DNA from: Gallaecimonas kandeliae
Lineage (GTDB): Bacteria; Pseudomonadota; Gammaproteobacteria; Enterobacterales; Gallaecimonadaceae
Reading direction: 5' to 3'
Assembly (NCBI RefSeq): GCF_030450055.1
Contig: NZ_CP118480.1
Location: 3,037,501 to 3,101,500, forward strand
DNA length: 64,000 nt
Both the position numbers and the translations under genes were made by a program. Positions 1 to 64,000 of this stretch are shown here, in pieces. The notes beneath the pieces were generated by a model. That model searched no databases. It saw only the letters and a list, made by a program, of their open reading frames with translations, and was not told where the DNA came from. How positions within the stretch are numbered: position 1 is the first letter of the stretch; each line of letters starts with the position of its first letter.

Positions 1-1
1 T

Positions 2-172
2 CAGCTAAAAGAAGCCTGTGACAGGGCCAGGGAAAACCTCAAGACCCTGACCACCTTCGATAGAGTCAGGATGGTGGATGAGAAAGGGGAGTACCACCTG
101 CTATCCGACGAGGACAAAGCCGCACAGGTGAAGCAGTACCAGCAGCAGATAAAGGATGCCTGCAAACAGTAA
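2..172 (+). CDS. DUF4124-type protein, C-terminal fragment
   Basis: This is the last 56 codons of a gene that begins before the window. The visible part (QLKEACDRARENL, then a VRMVDEKGEYHLLSDEDKA stretch) matches the tail seen in small periplasmic DUF4124-domain proteins, where a cysteine-containing helix precedes a charged segment ending in another cysteine (here DACKQ). The biochemical function of this family is not established. The gene converges on clpB and shares a terminator with it. Only the C-terminus is visible, so the DUF4124 domain itself, which is N-terminal, cannot be checked. Confidence 0.6.
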   Translation, partial: QLKEACDRARENLKTLTTFDRVRMVDEKGEYHLLSDEDKAAQVKQYQQQIKDACKQ

Positions 173-175
173 AGA

Positions 176-204
176 GAAGCCGACCCCAGTGGTCGGCTTC
201 TTCG
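176..204. terminator. Bidirectional intrinsic terminator between the DUF4124 gene and clpB
   Basis: A 10-bp perfect stem, GAAGCCGACC paired with GGTCGGCTTC around a CCAGT loop, lies between the two convergent stop codons and is followed by TTCGTT. The T-tract is modest on the plus strand. Confidence 0.7.
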
Positions 205-2778
205 TTATTGGCTGATGCTGAGCTCTCCAGCGTCAGCATCCACCTTGATAAGCTTGTCAGGTAGCAGTTCCCCTTTGAGGATCTGGTTGGCCAGGGGGTT
301 CTCCAGCCGGTTTTGGATGGCTCTCTTCAGAGGTCTTGCCCCAAACAGGGGATCGAAACCCGCTTCCGCCAGCAGATCCAGGGCCGCATCGGTCAGGGCC
401 AGTTGGTAATCCCGCTCGGCCAGGCGCTGCTTGAGGCTGGCCAACTGGATATCGGCTATCTGACGGATAACCTGGTTGCTCAAGGGGTGGAAGACCACGG
501 TTTCGTCGATGCGGTTGATGAACTCCGGGCGGAAATGGTGCGCCACCACGTCCATCACCATGGCCTTCATCACCTCATAGTCTTCCTTGCCCGCATGCTC
601 CTGAATGCGATCCGAGCCCAGGTTGGACGTCATGATCACCACGGTGTTGCGGAAATCGACGGTGCGCCCCTGGCTGTCGGTCAAACGGCCATCGTCCAGC
701 ACCTGCAGCAGTATGTTGAAGACATCCGGGTGGGCCTTTTCCACTTCGTCCAACAGGATCACCGAGTAGGGATGGCGACGCACCGCCTCGGTCAGGTAAC
801 CCCCCTCTTCATAGCCGACATAACCAGGAGGGGCCCCAACCAATCGGGAAACGGCATGTTTTTCCATGAACTCGGACATGTCGAGGCGCACCATGGCTTC
901 CTCGGTATCGAACAGGAACTGTGCCAAGGCTTTGCACAGCTCGGTCTTACCGACACCGGTGGGCCCCAAGAACAGGAAGGAACCTATGGGACGGCGGGGA
1001 TCAGAGAGCCCTGCCCTGCTGCGGCGGATGGCATTGGCCACGGCACTGACAGCTTCTTCCTGGCCCACCACCCGCTTATGGAGGTTGTCCTCCATCTGCA
1101 GCAGCTTTTCCCGCTCGCCTTCCAGCATCTTGGCCACGGGGATGCCGGTCCAGCGCGACACCACCTCCGCTATCTCGCCATCCGTGACCTTGTGCTTGAG
1201 CAGTTTCATCTCCTGCATCTCGGCGGCGGCAGCCAGGTCCAACTGCTTTTCCAGTTCCGGTATGCGGCCGTACTGGAGTTCGGACATGCGTTCGTAGTTG
1301 GCGGCGCGCCGAGCGATCTCCAGCTCCTGGCGGGCTTCTTCCAACTGCGCCTTGATCTGCTGGGTGCCCGAAAGCGCGGCTTTCTCCGCCTTCCAGACCT
1401 CTTCCAGTTCCTCGAAGCGGGCGTCCAGATCCGCCAGTTCCTCTTCCAGCAGGTTCAGGCGCTTCTTGGAGGCTTCGTCGGGTTCCTTGGTGAGCGCCTG
1501 GCGCTCCAACTTCAGCTGGATCATGCGCCTTTCCAGGCGATCCAGTTCTTCCGGTTTGGAATCGATCTGCATGCGGATGCTGGAGGCAGCCTCGTCGATA
1601 AGGTCGATGGCCTTGTCGGGCAGCTGCCGGTCACTGATGTAACGATGAGACAAGGTGGCCGCCGCCACTATGGCCGGATCGGTGATCTCGACGCTGTGGT
1701 GCAGTTCATAACGCTCCTTGAGGCCGCGCAGTATCGCGATGGTGTCCTCGACGCTGGGCTCTTCCACCATCACTTTCTGGAAGCGGCGCTCCAAAGCCGC
1801 GTCTTTCTCTATGTACTGGCGGTATTCATCCAGGGTGGTGGCGCCGACACAGTGCAACTCGCCGCGGGCCAGGGCGGGTTTGAGCATGTTGCCGGCGTCC
1901 ATGGCGCCATCGGCCTTACCGGCCCCGACCATGGTATGTAGCTCGTCGATGAAGAGGATTATCTGCCCTTCTTCCTTGGCCAGCTCGTTGAGCAGCGCCT
2001 TGAGGCGCTCTTCGAACTCGCCCCGGTACTTGGCGCCGGCCAGCAGGGCCCCCAAGTCCAGTGACAGCACTCGCTTGCTCTTGAGACCCTCAGGCACTTC
2101 GCCATTGATGATGCGCTGGGCCAGGCCTTCGACTATGGCGGTCTTGCCGACGCCAGGTTCGCCGATCAAGACAGGGTTGTTCTTGGTACGGCGTTGCAAT
2201 ACTTGGATGGTACGGCGGATCTCTTCATCGCGCCCGATGACGGGATCCAGCTTGCCCTGCTCTGCTCGCTCAGTGAGGTCTATGGTGTAACGTTCCAGAG
2301 CCTGACGGGTATCCTCGGCATTGGGATCGTCCACCTTCTGGCCGCCCCTCAGCAACTCGATGGACTGCTCCACCTTGGGCTTGGTCAAGTTGTGTTTGCG
2401 CAGCAATTCACCCAATTCACCCTGGTCATCCAAGGCTGCCAGGATAAAGAGCTCGGAGGAAATGAACTTGTCCTTGCGCTTCTGGGCCAGCTTGTCGCAG
2501 AGGTTAAGGAGGTTGGCCAGGGCGCGGGAGACTTGGACCTCACCACCTGTTCCTTCAACCTGCGGGAAGCGCTCCAGGATCTGCCCCAGCTCGGAACGGA
2601 AGCGGTTGAAGTCCACCTTGTTCTGGGAGAACAGTGGCTTGACCACGCTGCTGTCCTGATTGAGCAGCGCCATCATCAGGTGGGCGGGCTCGATGAACTG
2701 GTTGTCACGGCCCAGAGCCAGTGACTGCGCATCGGACAAAGCCAGCTGAAATTTACTGGTAAAGCGTTCGGGGTGCAT
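205..2778 (-). CDS. clpB: ATP-dependent disaggregase ClpB
   Basis: Hsp100 chaperone that, with DnaK/DnaJ/GrpE, threads aggregated proteins through its hexameric pore in the cytoplasm. At 857 residues it has the same length as E. coli ClpB. It shows the N-terminal Clp repeat domain, a first AAA+ module with Walker [10 protein letters not shown] near residue 206 and Walker B ILFIDELH, the charged coiled-coil M domain (about 400-540), and a second AAA+ module with GPTGVGKTE near residue 605, pore loop GYVGYEEGG and C-terminal ARPLKRAIQ. The ATG start has a strong AGGAGG a few bases upstream. A sigma-32-like promoter lies just upstream, so it is probably transcribed as its own heat-shock unit although pgeF and rluD are on the same strand. 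Confidence 0.98.
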
Positions 2779-2808
2779 CTGGGCCTCCTAAATTGTTCAG
2801 ATGCCTTT

Positions 2809-2838
2809 TATGTGGGAGCTTAGCCCCGAACTTTCAAG
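2809..2838 (-). promoter_or_regulatory. Sigma-32-like heat-shock promoter of clpB
   Basis: On the minus strand the -35 element CTTGAAA (2832-2838) follows directly after the pgeF stop codon. A 15-bp spacer then leads to CCCACATA (2809-2816). This matches the sigma-32 pattern CTTGAAA-N(13-17)-CCCCATnT with one substitution in the core of the -10 block. The distance to the clpB start is about 30 bases. Confidence 0.7.
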
Positions 2839-3567
2839 TCAGGTGTTGCGCAAGATCATGAAAGCCATGCGACCGGTCTGGCCGTCTCGGCGGTAAGAGA
2901 AGAATCGCTCCGCCTCTGCAAAGGTACAGGCAGGATCTTTATATATGGCAGTGACACCGAGGCGCTTGAGGCGGTTTGCTGCCAATTGCTGAAGATCGGC
3001 CAGGTATTTCCCCCCGGCCTTTGGCTGGAAAGCCGCACCATCGGACTCGACCTGGCTTAAGAAAGCCTCCCTGACCTCGGGGCCCACCTCGAAGGCATTG
3101 GGGCCTATACAAGGGCCCAACCAGGCAATGAGCTCTGTTGCAGGGACGCCCATAGCGGCCACTGTGGCCTCCAAGACCCCGCCGGCCAGGCCTCGCCAAC
3201 CGGCGTGGGCGGCACCAACCACAGCGCCGTCCTTGCTGGCAAAAAGCGCCGGCAGGCAATCTGCGGTCATGATAGCCAACGGCTGGCCCGGGATGCGGGT
3301 CACGGCGGCATCGGCGCCATCCAGAACAGGGCCTGGCAAAAGCTGTACCTGGTCACCATGAATCTGATTCAGCCAGGCAGGCTCTTGGCCAATGCCTATA
3401 TCTAGGGACAACAAGGCCCTGTTGTAATGGACCCGGGAAGGGACATCACCGACATGCAGCCCCAGGTTGAAGCCTTGGTATGGCCCCTGGCTGACGCCGC
3501 CCAACCTGTCGGTATAGAAGGCGGCAACCCCGGCAGGGAAGACGCCTTCGATGGCATTAACCGCCAT
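2839..3567 (-). CDS. pgeF: Peptidoglycan editing factor / purine nucleoside phosphorylase, laccase-domain family (PgeF, YfiH)
   Basis: 242-residue YfiH/PgeF family protein. The family was long called polyphenol oxidase or laccase-like. Members have been reported as zinc-dependent purine nucleoside phosphorylases and as enzymes that keep wrong amino acids out of peptidoglycan precursors. Conserved blocks are visible in order: GGVS near the N-terminus, MTADCLP, GAAHAGWRGL, WLGPCIGP followed by FEVGPEVR, and the C-terminal FFSYRRDGQTGR. The metal ligands of the family (His in HAGWRG, Cys in TADC, His in the IHGDQV stretch) are present. The start overlaps the end of rluD by 11 bp, the usual rluD-yfiH arrangement, and clpB follows as in E. 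coli. Confidence 0.93.
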   Translation of the reverse strand: MAVNAIEGVFPAGVAAFYTDRLGGVSQGPYQGFNLGLHVGDVPSRVHYNRALLSLDIGIGQEPAWLNQIHGDQVQLLPGPVLDGADAAVTRIPGQPLAIMTADCLPALFASKDGAVVGAAHAGWRGLAGGVLEATVAAMGVPATELIAWLGPCIGPNAFEVGPEVREAFLSQVESDGAAFQPKAGGKYLADLQQLAANRLKRLGVTAIYKDPACTFAEAERFFSYRRDGQTGRMAFMILRNT

Positions 3568-4522
3568 GACGCGCCATGTCGTCGCGCAGCAGGTCGTAAA
3601 GCCCCAGCATGTCGTCAGGGATGGGGGCTTCCCAGCACATCTCCTCGCCGGTGACCGGGTGCTCCAAGATCAGCTTGGCGGCATGGAGGGCCTGACGTGG
3701 GAACTGGCGCAGGATCTCCTGGGTGTCGGGATCAGCCCCCTTGAGCAGGCGGCTGCGGCCGCCGTAGAGAGGATCCCCTACTAAGGGGTGGCCGATATGG
3801 GCCATATGCACCCTGATCTGGTGGGTACGGCCCGACTCCAGGCGCAGGCGCAGGCGGGTATGGAGACGAAACTTCTCCGCTACCCGGTAATGGGTGACGG
3901 CCGGCTTACCGTCGCGAACCACCGCCATGTGGGTACGTTTGGTGGGGTGGCGGCCTATGGGGGCATCGACAGTGCCGCCGGCCGTCATCACCCCTATGGC
4001 CAGGGCCTCGTATTCACGGGTGATGTCCCTGGCCTGCAGCTTTTCCACCAAATGTGTCTGGGCTGCCAGTGTCTTGGCCACCACCATCAAACCTGTGGTG
4101 TCCTTGTCCAGACGATGCACTATGCCGGCCCGGGGCACTATGGCTATCTCGGGGCAGTGGTGCAACAGGGCATTGAGCAGGGTGCCATCGGCATTACCGG
4201 CACCGGGGTGAACCACCAGGCCGGCAGCCTTGTTGATCACCAGTATGTGCTCATCTTCATAGACGATATCGAGGTCGATGGCCTCGGCCTTGAAGCGCTC
4301 GTCGGCTTCCACTTCGGCTTGGACTTCAATGGCCTCCATGCCCATCAGCTTCTGCCTGGGCTTGTCGACCACTTGGCCATCCACTGTGACATGGCCCGCT
4401 AAAATCCACTCTTTCAGCCTGGATCGGGAATGGTCGGGGAACAAATCAGCCAAAACCTGATCCAAGCGTTGGCCAAGGTGTTCGACACCCGCCTTGGCCG
4501 ATAACTCAATCACTTCACGCAT
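3557..4522 (-). CDS. rluD: 23S rRNA pseudouridine(1911/1915/1917) synthase RluD
   Basis: Makes the three pseudouridines in helix 69 of 23S rRNA, needed for normal ribosome assembly. The 321-residue protein has an N-terminal S4-like RNA-binding domain (RLDQVLADLFPDHSRSRLKEWI, with VTVDGQVV) and a catalytic RluA-type domain. The catalytic aspartate is in the HRLDKDTTGLM motif, and the downstream SGRTHQIRVHMAHIGHPLVGD signature is intact. It is divergent from bamD and overlaps pgeF by 11 bp. The order bamD-rluD-pgeF-clpB is the standard gammaproteobacterial one. Confidence 0.97.
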   Translation of the reverse strand: MREVIELSAKAGVEHLGQRLDQVLADLFPDHSRSRLKEWILAGHVTVDGQVVDKPRQKLMGMEAIEVQAEVEADERFKAEAIDLDIVYEDEHILVINKAAGLVVHPGAGNADGTLLNALLHHCPEIAIVPRAGIVHRLDKDTTGLMVVAKTLAAQTHLVEKLQARDITREYEALAIGVMTAGGTVDAPIGRHPTKRTHMAVVRDGKPAVTHYRVAEKFRLHTRLRLRLESGRTHQIRVHMAHIGHPLVGDPLYGGRSRLLKGADPDTQEILRQFPRQALHAAKLILEHPVTGEEMCWEAPIPDDMLGLYDLLRDDMARHGG

Positions 4523-4543
4523 AGAAGACTCGTTGTCGCCCCT

Positions 4544-4571
4544 GTGACAAGACAGGGTACTGGGTTAGAAT
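4544..4571 (+). promoter_or_regulatory. Sigma-70 promoter of bamD
   Basis: A -35 GTGACA (4544-4549) and a -10 TAGAAT (4566-4571) are separated by 16 bp. Each has one mismatch to consensus. It lies about 75 bp before the chosen bamD start, in the divergent rluD/bamD gap. Confidence 0.6.
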
Positions 4572-4648
4572 GCGCCAAAAGACATAGTTTACTCCCCTTT
4601 GGCACTGAACACAGTGGCTTCGAATCAAGGTACGGGAAAGAACCACGA

Positions 4649-5410
4649 ATGATGACAAAAAAAGGACGCTGCCTCACCCTGCTTTTGGCCCTGGGCCTGA
4701 CCCTCGGCGGCTGCGCAAGTAGCAGCAAGGAAGAGAAGGCGATGCAAAACTCGCCGCAGAAGAGTTTCGAACAGGCCCAGACTGCCCTGACCCAAGGCAA
4801 CTACAAGAAAGCCACAGAGCTGCTGGAAGGCCTGGACTCCCGCTACCCCTTCGGCCCCTACTCGCATCAGGTCCAACTGGACATGATGTATGCCTACTAC
4901 AAGCAAGGGGACTACGCCTCAGCCATTTCCACTATCGACCGTTTCACCAAGCTGAACCCCCAGCATACCGACCTGGACTATGCCTACTACATGCGTGGCC
5001 TGAACCACATGGCCATGGACAGCAACTTCTTCCAGGAACTGCTGTGGGTGGACAGGACCGACAAGGATCCTTCCAGCTCCCGCCAGGCGTTTGAAGATTT
5101 TGCCAACTTGATCAAGCGCTTCCCCAACTCCAAGTATGCGGCCGACGCTAGCCAGCGCATGGTGTTCCTGAAGAACCGCCTGGCCAACTACGAGTTGGCA
5201 GTGGCCCGCTACTACGTCAAGCGCAAAGCCTGGGTTGCCGCAGCCAACAGGGCCCAGACAGTGGTGGACAATTACGAGGGAACCAAGGCCCAGGAGAAGG
5301 CCCTTGAGTTGCTGGTCGACTGTTACGACAAGTTGGGCATAGATGAACTCAAGGCCCATGCCCTGGCGGTGCTTAAGGAAAATTACCCGGACAGCGCCCT
5401 GGTGCAATGA
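4649..5410 (+). CDS. bamD: Outer-membrane assembly lipoprotein BamD
   Basis: Essential lipoprotein of the BAM complex that works with BamA in the insertion of beta-barrel proteins into the outer membrane. Starting at ATG 4649 the protein has 253 residues (E. coli has 245). It opens with a lipoprotein signal peptide (MMTKKGRCLTLLLALGLT, then LGGC), so the mature N-terminal cysteine follows LGG. A further in-frame extension upstream overlaps the promoter and adds no signal-peptide feature, so I reject it. The rest consists of TPR repeats typical of the family (FEQAQTALTQGNYKKATELLEGLDSRYPF, YKQGDYASAISTIDRF, AFEDFANLIKRFPNSKYAADA). A strong terminator follows. Confidence 0.96.
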   Translation: MMTKKGRCLTLLLALGLTLGGCASSSKEEKAMQNSPQKSFEQAQTALTQGNYKKATELLEGLDSRYPFGPYSHQVQLDMMYAYYKQGDYASAISTIDRFTKLNPQHTDLDYAYYMRGLNHMAMDSNFFQELLWVDRTDKDPSSSRQAFEDFANLIKRFPNSKYAADASQRMVFLKNRLANYELAVARYYVKRKAWVAAANRAQTVVDNYEGTKAQEKALELLVDCYDKLGIDELKAHALAVLKENYPDSALVQ

Positions 5411-5411
5411 C

Positions 5412-5441
5412 AAAAAAAGCGGCCTGATGGCCGCTTTTTTT
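5412..5441. terminator. Bidirectional terminator between bamD and glnB
   Basis: AAAAAAAGCGGCC and GGCCGCTTTTTTT pair around a TGAT loop, giving a T-tract on both strands for the convergent genes bamD and glnB. Confidence 0.9.
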
Positions 5442-5444
5442 ATT

Positions 5445-5804
<360 letters not shown>

Positions 5805-5838
5805 TTATCGATGGCGCCTAGCATAACGTCGCCGTCCT

Positions 5839-7914
5839 TCAGGGGGCAACATAGCCACAACCAGAGGTCGGTGCAGACAAGGTGCTGGCCTGCATCAAGA
5901 CGCAACCATCAGATGGAACGGTGGTGGCCGTGATACCGCTGACAGTGACCGACACCCCGGTAACCGGGTAGTAGACGAAGGTGGTGCCACCGGAGCCTGA
6001 ATAGCTGAAACTCAAGGTACCGGACCAACCATCGGGGAAACCGGAGCAGTTGTAGGTCGGGGTACCAGCACCGCCAGGCGATGTCACGACGCAACTGATG
6101 CTGCTATCCACGGTGGCGTCGGACTTGGTTACCGTGATGGTCGTGCTCTCCACGGTATTGCTGCTGCAGGCTGCGCCGTTCTTGGTCAGGCAGTTCAGGT
6201 TTCCGGTGACTGCAGCACCGCTTCCGGTGACAGTGATGGCAAGGCTGTCCTCCAAATACTGGTTGCCATCGTCTTTATCCGTGGGCAGCGAGCCCGTAAC
6301 ACCGGTGTTACCCAGGCGGGCCCTGACCGCTACTGAGCCGCTGGCACCACTGGAGACAGTCAACAGGCCTCGGCTGTAGGTACCGTAATAATCGCTTGAG
6401 GGGTCCGGGTCCAGGGTCTTGATGGCCTCGCTGGAGACGCTCAGGCCAGTGCTGCCGGCTCCCACCTGCCAGTCGGCAAGGAGGGTCAGGTTGACGTCAT
6501 AAAAGGGCACCAGGGCCGGCCATTGGCTGTCGCCTCCGTTGATCAACGCCTGGACCCGGGCCAAGTCGTCCACATCCAGGTGATCCAGATAAATCCCCCT
6601 CGCCATCAGTTGGGTCGCACCTGTGTTATCGATCTTGAGTGCCTCGGAGGGGGAAGATATGTCCCGCAGGGCGCTCTTGTCGGCGGCAGTGGTGCCCATG
6701 ATGGCGTCCTTGACCTTGGCCAAAACGTAGGCTCGGTACGCCGCCTGGTTGGCACTTTCATCCAGCCAATCTTTTCGCATCAGGATGATGTCGATGAGGC
6801 GCCAGTCCTGCATGACCCTGTAATAACCGTCCACCCGCAGCAGGCGACAGGCCTCCAGATAGTCGGCTCCCGCCGATTGTGCTTTCGTGAAATTCACGGT
6901 ATCCAGGCCGCCGGCATCGGTGAAAGTGTTATAGCTGCTGTTGTCAAAAAGAAAGTGCTCATGGGGGGTGGTGGCCCGATCAGGATCGAAGAGCGGATAG
7001 CTGGTATCACTGCTGTCGAAGTGGTCATTGCAACACATGGTGCAGTAACTGGCGGCATTGTTGCTGGAAGGAGAGCCTGTCTGTTTATCCAGCAATGAAC
7101 CGTCTTTCACCACCACCTGATATTCGTTGACCTCTCCGCTGTCGTTAAAGTCCGGCTTGGACAGGAAAGGCGTATAGCCTTGGCCCGTGGTCGCATCCAG
7201 GCTGCATTGACAGTTGATGGTGGCAAAATCCTCCCGGATAAGGGTGGTCTTGTCCGGTTTGTAGGTGACGGTGTCAAACTTCACCAGGGTGCTGTTGCCC
7301 TGCTTGATGATGTCGGGAACAGGCTTGCTGCTTTCCCTCTTGATGCCGTCACCGCCCGTGTTGAGATCCAGGGCAATGACGTCAGGGGCCTGGCCAGGGG
7401 TGTAGCTGACCACTGGACCATCAGTGGATACTATAGGATCCAGGCCTTTCTTCTGATCCGCAGTGGAGTTTGAAGAAATGGAGCCGTTAAGGGTAACGGT
7501 GTCGGTGCCGTCGGGGCTGGTCCAACTGACGGTGATGGCGACAAGTTTCTGATCTGAATATGGCGCCCCCGCGGGGGCCGTGGTGGACCAGCTCCCCGTA
7601 CTGTCGTCGTAATAGAGATCGTTGACGTTCCAGTTACGGCTGTAGGCCTGGCCACTGACGGTAACGCTGTCGCTGCCGGTAACGATATCCACGTAGTTGG
7701 AAGTGCCCCCTATGGCATCATCGAAATCCCTGAAGGACTCCATCTTGGCCTTGGCCAGCTCCATTGCCACGTTGCGATAGAGGCTCTCATTGCTGGAGCG
7801 CAACAGGGTTTTCTGGAGCACCATCATGCCGGTGACCCCAATACCGATAACGGCGATGGCCACCATCACTTCGATCAGGCCAAAGCCCAGCCATCTTTTA
7901 GAAAAGGCTTTCAT
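5839..7914 (-). CDS. Giant PilV-class prepilin with cysteine-rich and Ig-like C-terminal regions
   Basis: 691-residue protein with a class III prepilin signal. The leader KRWLG is cut after Gly10, followed by FGLIEVMVAIAVIGIGVTGMM with Glu at mature position 5, as in PilV. Ordinary PilV proteins have about 150-200 residues, so about 500 extra residues form a large exported head. Its middle contains C235-x-C237, C291-T-M-C-C295 followed by N-D-H298, H-E-H at 318-320 and C356. The last 200 residues are Thr/Ser/Gly-rich beta repeats with cysteines that resemble Ig-like adhesin modules. The start at 7914 (rather than an in-frame ATG 33 bases upstream) places the leader correctly and gives a TAATG overlap with the preceding pilX-like gene. 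I infer a pilus-tip adhesin or sensor. No function is known to me. Confidence 0.85.
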   Translation of the reverse strand: MKAFSKRWLGFGLIEVMVAIAVIGIGVTGMMVLQKTLLRSSNESLYRNVAMELAKAKMESFRDFDDAIGGTSNYVDIVTGSDSVTVSGQAYSRNWNVNDLYYDDSTGSWSTTAPAGAPYSDQKLVAITVSWTSPDGTDTVTLNGSISSNSTADQKKGLDPIVSTDGPVVSYTPGQAPDVIALDLNTGGDGIKRESSKPVPDIIKQGNSTLVKFDTVTYKPDKTTLIREDFATINCQCSLDATTGQGYTPFLSKPDFNDSGEVNEYQVVVKDGSLLDKQTGSPSSNNAASYCTMCCNDHFDSSDTSYPLFDPDRATTPHEHFLFDNSSYNTFTDAGGLDTVNFTKAQSAGADYLEACRLLRVDGYYRVMQDWRLIDIILMRKDWLDESANQAAYRAYVLAKVKDAIMGTTAADKSALRDISSPSEALKIDNTGATQLMARGIYLDHLDVDDLARVQALINGGDSQWPALVPFYDVNLTLLADWQVGAGSTGLSVSSEAIKTLDPDPSSDYYGTYSRGLLTVSSGASGSVAVRARLGNTGVTGSLPTDKDDGNQYLEDSLAITVTGSGAAVTGNLNCLTKNGAACSSNTVESTTITVTKSDATVDSSISCVVTSPGGAGTPTYNCSGFPDGWSGTLSFSYSGSGGTTFVYYPVTGVSVTVSGITATTVPSDGCVLMQASTLSAPTSGCGYVAP

Positions 7915-9032
7915 TACCAGTCCCTCCAACTGCCGGGAAGCCGCCATACGCGCTTGATCTTTTGAAACGGGTTCCCCCCGCCGGTGCCCAACTCTTCAGA
8001 GCGCACACCAAAGGTACCGCTGGTGATATCCACATCATGGTTGGCGATGATGCTGCCATCGACCTCGGCCGTACCGTTGGCTTTGAACTTGGTACTGACT
8101 GACGGTGCCGTATGGAAGCTGAAGACAACGCCATGGAAGGAGTAGCTTGCATTCATGGTCAAATCGCCGTCCACCACCAGAAGCAGCACGGGAGCGCTTT
8201 CGCTGCCCAAGCTGGCCTTGAGGTCGCAGTTTCCCTCGATGATGATAAGACCTGCCTCGCTGCCGGTCAGGGAAGAGCAGTCGTTGAAGATGTAGTTGGC
8301 ATCACTCTCAAGATCCCGCCAGTTGCTGCTGTCGATGCCGAAAGTAAAGGCAAAGAGATCGGAAGGGAAACTGGGGTCGTTATCCACTATATCGATACCT
8401 GGGCTGTCCTTCCCGGAATAGACGGCGCTGGAGCAGTTCCCCCCACTGAATTCCTGCTGGCCGCAGGTCATGACATTACCTGACAGATCAACAGGCGTGC
8501 TCATCCAGATGGATACCGGTACCCCCCGGCCACCGCCGTTAGGGTTGGCTGCCACGCTAAAGGAGCCGCCCACCGTCATGCTGCCCCCCACCGTCAGCGG
8601 TGCTGAGGGGCCGGTCTTGACCACGGGTGTCACCACCAGGGTCTGGCGATGGGTCTCGGTGGTGGAGCCATCCTGGGAGGTGCCGGTGGAGGATACCCTG
8701 GCGACGGAATAGATCACCGCCTGGCCTGATGAGTTGGTAAAAGCCACAGCATCTTCAACCGAGGTGGTGGTGAAGGTGGTCTGGGCCCCCGCTACCTGGG
8801 CGTTGGTCAAGGTGAAGCTCAAACTACCTTGCGGGTTTTTGTGGATCTGGGAAACCGCATACTCGAGGCCGCTCTCCGCGGCCTCGAAAGCCTGCTCATG
8901 CCTGACTTCGTTGAGTTGGATACGGTTCTCCGTCACCTTGTTGCGCGTCGTAAAGACGGCAACGGAAATGGCCATGATCATGACCAACAGGGTGACGGTG
9001 AGGGTGACAAAACCGCGTTCAGATGTCGTCAT
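7914..9032 (-). CDS. PilX-like minor pilin/assembly protein with large C-terminal domain
   Basis: 372 residues. The N-terminus (RGFVTLTVTLLVMIMAISVAVFTTR, then HEQAFEAAESGLEYA) is the PilX N-terminal helix, including the AFxAAESGLEYA signature. Like other PilX proteins it lacks a clear E5. After residue 130 comes a beta-rich part (TVGGSMTVGGSFSVAANPNGGG, then VDGDLTMNASYSFHGVVFSF, then VDGSIIANHDVDI) that resembles the right-handed beta-helix tails of long PilX homologues. It is the third gene of a four-gene operon and overlaps pilW upstream (14 bp) and the giant pilV downstream (1 bp), which suggests translational coupling. Confidence 0.85.
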   Translation of the reverse strand: MTTSERGFVTLTVTLLVMIMAISVAVFTTRNKVTENRIQLNEVRHEQAFEAAESGLEYAVSQIHKNPQGSLSFTLTNAQVAGAQTTFTTTSVEDAVAFTNSSGQAVIYSVARVSSTGTSQDGSTTETHRQTLVVTPVVKTGPSAPLTVGGSMTVGGSFSVAANPNGGGRGVPVSIWMSTPVDLSGNVMTCGQQEFSGGNCSSAVYSGKDSPGIDIVDNDPSFPSDLFAFTFGIDSSNWRDLESDANYIFNDCSSLTGSEAGLIIIEGNCDLKASLGSESAPVLLLVVDGDLTMNASYSFHGVVFSFHTAPSVSTKFKANGTAEVDGSIIANHDVDITSGTFGVRSEELGTGGGNPFQKIKRVWRLPGSWRDW

Positions 9033-9666
9033 TGCGCAGCCTCACTTCCTGGGTCAGCGACATCTTCAAATCCGGCGAAGTGCCATTGGTGCCGCTGATG
9101 GCGATATCGATGGATCGGATCCCGGTACCTGATGCACCCGACACATAGGTAAATGTGAGGTCTGTTACCGTCAGGTCAGAAGCCCAGGACAGGGATTCAC
9201 GGGTGTAGGTGCCATCACAGCTGGGGGTTCCTGTCCAACTGGTAATGAAATAGATAGTGCCGTTATCGAACACATAACCCCTGACCTCATTGGTATCGCT
9301 GGAATCGAAGACGCCATCGTCGTTGGCGTCCATACGGGCGATGATGCAATGTCCGTCGGCCGAGAGGTCTCTGCTGGGCTTGAAGGTAAAGGGGCAATTG
9401 GTTTCATAGTTGCTGGTACAAGCCGCCTTACCGAAAGCATCGGTGGCCGCCGAGGTATAACCGGACCGTCTGACGTCAGAGGCGATCATGTTGGCGATGG
9501 CGTTGAGGTCACTACGCAGTACCGTCATTCGGGTCGACACCGAGCTGGCCCCCACAGTGGCAGAAAAGAGGGTAGTCGCCGCCAGTATCACCACCAGCCC
9601 CAGCCCCATGGACACCATCAATTCAATAAGGGTCATGCCTCGCTGGCGGTCTCTTCCGGTCAACAT
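9019..9666 (-). CDS. PilW-like minor pilin
   Basis: 215 residues from ATG 9666, with leader QRG and then MTLIELMVSMGLGLVVILAATTLF, a class III prepilin signal with E5. The helix is followed by LRSDLNAIANMIASDVRRSGY, the pattern by which PilW proteins are recognised. The C-terminal part has two cysteine-flanked segments and an acidic D-x-N-D-D-G stretch (MDANDDGVFDSSDTNE) that could bind calcium. An upstream in-frame start would bury the leader, so I chose the start that overlaps the previous gene by 7 bp. Part of the second minor-pilin operon. Confidence 0.85.
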   Translation of the reverse strand: MLTGRDRQRGMTLIELMVSMGLGLVVILAATTLFSATVGASSVSTRMTVLRSDLNAIANMIASDVRRSGYTSAATDAFGKAACTSNYETNCPFTFKPSRDLSADGHCIIARMDANDDGVFDSSDTNEVRGYVFDNGTIYFITSWTGTPSCDGTYTRESLSWASDLTVTDLTFTYVSGASGTGIRSIDIAISGTNGTSPDLKMSLTQEVRLRNDDI

Positions 9667-10235
9667 GATGAACAGACTCCGTTGGTCTGGGGACAAGTCC
9701 GCACCCGGCCAAGGCGAGAGACGATAACGCAATAACCTGTGCTTTCACCCTTGGGAGTAATACTGAAGTGGCCGTTGTTGCTACCACCTGACAAATTGAC
9801 TACGCCGCGATTCCGGGCCTGCAGCACAAGGATGTTGTCATCAAAAGTGGAGGTGACATTGACCAAGTCAAAGTCGTCGTCTTTGACCGCCCTGGTCAGG
9901 TTGCTGGCAGAAAAGGTGCATTGCCCAGAACTGGCCCCACTGTCCAGAGCCGCACAGTCACAATCATTGCCACTGGTGATGGTCCTGGAGGTAACACCAG
10001 CACACCAGCCATTGGTGGAAGAAAGGAAAAAACGAATATTCTGGTTAAGCCGGACAGACTCGCTCTGCCCCAACAGGACCTGGGTACGTATGGCCTCCGC
10101 CGCCTGATAGAGCTGCCTTTCCTTGATGACACTCTTGAAAGAAGGAACAGCGATACCTGCCAGTATGCTTACCAGCGCCACTGTCACCATCAACTCAAGC
10201 AAGGTATAACCCCTTTGTTTTAATGAGCCCAGCAC
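9660..10235 (-). CDS. GspH/FimT-type pseudopilin
   Basis: 191 residues with a GTG start. Leader KQRG, then YTLLELMVTVALVSILAGIAVPSF, a classical prepilin N-terminus with E5, and then the FimT/GspH head domain (QAAEAIRTQVLLGQSESVRLNQNIRFFL). The tail is rich in cysteine (NDCDCAAL, TCPQTNGVCSSC), which is unusual for this class. It is the first gene of the leftward minor-pilin operon. A promoter with TTGACT and TATAGG lies upstream, overlapping the start region of the divergent pilE-like gene. The association with pilW, pilX and pilV indicates a type IV pilus role rather than type II secretion. Confidence 0.85.
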   Translation of the reverse strand: MLGSLKQRGYTLLELMVTVALVSILAGIAVPSFKSVIKERQLYQAAEAIRTQVLLGQSESVRLNQNIRFFLSSTNGWCAGVTSRTITSGNDCDCAALDSGASSGQCTFSASNLTRAVKDDDFDLVNVTSTFDDNILVLQARNRGVVNLSGGSNNGHFSITPKGESTGYCVIVSRLGRVRTCPQTNGVCSSC

Positions 10236-10249
10236 CGCTCGTCCCCCGG

Positions 10250-10283
10250 TTGTGGCCTATAGTTTTGGTCTGAGTATAGTCAA
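10250..10283. promoter_or_regulatory. Overlapping divergent promoters of two pilin transcription units
   Basis: Leftward: TTGACT (10278-10283) and TATAGG (10256-10261) on the minus strand with a 16-bp spacer. Rightward: TATAGT (10275-10280) with a poor -35 TTGTGG (10250-10255) and a 19-bp spacer. The two promoters occupy the same 34 bp, so RNA polymerase binding to one should exclude the other. Confidence 0.5.
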
Positions 10284-10300
10284 GCCTCCAAGGGGACCTG

Positions 10301-10678
10301 ATGAAAGAAATGCGCGGTGTGACCTTGCTAGAACTTATGATAGTCATCGCAATACTGGCGATACTGGTGACCATCGCCTACCCCAGCTACCAGCACTATG
10401 TATTGCAGAGCCGCAGGAGCGATGCCGAGGGGGATTTGCTGAAGCTGCAACTGTCCCAGGAAAGCTACAGGATCAAGCACAATACCTTTGCTTCATCCCT
10501 CTCCGACCTGGGGGGAGTGAGCAACAGCTATTACAACTTTGCCATCAGCAATGTCACCGCCAGCACCTATACCTTCACCGCCACCGCTACCGGCTCCCAA
10601 ACCAGCGATACTGGCTGCACCAGCCTGACCTTGGATCACAACGACAATAAAACCCCGGCAAGCTGCTGGAATAACTGA
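10301..10678 (+). CDS. PilE-like type IV pilin
   Basis: 125 residues. The short leader MKEMRG is followed by VTLLELMIVIAILAILVTIAYPSYQHYVLQSRRSDA, a complete type IV pilin N-terminus with E5 and the YPSYQ motif of PilE-class minor pilins. Two cysteines near the C-terminus (DTGCTSL and ASCWNN) form the D-loop expected for pilins. It stands alone on the plus strand between two leftward pilin operons and is followed by a FimT-like gene after 58 bp. It may be a second PilE gene that arose by duplication of the 11541-11957 copy, since the C-terminal Cys spacing and the x-x-C-W ending are similar. Confidence 0.85.
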   Translation: MKEMRGVTLLELMIVIAILAILVTIAYPSYQHYVLQSRRSDAEGDLLKLQLSQESYRIKHNTFASSLSDLGGVSNSYYNFAISNVTASTYTFTATATGSQTSDTGCTSLTLDHNDNKTPASCWNN

Positions 10679-10736
10679 GGAATGCCCCATCTTTTGTTAG
10701 CATGGGATAGCCATAATCCAATAAAGAGAGGCACTC

Positions 10737-11270
10737 ATGAGGGAAAGAGGGTTTACCTTGGTGGAACTGATGGTCACCTTGGCGGTAGCCGCCATACTGA
10801 TCACCATCAGTTATCCGTCGTTAACACGTTTTTTCAAAGATAACAGCCTGAGCACCCAAGCCAGCGAGATCCAATCTCTGCTGGTAACGGCGCGTCATCA
10901 TGCGCTCAATTATCAGCTGCCAGTGGTCGTTTGCCCTCTTACGAGTGGCAAATGCGGCTCGAACTGGCAGGGGCAGTTGAGCGTCTTTGTCGACAGCAAT
11001 GGCAACGGCGACCAGGACAGCGGTGAAGAAGTGCTGGCAACACTGGAGGCTTCTTCGGCACAGCGGGTCTTTAGCCAGAACAGTGTCCGTTATGCCGCAG
11101 ACGGCATACTGGCCTCTTCAGCCGGGACAATAGTGCTTTGTGATGGGAACGACGCCAGCCTTTACAGTGGCGTCATAGTAGAGGCTTCAGGGCGTAGCCG
11201 GGTCGCCGAGGACAGCGACCATGATGGAACTAAGGAAGACCGAAACGGCAACGCCCTGAAGTGCAATTAG
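10737..11270 (+). CDS. fimT: FimT-like pseudopilin
   Basis: 177 residues. Leader MRERG, then FTLVELMVTLAVAAILITISYPSL with E5. The GspH/FimT head follows (ASEIQSLLVTARHHALNYQLPVVVCP), and the family's WQGQLSVFVDSNGNGDQDSGEEVL segment, an acidic loop found in FimT proteins that bind DNA in Legionella and relatives, is well preserved. The C-terminus ends in a basic/acidic tail (EDSDHDGTKEDRNGN). The stop codon overlaps the convergent tapY2 stop by 4 bp. Whether this FimT has a part in DNA uptake cannot be told from the sequence. Confidence 0.85.
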   Translation: MRERGFTLVELMVTLAVAAILITISYPSLTRFFKDNSLSTQASEIQSLLVTARHHALNYQLPVVVCPLTSGKCGSNWQGQLSVFVDSNGNGDQDSGEEVLATLEASSAQRVFSQNSVRYAADGILASSAGTIVLCDGNDASLYSGVIVEASGRSRVAEDSDHDGTKEDRNGNALKCN

Positions 11271-11554
11271 CGGGGCTGTTGCTGTTCCAATTTGCGGGCG
11301 GCAGCGCTGGAAAAAGCGCTGTCGGCCGCCACACATTCGTGGACCTTGGTCACCATGGGCTCCCCCTTAAGGTGCAACCGGGTGTAAGGAAGGCTGTAGG
11401 CCAGGTTTTTGGCCTTCTCCTGGTCCAGGACAAAGTGAACTATGGCGGGCTTGGCACCGCCCATTTCCAGGAAACACTTGTACTCGACATTCTTTGCCAG
11501 GGCCCCCGCGGCCAGGAAAAGGGCCAGTATCGGCCAAGAGTTACCAACACGCAT
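11267..11554 (-). CDS. TapY2-like type IV pilus accessory protein
   Basis: 95-residue secreted protein starting at ATG 11554, with signal peptide MRVGNSWPILALFLAAGALA, then KNVEYKCFLEMGG and a second cysteine in VTKVHECVAADSAF. Size, two conserved cysteines and position immediately after pilY1-pilE match the small TapY2 family described next to tapY1 in Shewanella and Aeromonas. Its role is not known. It overlaps the pilE stop by 14 bp, so it is the last gene of the canonical minor-pilin operon. Confidence 0.7.
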   Translation of the reverse strand: MRVGNSWPILALFLAAGALAKNVEYKCFLEMGGAKPAIVHFVLDQEKAKNLAYSLPYTRLHLKGEPMVTKVHECVAADSAFSSAAARKLEQQQPR

Positions 11555-11957
11555 CGCTAACCCCTCCACTGCTGTCTTTGGCCGCTTTATGGCCAGTCTC
11601 ATCGATAGAAAGCACGGCGCAACTGCCGTCCTTTTGTTGCTGACCGCTTGACGCCGTAGCGGTCAGTGTCAAGGTATCACGGGCAGCGGAAGCCGATATG
11701 GTGAAGGTCCCTTTGGCCACTGTGTAGCTGCTGGCACTGCCCCCGACTTTGGTGAGGTCGGCGGTATAGGTACGGTGATCGAGTCTGTACTGTTCCTCAA
11801 TGCCGGCCAGACGCATCAGTTCTGTCAGGGCCTCGGACCTGTTCCCCTTGGCCAGGTAGCTGGTGTAGGCCGGGTAGGCGATAGCGGCGAGGATGGCGAC
11901 CACAGCTACGGTCACCATCAACTCGATCAGGGTAAAGCCTCTATTGGCGGACTTCAT
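11541..11957 (-). CDS. pilE: Minor type IV pilin PilE
   Basis: 138 residues. Leader MKSANRG, then FTLIELMVTVAVVAILAAIAYPAYTSYLAKGNRSEA with E5. It has the LMRLAGIEEQYRLDHRTYTADL core of PilE-class minor pilins and two C-terminal cysteines (DGSCAVL and SDACW). In Pseudomonas, PilE together with FimU, PilV, PilW, PilX and PilY1 forms the priming complex at the pilus tip. The start overlaps the pilY1 stop by 4 bp (ATGA). Confidence 0.93.
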   Translation of the reverse strand: MKSANRGFTLIELMVTVAVVAILAAIAYPAYTSYLAKGNRSEALTELMRLAGIEEQYRLDHRTYTADLTKVGGSASSYTVAKGTFTISASAARDTLTLTATASSGQQQKDGSCAVLSIDETGHKAAKDSSGGVSDACW

Positions 11958-14900
11958 TTTTCACTCACGTAGTAGTAGATACGGTCGGCATTCATGGACA
12001 CGTTGATCGGCAACGTTGGCTTGCTCGCACCGTCACTGCCGCCGGTACTCACCCTGCCAACACCGATGATACGGATCACGCTGTTGCCTTTTTCGTCCTG
12101 GCCGGCATGGACCACTGGCGTATCGGGCAACTTGCCAGGGATCTCCACTACACCCCAACTGTAGGCATTGAAGCCATGATGCAGGTCCAGGGCATAGAGA
12201 CGACCCATGCCAGGGATCAGGCAGCTGTTTGCATCGGCAGGCACATCACCGGGAGGTGTAAAGGTGGTGAAATAGGCGATGCCGTCAATGACCAGGGGTG
12301 CCGCCAGGGATTTCTCACCGCTGTGGGTCAGGTTGAAGAACCACCCCTCGGCACTGCCCAGTGCCAACTCCTGGGTCTGGCGCTCGGCGTCCGTCATGCT
12401 GCTGCTGAACGGCTGACCGCTCATGTCATAGAGGTTTCCAAGACCAATGGCCGTTGGGGTGGTATCAGCCGTCACCGAGTGCGTCACTATATTGGTATCC
12501 CGCAGCATGAACAGCTTATCGGAGACGTCTGTACTCAGGGGCGATGGCCGCTTGCCCGTGCCCAGCAAGACGGCGTCGAAGGGCAACGGCTGGGTGGTCA
12601 CCTGCTGGGTGGTGCTGCCATCGGGATTGGTCACGGTAGCGGTAACCGTCTGAGTGTACTGGGTTTGCACTATGGTCGGCGCTTCATAGAAGCGGCGATC
12701 GGTGGCGGTAGCGTTGGTGCCGCCCAGGCTGGCGAACCGGTAGACGGTCCAGGGGTCGCTGCCGCCAAAGGGCGTGGCCGAAGGCATGTCCACCCGCCAG
12801 ATGTTACCAGCCGTGTCGCTGGCATAGAGCCTATCCACCAGGCCGTCGGCATCGCTGTCCAGGGTGCCAATCTTGTTGGGGAAGGACGCCTTGAAATCCA
12901 CATGCAGGTTGCTGCCGCCGGTAGCGGCCGGGGTGGCACTCCACACCAGGGCGCCGGTATGGGCATCGATGATGTAGATCCCCCTGCCCATGGTGGCGGT
13001 GCTGGCATCGGCACTGTCGGTGCTGGCGTCGTAACCAGCACCGAAGATGAGCACTGGGCCGGTATGGCCCGGGATATGGGCCACGACAGGGGTAGACCAG
13101 GTCTGGCCCAACTCGCTCATGCCAGGGCTGTTGTTGTCGATACGCCACAGGAAACTGGGGCTGTCTGGGCTGCTGATATCCAAGCCATAGTAGGCCCGGC
13201 CGCCACGGCGTTGGCCGATGAAGGTCCAGACCTTGTCACCGTTGGCAGGCTCCACTATGCCGTTGTCGTTGTTGTCCAGCAGGTAGGCAACCGGGGAGCC
13301 GTCCATGGAGTAGATCTTGGCAGCCCCATTGGTATTGAGGCGGAGCTGATAAGCCTTGGGCAGCTCTTGATAGGGGAAGAAGGCCCAATCCTCTTTGGCT
13401 GTGCTGTCCAGGTCCTGGAACATGTGCAGGGCCCCTTGGTTGGTGCCCACCAACAGCCGGACGTCATGGGCGCCGTTGGCGCCGCCATAGTTGATGGCCA
13501 AGGGCTTGGAGTGCAGAGGGTCGCCCATCAGGTCGGCGCGGATGTCGGTGGTACTGCCATCCAGATCGTCGTCATCCACATCCTCGCCGTACAGCCAGTC
13601 CAAGGTATTGACTATTTCCTCTTTCGGGGTGCTGAGGGCGGTAGCCAGCGCGTCATCACTGGCCACTATGCTGTTCAGGGTCGCCTTGGTCAGGGGCTTG
13701 AGGCTGCCGTTGGCATTGGTCAGCAGGGTGCGGGTGCCGGCCTGGGCCTGGGTCACCAGATACTGGTTTACACCGCCGGCGCGCGTGTTGTTACCGTCCT
13801 GTACCGAACTCCAGTAGGTCTTGGCGCTGTCGCTAATGTCCCCCGAGTCGGTAATGGCCGACAGGCCGTTGACGTCGACGATATCGTCGTTGTTGGTCAC
13901 CCGTAACTTCTTGATGTTACCAATCCAACGCGGGCCGGCCGAGGGCAGGAACATGGCGTAGTAGATGGAATCCAGGGAGCGGGTCCGGTCGAAGTTATTG
14001 GCCGCTATGGACGGCGAGGTAAAGGCCGAGGTCTTGGTGGATACCTCTGCCAACACCTTCTGCAGGGCGCCCGCCAGATCCGAGGCCTTCTTGGCCGAGA
14101 AGTACTGGCCGCCGCCGCGTTTGGCCGTTTCCTGCAATATCGGCTCGGCGTTATCCCCTGCATCCAGGGCAAAGCCGATGGTGTACATGTCGATGGTCTG
14201 GGTGCCGGCCAGGTTGGGGTTCAGATCCTGGGTGTGCATCCAACCCGCCAGAGCCGGCAGCATGGTGGTGGTGGTTGTGCCATCTGCAGCGGTGGAGGTG
14301 TAGGCACTGCCGATATTGGGCAGGGCCTTGATGGCAGTGTCGGCCGCCGCATCACGAGTTGGCTCGCCGTCGGTGATCAGCACCACGTAGATCTTTTCCT
14401 GGCAGGTGGTAAAGGGCGACACATAGTTGCCGTTACCGTCTTCCGCCGTAGGATCCTTAGCGGGCTTCATACTGCCGCCGCGGTTGCCGAAAATGACGCT
14501 CTGGCCGCTCAGGTAGCGCATCACTTCATAAGTGGTCTCGCACAGGGGCGTCCAGGTCTCGGCGTTGAGGCTGTTGACCTGGTTTATGAAGTCCACCATG
14601 TTGTCGCGCTTCTTGATGGCCTGCACCACCCGGCCGCCGGAGTCGTACCAGTCACTGTTGTAGTTGAAGACAGTCAGGCCGAAATCCACACCGGGGGCGG
14701 TATTGACGATGTCTGAAACGGCCTCCTTGGCCACCTCCAGGCGTGACTTGGGGCCGTCCAGCCAGCCGGCCTGGATCTGGGCCAGGTAACGCAGGTAATT
14801 GGCGGTAAAAAGAGTGAAGCCGTTGCGGTTCTGGTAGAAGTTCCAGAAATCGCTGTCGCCGTAGACGCGGTTATTGCTGATGTAGAAATTGGTGGTGTAA

Positions 14901-15478
14901 GGGTCACCGTTCTTGGACGGGTTGTAAGCGGGCCAACCGGCGTTGTAGCCAGCAGCGTTGGTCTGGTCGCCGTTCATGAAGTCGTCCAGGCAGTCAACCA
15001 CCGGCTTGTTGCCCAGGCCCGAGTTGTCCGGCAAAGGCAGCCATTGGCCTGACCGACCCTGGTACTGCACATACTTCACGACGCCGGAGTAACGGCCTAC
15101 CGTCTTCAGGGGATCCAGGCTGGCGGAGCAGCCGTCCTCGATGTAATTGAAGCGGCGCTTCTTGGCCTCAAAGTCGGCCAGGGGCGGCGCCGTTAGGCCA
15201 TCCGGCAACTCGGCGTTGGGGATGTAATAGATGATGTCGTCCTGGTACTGGTGCGCCGCATCCACAGGGGCGTAGACCGTGGACGGATTGTATTCGTCAT
15301 AGGCGCTGTCCAACTGAGTGGACATGGAGCCGGAGTTGTCGAAGATGACCATCAGCTGTGGGCGATAACCGGCCGAGCCGCCGTTACGCAACACATAGAG
15401 GTCGATGTCCTCCGCCGATGTCGGCGGCGCCGCCAAGACAGGCAGCAGAAAGGCGAGTATAAAGGTGAACTTTTTCAT
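11954..15478 (-). CDS. pilY1: Type IV pilus tip adhesin / calcium-binding biogenesis factor PilY1 (TapY1)
   Basis: 1174 residues with a Sec signal peptide (MKKFTFILAFLLPVLAAPPTSA). The N-terminal half has a von Willebrand A-like domain whose MIDAS motif is DNSGSM at residues 47-52, with a further VLITDGEPTRD. The C-terminal half is the PilY1 beta-propeller. It contains an EF-hand-like loop DNNDNGIVEPANGD near residue 740 and DSDADGLVD near 875, which fits the D-x-D-x-D-G-x-x-D calcium site that controls retraction in Pseudomonas PilY1. Second-largest protein of the region after secretion, and the only non-pilin in the operon besides TapY2. Overlaps pilE by 4 bp and follows pilX by 4 bp. Confidence 0.95.
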   Translation of the reverse strand: MKKFTFILAFLLPVLAAPPTSAEDIDLYVLRNGGSAGYRPQLMVIFDNSGSMSTQLDSAYDEYNPSTVYAPVDAAHQYQDDIIYYIPNAELPDGLTAPPLADFEAKKRRFNYIEDGCSASLDPLKTVGRYSGVVKYVQYQGRSGQWLPLPDNSGLGNKPVVDCLDDFMNGDQTNAAGYNAGWPAYNPSKNGDPYTTNFYISNNRVYGDSDFWNFYQNRNGFTLFTANYLRYLAQIQAGWLDGPKSRLEVAKEAVSDIVNTAPGVDFGLTVFNYNSDWYDSGGRVVQAIKKRDNMVDFINQVNSLNAETWTPLCETTYEVMRYLSGQSVIFGNRGGSMKPAKDPTAEDGNGNYVSPFTTCQEKIYVVLITDGEPTRDAAADTAIKALPNIGSAYTSTAADGTTTTTMLPALAGWMHTQDLNPNLAGTQTIDMYTIGFALDAGDNAEPILQETAKRGGGQYFSAKKASDLAGALQKVLAEVSTKTSAFTSPSIAANNFDRTRSLDSIYYAMFLPSAGPRWIGNIKKLRVTNNDDIVDVNGLSAITDSGDISDSAKTYWSSVQDGNNTRAGGVNQYLVTQAQAGTRTLLTNANGSLKPLTKATLNSIVASDDALATALSTPKEEIVNTLDWLYGEDVDDDDLDGSTTDIRADLMGDPLHSKPLAINYGGANGAHDVRLLVGTNQGALHMFQDLDSTAKEDWAFFPYQELPKAYQLRLNTNGAAKIYSMDGSPVAYLLDNNDNGIVEPANGDKVWTFIGQRRGGRAYYGLDISSPDSPSFLWRIDNNSPGMSELGQTWSTPVVAHIPGHTGPVLIFGAGYDASTDSADASTATMGRGIYIIDAHTGALVWSATPAATGGSNLHVDFKASFPNKIGTLDSDADGLVDRLYASDTAGNIWRVDMPSATPFGGSDPWTVYRFASLGGTNATATDRRFYEAPTIVQTQYTQTVTATVTNPDGSTTQQVTTQPLPFDAVLLGTGKRPSPLSTDVSDKLFMLRDTNIVTHSVTADTTPTAIGLGNLYDMSGQPFSSSMTDAERQTQELALGSAEGWFFNLTHSGEKSLAAPLVIDGIAYFTTFTPPGDVPADANSCLIPGMGRLYALDLHHGFNAYSWGVVEIPGKLPDTPVVHAGQDEKGNSVIRIIGVGRVSTGGSDGASKPTLPINVSMNADRIYYYVSEK

Positions 15479-15482
15479 GCAC

Positions 15483-15947
15483 TCAGCTCCCTGTCGGCGC
15501 TATCAAGGGTTGGGAAATACCGTTGGTTGTTTCCACTTTGGCCAGGTTACGCCGGCCGAAGGCGACGTCGGCACTGTCGTGGAAGTGACGGCAGACAAAG
15601 GTGTCGGTACCGGTGCCCTTCTCGCTGCGGGGGCAGCTTGACTCTCCGTCGAAGTGCACAGTAGCTTGGCGAGCGTTGCCGTCCTCATCTTTGAGGCTGG
15701 TATCGATGGTCAGGCCGCTACTGTAACTGCTGGCGTCGCTGAGAAAGGCCCTGTTGGTGTCCGCATTCATCAGCACATCATCCAACACACCGTTGGCGGC
15801 CTGCAGGGCCTCGGTCCGGTCGCTGGCGGCACCAGCCATCTTGGCGTCCATGGCGCTGTTGGAGAGCAGCGCCACCCCGAGGATGGTGATGATCAGGAGA
15901 AAGATCAGTGCCACGAACAGCACCAGTCCCCTTTGATTGCTTCTCAT
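15483..15947 (-). CDS. pilX: Minor pilin PilX
   Basis: 154 residues. RGLVLFVALIFLLIITILGVALLSNSAMDAKMAGAASDRTEALQAANGVL is the PilX N-terminal helix with the M-x-x-N/D region. A C-terminal cysteine pair (ESSCPRSEK and FVCRHFHD) follows. Part of the tip/priming complex together with PilV, PilW, PilE and PilY1. It is separated from pilW by 12 bp and from pilY1 by 4 bp, all on one strand, which supports a single transcript. Confidence 0.9.
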   Translation of the reverse strand: MRSNQRGLVLFVALIFLLIITILGVALLSNSAMDAKMAGAASDRTEALQAANGVLDDVLMNADTNRAFLSDASSYSSGLTIDTSLKDEDGNARQATVHFDGESSCPRSEKGTGTDTFVCRHFHDSADVAFGRRNLAKVETTNGISQPLIAPTGS

Positions 15948-15959
15948 AAAGGCCCCCTC

Positions 15960-16955
15960 CTACAGACTGAGCTGCTGATACTGCGGGTTAGGCAGGTTAA
16001 CCGTGGTCTGCAACAGCAGGCGCCGGTAATGATCGTTGGGCAGGTAAGCCGCCTGATCCCCAAGCTGATAGCTGATGCTGCCGCTGTAGTCCTTGTCTTC
16101 GGTCAGGGTCCTGACCAGCACATAGAGCCTGGCCGACACCACCCTTTGCCCAGAAGATCCTATCCAATCCGCATCCGTCACCGATTCGGCGCCGGAATAG
16201 AAATTCGCCATGCCGTCCTTGTCGGTGTCGATGCCGTACATGACGTGGAAACGCTCCACCCCTTCCACCAGGGTCTCGTCCGCCATGTGCGCACCAGTCC
16301 CGTCCACCGTCAGGTAACGGCGCTTGAGCACCGGCACCGTCAGGCTGCCTCTGGTCTCGTTGGCGATGTAATAGACGTGGTGCAGGTAAGGCCAGTACTG
16401 GCCTTCGTTGATGGCGGCTGGAAACTGGCCGGCCGTGGTGCCGGGCCAGAATTCCGCCTTGTTGCTGTTCATCAGCAGGTAGAGCCTATCGGTGCGCCAG
16501 GTAGCGGCGGTGGCGGCGGGCCCAGCCAGACGTTTGACCTGCAGAATGTCGGTGCCATTCACGGCGTCGGTGAGGCAAGCCATGATGCCGGTAGCGGCAA
16601 TGCCGCCCCAGAGCATCTGGAAGCTGCCGGCCGGGGCCGTATTGCGGGGCAGAGAACCGTTGTTGATCCCCCCTCCCAGGCAGTCGGATGCGACTGCCAC
16701 GCCATTGAGGTCGGTGTTAAGCCCCACTAACAAAGGCGTGCCCGTCATCAGTCCAAGGAGGTTGGCCTGGCGCAGGTCGTCGCCCATCATCCGCAGCGCG
16801 AAACTGGCGTTTTCCTGCAGTTCTCCCACTTGCTCGGTAGAACGCACCCCGCGCTTGGACGCTACGAAAACGGATGAGATGGCGGCGGCCATGATCAGAC
16901 CCAAGGTCATGGCCACCATCAATTCGATAAGGGAAAAACCTTGCTGCCTGTTCAT
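15960..16955 (-). CDS. pilW: Minor pilin PilW
   Basis: 331 residues from ATG 16955. Leader MNRQQG, then FSLIELMVAMTLGLIMAAAISSVFVASKRG with E5, followed by ENASFALRMMGDDLRQANLLG, the PilW signature. The C-terminal half (VEGVERFHVMYGIDTDKDGMANFYSG, then VVSARLYVLVRT) is typical of the family. An in-frame extension of 19 codons upstream lies inside pilV and is rejected because it displaces the leader. The chosen start gives a one-base TGATG overlap with pilV. Confidence 0.93.
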   Translation of the reverse strand: MNRQQGFSLIELMVAMTLGLIMAAAISSVFVASKRGVRSTEQVGELQENASFALRMMGDDLRQANLLGLMTGTPLLVGLNTDLNGVAVASDCLGGGINNGSLPRNTAPAGSFQMLWGGIAATGIMACLTDAVNGTDILQVKRLAGPAATAATWRTDRLYLLMNSNKAEFWPGTTAGQFPAAINEGQYWPYLHHVYYIANETRGSLTVPVLKRRYLTVDGTGAHMADETLVEGVERFHVMYGIDTDKDGMANFYSGAESVTDADWIGSSGQRVVSARLYVLVRTLTEDKDYSGSISYQLGDQAAYLPNDHYRRLLLQTTVNLPNPQYQQLSL

Positions 16956-17488
16956 CACCACACCACGCTCTTGACCTGTACCTGGCGGCGCCTGTTGGAC
17001 GCTGTTCCACAATTGCCGTCGATAGAGCCATCCGAGCTGGCTTGGACCCCATCCCAGGACAGGGTCACAGTGATCAGGTTAGCCGCCACTGAAACGCAAC
17101 CGACGGCATTTTCCAGCACCGGCAGGTTACTGCCGGCTTCCTTGGTCCTTGCCCCCAACAGCTCCTGGTTCCATTGATAGCGATCCCAGGCCGCCAGGGC
17201 AGCGCTGCTACAGGTGCTGGCACGGCTGCAGCTGCTGGCAGAGGCCACTGTCTGGCCGGAACCCAGGGTGCCGGCATAGGCGGTCAGGCCAAGGGCGTTG
17301 CCCCTGGCCCGCTCTATGTAATCGTTGGCAAGGAAGGTCGCCTGGGTCTTTTCCAGGGCGCCGAAGCTGCCGCGTTTTGCGGCCAGCTGCATGGCCACGG
17401 CTCCCAGAATGCCAAAGCTGAGCACCACCAGGGCGACCAGGACTTCCAGCAGGGAGAAACCACGAGAATGACGATAGCTTGTGGACAC
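16955..17488 (-). CDS. pilV: Minor pilin PilV
   Basis: 177 residues. Leader MSTSYRHSRG, then FSLLEVLVALVVLSFGILGAVAMQLAAKRGS with E5 and the FSLLEVLVALVVLSxGLLG-like signature of PilV. Three cysteines (SSCSRASTCSS) and two further ones near the C-terminus are present. First gene of the canonical operon; the region 17489-17613 upstream holds the ispH terminator and probably the operon promoter. The pilin operon directly downstream of ispH is the Pseudomonas/Shewanella arrangement. Confidence 0.92.
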   Translation of the reverse strand: MSTSYRHSRGFSLLEVLVALVVLSFGILGAVAMQLAAKRGSFGALEKTQATFLANDYIERARGNALGLTAYAGTLGSGQTVASASSCSRASTCSSAALAAWDRYQWNQELLGARTKEAGSNLPVLENAVGCVSVAANLITVTLSWDGVQASSDGSIDGNCGTASNRRRQVQVKSVVW

Positions 17489-17579
17489 GGCATTTCCCTC
17501 AGGCAGTGGCGTTTTAACAGAAACTTAATAAGCCGAGGGTGGAATGTAGCAAAAACGCGGCAAAAGGATGAACGGCATT

Positions 17580-17603
17580 TAAACCCGACGTCCCTGCCGG
17601 GTT
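17580..17603 (-). terminator. Probable terminator after ispH
   Basis: On the minus strand AACCCG pairs with CGGGTT around a 10-base loop, followed by TTAAAT. The T-tract is weak, so read-through into the pilin operon is possible. Downstream of it (minus strand) a TGC-TACATT extended -10-like element occurs in the gap before pilV, but I cannot assign a -35 with confidence. Confidence 0.45.
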
Positions 17604-17613
17604 GCTTAGTTTT

Positions 17614-18543
17614 TCAGCGCAATTCGGCTGGCACTGCAAAAACAATGTTTTCTTCCCTGCCCTGGGTCTCTACGACGTCCTGGCCGCCCCAAGTCTTCAG
17701 TTTTTCAATCACTTGCTGAACCAGTATCTCGGGGGCAGAGGCGCCGGCGGTCACCCCTACAGCCGTTACCCCTTCCAGCCAGCTGACGTCGATATCCTCG
17801 GCCGTATCGATAAGGAAGGCACGGGCGCCCACCTTCTCGGCCAGTTCACGCAAGCGATTGGAATTAGAGGAATTCTTGGCACCCACCACCAGCACCAGCT
17901 GGGCCTGGTGGGCCAGGGCCCGCACCGCATCCTGGCGGTTCTGGGTGGCATAGCAGATGTCGTCCTTGCGGGGGCCTTCGATCTCAGGGAAGCGGGCCCG
18001 CAAAGCGTCTATGACATCGGAGGTGTCATCGACCGACAATGTGGTCTGGGTCACGAAACAAAGGTTGCCCGGATCCTTCACCGCAAGGCGCTGCACATCC
18101 TCGGGGGACTCCACCAGGTAGATGCCGCCTTCACTGCTGTGGTACTGGCCCATGGTGCCTTCCACCTCGGGGTGGCCGGCATGGCCGATGAGGATGGTCT
18201 CCAGGCCTTTCTTCGAGGCCCTCGCCACTTCCATATGCACCTTGGTCACCAGCGGGCAGGTGGCATCGAAAACACGCAGGCCGCGTTCCTTGGCCTCGTT
18301 GCGCACCGCCTGGGAGACGCCGTGGGCGCTGAAGATGACGATGGCGTCATCCGGCACCTCATCCAGTTCGTCCACGAAGACGGCACCGCGGTCGCGCAAG
18401 GAGCCCACCACGTACTTGTTGTGCACCACTTCATGGCGCACATAGATAGGGGCGCCGAACAGCTCCAGAGCCCGCTCCACTATGCTGATGGCGCGGTCCA
18501 CGCCGGCACAGAAGCCGCGGGGATTGGCGAGGAGGATCTGCAT
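17614..18543 (-). CDS. ispH: 4-hydroxy-3-methylbut-2-enyl diphosphate reductase IspH (LytB)
   Basis: Last enzyme of the MEP pathway; reduces HMBPP to IPP and DMAPP with a [4Fe-4S] cluster. The 309-residue protein has the three cluster cysteines in [24 protein letters not shown] and [15 protein letters not shown], the catalytic glutamate in VESPEDV, and [13 protein letters not shown]. Its start overlaps the fkpB stop by 1 bp. It is the last gene of the ribF-ileS-lspA-fkpB-ispH operon. Confidence 0.98.
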
Positions 18544-18977
18544 CAGTCTCTTACCTCGATGATCTCCACCTCGAAGGTCAGGGTCTGACCCGCCAGGGGG
18601 TGGTTGAAGTCGACGGTGACAGAGTCACCGGCCACGGCGCGGATGATGCCGGGGATTTCGCTGCCGTTGGGCTGCTCGAACAGCATTACGGCGCCCTCTT
18701 CCGGCAGCTCGTCGGCGAACTTGGCCCTGTCCACATGGTAGATGTTGTCCGGGTTGGGCTCACCGAAGGCGTCCTGGGGCTCCAGCACGAAGCTCTTCTG
18801 CTCACCTGAGCTGAGGCCCAGCAGGCATTTCTCGAAATTATCGGTGAGGCTGCCGTCGCCCATGCGGAATTTGGCGGGCTTGCCGTTGACCTTGGTACTG
18901 TCGGCGGCGCTGCCGTCGCTGAGCTTGATGGTGAAGTGCATCACGACTTCACTGCTTGCACTGATAGGGTTGCTCAT
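18543..18977 (-). CDS. fkpB: FKBP-type peptidyl-prolyl isomerase FkpB (SlpA)
   Basis: 144-residue SlyD/FkpB-type isomerase. The two-domain fold is visible as an FKBP core ([16 protein letters not shown], then [20 protein letters not shown]) interrupted by an insert-in-flap domain ([20 protein letters not shown]) and closed by [20 protein letters not shown]. The histidine-rich C-terminal tail of SlyD is absent, which makes FkpB the better name. It starts 4 bp inside lspA. Confidence 0.95.
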
Positions 18978-19453
18978 CTTGCCTTGTCTTCTTTACGAAA
19001 GGAGGCCAGCACCAGCAGGGCGGCGCCGACGCAGATGGCGGAGTCCGCCACGTTGAAAGCCGGCCAGCTCCAGTGGCCCAGGTGGAAGTCCAGGAAATCC
19101 ACGACATAACCGTGCACCATGCGGTCGTAGAGGTTGCCGAGGGCCCCGCCGATGATGAGGGCCGAGCCGCCGGCCTGCAGCTTGTCACCGGCGGGCAGGC
19201 GACGCATCCACCACAGCAGCCCCAGGCTGACCCCCACCGCCAAGGCGGTGAAGAACCAGCGCTGCCAGCCGCCGGCGTCGCTCAGGAAGCTGAAGGCGGC
19301 GCCGTAGTTGCGCACATAGGTGAAGCTGAAGAAACCGGTCAGCACCTTGCGCTCGTAGAGGGCAAAGGCGTCCAACACCGCATATTTGGTCGCCAGGTCG
19401 ACGGCGATCACCACCGCCGTCAACCACAGCCAGCGCAGGCCGGAGGCCATCAT
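18974..19453 (-). CDS. lspA: Lipoprotein signal peptidase LspA
   Basis: Aspartic protease that removes signal peptides from diacylglyceryl-prolipoproteins in the inner membrane. 159 residues from the first ATG of an ATGATG pair (19453); the second ATG (19450) is an equally possible start. Four membrane segments are seen. The catalytic aspartates lie in [14 protein letters not shown] and in [14 protein letters not shown], and the D-x-x-x-K segment DLATKYAVL and the NYGAAFSFL block are intact. The start codon overlaps the ileS stop (ATGA). Confidence 0.97.
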
Positions 19454-22278
19454 ACGAAGAACCTCTGCTCGCCTTCGCCGTCCACGTTGGTCACGCAGCG
19501 GATGCAGATACCGGGATGCTCGGGGTTCTGGCCCACATCCAGGCGGTGGTGCCAGCAGCGCTCGCACTTATCACCCTCAGCCTTCTCCACCAGCACGGCA
19601 AAGTCCTTGATTTCGCTGCTCTGCCAGGCCGCCTCGTTGGTGCCCACCACCAGCTTGGCGCCGGAGGTCAGCAGCGCAAAGCGCAGTTCCTCACCCAGGC
19701 TGGCCAGGCGTTCCTTGAGCTCCTCACCGCAGTAGAGGGTGACGCTGGCGTCCAGGGGGCCACCGATCTGGCCGTCCTTACGGGCCAGTTCCAGGGCCTT
19801 GTTCACCTCGTCACGCACGGCCAGCAGCTCCAGCCAGAATTCGTCGCCCAGTTCGGCGATATCGTCCAGCTCGGCCAGGCCCTCGAACCATTCGGCGGTG
19901 AACACGAAGCGGTCACGCTGGCCCGGCATGGCTTCCCAGATCTCCTGGGCGGTGAAGCTCAGCACCGGCGCCATCCAGCGCACCAGTCCTTCACAGATGA
20001 GGTAGAGGGCGCTCTGGCAGGAACGGCGGGCGTTGCTGTCGGTCTTGGCGGTGTACTGGCGGTCCTTGATCACATCCAGGTAGAAGCTGCCCAGCTCGAT
20101 AGAGCAGAAATGCATCAGCTTCTGGTAGACCAGGTGGAACTGGTAGTCGCCGTAGGCTTGGGTGATTTCCTTTTGCAGCTTGGCGGCGCGGCTCACCATC
20201 CAGCGGTCCAGGGCCACCATCTGGTCCAGGGCCACCAGATCGGTTTCGGGGTTGAAACCGCTCATGTTGGCCAGCAGGAAACGGCCGGTGTTGCGGATGC
20301 GGCGGTAGGCATCGGCGGCACGCTTGATGATCTCGTCGGAGACCGTCATCTCTGCCGTGTAGTTGGTGGATGCCACCCAGAGGCGCAGTATGTCGGCGCC
20401 CAGGGTATCCATCACCTTCTGGGGCGCCACCACGTTGCCGAGGGACTTGGACATCTTGCGGCCCTGGGCGTCGACGGTGAAGCCGTGGGTCAGCAGCGCC
20501 TTGTAGGGGGCATGGCCGTCGATGGCGGCACCGGTCAGCAGGGAAGAATGGAACCAGCCGCGGTGCTGGTCTGAGCCTTCCAGATAGAGATCGGCGATGG
20601 GGCCACTCTTATGGCCCAGCGGGTGGGAGCCACGCAGCACGTGCCAGTGGGTGGTGCCGGAGTCGAACCAGACATCCAGGGTGTCGGCGATCTTGTCGTA
20701 CTGGTCGGCTTCCGCCCCCAGCAGCTCGGCGGCATCCAGCTTGAACCAGGCGTCGATACCCTCTTTTTCCACGCGCTTGGCCACTGCTTCCATCAGCCCC
20801 AGGGTGTTGGGGTGCAGCTCGCCGGTGGCCTTGTGCAGGAAGAAGGGAATGGGCACGCCCCAGTTGCGCTGACGGGAGATACACCAGTCGGGACGGCCGG
20901 CGATCATGTTGTGCAGGCGCGGCTTGCCCCAGGCAGGCACGAACTGGGTGTCTTCGACGGCGGCCAGGGCCGTCTCACGCAGCGTCTTGCCGTCGGTGCC
21001 CTTGTGATCCATGCCCACGAACCACTGGGCGGTGGCGCGGTAGATGACCGGGGTCTTGTGGCGCCAGCAGTGCATGTAGCTGTGCTGGATGCGCTTGTGG
21101 TCCAGCAGGTTGCCGGACTCACGCAGCTTCTCGACGATCTTGGGGTTGGCGTCCCAGATCTTGAGGCCGCCGAAATACGGCAGGTCGTCCACGTAGACGC
21201 CGTCACCCTGTACCGGGTTGAGGATGTCGTCGTTGGTCATGCCGTAGCGCTTGCAGCTGTGGAAGTCGTCCTCACCGTAGGCCGGGGCCGAGTGGACTAT
21301 GCCGGTACCGGCGTCCATTTCCACGTAGTCGGCCAGGAACACCGGCGACAGGCGGTCGAAGAAGGGGTGGCGGAAGCGGATCAGCTCCAGCTTCTCACCG
21401 GTGGTGGTGGCGAACACCTTGCCTTCCAGACCGAAGCGCTGCAGGCAGGATTCGACCAGTTCGGAGGCCAGCACCAGGTAGCGCTCACCGGTATCCACCA
21501 GGGCGTACTGGTGCTCGGGATGCACGTTCAGGGCCTGGTTGGCTGGGATAGTCCAGGGGGTGGTGGTCCAGATGACGATGGCGGCCGGCTTGTCGAGGCC
21601 GGGCAGGTCGAAGGCGGCGGCCAGCTTGTCCGCGTCTTCCACCGGGAAGGCCACGTCTATGGTGTCGGATTTCTTGTCCTGGTACTCCACCTCGGCCTCG
21701 GCCAAGGCAGAGCCGCAATCGAAACACCAGTTGACGGGCTTGAGGCCCTTGAAGACGTAGCCAGCTTCCACCATCTTGGCCAGGGCGCGGATCTCACCGG
21801 CCTCGTTGGCGAAGTTCATGGTGAGGTAGGGGTTGTCCCATTCACCGAAGACGCCCAGGCGCTTGAAGCCGGCCTTCTGCCCTTCGACCTGCTCGGCGGC
21901 ATAGGCGCGGGACAGCTCGCGGGTCTTCTCGCCACCCAGCTGTTTGCCATGCAGCGTCTCGATCTTGTGTTCTATGGGCAGGCCGTGGCAGTCCCAGCCC
22001 GGCACATAGGGGGCGTCGAAGCCGGCCAGGGTCTTGGACTTGACGATGAAGTCCTTGAGGATCTTGTTGACGGCGTGGCCCAGGTGGATGTCACCGTTGG
22101 CGTAGGGAGGGCCGTCGTGCAGGATGAACTGATCCCGCCCTTCGCGCGCCTTGCGAATTTCCCCATAAATGTCGGCGGCCTCCCAGTTCTTCAGCATTTC
22201 GGGCTCGCGCTGGGCCAGGTTGCCGCGCATGGGGAAGGCCGTTTCCGGCAAGTTCAGGGTGGCTTTGTAGTCACGCAT
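19450..22278 (-). CDS. ileS: Isoleucyl-tRNA synthetase IleS
   Basis: Class I synthetase with editing, about 942 residues. The HIGH motif is [13 protein letters not shown], the CP1 editing domain contains [13 protein letters not shown], and the KMSKS motif is [10 protein letters not shown]. The C-terminal zinc module is CERCWHHRL and ICIRCVTNV. Two starts are plausible: a GTG at 22290, overlapping the ribF stop as GTGA, and the ATG at 22278, which yields [13 protein letters not shown] and aligns exactly with the E. coli N-terminus. I prefer 22278. No T-box or other leader RNA is seen. Confidence 0.97.
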
Positions 22279-22286
22279 GTCTGGGA

Positions 22287-23231
22287 TCACTCAAGAGATT
22301 GCTTTCGATGGGCAAAAAACACACGAGCGGCTTGCTCGTCCTTCTCGATCTGGCTGCGCAACGCCTCCAGGGAGGCGAATTTCTGTTCGTCGCGCAGCTT
22401 CTTCCTTAATACCACTTCCAGTTGGCAACCATAAAGGTCGCCGTCGAAATCCAACAAATGGACTTCCAGTGTCGGTACTGTGCCATTGACGGTGGGCTTG
22501 ACGCCAATGTTGGCAATGCCGGGCCAGGCAGTATCGGCCGCTCCCAGCACGTCCACGGCAAAAACGCCGTTCAAGGGACTGACCTTGCGCTTAAGGGGCA
22601 GGTTGACGGTGGGAAACCCCAGGGTCCGCCCCTTCTTGGCGCCATGATGGACCCGGCCGCTGATGCTGTAAGGCCGGCCCAGCATGGACTCGGCGTCAGC
22701 CAGCCGGTCAGCGGCCAAGGCCTCGCGGATACGGGTGCTGGACACCCTGTCATCCACTAGGCAGAAACTGTCGGTGCTGGTGACGGTGAAACCGTGGCGG
22801 GCGCCGGCCTCGCTCAGCAGGGCGAAATCGCCACCGCGCTTGTGGCCGAAACGAAAATCGTCTCCCACCACCAGGAATTTCACGCCAAGGCGGGCCACCA
22901 GCTGCTGTTCGATAAAGTCCTGGGGCGCCAGGCAGGCAAAGTGGGGGGTGAAGGGTTCCACTATCACCCTGTCCATGCCGAGCGCCCGAAGCGCCGCCAC
23001 CTTGTCACGCAGCCGCGACAACCTGGCCGGCGCCTTTTCCCCCAGGAACAGCTCCAGTGGCTGGGGCTCAAACAGCATCACTGTCGCAGGCAGCTGCAAT
23101 TCACGAGCTTTTTCAATCAGTTTGCCCAATACCGCCTGGTGGCCCAGGTGTACGCCATCGAAGTTGCCGATGGTCAGCACACAGCCGTGGTGATGGGGTC
23201 GGACGTTATAAAGTCCGCGAATAAGCTCCAT
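22287..23231 (-). CDS. ribF: Bifunctional riboflavin kinase/FMN adenylyltransferase RibF
   Basis: Converts riboflavin to FMN and FAD. 314 residues with two domains. The N-terminal nucleotidyltransferase has [13 protein letters not shown] and later [15 protein letters not shown], ending in SSTRIREAL. The C-terminal kinase has [16 protein letters not shown] and GVFAVDV, and the catalytic region [14 protein letters not shown]. First gene of the ribF-ileS-lspA-fkpB-ispH operon, 72 bp downstream of murJ's stop on the same strand. Confidence 0.97.
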
Positions 23232-23302
23232 GAATACTGCCAGCTTGCCTGAGAAATCGCCCGATTATACCCAACAGGGCCGCACTCTTCACCCGTCCAT
23301 CG

Positions 23303-24880
23303 TCAGGACTGGCTACCCGCCTTCAGGTGACGGGGCCGAAAGCCGACGATCAGCAGTGTCGCCCCATAGGTCAGGGCGCCACTGCCGATGAGCCCCACCA
23401 GCCAGAGGGCACGCTTGGCCGTATGGGCCTGCTGCCAGGCGTCGAGGCCGGGATTGAACCAGGACAGCACTGCCACCATGGCACCGGTAGCCAACAGTAT
23501 GCGGCCCAGGGTCAGCCAGGTCAGCCGGCCCGGCCTGTAGATATGGCGCCGCCAGAGGCCGGCGCCCAGCAGGCCGGCATTAAGGAAAGCCGACATGGAG
23601 GTGGCCGCCGCCAGCCCGATATAACCGAGCTTTTCACCCAGCAGGCTGGCCAGCGCTATGTTGAGCACCATGTTGGAGACCATGGCGATGATGCCGATGC
23701 GGACCGGGGTCTTGGTGTCCTGAGTGGCGTAGAAGCCGGGGGCCAGCACCTTGATCATCATGAAGGCCACCAGGCCGGTACCGTAGGCCCAGAGGGCATG
23801 GGATGCCCCCAGGGCGGCATGGGTATCGAAGGCACCGTGCAGGAAGAGCACCATCAGCAGCGGCGCCGCCAGCACTATCATGCCGGCCGCCGCCGGCAGC
23901 CCCAGCAGCAGTATCATCCGTACCCCCCAGTCCATGGTGTGGGCAAAGGCGTCGGCTTCCTTGCCGGCATGGCGCCGCGACAGGCTGGGCAGAATGACGG
24001 TGGCGATGGCGATACCGAACAGGCCCAGGGGGAATTCCAGCAGCCGGTCGGAGTAATAGAGCCAGGAGATGGACCCCCCCACCAGCCAGGAGGCGATGAA
24101 GGTATCCAACAGCAGGTTGATCTGGCTGACCGAGACCCCGAACAACGCCGGGATCATCAACTTGCGGATCCGCGCCACCCCTTCGTCATGCCAGGCCCAG
24201 CGCGGCCTTACCAGGAAGCCCGCCTTGTACATGAAGGGCACCTGGAACAGCATCTGGATGACGCCGCCGAGGAAAACGCCCCAGGCCAGGCCTATCTCCG
24301 GCTGGGCCAGGTGCGGCGCCAGCCAGATGGCGCAGGCGATGATGGCCACGTTCAGGAATACGGGGGTGAAGGCGGCCACCGCGAAACGGCCCAGGGTGTT
24401 GAGCACGGCACCGGCCAGGGCCGTCAGGCTGATGAACCAAAGATATGGAAAGGTGATCTTCAGCATCAGGGCGGCCAGCTCGAACTTGGCGCCGTCCGGC
24501 TCACCATGAACCCAAGCCACGAACCAGCCGGTGCCAAACAGCATGGCCAGCACCGGCGAACCGACGATGCCCAGCACTGTCACCCCGGTAATGATGGCGC
24601 CCAGTGTGCCGGCAACCCTGGCCACCAGGGCGCGCATGGCATCCTCGCCCTGGTTCTGCTGCACGTCCGCCAGCACCGGCACGAAGGCCTGGGAGAAGGC
24701 CCCCTCGGCGAAGAGGCGGCGCAGGAAGTTGGGGATCTTCTGGGCAAAGAAATAGACGTCTGCGGCATTGCCGGCGCCAAGCAGGTTGGCGATCACTACG
24801 TCGCGGGCCAAGCCAAGCACACGGGAGATAAGGGTCATGAAGCTGACCACGGCGCTGGCTTTGAGGAGTTTACGGCTCAA
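23303..24880 (-). CDS. murJ: Lipid II flippase MurJ
   Basis: Moves lipid II to the outer face of the inner membrane for peptidoglycan synthesis. 525 residues when started at TTG 24880, which has AAAGGA six bases upstream and gives LSRKLLKASAVVSFMTLISRVLGLARD, aligning with the family N-terminus. An upstream ATG would add 44 residues of no similarity to MurJ and overlap the rpsT promoter region. About 14 hydrophobic segments are present, with the MVF-family motifs RVLGLARDVVIANLLGA, RRLFAEGAFSQAFVPV and FYATQDTKTPVRIG. Divergent from rpsT, as in many gammaproteobacteria. Confidence 0.96.
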   Translation of the reverse strand: MSRKLLKASAVVSFMTLISRVLGLARDVVIANLLGAGNAADVYFFAQKIPNFLRRLFAEGAFSQAFVPVLADVQQNQGEDAMRALVARVAGTLGAIITGVTVLGIVGSPVLAMLFGTGWFVAWVHGEPDGAKFELAALMLKITFPYLWFISLTALAGAVLNTLGRFAVAAFTPVFLNVAIIACAIWLAPHLAQPEIGLAWGVFLGGVIQMLFQVPFMYKAGFLVRPRWAWHDEGVARIRKLMIPALFGVSVSQINLLLDTFIASWLVGGSISWLYYSDRLLEFPLGLFGIAIATVILPSLSRRHAGKEADAFAHTMDWGVRMILLLGLPAAAGMIVLAAPLLMVLFLHGAFDTHAALGASHALWAYGTGLVAFMMIKVLAPGFYATQDTKTPVRIGIIAMVSNMVLNIALASLLGEKLGYIGLAAATSMSAFLNAGLLGAGLWRRHIYRPGRLTWLTLGRILLATGAMVAVLSWFNPGLDAWQQAHTAKRALWLVGLIGSGALTYGATLLIVGFRPRHLKAGSQS

Positions 24881-25005
24881 GGGACGTCCTTTGACGAAAA
24901 AGCCTATAGGCGGAGGCTGGAATTCTGCTAGAATGCGGCCCATCTTATCGCTGTATGACCACGGATGCCAACGACGGACGGCGGCGCAATTTTTGGCCGA
25001 TCTGT

Positions 25006-25034
25006 TTGACAAAGGCGCCCAAAACGGGCATATT
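25006..25034 (+). promoter_or_regulatory. Sigma-70 promoter of rpsT
   Basis: Perfect -35 TTGACA (25006-25011), 17-bp spacer, then CATATT (25029-25034). It lies in the 200-bp gap between the divergent murJ and rpsT genes, about 45 bp before the rpsT start. Confidence 0.65.
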
Positions 25035-25080
25035 CCGTGGCCTTTTAATATTGGACCTACCGAATTTTAGGAGTTAGACC

Positions 25081-25341
25081 TTGGCTAACATCAAGTCTGC
25101 GAAGAAGCGCGCGATCCAGGCTGAGAAGCGTCGTCAGCACAACGCCAGCCGTCGTTCCATGCTGCGCACCTTCGTGAAGAAGGTACGTGCCGCCATCGCC
25201 ACCGGCGACAAGGCCATTGCTCAAGAAGCTTTCAACACTGCCCAGCCGATCATCGATCGCATGGCGACCAAAGGCCTGATCCACAAAAACGCTGCAGCCC
25301 GTAACAAGGCTCGTCTGAACGCGCAGATCAACGCCCTTTAA
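25081..25341 (+). CDS. rpsT: 30S ribosomal protein S20
   Basis: Primary 16S rRNA-binding protein of the 30S body. 86 residues, very basic: [20 protein letters not shown], then [20 protein letters not shown]. The start codon is TTG with TAGGAG upstream. A UUG start is also used by E. coli rpsT, where it takes part in autoregulation by S20, so the same translational control is likely here. Confidence 0.98.
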
Positions 25342-25360
25342 GGTCAGCTTCGCTGAGCTA

Positions 25361-25388
25361 AAAAAAACCGGCTTACGCCGGTTTTTTT
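25361..25388. terminator. Bidirectional terminator after rpsT
   Basis: AAAAAAACCGGC and GCCGGTTTTTTT pair around TTAC, with T-tracts on both strands for the convergent genes rpsT and the HlyU-like regulator. Confidence 0.92.
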
Positions 25389-25392
25389 ATTT

Positions 25393-25701
25393 TCAGGCAC
25401 TTACCTGGATGAACAGCCTGTCCAACAGTTCGATGACCCTCTCCGCCTCGTCACTCTGCAACGAATAGAAAACGGTCTGAGCTTCCTTGCGCGTCCGAAC
25501 CAATCCGTCCCGGCGAAGCCAGGCCAGATGTTGGGAGAGGGCGGACTGACTGAGGTTGAGCCTTTCATTGAGCTCACCCACTGACAGTTCCCCTTCCTGA
25601 AGGTTTTTAAGAATGCACAAGCGCCTTTCGTTGGCCATGGCTTTCAGCAGGGTTACTGCAGGGCTGGTCCTTTCCAACAAGCTCTCATTGCAATACGTCA
25701 T
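25393..25701 (-). CDS. HlyU-like ArsR-family transcriptional regulator
   Basis: 102-residue winged-helix regulator from ATG 25701, which has AGGAG upstream. The block AVTLLKAMANERRL, then LSVGELNERLNLSQSALSQHLAWLRRDGLVRTRKEAQTVFYSL is nearly identical to Vibrio HlyU, so it belongs to the HlyU/BigR/YgaV branch that senses reactive oxygen or sulfur species through cysteines. Cysteines here are C4 and C29. In HlyU the recognition-region cysteine sits three residues further on, and the C-terminal cysteine is replaced (LFIQVSA), so redox sensing may differ or be absent. Divergent from the M28 peptidase gene, which could be its target. Confidence 0.85.
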   Translation of the reverse strand: MTYCNESLLERTSPAVTLLKAMANERRLCILKNLQEGELSVGELNERLNLSQSALSQHLAWLRRDGLVRTRKEAQTVFYSLQSDEAERVIELLDRLFIQVSA

Positions 25702-25829
25702 GCAACATCTCCTTTTGATAGCCAACGCAAAACGTCCACCGCCTGTCGTTTACTACAACACAGAAAATGGACGGCATGTTAAGTTAACCGCGCATTAGCT
25801 GAAGCTTGACTGAACTAAAGGGAATGCCC

Positions 25830-27227
25830 ATGCGCAAGTTGCTCGCCTCCCTGCTCATCGCCTCGCTGCCGGCCGCGGCCGCCGTGACCGAGCAGGACAT
25901 CCAGACCGCCCAGAAACTCCGTGACCAAGCCCTGTCCAGCCCCCTGGCCTATGACCTGGTCAAATCCCTGGTGGTGGAAGTTGGCCCCCGCCTGGCCGGT
26001 TCTGAAAACAATAAAAAAGCAGAAGATTGGGCTGTTGCCAAGCTCAAGAGCCTGGGCTTTGACAAAGTCTACACCGAAGCCCTGACCATCCCCACCTGGA
26101 CGCGCGGCACCATCCACGCCGAAATCGAAGCCCCCTACCGCCAGCACCTGGCCATCACCGCCCTCGGCAATTCAGTGGGCACAGACGCCAAGGGCATAGA
26201 CGCCGAGGTGGCCTTCTTCGACAGCCTGGACGACCTCAAGGCCGCCGACCCTAAAGAGGTCAAAGGCAAGATCGTCTTCATCAACAAGCGCATGGCCCGC
26301 GCCCAAGACGGCTTCCAGTACGGCACCACTGTCGGCGCCCGCAGCCGCGGCGCCATAGAGGCGGCCAAGCTGGGTGCCAAGGCGGTGCTGATCCGCTCGG
26401 TCGGTACCGGCCTCAGCCGTTTTCCCCACACCGGCATGATGCATTACCAGGATGACGTCGAGAAGATCCCCGCCGCCGCCGTGGCGGTGCCGGATGCCAA
26501 CCTGCTCGAGGCCATGGTCAAGGAAGGCAAGCCGGTAAGGCTGCATCTGGAGATGACCGCCAAACCCGGCCCCGAAACCACTGTCCATAACGTCATCGCC
26601 GAAGTAACCGGCAGCGAGAAGCCGGACGAGATAGTGCTGATCGCCGGCCACCTGGACTCCTGGGACGAAGGCCAGGGCGCCATCGATGACGGCGCCGGCA
26701 TAGCCCTGGCCGCCGCCGCCGGCAAACTGATCAAGGATCTCCCCCGGCGGCCCAAGCGCACCATCCGCGTCGTCTTCTTCGCGGCCGAGGAAGTGGGCCT
26801 CTTCGGCGGCAAGGCCTACGTGGCTCAGCATAAGGACACCGATCTGGCCAAGCACGTGCTGGCCGGCGAGTCCGACTTCGGTGCCGGGCGCATCTACCGC
26901 ATCGACACCCGCTTCGGGCCCAAAGGCGATGACCTCAGCGCCGCCCTCAACAAGGTGCTGGGTCCCATCGGCGTCGATGTAGGCAGCAACCAGGCCGGCG
27001 GCGGTTCCGAAGTCAGCCTGATGCCCGCCTTTGGGGTGCCCGTGGTGAGCCTGCGCCAAGACGGCACTCACTACTTCGACTACCACCACACGGCAGACGA
27101 CACCCTCAACAAGATAGTGCCGGCGGAGCTTGCCCAGAATCTGGCCGCCTGGGTCTCCACCGTCTACCTGGCTGCCCAGAACGACAGCCCGCTGCGCCCC
27201 ATCCCCGAGGGGGATTTCGGCGAATAA
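25830..27227 (+). CDS. Secreted M28-family zinc peptidase (carboxypeptidase Q-like)
   Basis: 465 residues from ATG 25830, which has GGGA at a good distance; starts further upstream leave no room for a ribosome-binding site. The signal peptide is MRKLLASLLIASLPAAAA. A PA-domain-like part (residues about 120-240) is inserted before the catalytic domain. Zinc ligands are visible as AGHLDSWDEG (His, with catalytic Asp), GAIDDGAG (bridging Asp), FFAAEEVGLFGG (catalytic Glu followed by the metal Glu), ESDFGAGR (Asp) and DYHHTADDT (His). Probably a periplasmic aminopeptidase or dipeptidase. Monocistronic, with its own terminator. Confidence 0.9.
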   Translation: MRKLLASLLIASLPAAAAVTEQDIQTAQKLRDQALSSPLAYDLVKSLVVEVGPRLAGSENNKKAEDWAVAKLKSLGFDKVYTEALTIPTWTRGTIHAEIEAPYRQHLAITALGNSVGTDAKGIDAEVAFFDSLDDLKAADPKEVKGKIVFINKRMARAQDGFQYGTTVGARSRGAIEAAKLGAKAVLIRSVGTGLSRFPHTGMMHYQDDVEKIPAAAVAVPDANLLEAMVKEGKPVRLHLEMTAKPGPETTVHNVIAEVTGSEKPDEIVLIAGHLDSWDEGQGAIDDGAGIALAAAAGKLIKDLPRRPKRTIRVVFFAAEEVGLFGGKAYVAQHKDTDLAKHVLAGESDFGAGRIYRIDTRFGPKGDDLSAALNKVLGPIGVDVGSNQAGGGSEVSLMPAFGVPVVSLRQDGTHYFDYHHTADDTLNKIVPAELAQNLAAWVSTVYLAAQNDSPLRPIPEGDFGE

Positions 27228-27230
27228 GCA

Positions 27231-27257
27231 AAGGGCCCGCTTCGGCGGGTCTTTTTT
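27231..27257 (+). terminator. Intrinsic terminator of the M28 peptidase gene
   Basis: GGGCCCGC-TTCG-GCGGGTC hairpin followed by six T residues. It ends only a few bases before the PHO box of the next gene. Confidence 0.85.
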
Positions 27258-27259
27258 AT

Positions 27260-27316
27260 TTGGTCAAACAATGGTCACGGCACCGTCAAGGCACTGTCAT
27301 CCCTCCCACCTAGGCT
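27260..27316 (+). promoter_or_regulatory. PhoB-type promoter (PHO box) of the plcP-like gene
   Basis: Four 7-bp direct repeats at an 11-bp period: TTGGTCA (27260), ATGGTCA (27271), ACCGTCA (27282) and ACTGTCA (27293), each separated by 4 bp. The last repeat is closest to the PhoB consensus CTGTCAT. After 11 bp comes a -10 element TAGGCT (27311-27316), with no recognisable -35, as expected for PhoB-activated promoters. Confidence 0.8.
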
Positions 27317-27345
27317 GATCCCCGACTGAGTTCGGGAGAGACCAC

Positions 27346-28128
27346 ATGAGCCAGCCCCATCGCGCCGTCTTCCTTTCCGATCTGCACCTCGGCAGCAGGG
27401 ATTGCCAGGCCGACTACCTGGTCGCGCTGCTCCAGGAGCTGCAGGCCGAGACCATCTACCTGCTGGGGGACGTCATCGACCTCTGGGCCATGAGCCGGGG
27501 CAGCCACTGGCCCCACAGCCACTCCCAGGTGCTGTTCGAACTGGAACGCCATGCCCAGGCCGGCACCCGGGTCGTCTATATCCCCGGCAACCATGACGAA
27601 CCACTGCGCCGCTTCTGTGGCCGGGCCTTCGACCGCTTCGAGATGCGGCTGCGCGGCCGCCACCGCCTCAAGGACGGCCGAACCCTGCTGCTGACCCACG
27701 GCGACGAGTTCGACGCCGCCGTCTGCCTGGGCCGCTTCGAAGCCATGGTGGGCGACCTCGGCTACGACCTGCTGATGTGGCTCAACCGCAGCTGCCAGTG
27801 GACCCGTAAGCGCTTCGGCCTGCCCTACTGGTCCCTGGCCGGCTACATCAAGAGCCGTATCGGCAAGGCCCAGGCCGCCATCCACCGCTACCGCCAGGCC
27901 GCCCTCCAGGCAGCCCGCCTTGAGGGCTGCGACGGCATCGTCCTCGGCCACATCCATCAGCCGGCCTTGGAGGAAGTGGAAGGGCTGCTCTACCTCAACA
28001 CCGGCGATTTCGTCGACAGCTGCTCTTTTATCGCCGAGACCAGCGAAGGCCGGCTGGAGCTCATCCACTGGACAGAACAGCGCCAGCTGCTGGCCGCCCG
28101 TGCCGGCCTGGTGGCCAGGGCCGCCTGA
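27346..28128 (+). CDS. plcP: PlcP-like metallophosphoesterase (phospholipid remodelling phospholipase C family)
   Basis: 260-residue calcineurin-like phosphoesterase. Metal-binding motifs are D12-L-H14, G-D42-V-I-D45, G-N82-H83-D84, H118-G-D and G-H202-I-H204. The stretches YIPGNHDEP, LLTHGDEFD, YWSLAGYIK, LGHIHQPA and NTGDFVDSC are those of the PlcP family, which rhizobia and marine bacteria use under phosphate starvation to cleave phosphatidylglycerol and phosphatidylethanolamine to diacylglycerol. Automatic pipelines usually call it UDP-2,3-diacylglucosamine diphosphatase because of its LpxH-like fold. Position before olsF and behind a PHO box supports PlcP. No signal peptide, so it acts at the cytoplasmic face of the membrane. 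Confidence 0.75.
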   Translation: MSQPHRAVFLSDLHLGSRDCQADYLVALLQELQAETIYLLGDVIDLWAMSRGSHWPHSHSQVLFELERHAQAGTRVVYIPGNHDEPLRRFCGRAFDRFEMRLRGRHRLKDGRTLLLTHGDEFDAAVCLGRFEAMVGDLGYDLLMWLNRSCQWTRKRFGLPYWSLAGYIKSRIGKAQAAIHRYRQAALQAARLEGCDGIVLGHIHQPALEEVEGLLYLNTGDFVDSCSFIAETSEGRLELIHWTEQRQLLAARAGLVARAA

Positions 28129-28185
28129 ACGGTCACAAAAGCGTCACCACCCTGTTAGGGAAACGCCACATTGGCTCTCTAGGCT
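28129..28185 (+). promoter_or_regulatory. PhoB-type promoter (PHO box) of olsF
   Basis: Directly after the plcP stop codon there are four half-sites at an 11-bp period: ACGGTCA (28129), AGCGTCA (28140), CCTGTTA (28151) and AACGCCA (28162). An 11-bp gap then leads to the -10 TAGGCT (28180-28185). Layout, spacing and -10 hexamer are the same as in the promoter before plcP. Confidence 0.75.
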
Positions 28186-28213
28186 GTCGGCAGATACGCC
28201 AGAGAGAAAGCCC

Positions 28214-29920
28214 ATGTTCAGCGTCGAAAACGTACTGGAGCGCTATTTCCCCCAGGCCCCCTACAAGAAGGTGCTGACCCCGGTATTGCGCCAACTCCTG
28301 CACGAGAAAGACTTTCAGGAATTCGACAAGGCCTACCCCAACGTCAAGGGCTGGGACTTCGTGGAAGGGGTGCTGGACTACTTCGACTTCGGCTACAGGG
28401 TCGCCGACCGCGAGAAGGAGCGCATTCCCGCTAGCGGCCGGGTGGTGATCATCGCCAACCACCCCATAGGCACCTTGGACGGCCTGGCCCTCCTCAAACT
28501 CATCGGCGAGGTACGCCGCGACGTCAAGGTCGTCGCCAATGCCCTGCTGAGCGAAATAGAGCCCCTGCGCAACCTGCTCTGCCCGGTCAACAACATGGTG
28601 GGCAGCACCCAGAAGGGCCAATACCAGGCCATACGGGAGCACTTGGGCCAGAACGGTGCCGTCATTATCTTCCCCTCCGGCGAGGTCTCCCGGTTGCGCC
28701 CCCAAGGGGTGCGCGACACCCGCTGGCGCTCCGGCTTCCTGCGCCTGGCCCGCCAGACCCAGTCGCCGATACTGCCGATCCGGGTCGAGGCGCGGAACTC
28801 CGCCCTCTTCTACTCCACCTCCATGCTGTACAAGCCCCTGGCCACCACCTTGCTGGTGCAGGAGATGTTCAAGCAGAAGCACAAGCGGCTGCAGATGCAG
28901 GTGGGGGAACTGATCCCCCACAGCCAGCTCGACGGCATCCATGACCTGCCCCTGCGCACCCAGGTCAAACTGTTCAAGAAACACCTCTACCGCCTGGGCA
29001 CCCCCAAGAAGCTGCTGTTCAAGACAGAGAGCGCCATAGCCCAGCGCGAAGACCGCCAGGCACTGCTGGCCGTGCTGCAAGGCTGCCAACTGCTGGGCCA
29101 GACCCCGGACGGCATGCAGATCCACCTCTACCGCTACCAGGACGACTGCCCCCTGATGCGCGAGATCGGCCGGCTGCGGGAAGTCGCCTTCAGGGCCGTC
29201 GGCGAAGGCACAGGCCGGCGCCGCGACACCGACCGCTTCGACCCCCAGTACCTGCATCTGGTGCTCTGGGATCCCAAACGCCTGGAGATCGCCGGGGCCT
29301 ACCGCTTCGCCGACGCCGCCCAACTCGGCCGCGAAGGCCTCTACAGCCAGACCCTCTTCGACTATGGCCCCGAGATGGACACCATCCTGGAGCAAGGCCT
29401 GGAGCTGGGCCGCAGCTTCGTGCAGCCGGCCTACTGGGGCAAGCGGGCCCTGGACTACCTCTGGATGGGCATAGGCGCCTTCCTGGCGGACAACCCCAGG
29501 TACCGTTACCTGTTCGGGCCCGTGTCCCTGTCCGCCAGCCTGCCGCCGGCGGCCCAGGATCTGATGGTCTACTTCTACCGCCTCTACTTCGGCCAGGAGA
29601 GCCTGGGCACCCGCCACCACAGGCCCTATCAGCTGGCCGGCGAGACCCTGCTCGACCTCACCGCCACCTTCAAGGGCGACGACTACAAGCACGACTTCGT
29701 GCTGCTCAAGGACAAGCTGGCCGCCATGGGCGTGGCCGTGCCCACCCTCTACAAGCAGTACGCCGAGCTCTGTGAACCGGGCGGCGTGCGCTTCCTGGAT
29801 TTCGGCACAGACCCTGACTTTGCCAACTGCGTGGACGGCCTGGTACTGGTGGACGTGCAGGCCCTCAAGCCCCAGAAACGCAGCCGCTATATCGACGCCC
29901 ATAAAGCCGGCGAGCAATAA
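28214..29920 (+). CDS. olsF: Bifunctional acyltransferase OlsF, ornithine lipid synthesis
   Basis: 568 residues, two fused enzymes. Residues 1-270 are an O-acyltransferase (OlsA/PlsC type) with the active-site block ANHPIGTLDG (H83, D89), IIFPSGEVSR and PILPIRVEARNS. Residues 290-568 are an OlsB-like N-acyltransferase of the GNAT-hemolysin type (REVAFRAVGEGTGRRRDTDRFD, then HLVLWD and GAYRFADA). This order (OlsA half first, OlsB half second) is that of OlsF from Serratia and other gammaproteobacteria, which makes ornithine lipids by acylating ornithine twice. ATG 28214 has AGAGAAAG upstream. Its own PHO box suggests induction by phosphate limitation. The 3' end is partly duplicated just downstream. 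Confidence 0.87.
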   Translation: MFSVENVLERYFPQAPYKKVLTPVLRQLLHEKDFQEFDKAYPNVKGWDFVEGVLDYFDFGYRVADREKERIPASGRVVIIANHPIGTLDGLALLKLIGEVRRDVKVVANALLSEIEPLRNLLCPVNNMVGSTQKGQYQAIREHLGQNGAVIIFPSGEVSRLRPQGVRDTRWRSGFLRLARQTQSPILPIRVEARNSALFYSTSMLYKPLATTLLVQEMFKQKHKRLQMQVGELIPHSQLDGIHDLPLRTQVKLFKKHLYRLGTPKKLLFKTESAIAQREDRQALLAVLQGCQLLGQTPDGMQIHLYRYQDDCPLMREIGRLREVAFRAVGEGTGRRRDTDRFDPQYLHLVLWDPKRLEIAGAYRFADAAQLGREGLYSQTLFDYGPEMDTILEQGLELGRSFVQPAYWGKRALDYLWMGIGAFLADNPRYRYLFGPVSLSASLPPAAQDLMVYFYRLYFGQESLGTRHHRPYQLAGETLLDLTATFKGDDYKHDFVLLKDKLAAMGVAVPTLYKQYAELCEPGGVRFLDFGTDPDFANCVDGLVLVDVQALKPQKRSRYIDAHKAGEQ

Positions 29921-29923
29921 CAA

Positions 29924-29939
29924 AGCCCCGAGCGGGGCT
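29924..29939 (+). terminator. Short hairpin after olsF
   Basis: AGCCCC-GAGC-GGGGCT stem directly after the stop codon. The following bases (CTCATCAGG) are poor in T, so termination here may be weak. Confidence 0.4.
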
Positions 29940-29953
29940 CTCATCAGGTGCCC

Positions 29954-30073
29954 GGCACAGACCCTGCCGACATGGCCAACTGCGTGGACGGCCTGGTACC
30001 GGTGGATGTGCAGGCCCTCAAGCCCCAGAAGCGCGGCCGCTATATCGACGCCCACAAAGCCGGCGAGCAATAA
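29954..30073 (+). pseudogene. Remnant copy of the olsF C-terminus
   Basis: Encodes, in the same register as olsF, GTDPADMANCVDGLVPVD and then VQALKPQKRGRYIDAHKAGEQ followed by TAA. The real olsF ending is GTDPDFANCVDGLVLVD and VQALKPQKRSRYIDAHKAGEQ. No start codon with a ribosome-binding site and no acyltransferase core is attached (a GTG at 29948 opens about 41 codons only), so this is a gene fragment left by tandem duplication and deletion or by a recombination event. Confidence 0.85.
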
Positions 30074-30103
30074 CAAAGCCCCTTTCGGAGCTATAGAAAC
30101 GAC

Positions 30104-30125
30104 AAGGCCCCTTTCGGGGCCTTTT
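30104..30125. terminator. Terminator between the olsF remnant and dapE
   Basis: AAGGCCCC-TTTC-GGGGCCTT followed by TTT on the plus strand, close to the dapE stop codon on the minus strand. It probably serves the olsF side; a damaged third hairpin of similar sequence lies at about 30073-30093. Confidence 0.75.
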
Positions 30126-30127
30126 TC

Positions 30128-31270
30128 TCAGAGGCTTTCCAGCAACGCCTGGTAGATGTCGATAAGGCGCAGGTACTCGCCCTTCTCCACCCGCTCGTTG
30201 GCCTGGTGGATGCTGGCATTGGGCAGGCCCAGCTCTATCACCTCGCAGCCAAGGGCGCTGAAGAAGCGGCCGTCGGAGGCGCCGCCGGCGGTGGACAGCA
30301 CCGGGAACTGGCCCAGGCCCTTGAACACGGCCCGCTCCACCCGGGTCAGGAAGTTGGGCTGCGCCTCGCCGAACAGGCTGAAATAGGGCTCGCAGGGCCT
30401 GTCCCAATCCAGCTGGAAGTCGAGATCACCTGGCACCAAGGCGCGGATCCGCTGATCGATGGCGTCCTTGCTGGTCTTGTGGGAATAGCGCAGGTTGAAC
30501 CTCAAGGTGGCGCTGGAGGGGGTGACGTTGTCCAGCCAGTCACCGTGTTCCAGGCCTGTGACGTGCAGCACAGTGCCGGGGAAGTCCGGCGCCCCCGAGT
30601 CCCACTCCAGGGCCGCCAGCTGCTGGCCCAGCGCCAGGGCCCGGTGCAGCAGGTTGGCGGTAGGCGGCAGGTAGGCAACGTGCCCGGCCCGGCCGGACAG
30701 GCGCAAAGTGCCGGAAACGGCGCCGCGACGGCCGACACGCAAAGTGTCACCGCTATGGCTGCGGGCCGTTGGCTCCCCCACCAACACCCAGGGCGGCAAC
30801 AACCCCTGGGTCTTGAGGTGCTGGGCCATGACGCGGGAGCCGAATTCCGCCTCCCCTTCCTCGTCCGAGGTCAGCAGCAGCATCAGGCCGGGCAGCTCGT
30901 GGCCGGTAGCCAGGGCCCTTTCCACGGCCACCAAAAAGGCGGCAATGCCGCCTTTCATATCTGCAATGCCCCGGCCGTAGAGGTAGCCACCCAGCTCGCT
31001 GAGCTGGAAAGGGGGGACCTGCCAGTGCTGGCCGGCTGGCACAACGTCGGTGTGGCCCGCGAAGGCCAGGCTGGGCACGCCAGGGCGGCGGGCGATGAGG
31101 TTGTCCACCCCCTGGCAGGGCAGCCTTTCCACGATGAAGCCCAGCTCTTCCAGCCGCTCTGCCAGATAGGGCTGGCAACCGGCATCCAAAGGCGTGACCG
31201 AAGCCTTGCCCAGCAGGGCCTCGAGGTGGACCAGTTCAGGGGCGGCCTGGGGGGCCTTTTGCAGCTTCAT
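30128..31270 (-). CDS. dapE: Succinyl-diaminopimelate desuccinylase DapE
   Basis: Zinc enzyme of lysine and meso-diaminopimelate synthesis. 380 residues, M20 fold. Metal and catalytic motifs: FAGHTDVVPAG (His and Asp), GRGIADMKGG (bridging Asp), TSDEEGEAEFG (catalytic and metal Glu), GEPT, and near the C-terminus STAGGASDGRFF and the last zinc His in NASIHQANE. The family usually has GTSDGRF, so the alanine in GASDGRF is a small change. Stands between olsF and nhaR with no obvious operon partner. Confidence 0.93.
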   Translation of the reverse strand: MKLQKAPQAAPELVHLEALLGKASVTPLDAGCQPYLAERLEELGFIVERLPCQGVDNLIARRPGVPSLAFAGHTDVVPAGQHWQVPPFQLSELGGYLYGRGIADMKGGIAAFLVAVERALATGHELPGLMLLLTSDEEGEAEFGSRVMAQHLKTQGLLPPWVLVGEPTARSHSGDTLRVGRRGAVSGTLRLSGRAGHVAYLPPTANLLHRALALGQQLAALEWDSGAPDFPGTVLHVTGLEHGDWLDNVTPSSATLRFNLRYSHKTSKDAIDQRIRALVPGDLDFQLDWDRPCEPYFSLFGEAQPNFLTRVERAVFKGLGQFPVLSTAGGASDGRFFSALGCEVIELGLPNASIHQANERVEKGEYLRLIDIYQALLESL

Positions 31271-31323
31271 GGGGTCGTCCTGTTGCCAAGCTGCCCCCTA
31301 TTTAGCCAGGCCCCTTTGACAGT

Positions 31324-32223
31324 TTAATGATCGAAGAAGCGGTCGAACTTGAGGGCGCCGAGGTCCAGGTTGCAGAGCCTGGCCACGGCAGGATGCTGGA
31401 TCATCCGCTCGGCGAAGATCACGTAGTAGCGCTCTTTGACGTCCTCTATCTGCCCCAGGCAGTGGACGGCGAAGCGCCGCTCGAATTCTTCGTTGTTCAC
31501 GGCAGGCGCCACGAAGATCTCCTTGCCTACGGCGCCGAAGGCCTGCATCAGGCCGGAGTCGTCGAACTCGCCGCCGATGCTGGGGTTGAGGCCCTGCTCG
31601 TCCAGCCAGTTCTTGAGATCCCGGCCTACCGCCGTCTTGCGGCTGGGCAGCAGCAGGGGGCGCTCTTCCAGGCAGGCAGGGAAAGGCAGCTCCAGCTTGT
31701 CGCCGCAGAAAAAGGCCAGGGGGTAATCGGCGATGGCCCGGGAATGAAGGCCGGGCTCGGCCGCCGAGTCGATGGGGCAGTCCGAGACGATCATGTCCAG
31801 CTTGTGGCTCTTGAGTTCGTCCAGCAGCAGCTCGTGGCGGGACTCGTAGCAGCTCAGGGCCACTTCCATGTCCGGCGGCGAGGCCACCCGCAGCAGCAGC
31901 GCCACCACCCATTTGGACAGGGCGTCCGCCACCCCCACGTCGAAGCGCACCGACTCGTGGCGTTGGTAGTCGAGGATGTCGATAAGCTCATAGGAGAGGT
32001 TGAACATGCGGTCGGCATAGCGGAACACCATGCGCCCCAGCTCTGTGGTGTCCAGGCGGCGACCGCGCTTGGTCAGCAGCGGCCCCATGCGCCCTTCCAG
32101 CAATTTCAGCTGGCCCGAGATGGTCTGGGGGGTCACGCAGAGGGCCTCGGCGGCCGCGGCCAGGGAGCCTTTGCGGACCAGCATCCAAAAGTAATAGAGA
32201 TGGTTGTAGTTAAGATGTGCCAC
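31324..32223 (-). CDS. nhaR: LysR-type transcriptional activator NhaR
   Basis: 299-residue LysR-type regulator that in E. coli activates nhaA in response to sodium. The GTG at 32223 has GAGG six bases upstream and gives [28 protein letters not shown], which aligns with E. coli NhaR. The effector domain is highly similar ([54 protein letters not shown]). A GTG further upstream (32235) is possible but lacks a ribosome-binding site. It overlaps the end of nhaA by 14 bp, so the two are co-transcribed. Confidence 0.94.
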
Positions 32224-33412
32224 TGTCGGCCTCACGCTCTTGTGTTGGGACAGCGCCCTTGGCCAGGGCGCCCTTCATCAGCCAATAGCCCAGCAGGGCC
32301 GCAAAGGTGGAACCGGCCAATATCCCCAGCCGCGAGTAGGTGTCGTAACTCAGGTGCTCATGTTGATAGGCCAGGGAAGCGATGAACATGGACATGGTAA
32401 AACCGATGCCACACAGCACCGACAGCGCGAAGAGCTGCCGCCAGCCCGTGCCCTCCGGCAACTTGGCCAGGCCACTCTTGACCGCCAGCCAGGTAGCGCT
32501 GAACACCCCCAAAGGTTTGCCGATGAAAAGCCCCAGCATGATGCCGAGCGGCAGGGGCGCCATCAGGCTACCCAGGCTCAGGCCCTGCAGGGACACACCG
32601 GCATTGGCCAGGGCGAACAGCGGCAAGATCAGCACAGCCGTGTACTCGCCCAGCAGTTTTTCCAGGCGATGGGCCGGCCTGTCACCATCCACCTCCAGGG
32701 GGATGAGGAAGCCGACAATGACCCCCGCCAAGGTGGCATGGACGCCTGACTTGAGCACGCTCACCCAGAGCACGGCCCCCACCAGCAGGTAGGGCAGAAG
32801 GCGGCGGACCTTGAGCAGGTTCAGCAGCGCCAACACCGCTATGGCTGCACCAGCCACCGCCAGGCTGAGGGTAGAGAGATCGCTGGTATAGAAAAGGGCG
32901 ATGATGACGATGACCCCCAGGTCATCGATGATGGCCAGGGCCAGCAGGAAGACCTTCAGCGCCGGCGGCACCCTCCTGCCCAGCAGCGCCAGGACACCCA
33001 AGGCGAAGGCGATATCGGTGGCGGCCGGTATGGCCCAGCCCTGGCGGTTGACGGCGTCACCGCCGTTGAAGGCCAGGAACACCAGGGCCGGCGCCAGCAT
33101 GCCGCCGACGGCGGCGATCACCGGCAGCACCGCCTTGGAGGGGCTGGACAGGGCGCCATGGCGCATCTCGTGCTTGACCTCAAGCCCTATGGTCAGGAAG
33201 AAGATGGCCATGAGGCCGTCGTTGACCCAGGCCAGCCAAGGCTTGTTCACCACCAGGGGACCCGCCTGCACCACCAGGGGCGTGTCCAGCCAAGCCTGGT
33301 AGTAATGGGCCAGGGGGGAGTTGGCCAGCACCATGGCCAGGACGGCCGCCAGGATCAGCAGGGTTCCGCCCCGGGTTTCAGGGGCAAAGAGGGACTTCAG
33401 GGTTTGGGTCAT
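32210..33412 (-). CDS. nhaA: Na+/H+ antiporter NhaA
   Basis: Electrogenic antiporter of the inner membrane, 400 residues from ATG 33412, about 12 membrane segments. The ion-binding pair is D-D in [19 protein letters not shown], the pH-sensor region is [15 protein letters not shown], and [21 protein letters not shown], with the assembly of TM IV, is conserved. An upstream ATG overlaps the AGGAGG that I take as its ribosome-binding site. Found with its activator gene nhaR downstream. Supports a sodium-rich habitat, together with motX. Confidence 0.96.
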
Positions 33413-33526
33413 CAGCGGCGTTATCCTCCTGGCAGCATCCAATCAGGCCAGACTAAGGCAGAATTTTATAAAGAAAAATACCTTTATCCCACCTTAAACA
33501 TCAGAAATAGCCGAAGTGTAGTCCCA

Positions 33527-33551
33527 AAAAGAAAGCCGCGCTGGGCGGCTT
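33527..33551 (-). terminator. Terminator of the lgt-thyA unit
   Basis: On the minus strand GAAAGCCGCC pairs with GCGGCTTTC around a short loop, followed by TTTTT. It lies immediately after the thyA stop. Confidence 0.85.
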
Positions 33552-33554
33552 TCT

Positions 33555-34349
33555 TCAGATGGCCACGGGGGCCTTGATATGGGGGTGGGGATCGTAGCCC
33601 TCTATGGCAAAGTCCTCGAAGCGGTAGTCGAAGAGGCTGTCCGGCTTGCGTCCTATCACCAGCTTGGGCAGAGCCCTGGGCTCGCGGGTCAGCTGCAGCC
33701 TGGCCTGCTCCAGGTGGTTGCTGTAGAGGTGCACGTCGCCGCCGGTCCAGACGAAGTCGCCCACTTCCAGGCCCAACTGCTGGGCCACCATGTGGGTCAG
33801 CAGGGCGTAGCTGGCGATGTTGAAGGGCAGCCCCAGGAAGACGTCGCAGCTGCGCTGGTACAGCTGGCAGGACAGCTTGCCGCCCGCCACGTAGAACTGG
33901 AAGAAGGCATGGCAGGGGGCCAGGGCCATCTTGTCCAGCTCTCCCACGTTCCAGGCGGAAACGATGAGGCGGCGCGAATCGGGATTGCTGCGAAGCTGCT
34001 CCATGACCTGGCTGAGCTGGTCGATATGGCGGCCGTCGGCACTGGGCCAACTGCGCCACTGGGCACCGTAGACGGGCCCCAGGTCGCCGTTTTCGTCCGC
34101 CCATTCGTCCCAGATGGAAACGCCCTGCTCCTTGAGGTAAGCGATGTTGGTGTCCCCTTTGAGGAACCACAGCAGCTCAACGATGATGGAGCGCAGGTGG
34201 CACTTCTTGGTAGTCACCAGGGGGAAGCCCTCCTGGAGGTTGAAGCGCATCTGGTGGCCGAAAATGGACAGGGTGCCGGTACCGGTGCGGTCCTCTTTCT
34301 CGGCCCCCTCGTCGAGGATCTTCTGCATCAGGTCGAGATAGGCCTTCAT
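33555..34349 (-). CDS. thyA: Thymidylate synthase ThyA
   Basis: 264 residues, the same length as E. coli ThyA. Makes dTMP from dUMP with methylene-tetrahydrofolate. The catalytic cysteine is in [12 protein letters not shown], phosphate-binding arginines in RRLIVSAWN and [12 protein letters not shown], and the C-terminal segment ends in APVAI as in E. coli. The ATG overlaps the lgt stop by 4 bp, the usual lgt-thyA pairing. Confidence 0.98.
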
Positions 34350-35140
34350 GCCTTGCCCCCCTTCTTGGCACTCCAGATCAGCATGGCGATACCGGCCAGT
34401 ATCATCGGCAGGGACAGCACCTGGCCCATGGTGATGAAGCCGCCCAGTTCGCCCAGCTGTGGGTCCGGCTCACGTACGAACTCCACCAGGGAACGGAAGC
34501 AGCCGTAGAGCAACAGGAAGAGGCCGGAGATGCTGCCACGGTTGCGCGGCTTGGCGGAGTAGAACCAGAGGATAAGGAAGAGCACCAGGCCTTCCAGGGT
34601 CGCCTCGTAAAGCTGGCTGGGGTGGCGCGGTATAGGACCGCCGGTGGGGAAGATCATGCCCCAGGGCAGGTCAGTGGGGCGGCCCCACAGCTCGCCGTTG
34701 ATGAAGTTGCCAAGGCGGCCCATGCCGAGGCCGATGGGGACCAGGGGGGCCACGAAGTCACCTATGGTCAGGAAGGTGCGTTTGGTCTTCTTGGCGAAAT
34801 AGGCCATGGCGGTGATCACCCCCATCAGGCCGCCGTGGAAGGACATGCCGCCTTGGTCCACCCGGAACAGGTAGAGAGGGTTGGCCTGGAAAAGATCGAA
34901 GTGGTAGAAGATGACGTAGCCGATGCGGCCCCCGATCACCACCCCCAGGAAGCCGTAGAAGAGCAGGTCGCTCACTTCCTGGCGGGTCCAGCCGGAACCC
35001 GGCTTGTCGGCGCGGCGGTTGGCCAGGTACAGGGCCGCAAAGAAACCGATGAGGTACATCAGGCCATACCAACGCACGGCCAGGGGGCCGAGGTGGACGA
35101 TCACCGGATCGAAATTGGGAAAATGCAAAGGTGTGGACAT
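34346..35140 (-). CDS. lgt: Prolipoprotein diacylglyceryl transferase Lgt
   Basis: Adds diacylglycerol from phosphatidylglycerol to the lipobox cysteine of prolipoproteins, the step before LspA. 264 residues with seven membrane segments. The Lgt signature [16 protein letters not shown], the HGGL motif in [10 protein letters not shown] and the R-x-x-Q-region [11 protein letters not shown] are present. Its upstream neighbour is a TSUP permease 8 bp away, so the three genes (TSUP-lgt-thyA) may share a transcript. Confidence 0.97.
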
Positions 35141-35148
35141 AACACTTC

Positions 35149-35958
35149 CTAGTTAAACAACATATCCAGCCCCACCAGCACCAGCAGGACGGCAAAACCC
35201 ATTTTTATCTTGTGGGCCGGCACCTTGTGCAGCAGCTTGACCCCTTGCGGTGCCATGAAGAAGGCGCCAGGCAGCAGGGCCAGCAGCGCCGGCAGGTAGA
35301 GGAAACCCAGGCTGCCGGCCGGCAGCCCCTGTTGATGCAGGCCGCTGACGGCGTAGGACAGGGTGCCGGACACCGCCACCGCCAGGGTGCAGGTGGCGGC
35401 AGAGGCCACGGCCTGGGTCATGGCCATGCCGGCAAAGCTCAGCATGGGCACCACCAGGGCCCCGCCCCCTATGCCCAGCATGGAGGCCAGGGATCCCAGG
35501 GCCACGTTGATACCCCCCAGGGCCGGAGCCGAGATGCGCAACTGGCCGTCCCCCTGGGCGCGGCCCTTCTGGGCCAGCATCCGCCAGGCGGAGAAGAACA
35601 GGAAAGTCGCGAAGAGTCGCTTGAGCCAGAGGCCGCTCATCAGGGCCGCCAACTGGGCCCCCAGCAGACCGCCGAGGATCATGCCGGCCACCAGCCAGCG
35701 GGCCTGCTGCCAGGGCACTGAGCCTCGGCTATGATGGGCCCGGACCGAGGAGGCGCCTGTTACGCAGATGGTGGCCAGGGAGGTGGCCAGGGCCATGGGC
35801 ATCACCAACTCGTGGTGTATCCCCATCTTCGGCAGCAGCCAGGCCAGGGTCGGCACTATCACCAGGCCGCCGCCTATGCCCAGCAGGCCGGACAAGAGGC
35901 CGGCAAAAGCACCCACCACCAGGCAAATCCCTATGACCAACAGCAAGAGCGCCTCCAC
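35149..35958 (-). CDS. TSUP-family permease (TauE/SafE)
   Basis: 269 residues with about eight hydrophobic segments in two homologous halves. The first has [24 protein letters not shown], the second [23 protein letters not shown], both carrying the GIGGG-x3-VP signature of the TauE/SafE (TSUP) family. Members export sulfite, sulfoacetate or similar organic anions; the substrate here cannot be read from sequence. Gene order ptsP-TSUP-lgt-thyA is common in gammaproteobacteria. Confidence 0.88.
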
Positions 35959-35984
35959 CTGGATACAAAAAAAGCCATGTTAAC

Positions 35985-38234
35985 CTAGCGCCCCGCCCTT
36001 AACCAATGGCCGAAACCGGCCTGACTCAGCGGCTCGTGGAGCTGCCAGCAAAGCTGGTCGGCATCCTGGCAGGCCAGCAGCCCATCCTTCAGCGCAGACA
36101 GCTCTTTGAGGGACAATTTCTTCAGCAGATGCTTAGCCCTGGCCACCTGGCTGGCGTTCATGGACAGCTGCCGGTAACCCAGGGCCAGCAGCAACGCTAT
36201 GCCCATCACCTCTCCGGCCAGTTCGCCGCACACCGAGACAGGCAACCCCAGAGCAGCGCAATCGCGCTGGATCTGGGCAAGGGCCTGGACCACGGCGGGA
36301 TGGAAAGAGTTGAACAGGTCCGCCACCCTGGGGTTGTTCCTGTCCACCGCCAAGAGGTACTGGGTCAGGTCATTACTGCCCACAGACACGAACTGCACCC
36401 TGTCCGCCAGAGACGGCAGCAGGTAAAGGGCGGCAGGGACCTCCACCATCACCCCCACCTTGGGCAAGGGGAAGTCCCCCAGCACTTCACAGAGTTCGTG
36501 ATGGGCCTGGCGCATCAGCCGCAAGGCCTCGTCTACCTCGGCGACGGAAGACACCATGGGCAGCAGGATCTGCAGGTTGCCGTGTTGCTGGTGAGCCCGC
36601 AGCATGGCCTTGAGCTGGATGAGAAAGATGTCCGGCTGATCCAGGGTGATGCGGATGCCGCGCCAGCCGAGGAAGGGGTTGTCTTCCGCTATCGGCAAGT
36701 ACGGCAGCGGCTTGTCACCGCCCACGTCCAGGGTGCGCAAGGTCACCGGCTGGTTGGGATAGCGGGACAGCACATGGCCATAGAGCCGGAACTGTTCTTC
36801 TTCGCCTGGGAAGCGGTTGGCCAGCATGAAGGGGACTTCGGTGCGGTAGAGGCCGACACCGTCGGCCCCCTGCCCCGCCGCTACGTCGGTGTCGGCGGAC
36901 AGGCCGGCGTTGATGTATAGCCGCACCCGCTGCCCGTCCAAGGTGACAGCCGGCCCCTGGGCACTGGCCAGGATATCCTGGGAAATGGCCGCTTCTTCAC
37001 TGACGAGCCGGCGGTATTCCCGCTCAAGGGCTGGTTCGGGGTCGATGAAGCAACGCCCCGTATAACCGTCGATGACCAGGCGCCGCCCCGGCAGGGCCGA
37101 CAGCGGCAAGGCGCTGACCCCCAACACGGCGGGTATGCCCAAAGCCCTGGCCAGTATGGCAGCGTGGGAGTGGCCGGAACCGCGGCGGGAGACGATGCCC
37201 TTGAGCTGCTCCCTCGGCACTTCCGCCAGCATGGTGGCCGTCACTTCGTCAGCCACCAGTATGATGTCGCCTTCCGGCCTGGCCTTGTTCATCTGGGCGG
37301 CGCCAAGGGCTTGGAGCAGCCTCAGGCCCACGTCCTTGAGATCGGCGGCACGCTCCTTGAGGTAGCTGTCCTCCATGGCATTGAAGCGATCCACCGCCTC
37401 TTCCACCACGGCCTTGAGCGCCCATTCGGCACTAAGGCCGGTGCCGATCAGGCTACGTACCGGATCACCCAGGCTGGCCGGAGACAGCAGCTGCACATAG
37501 AGTTCAAAAATGGTCTGGGTCTGGGCCGGTAGATCGAAGCGCCTGGCAAGGGCCCGCAGGCTTTCCTGGGTACTGGAAACCGCTTCGTCGAAGCGGCGCA
37601 GCTCTGCGGCGACCTCAATGCCCGTCGCCTCGGGCAGATCCTCGAAGGTCATGGAAGGGATCCGCACCAGGCAGGCCCCCAGGGCGATGCCCGGCGCCCC
37701 CGCCTGGCCGGTGGCGGAGCGCTTCCAGCCGGTCTGAGCCCGCAGCAGGCGGGTCCGTTCCTCGACATTGGCCAGGGCCGGCGCCAACTGGTTGGCCAGG
37801 GTCACCAGGCAGGCCTCTTCCTCACTGTCGAAGATGCGGGCATCCCGCTGCTGTATGGTCAATACCCCCAGCACCCGGCGCCGGTAGATGATGGGCACGC
37901 CGAGGAAGGACTGGAACAGTTCCTCGTTCAGCACTTCGATCAGCTTGAAGTTGGGGTGATCCTGGGCGGCCGCCAGGTTGATGGGTTCTTCCTTGGTGGC
38001 CACCAACCCCACCAGGCCTTCCTGGTAAGAAAGGGTGCAGAGGGTGCCTGGCGGCAGGGTCAGGCCCTGGGTCGCCACCAGTTGCAGCAATGACTGGTCC
38101 GCATCCGCCAGGTAGACGGAGCAGACCTCGGTGTTCATCAGTTCACAGATGGCCCCGACCAGCCAGCTTACCGCCTGGTCCAGCGAGGCGGCGCTGTTGA
38201 CCTGTTGGACGATCCGCTGCAGTCGGGTAAGCAT
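35985..38234 (-). CDS. ptsP: Phosphoenolpyruvate-protein phosphotransferase PtsP (EI-Ntr)
   Basis: 749 residues. First component of the nitrogen PTS, phosphorylating NPr from PEP. An N-terminal GAF domain (residues about 1-165; QLVATQGLTLPPGTLCTLSYQEGLVGLVA) is followed by an enzyme I module. The phosphorylated histidine is in RRGSGHSHAAILARALGIPAV. The PEP-binding barrel shows YRTEVPFM, TLRTLDVGGDKPLPYL and VSVGSNDLTQYLLAVDRNN. The start ATG overlaps the rppH stop by 1 bp, as in E. coli where rppH and ptsP are co-transcribed. Confidence 0.97.
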   Translation of the reverse strand: MLTRLQRIVQQVNSAASLDQAVSWLVGAICELMNTEVCSVYLADADQSLLQLVATQGLTLPPGTLCTLSYQEGLVGLVATKEEPINLAAAQDHPNFKLIEVLNEELFQSFLGVPIIYRRRVLGVLTIQQRDARIFDSEEEACLVTLANQLAPALANVEERTRLLRAQTGWKRSATGQAGAPGIALGACLVRIPSMTFEDLPEATGIEVAAELRRFDEAVSSTQESLRALARRFDLPAQTQTIFELYVQLLSPASLGDPVRSLIGTGLSAEWALKAVVEEAVDRFNAMEDSYLKERAADLKDVGLRLLQALGAAQMNKARPEGDIILVADEVTATMLAEVPREQLKGIVSRRGSGHSHAAILARALGIPAVLGVSALPLSALPGRRLVIDGYTGRCFIDPEPALEREYRRLVSEEAAISQDILASAQGPAVTLDGQRVRLYINAGLSADTDVAAGQGADGVGLYRTEVPFMLANRFPGEEEQFRLYGHVLSRYPNQPVTLRTLDVGGDKPLPYLPIAEDNPFLGWRGIRITLDQPDIFLIQLKAMLRAHQQHGNLQILLPMVSSVAEVDEALRLMRQAHHELCEVLGDFPLPKVGVMVEVPAALYLLPSLADRVQFVSVGSNDLTQYLLAVDRNNPRVADLFNSFHPAVVQALAQIQRDCAALGLPVSVCGELAGEVMGIALLLALGYRQLSMNASQVARAKHLLKKLSLKELSALKDGLLACQDADQLCWQLHEPLSQAGFGHWLRAGR

Positions 38235-38734
38235 CAGGCTCGCCTTCTGTCGTTGCGGGCAAAGGGCATGGCCAGGGAGGCGAACTCCTTCATGACCCGC
38301 CGGTACACATCCCGCTTGAAGGACACCACCTGGCGTACGGGATACCAGTAAGAAACCCAGCGCCAGTCGTCAAATTCCGGGTGGCCTGTGGCCCCCAGGT
38401 TGACCGCCGATTCGGGCGAAGTGAGTTGCAGCAGGAACCATTTCTGTTTCTGGCCTATGCAGACCGGGGCCTGTTCCTTGCGGACCATGCGTTTGGGCAG
38501 CCTGTAACGCAGCCAGTGGCGGGACACGGCCAGGATCTTGACATCCTTGCGCTTGAGTCCCACTTCCTCCCAAAGCTCCCTGTACATGGCCTGCTCGGCC
38601 GACTCCCCGTCGTTGATACCGCCTTGGGGGAATTGCCAGGAATGTTGTCCCCGGCGCCTGGCCCAGAGCACCTGGCCCTGCTGGTTGCAAATCACTATGC
38701 CGACATTTGGACGAAAACCGTCGTTATCGATCAT
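38234..38734 (-). CDS. rppH: RNA pyrophosphohydrolase RppH (NudH)
   Basis: 166-residue Nudix hydrolase that removes pyrophosphate from the 5' end of mRNAs and so starts RNase E-dependent decay. The Nudix box is [22 protein letters not shown], with N-terminal [22 protein letters not shown] and central GQKQKWFLL. Very similar to E. coli RppH. First gene of the rppH-ptsP unit and divergent from mutH across a long non-coding gap. Confidence 0.97.
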
Positions 38735-38847
38735 GCCAGCCTCAAAAAAGCATTATTGCCTGGATTGTTCCATAGATAGGTTTGCCCAGCAAAGGAATTA
38801 GCGGCCCCTGGCGCAGGTGCTTGGAAAACTGCCTGAATAACGCCAGG

Positions 38848-39307
38848 TTATCCACAGATAGCCGCCCGGTTCCATTCACATAATCTGTGGACAAGGTTGT
38901 GTGTAAACTGGTGAATTTTCACAATCAGGCCGGACCAGGCGGGCAGCCGAATTTTTGACTACCGACCCAAGAGAAAGTAACTAAATAAAAAACAAGGGAA
39001 TTAAACTTCGATCGCAGCAAAGATCCTGGATTGACAGCGGATCCGGATCTGATCCTCCAGCTCATTTCGCTGTGGATGTCTCTCCCAGTACAGGAGTTAA
39101 TCAATATGAAAAAATCCACAGCACAGAACGATTTTTTACACAGCCTCGAGTCAGCCATCAGCAGCTGAAAGCACTTATCCCAGAATTTTGTGCATGAGGG
39201 TGTGGATAGAGTGCCAGAAATCACTGAACAGTGGCACCGAACGCCTTCCAAAATGCAACAAATACTATCTATATCAATAGGTAACGATCATTATGTGCTG
39301 TGCATAA
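38848..39307. promoter_or_regulatory. Putative DARS2 (DnaA-reactivating sequence) between rppH and mutH
   Basis: The 639-bp gap 38735-39373 holds no credible gene but many DnaA boxes (TTATnCACA). Perfect: TTATCCACA at 38848-38856 (plus) and TGTGCATAA at 39299-39307 (minus). One mismatch: TGTGGACAA 38886-38894 (minus), TGTGTGTAA 38898-38906 (minus), TTTTACACA 39134-39142 (plus), TGTGCATGA 39189-39197 (minus), TGTGGATAG 39201-39209 (minus). The first three form a core of one forward and two reverse boxes, the latter 4 bp apart. Five GATC sites crowd around 39009-39055. An IHF-like TATCAA-N4-TAA lies near 39272. E. coli DARS2, which turns ADP-DnaA into ATP-DnaA, lies in this same rppH(nudH)-mutH gap. 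Promoters of both flanking genes must also be in this region. Confidence 0.7.
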
Positions 39308-39373
39308 GCCTTTCCCGAGGCTTTGCGCAACTTCTATACAGCCTGTGGCTGGCAAAGCCGGTAGAATGGTGCC

Positions 39374-40063
39374 ATGACCAGACCCCAGGCGCACAGCGCC
39401 CCTCCCGACAGCCTAGACGAGCTGATGGCCAGAGCCGGCAGCCTGGCCGGTTACAACCTGGGCCAGCTGGGCGAATTGGCCGGCCTGCCTGCCCCCCAGG
39501 ACCTCAAACGTGAAAAGGGCTGGATGGGGATGCTGCTGGAGACCCTGCTTGGTGCCAAGGCCGGTTCCAAACCCGAGCCCGACTTCCCCCACCTGGGGGT
39601 GGAGCTCAAGACACTGCCGGTAGACAGGCACGGCAAGCCCCTGGAAAGTACCTTCGTGTCGGTGGCGCCCCTGGAAGGCTGGCAGGGCGTCAGCTGGGAG
39701 CGCAGCCATGTGCGTCAGAAGCTGGCCTGCGTGTTGTGGATACCGATACTGGCGGAGCGCCTGCTACCGCCTGCGGAGCGGATCATCGCAGCGCCCTTCC
39801 TCTGGCAGCCCGACGCTTCACAACAAGCGGTGCTGCGCAGCGACTGGGAAGAGCTGGTGGAACTGCTGGCCCTGGGTCGCTTCAGCGAGATCAACGCCTA
39901 CCGCGGCCAGTACCTGCAGCTACGCCCCAAAGCTGCCCATGGCGGCGTCAAGGTCAGCGCCATGGATGAAAATGGCCAGCAAGTGGCCGTCCAACCCAAG
40001 GGCTTTTACCTGCGCAGCAGTTTTACCCGCCAGCTTCTTCAGAGGGCTTTTGACTTGGCCTAA
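39374..40063 (+). CDS. mutH: DNA mismatch repair endonuclease MutH
   Basis: Nicks the unmethylated strand at hemimethylated GATC in Dam-directed mismatch repair. 229 residues, same length as E. coli MutH. The catalytic triad D70, E77 and K79 is in DFPHLGVELKTL at the same numbering. Other blocks: DLKREKGWMGMLLE, and near the C-terminus GFYLRSSFTRQLL. Together with the mutL gene at 55-57 kb it implies a Dam methylase elsewhere in the genome. Confidence 0.97.
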   Translation: MTRPQAHSAPPDSLDELMARAGSLAGYNLGQLGELAGLPAPQDLKREKGWMGMLLETLLGAKAGSKPEPDFPHLGVELKTLPVDRHGKPLESTFVSVAPLEGWQGVSWERSHVRQKLACVLWIPILAERLLPPAERIIAAPFLWQPDASQQAVLRSDWEELVELLALGRFSEINAYRGQYLQLRPKAAHGGVKVSAMDENGQQVAVQPKGFYLRSSFTRQLLQRAFDLA

Positions 40064-40085
40064 AACTTTATTGATAATCATTATC
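40050..40085 (+). promoter_or_regulatory. Promoter overlapped by a strong Fur box
   Basis: The -35 TTGACT (40050-40055) and -10 GATAAT (40073-40078) have a 17-bp spacer. A Fur site at 40067-40085 (TTTATTGATAATCATTATC) matches 16 of 19 positions of the consensus GATAATGATAATCATTATC and covers the -10 and the expected start point. Repression by Fe-Fur is therefore expected. Confidence 0.85.
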
Positions 40086-40103
40086 AACAAAGGGAGGCCA
40101 ACC

Positions 40104-40304
40104 ATGTTGTTGCCGACAGGACTAAGGATGGGATTGTTGCCGCTGTTGGCTCTGGCCTGGTGGCCGGTTCATGGCAGCAACACCTGGTTGGCCCACGGCT
40201 TCTTCGCCATGGCCTTGCTGTTCCTGGCTTTCCCCCCGGTTCTGGCCCTGCGCATCGGCCTGCCGATCCTCTGTTTGTGCACAGTCTTGACCTGGATCCC
40301 CTGA
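40104..40304 (+). CDS. Fur-controlled 66-residue membrane protein
   Basis: Starts at ATG 40104 with AGGGAGG eight bases upstream, 40 bp after the mutH stop, directly behind the Fur-covered promoter. Two hydrophobic segments are seen (residues about 8-24, LRMGLLPLLALAWWPV, and 30-62, AHGFFAMALLFLAFPPVLALR, then IGLPILCLCTVLTWIP), joined by a short loop HGSNTW. I do not recognise the family. Its regulation suggests a role in iron starvation, for example as a small partner of a transporter or in the inner membrane, but nothing in the sequence shows which. The neighbouring genes mutH and the oxidoreductase give no clue. Confidence 0.75.
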   Translation: MLLPTGLRMGLLPLLALAWWPVHGSNTWLAHGFFAMALLFLAFPPVLALRIGLPILCLCTVLTWIP

Positions 40305-40364
40305 CAGCACTGTTAAAGGGCGTTATGCTGACTTTACAAGCTCCCAGGCAGTCAAGAGGTTGAT

Positions 40365-41354
40365 ATGAGTCATATCGCCATCATCGGCGCCGGGTTGTGT
40401 GGCATCACCGCAGCCCGGATCTTGCAGGGACAAGGACTGACCCCCACCATATTCGAGAAGAGTAAGGGCACGGGCGGGCGCATGAGCAGCCGCCGCAGCC
40501 AATGGGGAAGTTTCGACTTGGGAGCTCAGTATTTTACTGCCCGCCAACCCCGCTTTATCGATGAACTGGGTAACTGGATAGCCCAGGGTATCGCCAGTGA
40601 ATGGCAGGTCACCCCCTACCAACTCTCCGGGGCCAGCATGCTCCACACCCAGGACGTGGTGCAGCGTTATGTGGGCCGCCCCCACATGAGCGCCATCACC
40701 CGTTACCTGGCCGGCAACCTGGATGTGCACTTCGAGACCACCATCTGTGGTTGCCACCGGCGGGAAGATCAGTGGTGGCTGGAAGACGTCCAAGGCCAGG
40801 CCCATGGCCCCTTCGACGGTCTGCTGGTCACCACGCCGGCTCCCCAGGCGGTCCCGCTGATCAGCGCCAGCCCCCGGCTGGCCATGCTGGCCCGCAAAGT
40901 CAGGATGGAACCCTGCTGGGCCGTGGGCCTGGTCTTTTCCCAGCCGTTGGACACCCCGGTCAAGGCCGCCCTCGTGGAGAGCGAATCCATCCAATGGCTG
41001 GCCCTGGACTCTGACAAACCCGGCCGGCTGCCCAATCCCCAGCGCTGGGTGATCCATGCCACCAGCGATTGGAGCGCCCGCAATATAGAGCGTCCACCAG
41101 AAGAAGTGATAAGCGAGTTGAAGGAGCACTTCTTTGAACTACTGGAACTGCCCGACCAGCAGCCGGATGAAAGCCTAGCTCACCGTTGGCGCTTTGCCCG
41201 CTGTAGCCAGGATGGGGTCCTGGGCTTCGACGAACCCCTCAAGTTGGGGGCGGGAGGGGATTGGAGCCACGGCTCCCGAGTGGAAGGCGCCTGGCTGGCA
41301 GGCCAGGAACTGGCAGAGCGGATGTTAAGAGCCCTGCACAAGGGTGACATCTAG
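40365..41354 (+). CDS. FAD-dependent amine oxidase-like (renalase-type) oxidoreductase
   Basis: 329 residues. The N-terminal Rossmann fingerprint is IAIIGAGLCGITAARIL (GxGxxG) followed by the acidic position in PTIFEKSKGTGGRMSS, and the flavin-contact motif FDLGAQYFTAR, as in renalase and related NAD(P)-binding amine oxidases. The C-terminal FAD-binding end is GDWSHGSRVEGAWLAGQELAERM. Substrate unknown. It lies 60 bp behind the Fur-regulated small gene on the same strand, so it could share its transcript, although no terminator or promoter stands out between them. Shares a strong terminator with rplI. Confidence 0.82.
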   Translation: MSHIAIIGAGLCGITAARILQGQGLTPTIFEKSKGTGGRMSSRRSQWGSFDLGAQYFTARQPRFIDELGNWIAQGIASEWQVTPYQLSGASMLHTQDVVQRYVGRPHMSAITRYLAGNLDVHFETTICGCHRREDQWWLEDVQGQAHGPFDGLLVTTPAPQAVPLISASPRLAMLARKVRMEPCWAVGLVFSQPLDTPVKAALVESESIQWLALDSDKPGRLPNPQRWVIHATSDWSARNIERPPEEVISELKEHFFELLELPDQQPDESLAHRWRFARCSQDGVLGFDEPLKLGAGGDWSHGSRVEGAWLAGQELAERMLRALHKGDI

Positions 41355-41369
41355 CCATCAAGAGCGCAT

Positions 41370-41397
41370 AAAAAAGCCGCCCAGAGGCGGCTTTTTT
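41370..41397. terminator. Bidirectional terminator between the oxidoreductase gene and rplI
   Basis: AAAAAAGCCGCC and GGCGGCTTTTTT pair around CAGA, with T-tracts in both directions. Confidence 0.92.
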
Positions 41398-41411
41398 CGT
41401 GGCTTGGAAGC

Positions 41412-41864
41412 TTAGGCTTCGGCAACCACAACCACCTTGATGGTGGCGAACACGTCGCTGTGCAGTTGCAGTTCGACTTCGAACTCGCCGGTGGTGCGCA
41501 GGGCGCCTTCGGGCAGTTTGACTTCGGACTTGGCAACGGCAACGCCTTTGGCGCTGATGGCGTCGGCGATGTCACGGGTACCGATGGAACCGAACAGTTT
41601 GCCTTCGTCACCGGCTTTGGAAGCGATTTCAACGCTTTCCAGGGCCTTCACCTGCTCGGCACGAGCTTCGGCAGCAGCCAGCACTTCGGCCAGCTTGGCT
41701 TCCAGCTCGGCGCGGCGGGCTTCGAAGTGAGCAACGTTGTCGCGGGTAGCCATTACAGCTTTGCCCTGCGGGATCAGGAAGTTACGAGCGTAACCAGCTT
41801 TAACTTTGACTTGATCACCCAGGCTGCCCAGGTTAGCGATCTTGTCCAACAGAATGACGTTCAT
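41412..41864 (-). CDS. rplI: 50S ribosomal protein L9
   Basis: 150 residues. The N-terminal RNA-binding domain [36 protein letters not shown] is followed by the long connecting helix ([30 protein letters not shown]) and a C-terminal domain. Last gene of the rpsF-priB-rpsR-rplI operon, 35 bp after rpsR. Confidence 0.98.
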
Positions 41865-41899
41865 TGACGATTCCTCTCAACTCTTTCCCAGGACGGACC

Positions 41900-42139
<240 letters not shown>

Positions 42140-42448
42140 CTAATTCAACAATTCGATGTGCTGGGCATGCAGTACCGTTTTTGCCAGGCCGTCTCGGCCC
42201 ATATGGCTGACCAGAAAACCGGTCACGGTCACGGCAGACCCCATCTGTAGTTCCCGGGTTTGATGGTTCAGGCTGTCCCCACTGGCGACGACGGCGATAC
42301 GCAGTCTTGCCTGCCTGGCCATATTGGCCTCGTCCTGTGTGGAGACATGCTCCAGCCAGAACTGGCAGTGGGGGATACCAGCTGGGCTCTTGCTGCGCCT
42401 AGGCGCTTTGGCAAGGTGCCCGTCTATCTGTACCCGGTTACGTTGCAC
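42140..42448 (-). CDS. priB: Primosomal replication protein PriB
   Basis: 102-residue single-stranded DNA-binding OB-fold protein of the PriA-dependent replication restart pathway. GTG start. The SPAGIPHCQFWLEHVSTQDEA block and TVTGFLVSHMGRDGLAKTVLHAQHIELL match PriB of E. coli. Its position between rpsF and rpsR is specific to PriB-containing beta- and gammaproteobacteria. Confidence 0.94.
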   Translation of the reverse strand: MQRNRVQIDGHLAKAPRRSKSPAGIPHCQFWLEHVSTQDEANMARQARLRIAVVASGDSLNHQTRELQMGSAVTVTGFLVSHMGRDGLAKTVLHAQHIELLN

Positions 42449-42453
42449 TTGCC

Positions 42454-42840
42454 TTACTCGGCGCTGGCCTCTTCGGCATCAACGCTTTCTTCGCGCTCGT
42501 CGCGACGCTCACGGCGCTCTTCCTTGGCCTTGGCCATGGGAGAAGCTTCGGTAACGGCGTGCTTGGTGCGCATGATGGCGTGACGCAGGATGGCGTCGTT
42601 GAAGCGGAAAGTGTTTTCCAGCTCGTCGACAACTTCCTGGCTGGTCTCTACGTTCAGCAGAACGTAGTGAGCCTTGTGCAGCTTGTTGATCGGGTAAGCC
42701 AATTGACGGCGGCCCCAGTCTTCCAGGCGAGTCACTTCACCACCGGCGTTTTTGATGACGCCAGTGTAGCGCTCGATCATGCCCGGAACCTGCTCGCTTT
42801 GATCAGGGTGAACCATGATCACGATTTCGTAATGACGCAT
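42454..42840 (-). CDS. rpsF: 30S ribosomal protein S6
   Basis: 128 residues: [27 protein letters not shown], then [30 protein letters not shown] and a glutamate-rich C-terminal tail ([23 protein letters not shown]). The acidic tail is the site of RimK glutamylation in E. coli, although no terminal Glu-Glu is present here. First gene of the operon, 98 bp downstream of a good promoter. Confidence 0.98.
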
Positions 42841-42937
42841 GATTGCTCCTTACGGGTTAGTAGCCTCAAATCCGGCTCAGTCGTCAACCGGTAGGGAGGC
42901 AAGGAGAAATGGAACTACGACTGATATAAGGGCGCAA

Positions 42938-42966
42938 ATTGTATAGAAAGAGGCCGCTTCAGACAA
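42938..42966 (-). promoter_or_regulatory. Sigma-70 promoter of the rpsF-priB-rpsR-rplI operon
   Basis: On the minus strand TTGTCT (42961-42966) and TACAAT (42938-42943) with a 17-bp spacer. The roughly 90-base leader between it and rpsF (42841-42930) can form a CCGG-TTGACGACTGAG-CCGG hairpin and may be the target of S6:S18 autoregulation, which I cannot confirm by eye. Confidence 0.65.
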
Positions 42967-43023
42967 GGCAGATTTTCAGCCCCTTGGCGGGCTACAATGC
43001 CCAGGCTGATGGGAGGGAGTAAA

Positions 43024-43758
43024 ATGCGTTTTTTGATGTTGGGGCTGCTTTTCTGCTGCCTGCCCAGTTGGGCCCTGGTGCCTCCTTATTACGGTAAATC
43101 CAACAAGGACTACCGCTGGGCCGCCGAGGCCGAGGTGGGGCTGTCTTCCACCCGCGGCAACTCCGAGGTGGAAAGCTACAACAGCCGCCTCAAGGTAGGC
43201 CTGGACACCGACCGCACCCACCAGGAAGCCACCTTCACCTCAAACTATTCCCGCGACGGCCAGACCACCAGCGCCGAGCGCTACAAGCTGGAGTTGCAGT
43301 CCGACGGCAAGTTCTGGCCCAACTATTACGTCTTCCTGCGCGGCTCCCAGCTGTTCGACCGCTTCGGTTCCTACCAGTCGGAAACCACAGTCGCCTCCGG
43401 CCTGGGTACCACCCTGTTCAGCCGCCACTACACCTCGATGAAGTTCGAGATAGGGCCAGGTTACCGGTTGCAAAAGGTGCCAGAAGGCAGCCTGGAGAGC
43501 GACAACCGCGAAGCCATACTGCGCACAGTGCTCAAATACGAACGGCGCATCCACGAGCGAACCCGCTTCAACGCCGGTATCGAGATGGAGACGGGCAGCG
43601 AAAACAGCATAGGCCAGCTGGATGCCTCCTTTACCAACCAGCTGTGGGGCGACCTGGCCCTGAAACTGGGGTTCTACTACCGCTACACCAAGGTGGTAGA
43701 TCCGGACAAGGCCAACTTCGATACCCAGTCCAGCCTCAACCTGCTTTACACCTTCTGA
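43024..43758 (+). CDS. DUF481 outer-membrane protein
   Basis: 244 residues from ATG 43024, which has GGGAGGGAG upstream. The signal peptide is [17 protein letters not shown]. The rest is a small beta-barrel with alternating strands ([31 protein letters not shown], then DYV/YYRYTKV patterns) ending in LNLLYTF, the C-terminal phenylalanine recognised by the BAM complex. The NS-rich motif [10 protein letters not shown] is the DUF481 hallmark. Some relatives are called salt-induced outer-membrane protein YdiY. Convergent with rlmB, overlapping by 13 bp. Confidence 0.85.
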
Positions 43759-44486
43759 CGCTGGCGGACGATTTCGAAGAGGCAAACGCCTGTGGCTACG
43801 GACACGTTGAGGCTGGACACCAGGCCGGCCATGGGAATGGCCACCAGTTCATCGCAGTGTTCGCGGGTCAGGCGGCGCAGGCCCTTGCCTTCGGCGCCCA
43901 TCACCAGGGCCATGGGGCCTGTGAGTGAGGTGTTGAAGAGCTGCTTGTCGGTTTCACCGGCCGTACCCACTATCCAGATCCCCTGATCCTTCAGCGCCCG
44001 CATAGTCCTGGCCAGGTTGGTGACCACCACCAGCGGCATGGTCTCGGCGGCACCACAGGCCACCTTGCGCACCGTGGCGTTGAGGGTGGCGGAATTGTCC
44101 TTGGGCACTATGACCGCCGTCACCCCGGCAGCGTCGGCGGTACGCAGGCAGGCCCCCAGGTTGTGCGGGTCGGTCACGCCGTCCAGCACCAGTAACAAGG
44201 GCTGCGGGCTTTTCCCCAGAATGTCCGGCAGCTGGTTCTCATTGAAGGCCTTGGCGGCTTTGACTTGCGCCATCACCCCCTGGTGAACGGCCCCTTTGGA
44301 CTTGTCGTCCAGGGTCTTACGGGCAACCCATTCGATGCTGAGCCCCAGGGCTTCGGCTTCGGCCACCACTTCGGCCAGGCGCTGGTCGTGGCGCTCCCGC
44401 GCCACCCAGAGTTTCACCAGGCTTTCCGGCTGGCGGCGCAGGGCCCCATCAACGGCATGAATGCCGAAGATCCAATCCTGACTCAT
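43746..44486 (-). CDS. rlmB: 23S rRNA (guanosine-2251-2'-O)-methyltransferase RlmB
   Basis: SpoU-family methyltransferase, 246 residues. An N-terminal L30e-like RNA-binding domain ([25 protein letters not shown]) precedes the SPOUT knot motifs [48 protein letters not shown] and [23 protein letters not shown]. It follows rnr by 8 bp, as in E. coli. Confidence 0.97.
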
Positions 44487-44494
44487 GATGCCCC

Positions 44495-46840
44495 TTACTT
44501 CTTCTTACGGGATTTGCCACCCTTGGGGTGGGACTTCTTCTTGCCGCCTTTGCCGGAAAAACCTTCGGCCAGCACCTTGGCGGCGTCCTTCTTGTCGCCT
44601 TTCTTGACCAGCTTGCCGCTCTTGAGGCCTTCACGGACCGAAGGCTTCTTGCTGCGCCCTTCGCTGCCCAGCACCAGATCAATCTTGCGCGAATCCAGGT
44701 TCACCGCAGCGACCCGCACTTCGATACGGTCGCCCAGACGATAGCGCTTGCCGCTACGCTCGCCGATCAGGGCCTGGTGGGCCGGATCGAAGTGGTAGTA
44801 GTCGTTTTCCAGGCTGGTGACGTGCAGCAGGCCTTCGATCAGCAGATCGTCCAAACGCACGAAGAGGCCGAAGCTGGTGGCGGAGGAGATGACACCGGTG
44901 AAAACATCCCCCACATGGTCCTGCATGTATTCGCACTTGAGCCAATCCGACACTTCGCGGGTGGCGTCGTCGGCACGGCGCTCTGTCATGGAGCAATGCT
45001 CGCCCATGGCGTCCATCTTCTCTTCCGAGTAGATGAAGCCCCCTTCGGCGGTGACATCTTCCTCGGCCTGCTTGGCCAGCACGGCCTTGATGGCGCGGTG
45101 CAGGATGAGATCCGGGTAGCGGCGAATAGGCGAGGTGAAGTGGGAGTACGCCTGCAGCGCCAGGCCGAAGTGGCCACGGCAGTCAGATTCGTACACCGCC
45201 TGCTTCATGGAGCGCAGCATCATGGTCTGGATAAGCTCGGCGTCGGGCCTCTCACCCAGCTTGTCCAGCAGGCGGGTGAAGTCCTTGGGCTCAGGTTCCA
45301 GGCCGCCCCCCATACTCAGGCCCAGCTCGTTCAGGAACTGATGGAAGTTGGAGATCTTTTCTTCGTCCGGCAGGTCGTGGACCCGGTAAAGGCAAGGCAC
45401 CTTGTGTTTCTGTACGAACTTGGCCGAGGCGACGTTGGCGAGGATCATGCACTCTTCGATGATCATGTGAGCCGTGACCCTGTGCAGGGGCACTACCTTT
45501 TCGATCTTGCGCTCTTCGTTGAAGAGGAACTTGGTTTCCTCTGTCTCGAACTCGATGGCACCGCGCTCGCGGCGGCTGTCCTTGAGGGCACCATAGAGGC
45601 GGTGCAACTCCTCGATGTGGGGCAGCACGGCGCTGTACTGCTCGCGCAAGCTTTCGTCGCCGTCCAGCATGGCCTGCACCTTGTTGTAGGTCAGGCGCGC
45701 CTTGGAGTGCATCACCGCCGGGTAGAACTTGTAACCGGACAGGTTGCCCTTCTCCGAGACCGTCATCTCGCACACCATGCAGAGGCGGTCCACTTCGGGG
45801 TTCAGAGAGCAGAGGCCGTTGGACAGCACCTCGGGCAGCATGGGGATGACCTGGGAAGGGAAATACACCGAGTTGCCGCGGTTGTAACCTTCCTTGTCCA
45901 GGGCCGTGCCCAGGCGCACATAATGGGAGACGTCGGCAATGGCGACCCAAAGGCGCCAGCCGCCGCCCTTCTTGGCCTCGGCATAGACGGCGTCGTCGAA
46001 GTCCCGCGCGTCCTCACCGTCTATGGTGACCAGGGGCAAGTCACGCAGGTCCACCCGGCCGGCCTTGTCAGCTTCCAACACTTCTTCGCTCAGGCCTGCG
46101 ATCTCGGCCTTCACTTCCTCTGGCCAGCTGTGGGGCAGGTCGTGGTTGCGCAGGGCAATCTCGATCTCCATGCCCGGCGCCATGTGCTCACCGAGGATCT
46201 CCACCACTTTACCGACCGGGCTGAAGCGGGTGCTGGGGCGCTGAGTCAGCTCCAATACCACCACTTGGCCGGCACGAGCACCACCTCGGGCGTCATCGGG
46301 AATGAGGATGTCCTGGGCAATACGGCGGTCGTCCGGCACCACATAGCCGATGCCGTCGTCACGGAAATATCGGCCCACCAGTTGCGAAGAGCGGGGTTCC
46401 AGCACCCGTACTATGCGCCCTTCCAGGCGGCCACGGCGGTCGGTCTTGATGGCCTGGGCCAGCACCAGATCGCCGCTGAAGGCCTTGTACATCTCGGTTT
46501 GGGAAAGGTAGAGATCCTCGCCGCCATCCACCTTGACGAAGCCGAAGCCGTCCGGGTGGCCCTGCACCCGGCCCTTGATGAGGTCCATGCGCTCGGCCAG
46601 GGCGTAGGCCTTCTGGCGGGTGAAGACCAGCTGGCCATCCCGCTCCATGGCGCGCAGGCGGCGACGCAGGCCTTCCTGCTGATCCTCGTCGTCCAGATGC
46701 AGATGCTTGATCAGCGCCCTCAGGCTCTGGGGGGTACCCAGTTGGCGCATTTCGTCGAGTATGGCTTCCCGGCTGGGAATGGGGTTTTCGTAGCGCTCTG
46801 CCTCTCGTTCGGCAAAGGGATCCTTGATGGGGTCGCGCAT
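44495..46840 (-). CDS. rnr: Ribonuclease R
   Basis: Processive 3'-5' exoribonuclease that degrades structured RNA and takes part in trans-translation. 781 residues from ATG 46840. An in-frame ATG at 46870 coincides with the -10 box and is rejected. Layout: N-terminal helix-turn-helix ([34 protein letters not shown]), two cold-shock domains, the RNB domain ([21 protein letters not shown] with the metal-binding aspartates), an S1 domain and a basic tail rich in Lys and Gly ([12 protein letters not shown], then KSRKKK). The tail may be regulated by acetylation as in E. coli. Confidence 0.97.
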
Positions 46841-46868
46841 GGCGTTCTCACTGTCTGAGTTTGGGACC

Positions 46869-46874
46869 ATTATA
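46869..46874 (-). promoter_or_regulatory. -10 element of rnr
   Basis: Perfect TATAAT on the minus strand, 28 bp before the rnr start codon. A -35 is not obvious. It defines the start of rnr as the downstream ATG. Confidence 0.6.
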
Positions 46875-46952
46875 CGCAGGGCAACCGGCGGGCACAGTGC
46901 TTCTGTGCCGGCTTTGCCCCTTAATGGTAAGAAAAATGGCGGGTTTTGGCGC

Positions 46953-47579
46953 TCAGCGCTCGGAAATGCGGGCCACGACAGAAGGAGGCAGCTGTTTTTC
47001 CAGGCGGGCGATGAGTCTCTGGGCCTGGCGCCACTGGTCGCGGTTGGGAATGACTGCGTTTTTCAGTTCTTCGAGGGCCTGCTCCCTGTCTTCTGGCACC
47101 CCATAACCTTTGCTGGCCAGATCGGCAAAGCGCAGCGTGGCCTTGAGGTAATGGGCTTTATTCGCCATGCGCAGCAGCACCATGGCCCTGTGCATGTCGA
47201 TCTGCACCCACTTGCCGGTGGCGTAGTAACGGCCCAATTGCTCCAGGGCCTCGGGCAGCCCTTGGTCGGCAGCCTTTTCCATGTAGCTGATGCCGAGGGT
47301 GACGTTGGTGGGTACGCATACGCCATAGGCAAGCATGTCGCCCCAGAGGTATTGATAGGCCGGCACCTTGGCCACTTCGGCCCGCGCTTCTATGTCCTGC
47401 ACCAGCTGGCAGTCATCGTCCAACACCCGGCGCAGGTGCTTGTTGACGGCGATAAGGGACAGCAACTCGTCCTGGCTATAAACCTGGACGGGTTTAACGG
47501 CCTGTTCCTTGGGCGCTGTTTCTTCGGCGGCCAACAGGGAGCCACTGAAAGCTAGGAGCAAAACAAGACTGCGCAACAT
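46953..47579 (-). CDS. motX: Sodium-driven flagellar motor protein MotX
   Basis: 208 residues with signal peptide [17 protein letters not shown]. The segment [20 protein letters not shown], then [34 protein letters not shown], is the MotX signature; the rest consists of Sel1/TPR-like repeats ([27 protein letters not shown]). In Vibrio, MotX is part of the T-ring that anchors the PomAB stators of the polar flagellum. No other flagellar gene is in the window, as also observed in Vibrio, where motX stands apart from the flagellar clusters. Confidence 0.88.
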
Positions 47580-47626
47580 GGGTACCTCCTCGCTACTTAT
47601 CGGCGAAACCAGCTCCCCCTTTAACG

Positions 47627-47653
47627 AAAAAGCCGCCTCAGGGGGCGGCTTTT
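47627..47653 (-). terminator. Terminator after purA
   Basis: On the minus strand AAAAGCCGCC pairs with GGCGGCTTTTT, with a T-tract, just after the purA stop codon. The motX start lies about 50 bp further on. Confidence 0.85.
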
Positions 47654-47664
47654 CAGTTCAGCAC

Positions 47665-48993
<1,329 letters not shown>

Positions 48994-49023
48994 CTACCAG
49001 AAAAGATTATCGGGGTTTAAGGC

Positions 49024-49212
49024 CTAATGTTTGACCAGCCAGGCTAGTAGCCCACCCAGTACCAGCATGGCGATGCCTATTTGCCTGATTGTCGAGGATT
49101 TTTGCCTCGACAATTCGGCCATCAGCAGCCGCCATTTACGCGGCATCAGGGCCGGCCCCAGGCCTTCGAGGACCAGCCACAACGCCAGCAGTTGCCAGAA
49201 GATACTGCTCAT
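49024..49212 (-). CDS. yjeT: DUF2065 small membrane protein (YjeT-like)
   Basis: 62 residues with two hydrophobic helices (IFWQLLALWLVLEGLGPALMP and IGIAMLVLGGLLAWLV), separated by the basic stretch RKWRLLMAELSRQKSSTIRQ. Matches the DUF2065/YjeT family found next to hflC and purA in gammaproteobacteria. Function unknown. The ATG overlaps the end of the aminotransferase-like gene by 4 bp. Confidence 0.88.
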   Translation of the reverse strand: MSSIFWQLLALWLVLEGLGPALMPRKWRLLMAELSRQKSSTIRQIGIAMLVLGGLLAWLVKH

Positions 49213-50369
49213 AGCTCCTTGAGCGCCGAGAGGTCGATGTCCGCCACCTCATGGTAAGGAGCGAAACCGAAACGCAGGCGATTGCCGCGGTAATCGGTAT
49301 GGATGCCGTGGCTGGCGAGGAAGTCCGCCAGGCGCCCAGTGGCCTCGCCGTCCGCCAGCTCGAAAGTCAGGAAATGGCCGTGATGGCTGAGATCCTGGGC
49401 CTGGAGTTGGCCGCGGTGAAGCAGGGGGGAACCTATCTCGTCCAGCTGCGCCAGGAAGGCCTGCTGCAGCTGCTGCACGTGGCCATGAATCGCCTCGACG
49501 CTGATGCCGTCCCGTTGCCACCAGTCCAGTACCGCCAGCAGCCGGTAGAGGGCGGAGAGATCCATGGTGGCGCCGGCAAAGCGCAGGCCGTCCTCGGCAT
49601 AGGCCACCTGGTTGCTGCGGGCGCTGTGCAGGGCGCCGAACTCGGCGTACCAGCCGGTATTGACGGGCCTGAGCTCACAACCCTTGGGCACCGCCATAAA
49701 GCAGCAGCCTTCGCCGCCCTGGGCGTACTTGTAGCTGCCGGCGAGGTAAAAGGCCCGCCCGGCGATGTCGCTGATATCCGTAGGCAGGGCGCAGAAGCCG
49801 TGGTAACCGTCCACCGCCACCAGGGTATCGGCATCCGGCACCGCATCCACCAGGGCCTTGAGGTCACGCACTGCGAAGCCCGAGTTGAAGAAAACCTGGC
49901 TGAAGAACACCAGATCCCAACCGCCCTTGGCGGCTTCAGAGGCGAAGCGCTGTTCGAAATCGGTAAAGGGCTGGGTAGGCACCCGCACCACTTCGGCCAG
50001 GCCGCCCTCTTCCAGGCGCAAGCATTGGCGGCTGAAGGAATGGAATTCGCTGTCGGTGGTGAGGATGCGCCACTTACGGCTGCTCGGCAGGCAGGACAGC
50101 AGCCGCACCACGAACTCGTGGGTGTTGGGCGCGAAAGCGAGTTGCGCGGCATCCGGCAGCTTTAGGATGTGGGCGATATGGGCCTGGACGGCGGGTACCT
50201 TCTCACGGAAGAAGTAACCCCATTTATCGTCCACATAGCGGGCTGTGTCGTCCCAATAGGCCAACTGGGCCTCGCGGGTCACGTCGGGCCAGTAATGATG
50301 GCTGTGGCAGGCGTAGTGCTGCTGGCCCTGGTGTTGGGCCAGGAAGCGGCTGTAGTGTTGCTTGAGCAT
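49209..50369 (-). CDS. Class V aminotransferase-fold PLP enzyme (kynureninase-like)
   Basis: 386 residues. PLP contacts are visible: NTHEF (residues 82-86), FFSQVFFNSGF, the PLP-ring aspartate in VDGYHGFCALP (D187, H190) and the Schiff-base lysine in GSYKYAQGGEG (K214). This is the fold of kynureninase and cysteine desulfurase-like class V enzymes; overall shape resembles kynureninase best, but no kyn gene is nearby and substrate specificity cannot be assigned. It sits between hflC and DUF2065, where E. coli has no gene, has GGGGGA before its ATG and is separated from hflC by a strong terminator, so it starts a new unit with the DUF2065 gene. Confidence 0.8.
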   Translation of the reverse strand: MLKQHYSRFLAQHQGQQHYACHSHHYWPDVTREAQLAYWDDTARYVDDKWGYFFREKVPAVQAHIAHILKLPDAAQLAFAPNTHEFVVRLLSCLPSSRKWRILTTDSEFHSFSRQCLRLEEGGLAEVVRVPTQPFTDFEQRFASEAAKGGWDLVFFSQVFFNSGFAVRDLKALVDAVPDADTLVAVDGYHGFCALPTDISDIAGRAFYLAGSYKYAQGGEGCCFMAVPKGCELRPVNTGWYAEFGALHSARSNQVAYAEDGLRFAGATMDLSALYRLLAVLDWWQRDGISVEAIHGHVQQLQQAFLAQLDEIGSPLLHRGQLQAQDLSHHGHFLTFELADGEATGRLADFLASHGIHTDYRGNRLRFGFAPYHEVADIDLSALKEL

Positions 50370-50379
50370 GGCTCCCCCA

Positions 50380-50404
50380 AAGAAAAGCCCGGCGAACCGG
50401 GCTT
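50380..50404 (-). terminator. Terminator of the hfq-hflX-hflK-hflC unit
   Basis: On the minus strand AAGCCCGG-TTCG-CCGGGCTT followed by TTCTTT, directly after the hflC stop codon. Confidence 0.9.
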
Positions 50405-50408
50405 ATTG

Positions 50409-51293
50409 TTATTTTTTCTTCTCCGGTCCTTTCATGTAACGGAAGAAGTCGGAATCGGGCTTGAGCACCATGACGTCTTCCTTACTGGCGAAGCTCTTCT
50501 TATAGGCTTCCAGGCTGCGGATGAAGCTGAAGAATTCCGGATCTTGGCTATAGGCCTTGGCGTAGATGTCGGCGGCAGTGGCGTCGCCCTCGCCGCGCAG
50601 GGTACGGCCATCGCGTTCTGCCTGGGCCAGTATCACTGTCACCTTGGCGTCGATGTCAGCGCGGATCACCTCGGCCTTCTCCTTGCCTTCAGAGCGGTGC
50701 TTCTTGGCCACGGCGTTACGCTCGGCCCGCATCCGGTTGAAGATGGAGTTGGAGATCTCGGTGGGCAGGTTGATCTGCTTGACCCGCACATCTATGACGT
50801 CGATGCCGAGCTCCTTGGCGCTTTCCTTAACCTGTTTGAGGGCATCGGCCATCACTTCGGAGCGCTCACCGGAGACGATGTCGGTGATGGTGCGGGTACC
50901 GAACTCGCTGCGCAGGCCGTTGTTGATCTTGCGCTTCAAGAGGTTCTCGGCGTTGGCGATGTTACCTCGGCTGGTGGAGTCGTAGAACTTGCCGAAATCG
51001 GCAATGCGCCACTTCACGTAGGAGTCGACGATAAGGTCCTTCTTCTCGGAGGTGACGAAGCGGTCCTGCTCCCCTTCCAGGCTCTGCAGGCGGGCATCCA
51101 GCAGCCGGACCCCATCGATGACCGGCACCTTGAAGTGCAGGCCTGGGGTGAAGACCACCGGCTTACCCTCGGCGTCGGTCACGACGCGCTGGAAGCGCAG
51201 CAGCAGGCCACGTTGGCCTTCGGAGACCACGAACAGGGAGCTGTAGGCAAGGAGGGCGCCCAGCAGGGCCACTATGACGGTGAAACGTTTCAT
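50409..51293 (-). CDS. hflC: FtsH regulator HflC
   Basis: 294-residue SPFH/band 7 protein with one N-terminal transmembrane helix (MKRFTVIVALLGALLAYSSLFVVS) and periplasmic SPFH domain (GLLLRFQRVVTD, VDSYVKWRIADFGKFYDST, and YKKSFASKEDVMVLKPDSDFFRYMKG). With HflK it forms the large cage around the FtsH protease in the inner membrane. It follows hflK by 2 bp. Confidence 0.97.
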   Translation of the reverse strand: MKRFTVIVALLGALLAYSSLFVVSEGQRGLLLRFQRVVTDAEGKPVVFTPGLHFKVPVIDGVRLLDARLQSLEGEQDRFVTSEKKDLIVDSYVKWRIADFGKFYDSTSRGNIANAENLLKRKINNGLRSEFGTRTITDIVSGERSEVMADALKQVKESAKELGIDVIDVRVKQINLPTEISNSIFNRMRAERNAVAKKHRSEGKEKAEVIRADIDAKVTVILAQAERDGRTLRGEGDATAADIYAKAYSQDPEFFSFIRSLEAYKKSFASKEDVMVLKPDSDFFRYMKGPEKKK

Positions 51294-51295
51294 AC

Positions 51296-52441
51296 TCAGT
51301 TCCTCCCCGTACGGCCGGCATTACGATTGACGGCACGGGGGTCTGTGCTGTCGTCATGGTTCAGGCTGGTCTTGCCCTGATTCTTCTGGATCCGCTGCAA
51401 CTCGTCGCCCTGGTCGGCGCCGGCGGCGCCTTTCTGGTGCTCGAGGATCTTGTCCAGTGGCAGGTACAGCATGTTGTTGGCGTCGCTGTCCACCAGGATC
51501 TTGGAGCTCTTGCCCAGCACCTGCTCCATGGTCTCGATGTAGAGACGGTTGCGGGTGACCTCGGGGTTGGCCTTGTATTCGGGGAGCAGCTTGTTGAAGC
51601 GGGCGACTTCACCCTGGGCCTTGAGCACCACCTGCTGTTTGTAGGCTTCGGCTTCCTGGCCGATGCGGATGGCCTTGCCGCGGGCTATGGGCTCCACTTC
51701 GGAGGCATAGGCCTGGGCTTCACGGATGTAGCGCTGCTCGTCTTCCTTGGCGGCGATGGCGTCGTCGAAAGCGGCTTTGACTTCATCAGGGGCGCGGGCG
51801 GACAGGAAGTTCACGTCCTCGATACGGATCCCCAGGTGGTACTGGGCTATGGTCTTCTCGATGAGATCCCAGGTATCGCGGCGCACCTGCTCACGGCCGG
51901 TGGTGAGGATGTCGTCCATGGTGTTATGGCCCACCACGTAACGCAGCGAGGCATCCACCGCCTGGCTCAGGGAGTCCACGGCGTCGGTGACATTGAAGAG
52001 GTAGTGCTGAGGCTCAGTGACCTTGTACTGCACCTCGATCTCCACCCTGACCACGTTCTCGTCCTTGGTCAGCATGAAGCCGGAGGACGGGATGGAACGG
52101 ACGGTGCGGGTGTCGACGGGGTAGACGCGGTCGATGAAGGTGGGTTTCCAGTGCAGGCCTGAGGGCACCGTCTCGCTGTATTGGCCGAAATGCAACACCA
52201 CGCCCTGCTCGGCGTTCTTGATGGTGTAGAAGCCGGAGAGGCCCCAGACGGCGGCGATCAATACCAGGATCAGCAGGAAACCTGCCCAGGAGAAGCCGCT
52301 GTTGCCGCCGCCGAAGACGCCGCCCATACGGGAGCCGAGCTTCTTCATCATCTCGTCGAAGTCCGGCGGCCCCTGGTCTTTACCACTGGGCTTGCCCCAG
52401 GGATCCTTATCCTTGTTGTTGCCCGGCTCATTCCAAGCCAT
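51296..52441 (-). CDS. hflK: FtsH regulator HflK
   Basis: 381 residues. A glycine- and asparagine-rich cytoplasmic N-terminus (MAWNEPGNNKDKDPWGKPSG) precedes the transmembrane helix (FLLILVLIAAVWGLSGFY) and an SPFH domain (VVLHFGQYSETVPSGLHWKP, DILTTGREQVRRDTWDLIEK). Partner of HflC. The order hflX-hflK-hflC is conserved from E. coli. Confidence 0.97.
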   Translation of the reverse strand: MAWNEPGNNKDKDPWGKPSGKDQGPPDFDEMMKKLGSRMGGVFGGGNSGFSWAGFLLILVLIAAVWGLSGFYTIKNAEQGVVLHFGQYSETVPSGLHWKPTFIDRVYPVDTRTVRSIPSSGFMLTKDENVVRVEIEVQYKVTEPQHYLFNVTDAVDSLSQAVDASLRYVVGHNTMDDILTTGREQVRRDTWDLIEKTIAQYHLGIRIEDVNFLSARAPDEVKAAFDDAIAAKEDEQRYIREAQAYASEVEPIARGKAIRIGQEAEAYKQQVVLKAQGEVARFNKLLPEYKANPEVTRNRLYIETMEQVLGKSSKILVDSDANNMLYLPLDKILEHQKGAAGADQGDELQRIQKNQGKTSLNHDDSTDPRAVNRNAGRTGRN

Positions 52442-52462
52442 TGTCTTCTCCCAACGATTTCT

Positions 52463-53773
52463 CTAGTGAATCACTTTATCAGCAGGGTCTGGGACGATAA
52501 AGCGCCTTGGCCCGTCCATTCCCTGCTTGTTGAGGCGCTGCCAGTCGATATCCGGCATCCGCACCGAGACCAGCCAATTGCCTTCTTCGTCTATGGATTC
52601 CGCCGTCACCGCCTGCAGGGCGAAGAGATCGGCCCGCAATTTGCCCTGGGTAGGGGGCAGCTGCAAGGTGCCGGCGAAGATGTCCTGGGCCACCAGTTCG
52701 CTGAGCGCCTGGTGCAGCAGTTCCAGCCCCTGGCGCTTCTGCGCCGACAGCCAGACGGCAACAGGTTTGCCGTCGTCGCCCCTGTCGATGCGGGGGGCCA
52801 CGTCGTCCAGCTTGTCCAGTTTGTTGTAGACCATCAGCACCGGCACTTCGTCGGCCTCTATTTCCTTGAGCACCGAGTTGACCGAGCGGATGTTGTCCGC
52901 CGAGCGTTCGTCGGCGGCGTCCACCACGTGCAGCAGCAGGCTGGCCTCGCGGGTCTCTTCCAAGGTCGCCTTGAAGGACGCCACCAGGTCGTGGGGCAGG
53001 TGGCGGATGAAACCGACGGTGTCGGCCAGCACCACAGGGCCCACGTCCGCCAGCTGCACCCTGCGCAGTGTCGGATCCAGGGTGGCGAACAGCTGGTCGG
53101 CGGCGTAGACCTCGGCGCTGGTCAGGGCGTTGAAGAGGGTCGACTTGCCGGCGTTGGTATACCCCACCAAAGACAGGGTGGGCACCTCGCGGCGGCTGCG
53201 GGCACGGCGGCCCTGGCCACGCTGCTTCTCCACCTTTTCCAGGCGCTTCTGGATATGGTCGATGCGGTCGCGCAGCAGGCGGCGGTCGGTTTCCAACTGG
53301 GTTTCACCTGGGCCGCGCAGGCCGATGCCGCCCTTCTGGCGTTCCAGGTGGGTCCACCCCCGCACCAGGCGGGTGGATAAATGCTTGAGCTGGGCCAGCT
53401 CGACCTGGAGCTTGCCTTCGTGGGTGCGGGCCCGCTGTGCAAAAATGTCCAGGATCAGGGTGGTCCTGTCCAAAACACGACATTCGAAGAGCCGCTCGAG
53501 GTTACGCTCCTGGGCAGGGCTCAGGGCATGGTTGAAGATCACCACCTCGGCGCCAAGGGCGCGCACCGCCTCGGCCACTTCTTCGGCCTTACCGGTACCT
53601 ATGTAGTATTTGGGATGGGGGGCTGCGCGACGGGTGGTGACCACGGCCAGCGTGGTGACACCGGCCGAGTCAGCGAGCATTTTCAGCTCGTCCAGGTCTT
53701 CCCGGTCTGACTCGGCGGTAAAATCCACGTGAACAAGGACAGCCTGTTCGCCTGCTTCATAACGGTCAAACAA
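52463..53773 (-). CDS. hflX: Ribosome-splitting GTPase HflX
   Basis: 436 residues, TTG start at 53773 with GAGG ten bases upstream; the N-terminus MFDRYEAGEQAVLVHVDFT matches E. coli HflX. The N-terminal HflX domain has PHPKYYIGTGKAEEV and NHALSPAQERNLER, followed by GGIGLRGPGETQLETDRR. The G domain has GYTNAGKSTLFNAL (G1), ADTVGFIRHLPHDLV (G3) and NKLDKLD (G4). Acts in the heat-stress rescue of stalled ribosomes. 22 bp after hfq. Confidence 0.97.
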   Translation of the reverse strand: MFDRYEAGEQAVLVHVDFTAESDREDLDELKMLADSAGVTTLAVVTTRRAAPHPKYYIGTGKAEEVAEAVRALGAEVVIFNHALSPAQERNLERLFECRVLDRTTLILDIFAQRARTHEGKLQVELAQLKHLSTRLVRGWTHLERQKGGIGLRGPGETQLETDRRLLRDRIDHIQKRLEKVEKQRGQGRRARSRREVPTLSLVGYTNAGKSTLFNALTSAEVYAADQLFATLDPTLRRVQLADVGPVVLADTVGFIRHLPHDLVASFKATLEETREASLLLHVVDAADERSADNIRSVNSVLKEIEADEVPVLMVYNKLDKLDDVAPRIDRGDDGKPVAVWLSAQKRQGLELLHQALSELVAQDIFAGTLQLPPTQGKLRADLFALQAVTAESIDEEGNWLVSVRMPDIDWQRLNKQGMDGPRRFIVPDPADKVIH

Positions 53774-53795
53774 GCGTTGACTACCTCACTGGGGA

Positions 53796-54056
53796 TTAGG
53801 CGTTCTCTTCAGCGCCACCGTTGTTGGTACCAGCGGCATATTGGTGCATGGACACGGGGCGTGCCGGCACCACTGTGGAGATCGCGTGCTTATAAACCAT
53901 CTGGCTAACGGTATTTTTGAGCAATACGACGAATTGATCGAAAGACTCGATCTGACCCTGCAACTTGATGCCGTTCACCAGGTAAATGGACACTGGTACG
54001 CGCTCCTTGCGCAGTGCGTTCAGGAAAGGATCCTGCAAAGATTGCCCCTTAGCCAT
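53796..54056 (-). CDS. hfq: RNA chaperone Hfq
   Basis: 86 residues: [66 protein letters not shown]. The Sm2 motif [11 protein letters not shown] and the distal-face residues are identical to E. coli. The C-terminal tail ([18 protein letters not shown]) is short and ends in acidic residues, as in other gammaproteobacteria. The hexamer mediates small RNA-mRNA pairing. Confidence 0.98.
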
Positions 54057-54134
54057 GTTGAAATTCCTTGTTGTGATTTAGATGTAGTTATTTCAAACGA
54101 TTAGACCGCAACAGCCACTAGTATGAACCATCAT

Positions 54135-55058
54135 TCAAGCGGGATCTAGTTCACAAAGAAGCCGTGCCAGGTTATCTGGAGCGCCGGTTTCAAGGCGCAA
54201 TAACGGCCACTTCCAGCCATTTAGCCATGTGCATTGGCGTTTTGCCAACTGCCCAGTAGCGATGATGGCTTTTTCCACCGCCTCATCGAGGCTGCATTCC
54301 CCGTCCAGAAAGGCCCAGAGCTGTCGATAGCCGACGCAGCGTACAGAAGGCAACTGGGCGTGTAAATCAGACCTTTGATGGAGACGTCTTACCTCGTCCA
54401 AGAAGCCTGCCGCCATCATCTGTTCGAAACGCAACCGGATGCGCTGGCGAAGCACAACGCGGTCTGCGGGCATGATAGCGGCCTGAACTGTCCTGTAGGT
54501 GAACGGCGCTCCTGGCTGACGGGTCAGTTCGGTGAGGCTTTGGCCCGTCAGGCGATACACCTCCAGGGCCCGGCTGAGGCGCTGGGGGTCGTTAACATGG
54601 ATGCGCGCTGCCGCTTCTGGGTCTATGCGCCCCAGCTCCTGGTGCAGCGCCTCCCAGCCCTTTTCGGCCGCTTCCCGCTCTATCTCCGCCCTCACGTTAG
54701 CATCGGCCTTGGGCAGGGGGGACAGCCCTTCGAGTAGCGCTTTGTAGTAGAGCATGGTCCCCCCCACCAGGACCGGCATCTTGCCCGCCGCCAGGGCCGT
54801 ATCGATAAGGGGCTGGACGTCGTCCACGAAGTCCGCCGCCGAATAGCTCTCGGCCGGGTCCAGGATGTCGATGAGGTGGTGCGGGTAGCGGGCCAGCTCG
54901 GGCTGGCTGGGCTTGGCCGTGCCTATGTCCATGCCTTTGTAGATAAGGGCAGAGTCGACGCTGATGAGCTCGCAGGGGCGGGCGTCATAGAGGGCCATGG
55001 CCAGGTCTGTCTTGCCGGAAGCGGTAGGCCCCATCAGCATCACTACGGGCAGGGTCAA
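54135..55058 (-). CDS. miaA: tRNA dimethylallyltransferase MiaA
   Basis: Adds the isopentenyl group to A37 of tRNAs that read UNN codons. 307 residues from TTG 55058, which has GGAG eight bases upstream and overlaps the mutL stop as TTGA. An ATG 39 codons further upstream lies deep inside mutL and gives sequence unlike MiaA. P-loop [31 protein letters not shown], and the tRNA-contact block [14 protein letters not shown] are intact. Confidence 0.95.
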
Positions 55059-56758
55059 GGGTGTTTCTCCAGCAAAGATTGGATATCCAGCGGCCTGGCC
55101 AAGGCGTCTTTTTGTTCTTCGTCCAGGGCCTGCCAGAGGCCAGGGGCCTCTGGCCAGCGTAGCCGGCGCGGACATTGGCCGAGGATGGCAGCCAGAGCGG
55201 CGAGGGGCTCAGGCCCGTCGAGGGCCGCCAGCCAGCCTGGCAGCCAGAGGCCGGGGTCCAGCTCGCGAAGAGGCGCAGGCAGGGCCCGCACCATCAGCCG
55301 GCCTGGGCCGCTCTGGTGCAGGTCCAGGCCCCAGGCGGCCAGTTGGGCTTGGTGCTGTTCGGCGCTGTCCAGCAAGGCCTGCTCCAGCGGCATGGTGACC
55401 GGCAGCAGCAGCGGCTGGGGGGCGGCACCGGCCGCCATCTTGGCCACCGCCTGCTGCGCCCAGAGCGGCAGCAGATCGACGGTGCAAAGCCGCCCCTTGT
55501 GGCCCAGCACCAGCCAGCGCCCCCCTTCCAGATGCAAAGGGGCACCCAGGGCTTCCGCCTGGGGTTCGGGGGCTTGCGGGCGCGGCGCCTGCCAGCGGGA
55601 AAAGGCGTTGATGGCTTCCTGGACCTCGCTGCGGCTGGGGCTGGTGGCGGCTGTGGCCCTGGGGCTCCAGTACCCCCCTGTCGAAACGCTCTGCCGCGGG
55701 GCCTGGGGCGGGGAATAGGGCTGGGCCGCCCAGGGATCCTTTTCGGCCTGGGCTTCTGGCAGGGCCTGCTGGACCTGGGCCAGGGCATCGCCCAGGGTGC
55801 GGGCGATAAAGTCGTGGACCAGGCGGGCGTCGTGAAAGCGCACCTCGTGCTTGGCGGGGTGGACGTTGACGTCCACCTGGCTGGCCGGCAGCTCCAGGTA
55901 GAGCACATAGGCGCCGTGCTGCCCTTCCCCCAGCACTGGGCCGAAGGCTTCCCTGACCGCATGGTTGATCAGCTTGTCGCGCATCATGCGGCCGTTGACG
56001 TAGCAGTACTGCAGGTCTGGGTGGTTGCGGGGCGCCTCGCTGAGCCAGCCCCAGAGCCGCAGCTGCTGGTGGCTGTTGTCGATGGCGATGAGGCCCCGGG
56101 CGAAGTCGTTGCCGCAGACGGCGGCAAGCCGGGCCTGATAATCGCCGTTTCTCGCCGGCGGGTACTGGCGCACCACCTTGCCGTTGTGGCGCAGCACCAA
56201 TGCCAGCTCCATGCGCGACAGGGCGATACGCCGCATCAGTTCGTCGATATGGGCAAACTCGGTCTTCTCGGCCTTGAGGAACTTGCGCCTGGCCGGGGTA
56301 TTGAAGAAGAGGTCGTGCACCTCGACGGTGCTGCCGACCGGATGGGCGGCGGGGCTCAGCTGGACCGCCATGTCGCGGCCTTCGGCCTGGGCCGCCCAGG
56401 CCTCAGGTGCATCCACCGCCCTGGAAGTGAGGGTCAGGCGGGAAACAGAGGAAACCGACGCCAGGGCCTCGCCGCGAAAGCCAAGGGAAACGATGGCTTC
56501 GAGATCGTCCAAGCTGGTTATCTTGGAGGTGGCGTGGCGGGAGAGCGCCAGGGTCAGCTCGTCCTTGGGGATACCGCTGCCGTTGTCGCGCACCCGGATC
56601 AGGCGATGACCACCCTTGTCGATGTCCACCTCGATGCGGCTGGCACCGGCATCGATGCTGTTTTCCACCAGCTCCTTGACCACGGACGCGGGCCTTTCCA
56701 CCACTTCACCGGCGGCGATCTGGTTAGCCAGCCGGGCTGGCAATATCTGTATGGGCAT
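55055..56758 (-). CDS. mutL: DNA mismatch repair protein MutL
   Basis: 567 residues. GHKL ATPase motifs: [12 protein letters not shown] (catalytic Glu and Asn), [39 protein letters not shown] proline/alanine/glutamine-rich linker (about residues 330-390) leads to the C-terminal dimer domain. The endonuclease motif DQHA-x2-E-x4-E of MutL proteins from MutH-less bacteria is absent, consistent with the mutH gene at 39.4 kb. Five bases separate it from amiB. Confidence 0.97.
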
Positions 56759-56763
56759 GGGAC

Positions 56764-58089
56764 TCAGGGAATGGTGAGGGTCTGGCCGACCACCAGGGCG
56801 TCGGACTTGAGGCTGTTGACGGCCTTGATGGCGGCCACAGAGGTATTGTAACGGGCTGCCAGCAGCGACAGCGACTCGCCACCGCGCACCACGTGGGTCT
56901 TGGCGCCCTGCTGGGCAAAGAGGCTGCCCTGGGGCGGCCAGGCCAGGAAGTATTCCTTGAGGGCCGTGGCCAGGGCGCCGGCGATACGGCCCTGGTGATA
57001 GCTGCTGGCCAGGTCCTTCTCCTCGGCGGGGTTGGACAGGAAGCCCGTTTCCACCAGCACAGAGGGGATATCGGGGGCCGTCAGCACCCCCAGGCTCTTG
57101 GGCTGGGGCCGGCTCTTGTGCAGCTTGGTGACCTTGCCCAGCTCGCGCAGCATGGTGGAGCCGATGTCCTGGCCTACCGAGCGGCTGTGATCCATGGACA
57201 TGTCCAGCAGCGCCTGGGCCAGGTATTGCTCCTGTTTGGTGTCTTCCAACACTTCGGCGGCGCCCCCCAGTAACTGGGAATGGCGATCCTTCTCATCGAC
57301 CCATTTGCCGATCACCCGGCTGGCACGGCTGTTGTTCAGCACCCACACGGAAGCGCCCCTGGGCTGGGCCGAGCCTATGGAGTCGGCATGGATCGAGATC
57401 AGCATGTCCGCCTTCTTGTCGCGGGCTATGCCGGACCTGTCCATGACCTCGATGAACTTGTCGCTGGAACGGGTCAGGACCCCTGTCATGCCGGGAACCT
57501 TGTCGATGTCGGCCTTGAGCTTCTTGGCGATGGCCAGGGTCACATTCTTCTCATAGGTGCCGTGGCGGCCTATGGAGCCAGGGTCGTGGCCGCCGTGGCC
57601 GGCGTCGATGGCGACCACTATGTCACGGCCCTTGGGCAGGGTCGGCGGCGCCTTGGCCAGGGCCTGTTCGGCGGGGGCGGCCGGCGATGGGGCTTTGCTC
57701 TGCTCCTTGAAGGGGAAATCGATGACCAGGCGATGGCCGTTGCCGTCGCTCGGCGGCAAGGCGAAGAGGCTGGGCTTGATCCCCTGGGTCAGCTCCAGCA
57801 CCAGCCGCAGGCTGCCCTTTTCCTTGGGAGTGGAGGTACGCACCTTCTTGATGAGGCTGGACTCTGTCACCAGGAGCGGCAACTTGGCCTTGCTGCTGGT
57901 GCTACGCAGATCCACCACCAGCCGCTCGGGGGACTTGAGGCGGAAGTAGGAAAAATCGGGGGCGCTATCCAGGTCCAGCACCACCCTGGTGTTGTCGCTG
58001 CCTGGCCATACCCGCACCTGATCCAGGCCGTTGGCCAACACAGGCCCACAGCAGCACCAAAGCAACAGGAAGACAAAGCGGCGTATCAC
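56764..58089 (-). CDS. amiB: N-acetylmuramoyl-L-alanine amidase AmiB
   Basis: 441 residues with a signal peptide ([19 protein letters not shown]). An AMIN domain (residues about 20-130) is followed by the Amidase_3 domain with zinc ligands in [14 protein letters not shown], the glutamate in [20 protein letters not shown] and the catalytic glutamate in [10 protein letters not shown]. One LysM domain closes the protein ([28 protein letters not shown]). It splits septal peptidoglycan during division and would need EnvC-like activation. Confidence 0.95.
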
Positions 58090-58541
58090 CAGGACAACCT
58101 CTCCAATATCTGGGCGCCCTGGTCGCTCAGTGGCTCCAGGACGGCCTTGCGGCCGGCGCCATCGTAAGCCAGCGCCACCACCAGATCCGGCGGCGGCAAC
58201 ACCCCTTCACCTTTTTGGGGCCATTCGATAAGGCAAAGGCAATCTTTGCCAAAGTAATCACGCACGCCCATGAATTCAAGTTCTTCAGGGTCCGAAAGGC
58301 GATAGAGATCAAAATGATAAACCTTGATCCCAGGCAGGTCGTAGGGCTCCACCAAGGTATAGGTAGGACTCTTGACGGCGCCTGAATGGCCAAGCCCCTG
58401 CACCAGGCCGCGGCTCAGGGTGGTCTTGCCCGCCCCCAAGTCCCCCAGCAGGTGCAGCACTGTGCCAGGTTCCAGGGCCTTGGCCAGGGCCTGGCCCAGG
58501 GCGACTGTCGCCGCTTCGTCTTTTAGTTCGAACTCACGCAT
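58086..58541 (-). CDS. tsaE: tRNA threonylcarbamoyladenosine biosynthesis ATPase TsaE
   Basis: 151 residues from ATG 58541. P-loop LLGDLGAGKTTLSRGL, the switch region SPTYTLVEPY, YHFDLYRLSDPEELEF and the Trp-containing LIEWPQKG motif are those of TsaE, which works with TsaBD to make t6A37. A start 38 codons upstream inside nnr is rejected. It overlaps nnr by 8 bp and amiB by 4 bp. Confidence 0.95.
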   Translation of the reverse strand: MREFELKDEAATVALGQALAKALEPGTVLHLLGDLGAGKTTLSRGLVQGLGHSGAVKSPTYTLVEPYDLPGIKVYHFDLYRLSDPEELEFMGVRDYFGKDCLCLIEWPQKGEGVLPPPDLVVALAYDGAGRKAVLEPLSDQGAQILERLSW

Positions 58542-59994
58542 TGATAAGGGTCCGGATCCAAGGAAGAAGATCGCTGGCCAGGGTACCAATGACCCCAGCC
58601 TCACCGGCCTTGAGGCCGGCCTCGCCCTGCAGGGCCACGCCCAGCAGGGCCGCATCCAGGGGACTTAGCCCCTGGGCCAGCAGGGCGCCGATGATACCAG
58701 AAAGCAGGTCGCCCATGCCTCCCGAAGCCATGGCCGGGCTGCCTACCGCCAGCAGCCAGCAGCGCTCGCCGTCGCTGACCAGGCTCCCCGCCCCCTTGAG
58801 CACCGCCACGGCGCCTGTGGCCTTGGCCAGGGCCAGTGCCGCCGCCACCCGATCTGCTTCCACCTCGGCCACAGAGCACCCCAGCAGCCGCGCCGCCTCA
58901 CCTGGGTGGGGGCTGATGACGGCGCCGGCCACGGGCCGCGGCGCCTTGGCCAGCAGGTTGAGGGCATCGGCGTCCACCACCTTGGGGCACTCCAGGGCCA
59001 GGGCTCCGGCCAGCAGCGCCTTGGCCCAGCCATCTTGGCCAAGGCCAGGCCCCAGCACCAGGGCGTCAAACCTGGGCTGCTCTTCAGGCCAGGCTTCGAC
59101 GCCCCTCACCATCAGCTCGGGGCGGCCCGCCCCCAGGGACGCCGCCGATATGGAATGGGCCAGCACGCTCACCAAACCGGCTCCACTACGCAGGGCCGCT
59201 TCACCAGCCAGGCGGATGGCGCCGCCCAGCCCCTGGTTACCGCCAACCAGCAGTAGCCGGCCGGCCTGGCCTTTATGGGCAGTGGCGCTGCGCCTCGGCA
59301 GCAGCTGGCGACAAGCCAAGAAGTCCAGCCCCACCAGGGGGCCATCACTCTTGGCGTCCAGCCCCAGGTCCGCCAGCCAGGCCTCTTGCCAGGCCGCCCT
59401 GCCCTGCCCGGTCAGGAGCCCGGCCTTGGGTAGGATGAAGGTCACCAGGGCAGCGGCGCTAAAGGGCTTGCCCCACCAGCGGCCGCTGTCGCTGCCAAGG
59501 CCGGAGGGGATATCCAAGGCGAGGATGGGAAGCTTAGTGTCGGCCAGGAAATCCTGTAGCGGCACTACTGCTCCCCGCACTGGGCTGGCCAGGCCCATGC
59601 CCAACAGGCCATCCACCACCAGGTCAGCTTCCAGCGCCTCGGGCAGGTGATATTGAACGGCCCCGCCCGCTTGTGCCCAGGCCTTGGCGGCCTGGATGGC
59701 CTCGGCGGCCTTGGGCTCACCGCTTGCCACCAGGGTCACGGCCAGGCCCTCGGCCTTGGCCAGACGGGCCAGCACATAGGCGTCACCGCCGTTGTTGCCG
59801 CTGCCGGCCAGCACCAGAACATGCCTGGCCTGGGGCCATTGTTGGCGCTGCAACGCAAAAGCGGCCTGCCCTGCCCTTTCCATCAACTCATAGAGGCTAA
59901 GGCCGGCGGCCTCGGCCAACTCGGCCTCCAGCACCTTGAGGCGCTCGGCGCTGGGCAGGGGTTTGGGCAGGGTATCGAGCAGGGGAAGCAGCAT
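58534..59994 (-). CDS. nnr: Bifunctional NAD(P)H-hydrate epimerase / ADP-dependent dehydratase Nnr
   Basis: 486 residues, repairs hydrated NAD(P)H. The N-terminal epimerase domain has VLVLAGSGNNGGDAYVLARL and LDIPSGLGSDSG; the C-terminal ribokinase-like dehydratase has GRLLLVGGNQGLGGAIRLA, VISPHPGEAARLLG and SGGMGDLLSGIIGALLAQGLSP. Divergent from queG across a 96-bp gap, as in E. coli. Confidence 0.95.
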   Translation of the reverse strand: MLLPLLDTLPKPLPSAERLKVLEAELAEAAGLSLYELMERAGQAAFALQRQQWPQARHVLVLAGSGNNGGDAYVLARLAKAEGLAVTLVASGEPKAAEAIQAAKAWAQAGGAVQYHLPEALEADLVVDGLLGMGLASPVRGAVVPLQDFLADTKLPILALDIPSGLGSDSGRWWGKPFSAAALVTFILPKAGLLTGQGRAAWQEAWLADLGLDAKSDGPLVGLDFLACRQLLPRRSATAHKGQAGRLLLVGGNQGLGGAIRLAGEAALRSGAGLVSVLAHSISAASLGAGRPELMVRGVEAWPEEQPRFDALVLGPGLGQDGWAKALLAGALALECPKVVDADALNLLAKAPRPVAGAVISPHPGEAARLLGCSVAEVEADRVAAALALAKATGAVAVLKGAGSLVSDGERCWLLAVGSPAMASGGMGDLLSGIIGALLAQGLSPLDAALLGVALQGEAGLKAGEAGVIGTLASDLLPWIRTLINA

Positions 59995-60090
59995 GGATGG
60001 CCCTCATGGTTCTTGGTTACTAGCTTACCCCCGGCGCTGGGGGCCGGCCAGATATGGTAACCTTGGCGCCAACCAGCCAGGGGCAACGCC

Positions 60091-61227
60091 GTGATCGACT
60101 ACCAACAACTCGCCGCCGACATCAAAGCCTGGGGCCAGGAGCTGGGCTTCCAGCAGCTGGGGATCACCGACACCGATCTCAAAAGCCACGAAGCGGCACT
60201 GCAGGCCTGGCTGGACGCCGGCCATCACGGCGAGATGGACTACATGGCCCGCTACGGCATGCTGAGGGCCAGGCCCGAGGAGCTGTTGCCCGGCACCCTG
60301 CGGGTCATCAGCGCCCGCATGGACTACCTGCCCCCCAAGGCCCGTTTCGGCGAGATCCTCGGCGACGGCGACAAGGCCTATGTGTCCCGCTATGCCCTGG
60401 GCCGCGACTACCACAAGCTGCTGCGCGCCCGCCTCAAGCAGCTGGGGGAGCGGATCCAGGCCGCCTGCGGCGACTACCAGTTCCGCCCCTTCGTGGATTC
60501 GGCCCCTGTGCTGGAAAGGCCCCTGGCCGCCAAGGCCGGTCTCGGCTGGGTCGGCAAGCACAGCCTGCTGATCAACCCCCAGGGCGGCTCCTTCTTCTTC
60601 CTCGGCGAGCTGCTGGTGGACCTGCCGCTGCCGGTGGACAAGCCTGCCGATAGCGACCGCTGCGGCAAGTGCGTGGCCTGCATGACCATCTGCCCGACCC
60701 AGGCCATAGTCGAGCCCTATGTGGTGGACGCCAGGCGCTGTATCTCCTACCTCACCATAGAGCTCAAGGACGCCATACCGGAGCAGTTCAGGCCCCTGAT
60801 CGGCAACCGCATCTACGGCTGCGATGACTGCCAGCTGATCTGCCCCTGGAACCGCTTTGCCCATTTGAGCAGCGAGCCCGACTTCGCCCCCCGCAGCGCC
60901 TTGCACGGGCCCCAGCTGCTGGAACTCTGGGCCTGGGACGAGGCCCGTTTCCTGAAGGTGACAGAGGGCTCGGCCATCCGCCGCATCGGTTTCGAACGCT
61001 GGCAGCGCAATATCGCCGTGGCCCTCGGCAACGCCCCTTTCAGCGAGGCCGTAGTGGCGGCTTTGACGGCCCGCTTGCCCCAGGCCAGCGACTTGGTGGC
61101 CGAGCACATCCACTGGGCCCTGGCGCAGCAGCAGGGGCGCCGCGACCAGCAGCAGGCCCAGAAAAGCGGACAACAAAAAGCCCGCCTGGTGCGGGCTGTT
61201 CAAAAGGGCTTGCCGGACTCGGCCTAA
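60091..61227 (+). CDS. queG: Epoxyqueuosine reductase QueG
   Basis: Last step of queuosine synthesis in tRNA, using cobalamin and two [4Fe-4S] clusters. 378 residues, GTG start at 60091 with AGGGGC upstream. The ferredoxin-like domain has CGKCVACMTICPTQA and GCDDCQLICPWN. The N-terminal part has the cobalamin-binding region MDYMARYG and FVDSAPVLERPLAAKAGLGWVGKHSLLI. The C-terminal third is HEAT-like, with the end extended by a Gln/Lys-rich tail (QQGRRDQQQAQKSGQQKA). Confidence 0.96.
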   Translation: MIDYQQLAADIKAWGQELGFQQLGITDTDLKSHEAALQAWLDAGHHGEMDYMARYGMLRARPEELLPGTLRVISARMDYLPPKARFGEILGDGDKAYVSRYALGRDYHKLLRARLKQLGERIQAACGDYQFRPFVDSAPVLERPLAAKAGLGWVGKHSLLINPQGGSFFFLGELLVDLPLPVDKPADSDRCGKCVACMTICPTQAIVEPYVVDARRCISYLTIELKDAIPEQFRPLIGNRIYGCDDCQLICPWNRFAHLSSEPDFAPRSALHGPQLLELWAWDEARFLKVTEGSAIRRIGFERWQRNIAVALGNAPFSEAVVAALTARLPQASDLVAEHIHWALAQQQGRRDQQQAQKSGQQKARLVRAVQKGLPDSA

Positions 61228-61246
61228 GCAGGACTCGGGGTTTCCC

Positions 61247-61720
61247 TCAGCGGGGTACCGCCAGCTCCTTGCTCCAGACGATGATGCCCGAATCCAGGGC
61301 CATCACCCTCAGCCTCAGGCTGTCGCCGCTTTCCTTGATCTGGCCGTAAAGCAGGTAGTGGTGGCCGCCCTGGCGCCCCGCCTGGCGGGCGCTCAGCAGA
61401 TCGAAAGCGTCGACGCTGCCGGACAGATCCGCCACTTCACGCCCGGCCTGGCTCAGGCCCTGCACCAGTTGTTCGGTCAACGCCTGGGTATCGAGGCGGC
61501 GGCTGCCGTAGTTGGCCACCCTCACCACGGCCACGTCGCCGTCCGGCAAGGTGGCGGCCAGGGCCGCCATGGCCTGGGCCAGTTCGTCGCTTTGTGGGGC
61601 CTCGGGCTGTTGGGCCTGGGGCTCTTGTGTGCCCTGCTGTGGCTGGCTGCCGGGGTAGTTCCCCATCTGGGCGCAGCCGGCGAGCAGCAGTGCCCCCAGG
61701 GCCATTGTGATTTTTTGCAT
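61247..61720 (-). CDS. Putative outer-membrane lipoprotein, LpoB/FlgO-like
   Basis: 157 residues from ATG 61720, which has GGAGG upstream; the upstream extension has no signal peptide. Lipobox LLAGC gives a lipid-anchored cysteine at position 16. A Gln/Pro-rich linker (about residues 22-45) is followed by a compact domain with VAVVRVANYGSRRLDTQALTEQL and YLLYGQIKESGDSLRLRVMALDSGIIVWS. The latter resembles the C-terminal domain of the penicillin-binding protein activator LpoB and of FlgO. I cannot decide between the two, and the Asp rather than Gly before SG is unusual. Confidence 0.55.
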   Translation of the reverse strand: MQKITMALGALLLAGCAQMGNYPGSQPQQGTQEPQAQQPEAPQSDELAQAMAALAATLPDGDVAVVRVANYGSRRLDTQALTEQLVQGLSQAGREVADLSGSVDAFDLLSARQAGRQGGHHYLLYGQIKESGDSLRLRVMALDSGIIVWSKELAVPR

Positions 61721-61770
61721 GCTTTCCTCCTCGGAAGAGCTTGCGAATGAGTGGGTTAACTCTGACTGAA

Positions 61771-62262
61771 TTAACGCTGCTTGGGAACCCAGGCCCAAAG
61801 ATAGCGTGCCTGCACCGGCTCTGCCCCTTCTTCGTCGGTGATGGTGACGGCCACTTCCACTTCACCTTTTTCCTGGCTGCGGATCTGGGCTATCTGCTCT
61901 TCGGTGAGGGTGGCGACGGCGCTGAGACTGCCCTTGGCCCGGCGCAGGTAGTTCACCTCCATGGCCTTGAGCAGCGGCAGCCTGTTGTCGGGCACGTTGA
62001 GGCCGAACACCAGGCCGGTGACCGATTCCCCCAGCAGCGCCGTGGCGGCGGCATGGACGCCTTTGATGTGGTTCTGCACCTTGCCCTTGTTGCGCAGCAC
62101 CATGCGGGCTTCACCGAAATCGGCCTGGGTGATGCGGATGCCGGCGGTGCCGGCAAACTTGACGGCACCGTTGAAGAGACGGGACAGGGCGGCGCCCTGC
62201 CAGCTCTTGGGTAGCCGCTGGCAGAGCCGCACCAGGCGGCCGAGGCGGTTGATGGCTTTCAT
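61771..62262 (-). CDS. DUF4442 hot-dog fold protein, thioesterase-like
   Basis: 163 residues from ATG 62262, which has GGAG six bases upstream. The middle has MVLRNKGKVQNHIKGVHAAATALLGESVTGL, the usual motif in DUF4442 and YiiD-like hot-dog proteins (N-H-x-x-G/S-V-H-A), and later VAVTITDEEGAEPVQARYLWAW. The family resembles acyl-CoA thioesterases, but no substrate is known. Upstream of the lipoprotein gene on the same strand, with 50 bp between. Confidence 0.75.
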   Translation of the reverse strand: MKAINRLGRLVRLCQRLPKSWQGAALSRLFNGAVKFAGTAGIRITQADFGEARMVLRNKGKVQNHIKGVHAAATALLGESVTGLVFGLNVPDNRLPLLKAMEVNYLRRAKGSLSAVATLTEEQIAQIRSQEKGEVEVAVTITDEEGAEPVQARYLWAWVPKQR

Positions 62263-62315
62263 CTTGGACTCCACTGGTCAAACCAGAAGAGTCTGCCACA
62301 AGGCCACGGCCGCCG

Positions 62316-62768
62316 CTAGAGATCCTCCATGCGCATGGTCTGGTGCACCAGCTGGTGCTGCCGCGCCCGCGCCTCCTTGAGGGTGCCTTCCAGCAGCTCA
62401 CGACTGCTGGGGCCGGGGCAAAGCGGTACCAGGGCCTCCAGTTCCGCCAGCAGTTCGTTGTCCAGCTTCAGGGCCAGTTCCAGCACATCCTGCTGGCTGA
62501 CATCGGTCTCCAGGCTGACCCTGTTGAGGCCGTGGATGAAGTCGGTGTCCACGGCCTTGTCGAACCAGGTGCCAAGCTCGGGATGGCTGGCCTTGAGGTA
62601 CTGGGTGAAGTGCTCGGCCTGCTGCTGCTCATGCTCCGCCAGGTAATGGAGCATCATGCGGGTACGCTCGCTGTCGCAGTTGGCCACCAACCGCTTGTAG
62701 AGCTTGGCCAGGGCTTGGTGGGCCTCGGTCAGGTGCTCGAAGACGTCACCCAAGGTCTTGAAACGCAT
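62316..62768 (-). CDS. Hypothetical helical protein, possibly ferritin-like
   Basis: 150 residues, almost entirely amphipathic helix, no signal peptide or membrane segment. Glu/His pairs are arranged as EHLTEAHQ, HYLAEHEQQQAEHFTQYL and EARARQHQLVHQ, spaced as in small two- or four-helix ferritin-like or hemerythrin-like proteins, which suggests but does not prove a di-iron site. I do not recognise the family. ATG preceded by AGGAGAT. Its 3' end lies 53 bp before the DUF4442 start, so the two genes may be co-transcribed. Confidence 0.6.
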   Translation of the reverse strand: MRFKTLGDVFEHLTEAHQALAKLYKRLVANCDSERTRMMLHYLAEHEQQQAEHFTQYLKASHPELGTWFDKAVDTDFIHGLNRVSLETDVSQQDVLELALKLDNELLAELEALVPLCPGPSSRELLEGTLKEARARQHQLVHQTMRMEDL

Positions 62769-62957
62769 AACGGTATCTCCTTTTTCGTCTTTTTCAGGCT
62801 AGCTCCTGCCAGCATGGCCCAGCCTTGCGGCAGGTCAAGTTTTACGCTCGGCCTGGCCGTCAGAAAAGCTTCATCGGGAAGAAACCTCAAAGAAACCAAA
62901 GCGCAACATTCGGACAGCAGAATGCGGGACAATTTTTAGCCCACGGAACTCTAAACA

Positions 62958-64000
62958 ATGAAAAAGCAGTACCAACAAGGACTCTTGCTGCCCAGCCTGC
63001 TCGCCGCCACCATCGCCGCCCTGCTTGCCGGCCCCGCCTTTGCGGACGAGTCCCAGGCCCAGCAGGACCAAAATGACACCGAAGTGATCTCGGTGATCGG
63101 TGCCCGCATCGCCTACGCCAACAACAGCACCGACGACAACATCAAATCCTTCAGCGCCCCGCTCGGCAGCGTCAACGACCTCATCGACAAACTGCCCGGC
63201 GTCAGCGTCGGCGAAGGCGGTGTCTTCGGCAGCGACGACTGGTCCACCACCATCACCATGCGCGGCTTCAGCCTCAACGGCACCGATCAGCAACTGGGCA
63301 TGACCGTCGACGGCCTGCCCAACGGCGGCTCTGCCTACGGCGGCGGCTCCAAGGCCAACCGCTACCTGCTGCTGGAAGACACCGCCAGGGTCGAAGTCAT
63401 GCAGGGTACTTCCGACATCGCCTCCCCCTCCCTGGACGCCCTGGGCGGTACCTTCAACTACGTCTCCCTCAACCCCGAGGAAGAGCGTGGCCTGACCGCC
63501 GACTACACCACCGGTGATTTCGACGCCCGCAAATACTACCTGCGCCTCGACACCGGCCGCTTCCTGGACAACAGCAGCCGCAGCTACTTCAGCATGGGCA
63601 GCAGCCACAACAAGCGCTGGATCGGCTCCGGCTCCAACGGTGACACCACCGACTTCCACGCCAGCTACAAGCAGGTGACCGAGCTGGACTGGGGCACCCT
63701 GACCGGTCGCATCAGCTACGACGACACCGACGAGACCAACTACAACGGCATCACCCTGGCCCAGTTCAAGCAAAATCCCCGTTGGGACCGCCTGACCTGG
63801 AACTGGACCGGCGATCCGGTTGAAGATCAAAACTTCGCCGAGGCCTGGCGCACCCTGCGTAAGAACACCTTCGCCTACCTGCGCCTGGAATCCAACCTCA
63901 GCGACAGCGTCAACCTCAGCGTCACCCCCTACTACCACCACATGAAGGGCCGTGGTGACTGGCTGCCGCCCTACCAGATCCTGGTGGACGCCAACCACAA
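62958..64000 (+). CDS. TonB-dependent receptor, N-terminal part
   Basis: The gene runs off the window; 347 codons are visible. Signal peptide MKKQYQQGLLLPSLLAATIAALLAGPAFA, then a plug domain with the TonB-box-like EVISVIGAR, LGSVNDLIDKLPGVSVGEGG, ITMRGFSLNGTDQQ, VDGLPNGGSAYGGGS, DTARVEVMQGTSDI and GGTFNYVSLNP, followed by the first beta-barrel strands. The ligand cannot be judged without the rest. No Fur box is visible in the 189-bp gap before it, so siderophore uptake is not suggested by regulation. The ribosome-binding site is weak (GGAA ten or so bases upstream). Confidence 0.9.
   Translation, partial: MKKQYQQGLLLPSLLAATIAALLAGPAFADESQAQQDQNDTEVISVIGARIAYANNSTDDNIKSFSAPLGSVNDLIDKLPGVSVGEGGVFGSDDWSTTITMRGFSLNGTDQQLGMTVDGLPNGGSAYGGGSKANRYLLLEDTARVEVMQGTSDIASPSLDALGGTFNYVSLNPEEERGLTADYTTGDFDARKYYLRLDTGRFLDNSSRSYFSMGSSHNKRWIGSGSNGDTTDFHASYKQVTELDWGTLTGRISYDDTDETNYNGITLAQFKQNPRWDRLTWNWTGDPVEDQNFAEAWRTLRKNTFAYLRLESNLSDSVNLSVTPYYHHMKGRGDWLPPYQILVDANH

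What the first reader, a model, noticed from the sequence alone, without database searches (positions are those of the whole stretch)
27260..29920. A phosphate-starvation lipid-remodelling module: plcP-like and olsF-like genes with twin PHO-box promoters
Seen in the sequence: two promoters 870 bp apart have the same layout. Each has four 7-bp repeats containing GTCA (or close variants) at an exact 11-bp period, then 11 bp, then TAGGCT as -10. They stand before a PlcP-family metallophosphoesterase and a fused OlsA-OlsB acyltransferase (OlsF). Known: PhoB binds direct repeats of CTGTCAT with 11-bp period; PlcP releases diacylglycerol from phospholipids under Pi limitation; OlsF makes ornithine lipids. 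Inference: the pair lets the cell recycle phospholipid phosphate and replace the lost lipids with phosphate-free ones. Two tandem PhoB promoters in adjacent genes, instead of one operon promoter, would allow separate tuning of degradation and replacement.
Basis: partly seen in the sequence, partly recalled or inferred. Interest (0 to 1): 0.85.

Follow-up and report, generated by a model that had tools for sequence, protein, structure and literature searches.

The report
Phosphate-starvation membrane lipid swap genes
Two neighbouring genes, one that probably strips phosphate-bearing heads from membrane lipids and one that makes a phosphate-free replacement lipid, each carry their own phosphate-starvation switch, and the same switch sits before a third gene pair that may use up the leftover lipid.

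Summary
Window 27263-27299 holds four perfect GTCA units at 11-bp period, 11 nt, then TAGGCT; 28132-28168 holds GTCA/GTCA/GTTA/GCCA in the same layout. In the 3.84-Mb genome only four sites have at most 2 mismatches to the four-unit pattern: plcP, a phoX-like gene, pstS and olsF. With a -10 added, 5 sites fit with at most 3 mismatches; the reversed control has 0.
The genes are a PlcP-type metallophosphoesterase (true LpxH lies elsewhere) and a full-length OlsF. They are adjacent in 18 of 38 plcP-bearing genomes (own included) and in 14 of 80 named plcP loci.
The 'separate tuning' idea is only partly supported: unpaired plcP and olsF mostly carry the box too, 8 of 18 pairs lack the second box, and no terminator was found between the genes.
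New: OlsF does not consume PlcP's diacylglycerol. Another of the five sites stands before PAP2 + a TIGR00661 glycosyltransferase, which is in 21 of 22 plcP-bearing genomes of 79 (own included), sometimes near plcP, and in 0 of 299 sampled genomes together with Agt. I propose it as the diacylglycerol sink. All function is inferred; nothing was measured.

The parts
27230..27255 (+). Terminator-like hairpin after the upstream M28 peptidase gene; the Pho promoter starts 8 bp after it
   Evidence: peptidase by Pfam PF04389
27263..27299 (+). PHO box of plcP: four perfect GTCA units at 11-bp period
   Evidence: only 0-mismatch site in the genome; the best box before plcP scores 13/16 or more in 18 of 18 pairs
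27311..27316 (+). Likely -10 element TAGGCT, 11 nt after the last GTCA
   Evidence: TANNNT at exactly +11 in 44 of 53 boxes of 12/16 or more; 0 consensus sigma-70 promoters in 27100-30200
27346..28128 (+). plcP: PlcP-type metallophosphoesterase, 260 aa
   Evidence: homologs in 102 of 299 phylum genomes; Agt-like gene within 600 nt downstream in 41 of 80 named loci; two LpxH rows split off 100/100; model pLDDT 88.1
28132..28168 (+). PHO box of olsF: GTCA, GTCA, GTTA, GCCA at 11-bp period
28180..28185 (+). Likely -10 element TAGGCT of olsF, 11 nt after the box
28214..29920 (+). olsF: bifunctional ornithine lipid synthase, 568 aa, O-acyltransferase half then GNAT N-acyltransferase half
   Evidence: NF052615 842.7 bits, cut-off 620; PF19576/PF01553 and PF13444

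Best explanation
This is a PhoB-controlled membrane-lipid remodelling locus. When phosphate runs out, phosphorylated PhoB binds the four 11-bp-spaced units, which stand where a -35 element would be, and recruits RNA polymerase to the -10 located 11 nt further on (inferred from the layout). plcP is switched on; PlcP cleaves phospholipids to diacylglycerol and phosphorylated head groups (inferred from family). olsF is switched on from its own box, and probably also by read-through from plcP, and OlsF builds phosphate-free ornithine lipid from ornithine and two acyl groups (inferred from family). The diacylglycerol left by PlcP is not used by OlsF; in this genome it is most likely taken by a third Pho-box unit, PAP2 + TIGR00661 glycosyltransferase at G000:C1 about 3455.6-3457.3 kb, which would make a glycolipid. 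My estimates: core anatomy and Pho control 0.9, diacylglycerol step about 0.45. The confidence below is for the core.
For: Boxes, spacing and genome-wide specificity. PhoB 373 bits and PhoR 555 bits, with a PHO box just before pstS downstream of phoR. OlsF over cut-off. PlcP not LpxH; homologs within 600 nt upstream of an Agt-like gene in 41 and of olsF in 14 of 80 named loci. Of 38 genomes (own included, of 148) with plcP over 100 bits, 36 have OlsF over cut-off and 18 have the two side by side. -10 at exactly +11 in 44 of 53 boxes of 12/16 or more. PAP2-GT: box of 12/16 or more before it in 26 of 30 GT loci, own included; GT over cut-off in 21 of 22 plcP-bearing genomes of 79 against 12 of 57 others; PAP2-GT near plcP in L175, L181, L198, L248, L249. 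PlcP releasing diacylglycerol from PE and PG in other bacteria: PMC8231724, passages.
Against: No expression, binding or lipid data. 8 of 18 pairs have no second box at 12/16; of 14 named pairs 6 have both, 4 only plcP's, 3 only olsF's and 1 neither, so the plcP box too is below the threshold in 4 of 14. 22 of 80 named plcP loci have none of the tested partners nearby by the script's rule. In the Tara ocean data olsF abundance was not influenced by the relative phosphate measure N* (PMC6298996, passages), so olsF need not be a phosphate gene everywhere; PMC9938194 (passages) calls aminolipid formation independent of PlcP remodelling, in an organism that lacks PlcP according to PMC6298996. The GT also occurs without plcP (12 of 57; 10 of 21 GT-bearing genomes of the phylum sample, where GT against plcP gives p = 0.09), and 9 of 102 plcP genomes have neither Agt nor GT. 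None of the counts is corrected for kinship. PAP2 is weakly nearest to undecaprenyl-diphosphatase models (48 bits, cut-off 250). Ornithine lipid reached about 90% of lipids in low-phosphate V. cholerae (PMC13157583, passages), so a glycolipid need not matter wherever the operon occurs.
Confidence: 0.85

Rival explanations
1. The metallophosphoesterase is a second LpxH or another phosphodiesterase, and its place before olsF is accidental.
For: Distant homology to LpxH (22% identity in the best PDB fold match; 30.9 bits); no verified PlcP sequence was in hand to group it with.
Against: Far below LpxH cut-offs; a true LpxH at 323 bits and a CpdA at 244 bits lie elsewhere; two LpxH rows split off 100/100; GNHDE in place of GNRD in the aligned LpxH; Agt-like or olsF gene within 600 nt downstream in 55 of 80 named loci.
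Confidence: 0.03
2. plcP and olsF form an ordinary two-gene Pho operon; the second box is a remnant of a separate olsF promoter with little effect.
For: No + strand terminator between the genes; 85-bp gap; 6 of 6 pairs of one family and 3 of 3 named Shewanella pairs lack a second box at 12/16; unpaired olsF genes carry the box in 12 of 16 loci examined.
Against: The olsF box is kept in 5 of 5 genomes of the window's genus (12 to 14 of 16), and here has its -10 at +11.
Confidence: 0.35
3. The PAP2 + TIGR00661 glycosyltransferase operon is Pho-controlled but acts on LPS or an undecaprenyl-linked glycan, not on PlcP's diacylglycerol; diacylglycerol is recycled by a kinase or degraded.
For: PAP2 weakly nearest to undecaprenyl-diphosphatase models; the GT is present in plcP-less genomes; the GT model matches varied GT-B enzymes.
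Against: GT over cut-off in 21 of 22 plcP-bearing genomes of 79; 0 of 299 phylum-sample genomes have both GT and Agt; operon-like linkage in L198 (16 bp from GT to plcP) and nearness in L181.
Confidence: 0.4

Closest known systems
plcP-agt lipid remodelling clusters (PMC4796936, section 13 read, other passages; PMC9239053 and PMC8231724, passages)
   Same: PlcP-type enzyme, Pho box, neighbouring gene for a phosphate-free lipid
   Different: The partner here is OlsF, which does not consume diacylglycerol; Agt is not found in this genome (one partial match, 30.7 bits). PMC4796936's section on plcP gene context does not name ornithine lipid genes and its main text holds olsF and olsB 0 times; its supplement was not seen
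PhoB-dependent OlsF (VC0489) of Vibrio cholerae (PMC12186959, passages; Barbosa 2018, seen only as cited there)
   Same: OlsF made at low phosphate under PhoB
   Different: No plcP is mentioned there (PlcP 0 times in the main text); here olsF is paired with plcP and each has a box
E. coli-type Pho promoters (CTGTCATNNNNCTGTCAT, quoted in PMC11828411, passages)
   Same: 11-bp repeat period
   Different: Four units here, and TANNNT at +11 after the last GTCA in 44 of 53 boxes
TIGR00661 MJ1255/VC2487 glycosyltransferase family
   Same: Own-genome GT 264 bits, cut-off 195.9
   Different: No lipid role found: VC2487 in 1 paper, as a ChiS binding site; MJ1255 + glycosyltransferase and PAP2 + glycosyltransferase + Pho regulon + diacylglycerol in 0 papers

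Membership tests
PlcP | Calcineurin-like metallophosphoesterase with D-x-H, GD, GNHD, HGD and GHIH motifs | tested here: met
   Pfam PF00149/PF12850; these residues invariant in 19 and in 36 homologs aligned
PlcP | Separate from LpxH by sequence and phylogeny | tested here: met
PlcP | Homologs adjacent to genes for phosphate-free lipids (agt) | tested here: met
   41 of 80 named loci with an Agt-like match within 600 nt downstream, a few of them weak or cut; 82 of 102 plcP genomes have Agt, 6 of the 82 only weakly
PlcP | Grouping with a biochemically verified PlcP sequence | not tested
   No verified PlcP sequence was in hand; the agt linkage stands in for it
PlcP | Hydrolyses phospholipids to diacylglycerol | not testable with these tools
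   needs enzyme assay
OlsF | Full-length match to the equivalog model over cut-off | tested here: met
   NF052615 842.7 bits, cut-off 620, residues 1-560
OlsF | Fused O-acyltransferase and N-acyltransferase (GNAT) halves | tested here: met
   PF19576 24-261, PF13444 321-417; GlsA model 19-244, GlsB model 282-561. PMC9938194 states the opposite order of halves; the models here put the O-acyltransferase half first
OlsF | Makes ornithine lipid | not testable with these tools
   needs lipid analysis
PhoB-dependent promoter | GTCA units at 11-bp period in the place of -35 with a spaced -10 | tested here: met
PhoB-dependent promoter | PhoB and PhoR present in the genome | tested here: met
   373 and 555 bits, cut-offs 296.2 and 390
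PhoB-dependent promoter | PhoB binding and induction at low phosphate | not testable with these tools
   needs footprint or expression data
LpxH | Match to LpxH models over cut-off | tested here: not met
   40.9 of 134 and 32.5 of 190.35 bits
Diacylglycerol glycosyltransferase (for the off-window TIGR00661 GT) | GT-B fold | tested here: inconclusive
   Model of the L198 homolog from 3 sequences, mean pLDDT 66.8; Foldseek matches GT-B enzymes such as UGT-type ones and MurG
Diacylglycerol glycosyltransferase (for the off-window TIGR00661 GT) | Transfers sugar to diacylglycerol | not testable with these tools
   needs assay

The most novel reading that the evidence does not exclude
The TIGR00661 (MJ1255/VC2487) glycosyltransferase, with its PAP2 phosphatase, is a second, unrecognised class of Pho-regulated diacylglycerol glycosyltransferase that takes Agt's place in part of the Gammaproteobacteria. 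Together with plcP and olsF it forms a three-part regulon: PlcP and PAP2 supply diacylglycerol, the GT turns it into glycolipid, and OlsF adds ornithine lipid.
Probability: 0.45. Interest if true: 0.75.

Novelty: new variant of a known kind. Interest (0 to 1): 0.5.

Why it matters
PlcP and OlsF are known separately. Four held papers name both; in the passages seen of all four (one search showed 12 of 19 places for a wider set of words, one search showed 12 of 16) no plcP-olsF gene pair is described. The pair exposes a gap: OlsF does not use the diacylglycerol that PlcP makes. The third Pho-box unit offers a specific, testable answer, and a function for a glycosyltransferase family for which I found none. 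If right, low-phosphate membranes of common marine bacteria (relatives of Alteromonas, Rheinheimera and the like) may hold glycolipids made by an enzyme that surveys based on agt would miss.

Tried and rejected
LpxH reading: rejected. Using loose box hits alone as evidence: rejected, 21 hits against 17 for the reversed control; the -10 was added instead. 'Two promoters are a special design of this pair': weakened by unpaired genes with the box and by pairs without the second box. Agt as the diacylglycerol consumer here: only a partial 30.7-bit match. Solved structure of an OlsF or TIGR00661 relative: none by sequence. Fold search of PlcP gave LpxH first but with TM 0.56; it supports the superfamily, not the substrate. 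The GT fold (3 sequences, pLDDT 66.8) supports only GT-B. Sigma-70 promoter scan: nothing, as expected if the box replaces -35. Literature searches on VC2487, MJ1255 and PAP2 + glycosyltransferase gave no lipid role. tRNA scan of the window: none.

Rows dropped and partial inputs: one search examined 67 upstream regions: 18 + 18 of pairs, 16 of the 51 unpaired OlsF genomes over cut-off and 15 of the 20 unpaired plcP genomes (those for which a locus was returned). 53 of the 67 reach 12/16; the 14 that do not are 8 olsF in pairs, 4 unpaired olsF and 2 unpaired plcP. The -10 count was run on 61 of the 67 (the six olsF regions of one family, all below 12/16, were not entered) and used the 53. plcP presence in relatives was taken as over 100 bits; the next row lies at 38.3 bits. 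Of the 82 plcP genomes with Agt (E up to 1e-40), 6 have only weak partial matches. GT in relatives was searched in 79 of the 148 genomes.
Full report
What was claimed and what is there. Both are present as described. The plcP box, 27263-27299, has four perfect GTCA units; the olsF box, 28132-28168, has GTCA, GTCA, GTTA, GCCA. In both, 11 nt lie between the last unit and TAGGCT, and 46 and 45 nt between the last unit and the ATG.

More than chance. In the window the four-unit pattern with at most 3 mismatches occurs 5 times (three overlapping at plcP, one elsewhere at 7623) against 0.30 expected. In the whole genome such loose hits are about as common as for the reversed control (21 against 17), but the hits with at most 2 mismatches are four: plcP, a PhoX-type phosphatase (68 bits to PF05787), pstS just downstream of phoBR, and olsF. 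Adding TANNNT at +11 leaves five sites with at most 3 mismatches against none for the control: plcP, phoX-like, olsF, a PAP2-glycosyltransferase operon, and one site before a GGDEF-type gene. pstS's box does not have that -10 spacing (read by eye) and is not in this last list.

The proteins. OlsF matches its equivalog model from residue 1 to 560 of 568 (842.7 bits, cut-off 620), with the O-acyltransferase half first and the GNAT N-acyltransferase half second; PMC9938194 gives the opposite order in passing. The metallophosphoesterase falls far below the LpxH cut-offs, while the genome has an LpxH at 323 bits and a CpdA at 244 bits elsewhere. In a 20-row tree the two LpxH sequences split off with 100/100 support; the CpdA row has a very long branch and its place is unsure, and 8 of 17 inner branches are poorly supported. 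LpxH structures are its nearest solved relatives by sequence (30.9 bits) and fold (TM 0.56), as expected of one superfamily. Homologs occur in 102 of 299 genomes sampled across the phylum. In 41 of 80 named loci they stand within 600 nt upstream of an Agt-like GT4 gene, the arrangement with experimental support in the literature (PMC4796936 section 13 read; PMC9239053 and PMC8231724 passages); 14 stand before olsF, 3 near PAP2-GT661, and 22 near none of these by the script's rule. No verified PlcP sequence was in hand, so the name rests on this linkage.

Conservation of the pair. Of 148 genomes (own included), 38 have a plcP homolog over 100 bits and 69 have OlsF over cut-off; 36 of the 38 have both, and in 18 the two are adjacent in the order plcP-olsF. 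The 14 named plcP-olsF loci are Rheinheimera (2), Alteromonas (3), Shewanella (3), Paraglaciecola, Glaciecola, Aestuariibacter, an uncultured Thalassotalea and two Alteromonadaceae. No call names the window's organism; Gallaecimonas is my guess from recall only.

Promoter conservation. In the 18 pairs plcP always has a box of 13/16 or more. olsF has its own box of 12/16 or more in 10 of 18: 5 of 5 of the window's genus, 3 of 4 and 2 of 3 in two other families, 0 of 6 in a fourth. In the 14 named pairs both genes reach 12/16 in 6, only plcP in 4, only olsF in 3, neither in 1; the three Shewanella pairs have 9, 9 and 11 before olsF. Unpaired plcP has a box in 13 of 15 loci examined and unpaired olsF in 12 of 16. 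So each gene mostly carries a Pho promoter wherever it stands. Over the 53 boxes of 12/16 or more, TANNNT sits at exactly +11 in 44, and at any other offset from 0 to 19 in at most 4; many of these genomes are close kin, so the 53 are not independent. This spacing, with no consensus sigma-70 promoter found in the region, is what a PhoB-activated promoter should look like.

Read-through. A terminator-like hairpin ends just before the plcP box (27230-27255); none was found on the + strand between plcP and olsF. olsF may therefore be served by two promoters. This is the main reason why 'separate tuning' is only partly supported.

The missing step. By established biochemistry PlcP leaves diacylglycerol, and OlsF acylates ornithine and does not use it. 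In the literature seen, the consumer is often Agt. Agt was not found here (one partial 30.7-bit match). Another of the five Pho promoters stands before a PAP2 phosphatase and a TIGR00661 glycosyltransferase (264 bits, cut-off 195.9). In 26 of 30 GT loci (own included) the best box within 1500 bp upstream scores 12/16 or more and lies just before PAP2, where 0-3 of 60 shuffles reach the score; L148, L150, L151 and L157 fail. Of the 79 genomes searched for the GT (own included), 22 have plcP; 21 of these have the GT over cut-off (the other, G058, has a broken plcP next to a partial GT), against 12 of 57 without plcP. In the phylum sample, of 102 plcP genomes 82 have Agt, 11 have the GT, none has both and 9 have neither; over all 299 genomes GT against plcP is not significant (p = 0.09), because the GT also occurs in 10 plcP-less genomes. 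None of these tests corrects for kinship.

Linkage. LSUCC0057 (L198) has PAP2-GT-plcP in one direction with 16 bp between GT and plcP; the box before PAP2 is only 12/16, a score that also turns up three times elsewhere in that locus. Psychrosphaera haliotis (L181) has olsF, plcP, a ppx-like gene (by eye), PAP2 and GT in one direction. Rheinheimera sp. SA_1 (L175) and G061 (L249) have plcP and PAP2-GT back to back, and G243 (L248) has PAP2-GT about 1.4 kb downstream of plcP on the same strand. A low-confidence model of the L198 GT matches GT-B enzymes, among them MurG and a sterol glucosyltransferase.

Judgement. The given finding is real and mostly correctly read: a Pho-controlled PlcP/OlsF remodelling locus. 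Its parts are known; a plcP-olsF gene pair was not found described in what I saw of the held papers (searches; passages). The more interesting lead is outside the window: PAP2 + TIGR00661 GT in Agt's place. It is an inference from co-occurrence, linkage and shared promoter, with no biochemical evidence.

Noticed in passing
window 29816-29939 and 29969-30092: The last part of olsF with the bases after its stop is duplicated in tandem, 91% identical, just downstream. No such second tail hit is among the matches listed for the other genomes, whose list was cut.
   Followed up: partly
G000:C1 about 3455.6-3457.3 kb (L102:5650-7324): PAP2 phosphatase + TIGR00661 glycosyltransferase operon with a Pho-type promoter, conserved in 26 of 30 GT loci.
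   Followed up: yes
G000:C1:1778292-1778345 (L254:1501-1554): A Pho-like promoter with 3 mismatches stands before a GGDEF-type protein gene; only two of its four units are perfect, so it may be chance.
   Followed up: no
L121 (G382): A plcP homolog stands upstream of a gene whose product looks like PstS, another Pho-linked neighbourhood (read by eye).
   Followed up: no
L130-L132 (family f21): Three genomes with the PAP2-GT operon and a box of 12-13/16 before it but without a plcP match over 100 bits: the operon may also work without PlcP.
   Followed up: partly
L250 (G058:C32): A plcP homolog with one internal stop lies directly before a GT that runs into the contig end; decaying or badly assembled.
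   Followed up: no
L230 (Halieaceae UBA6060): The reverse order olsF-plcP, about 55 bp apart, possibly an independent joining of the two genes.
   Followed up: no
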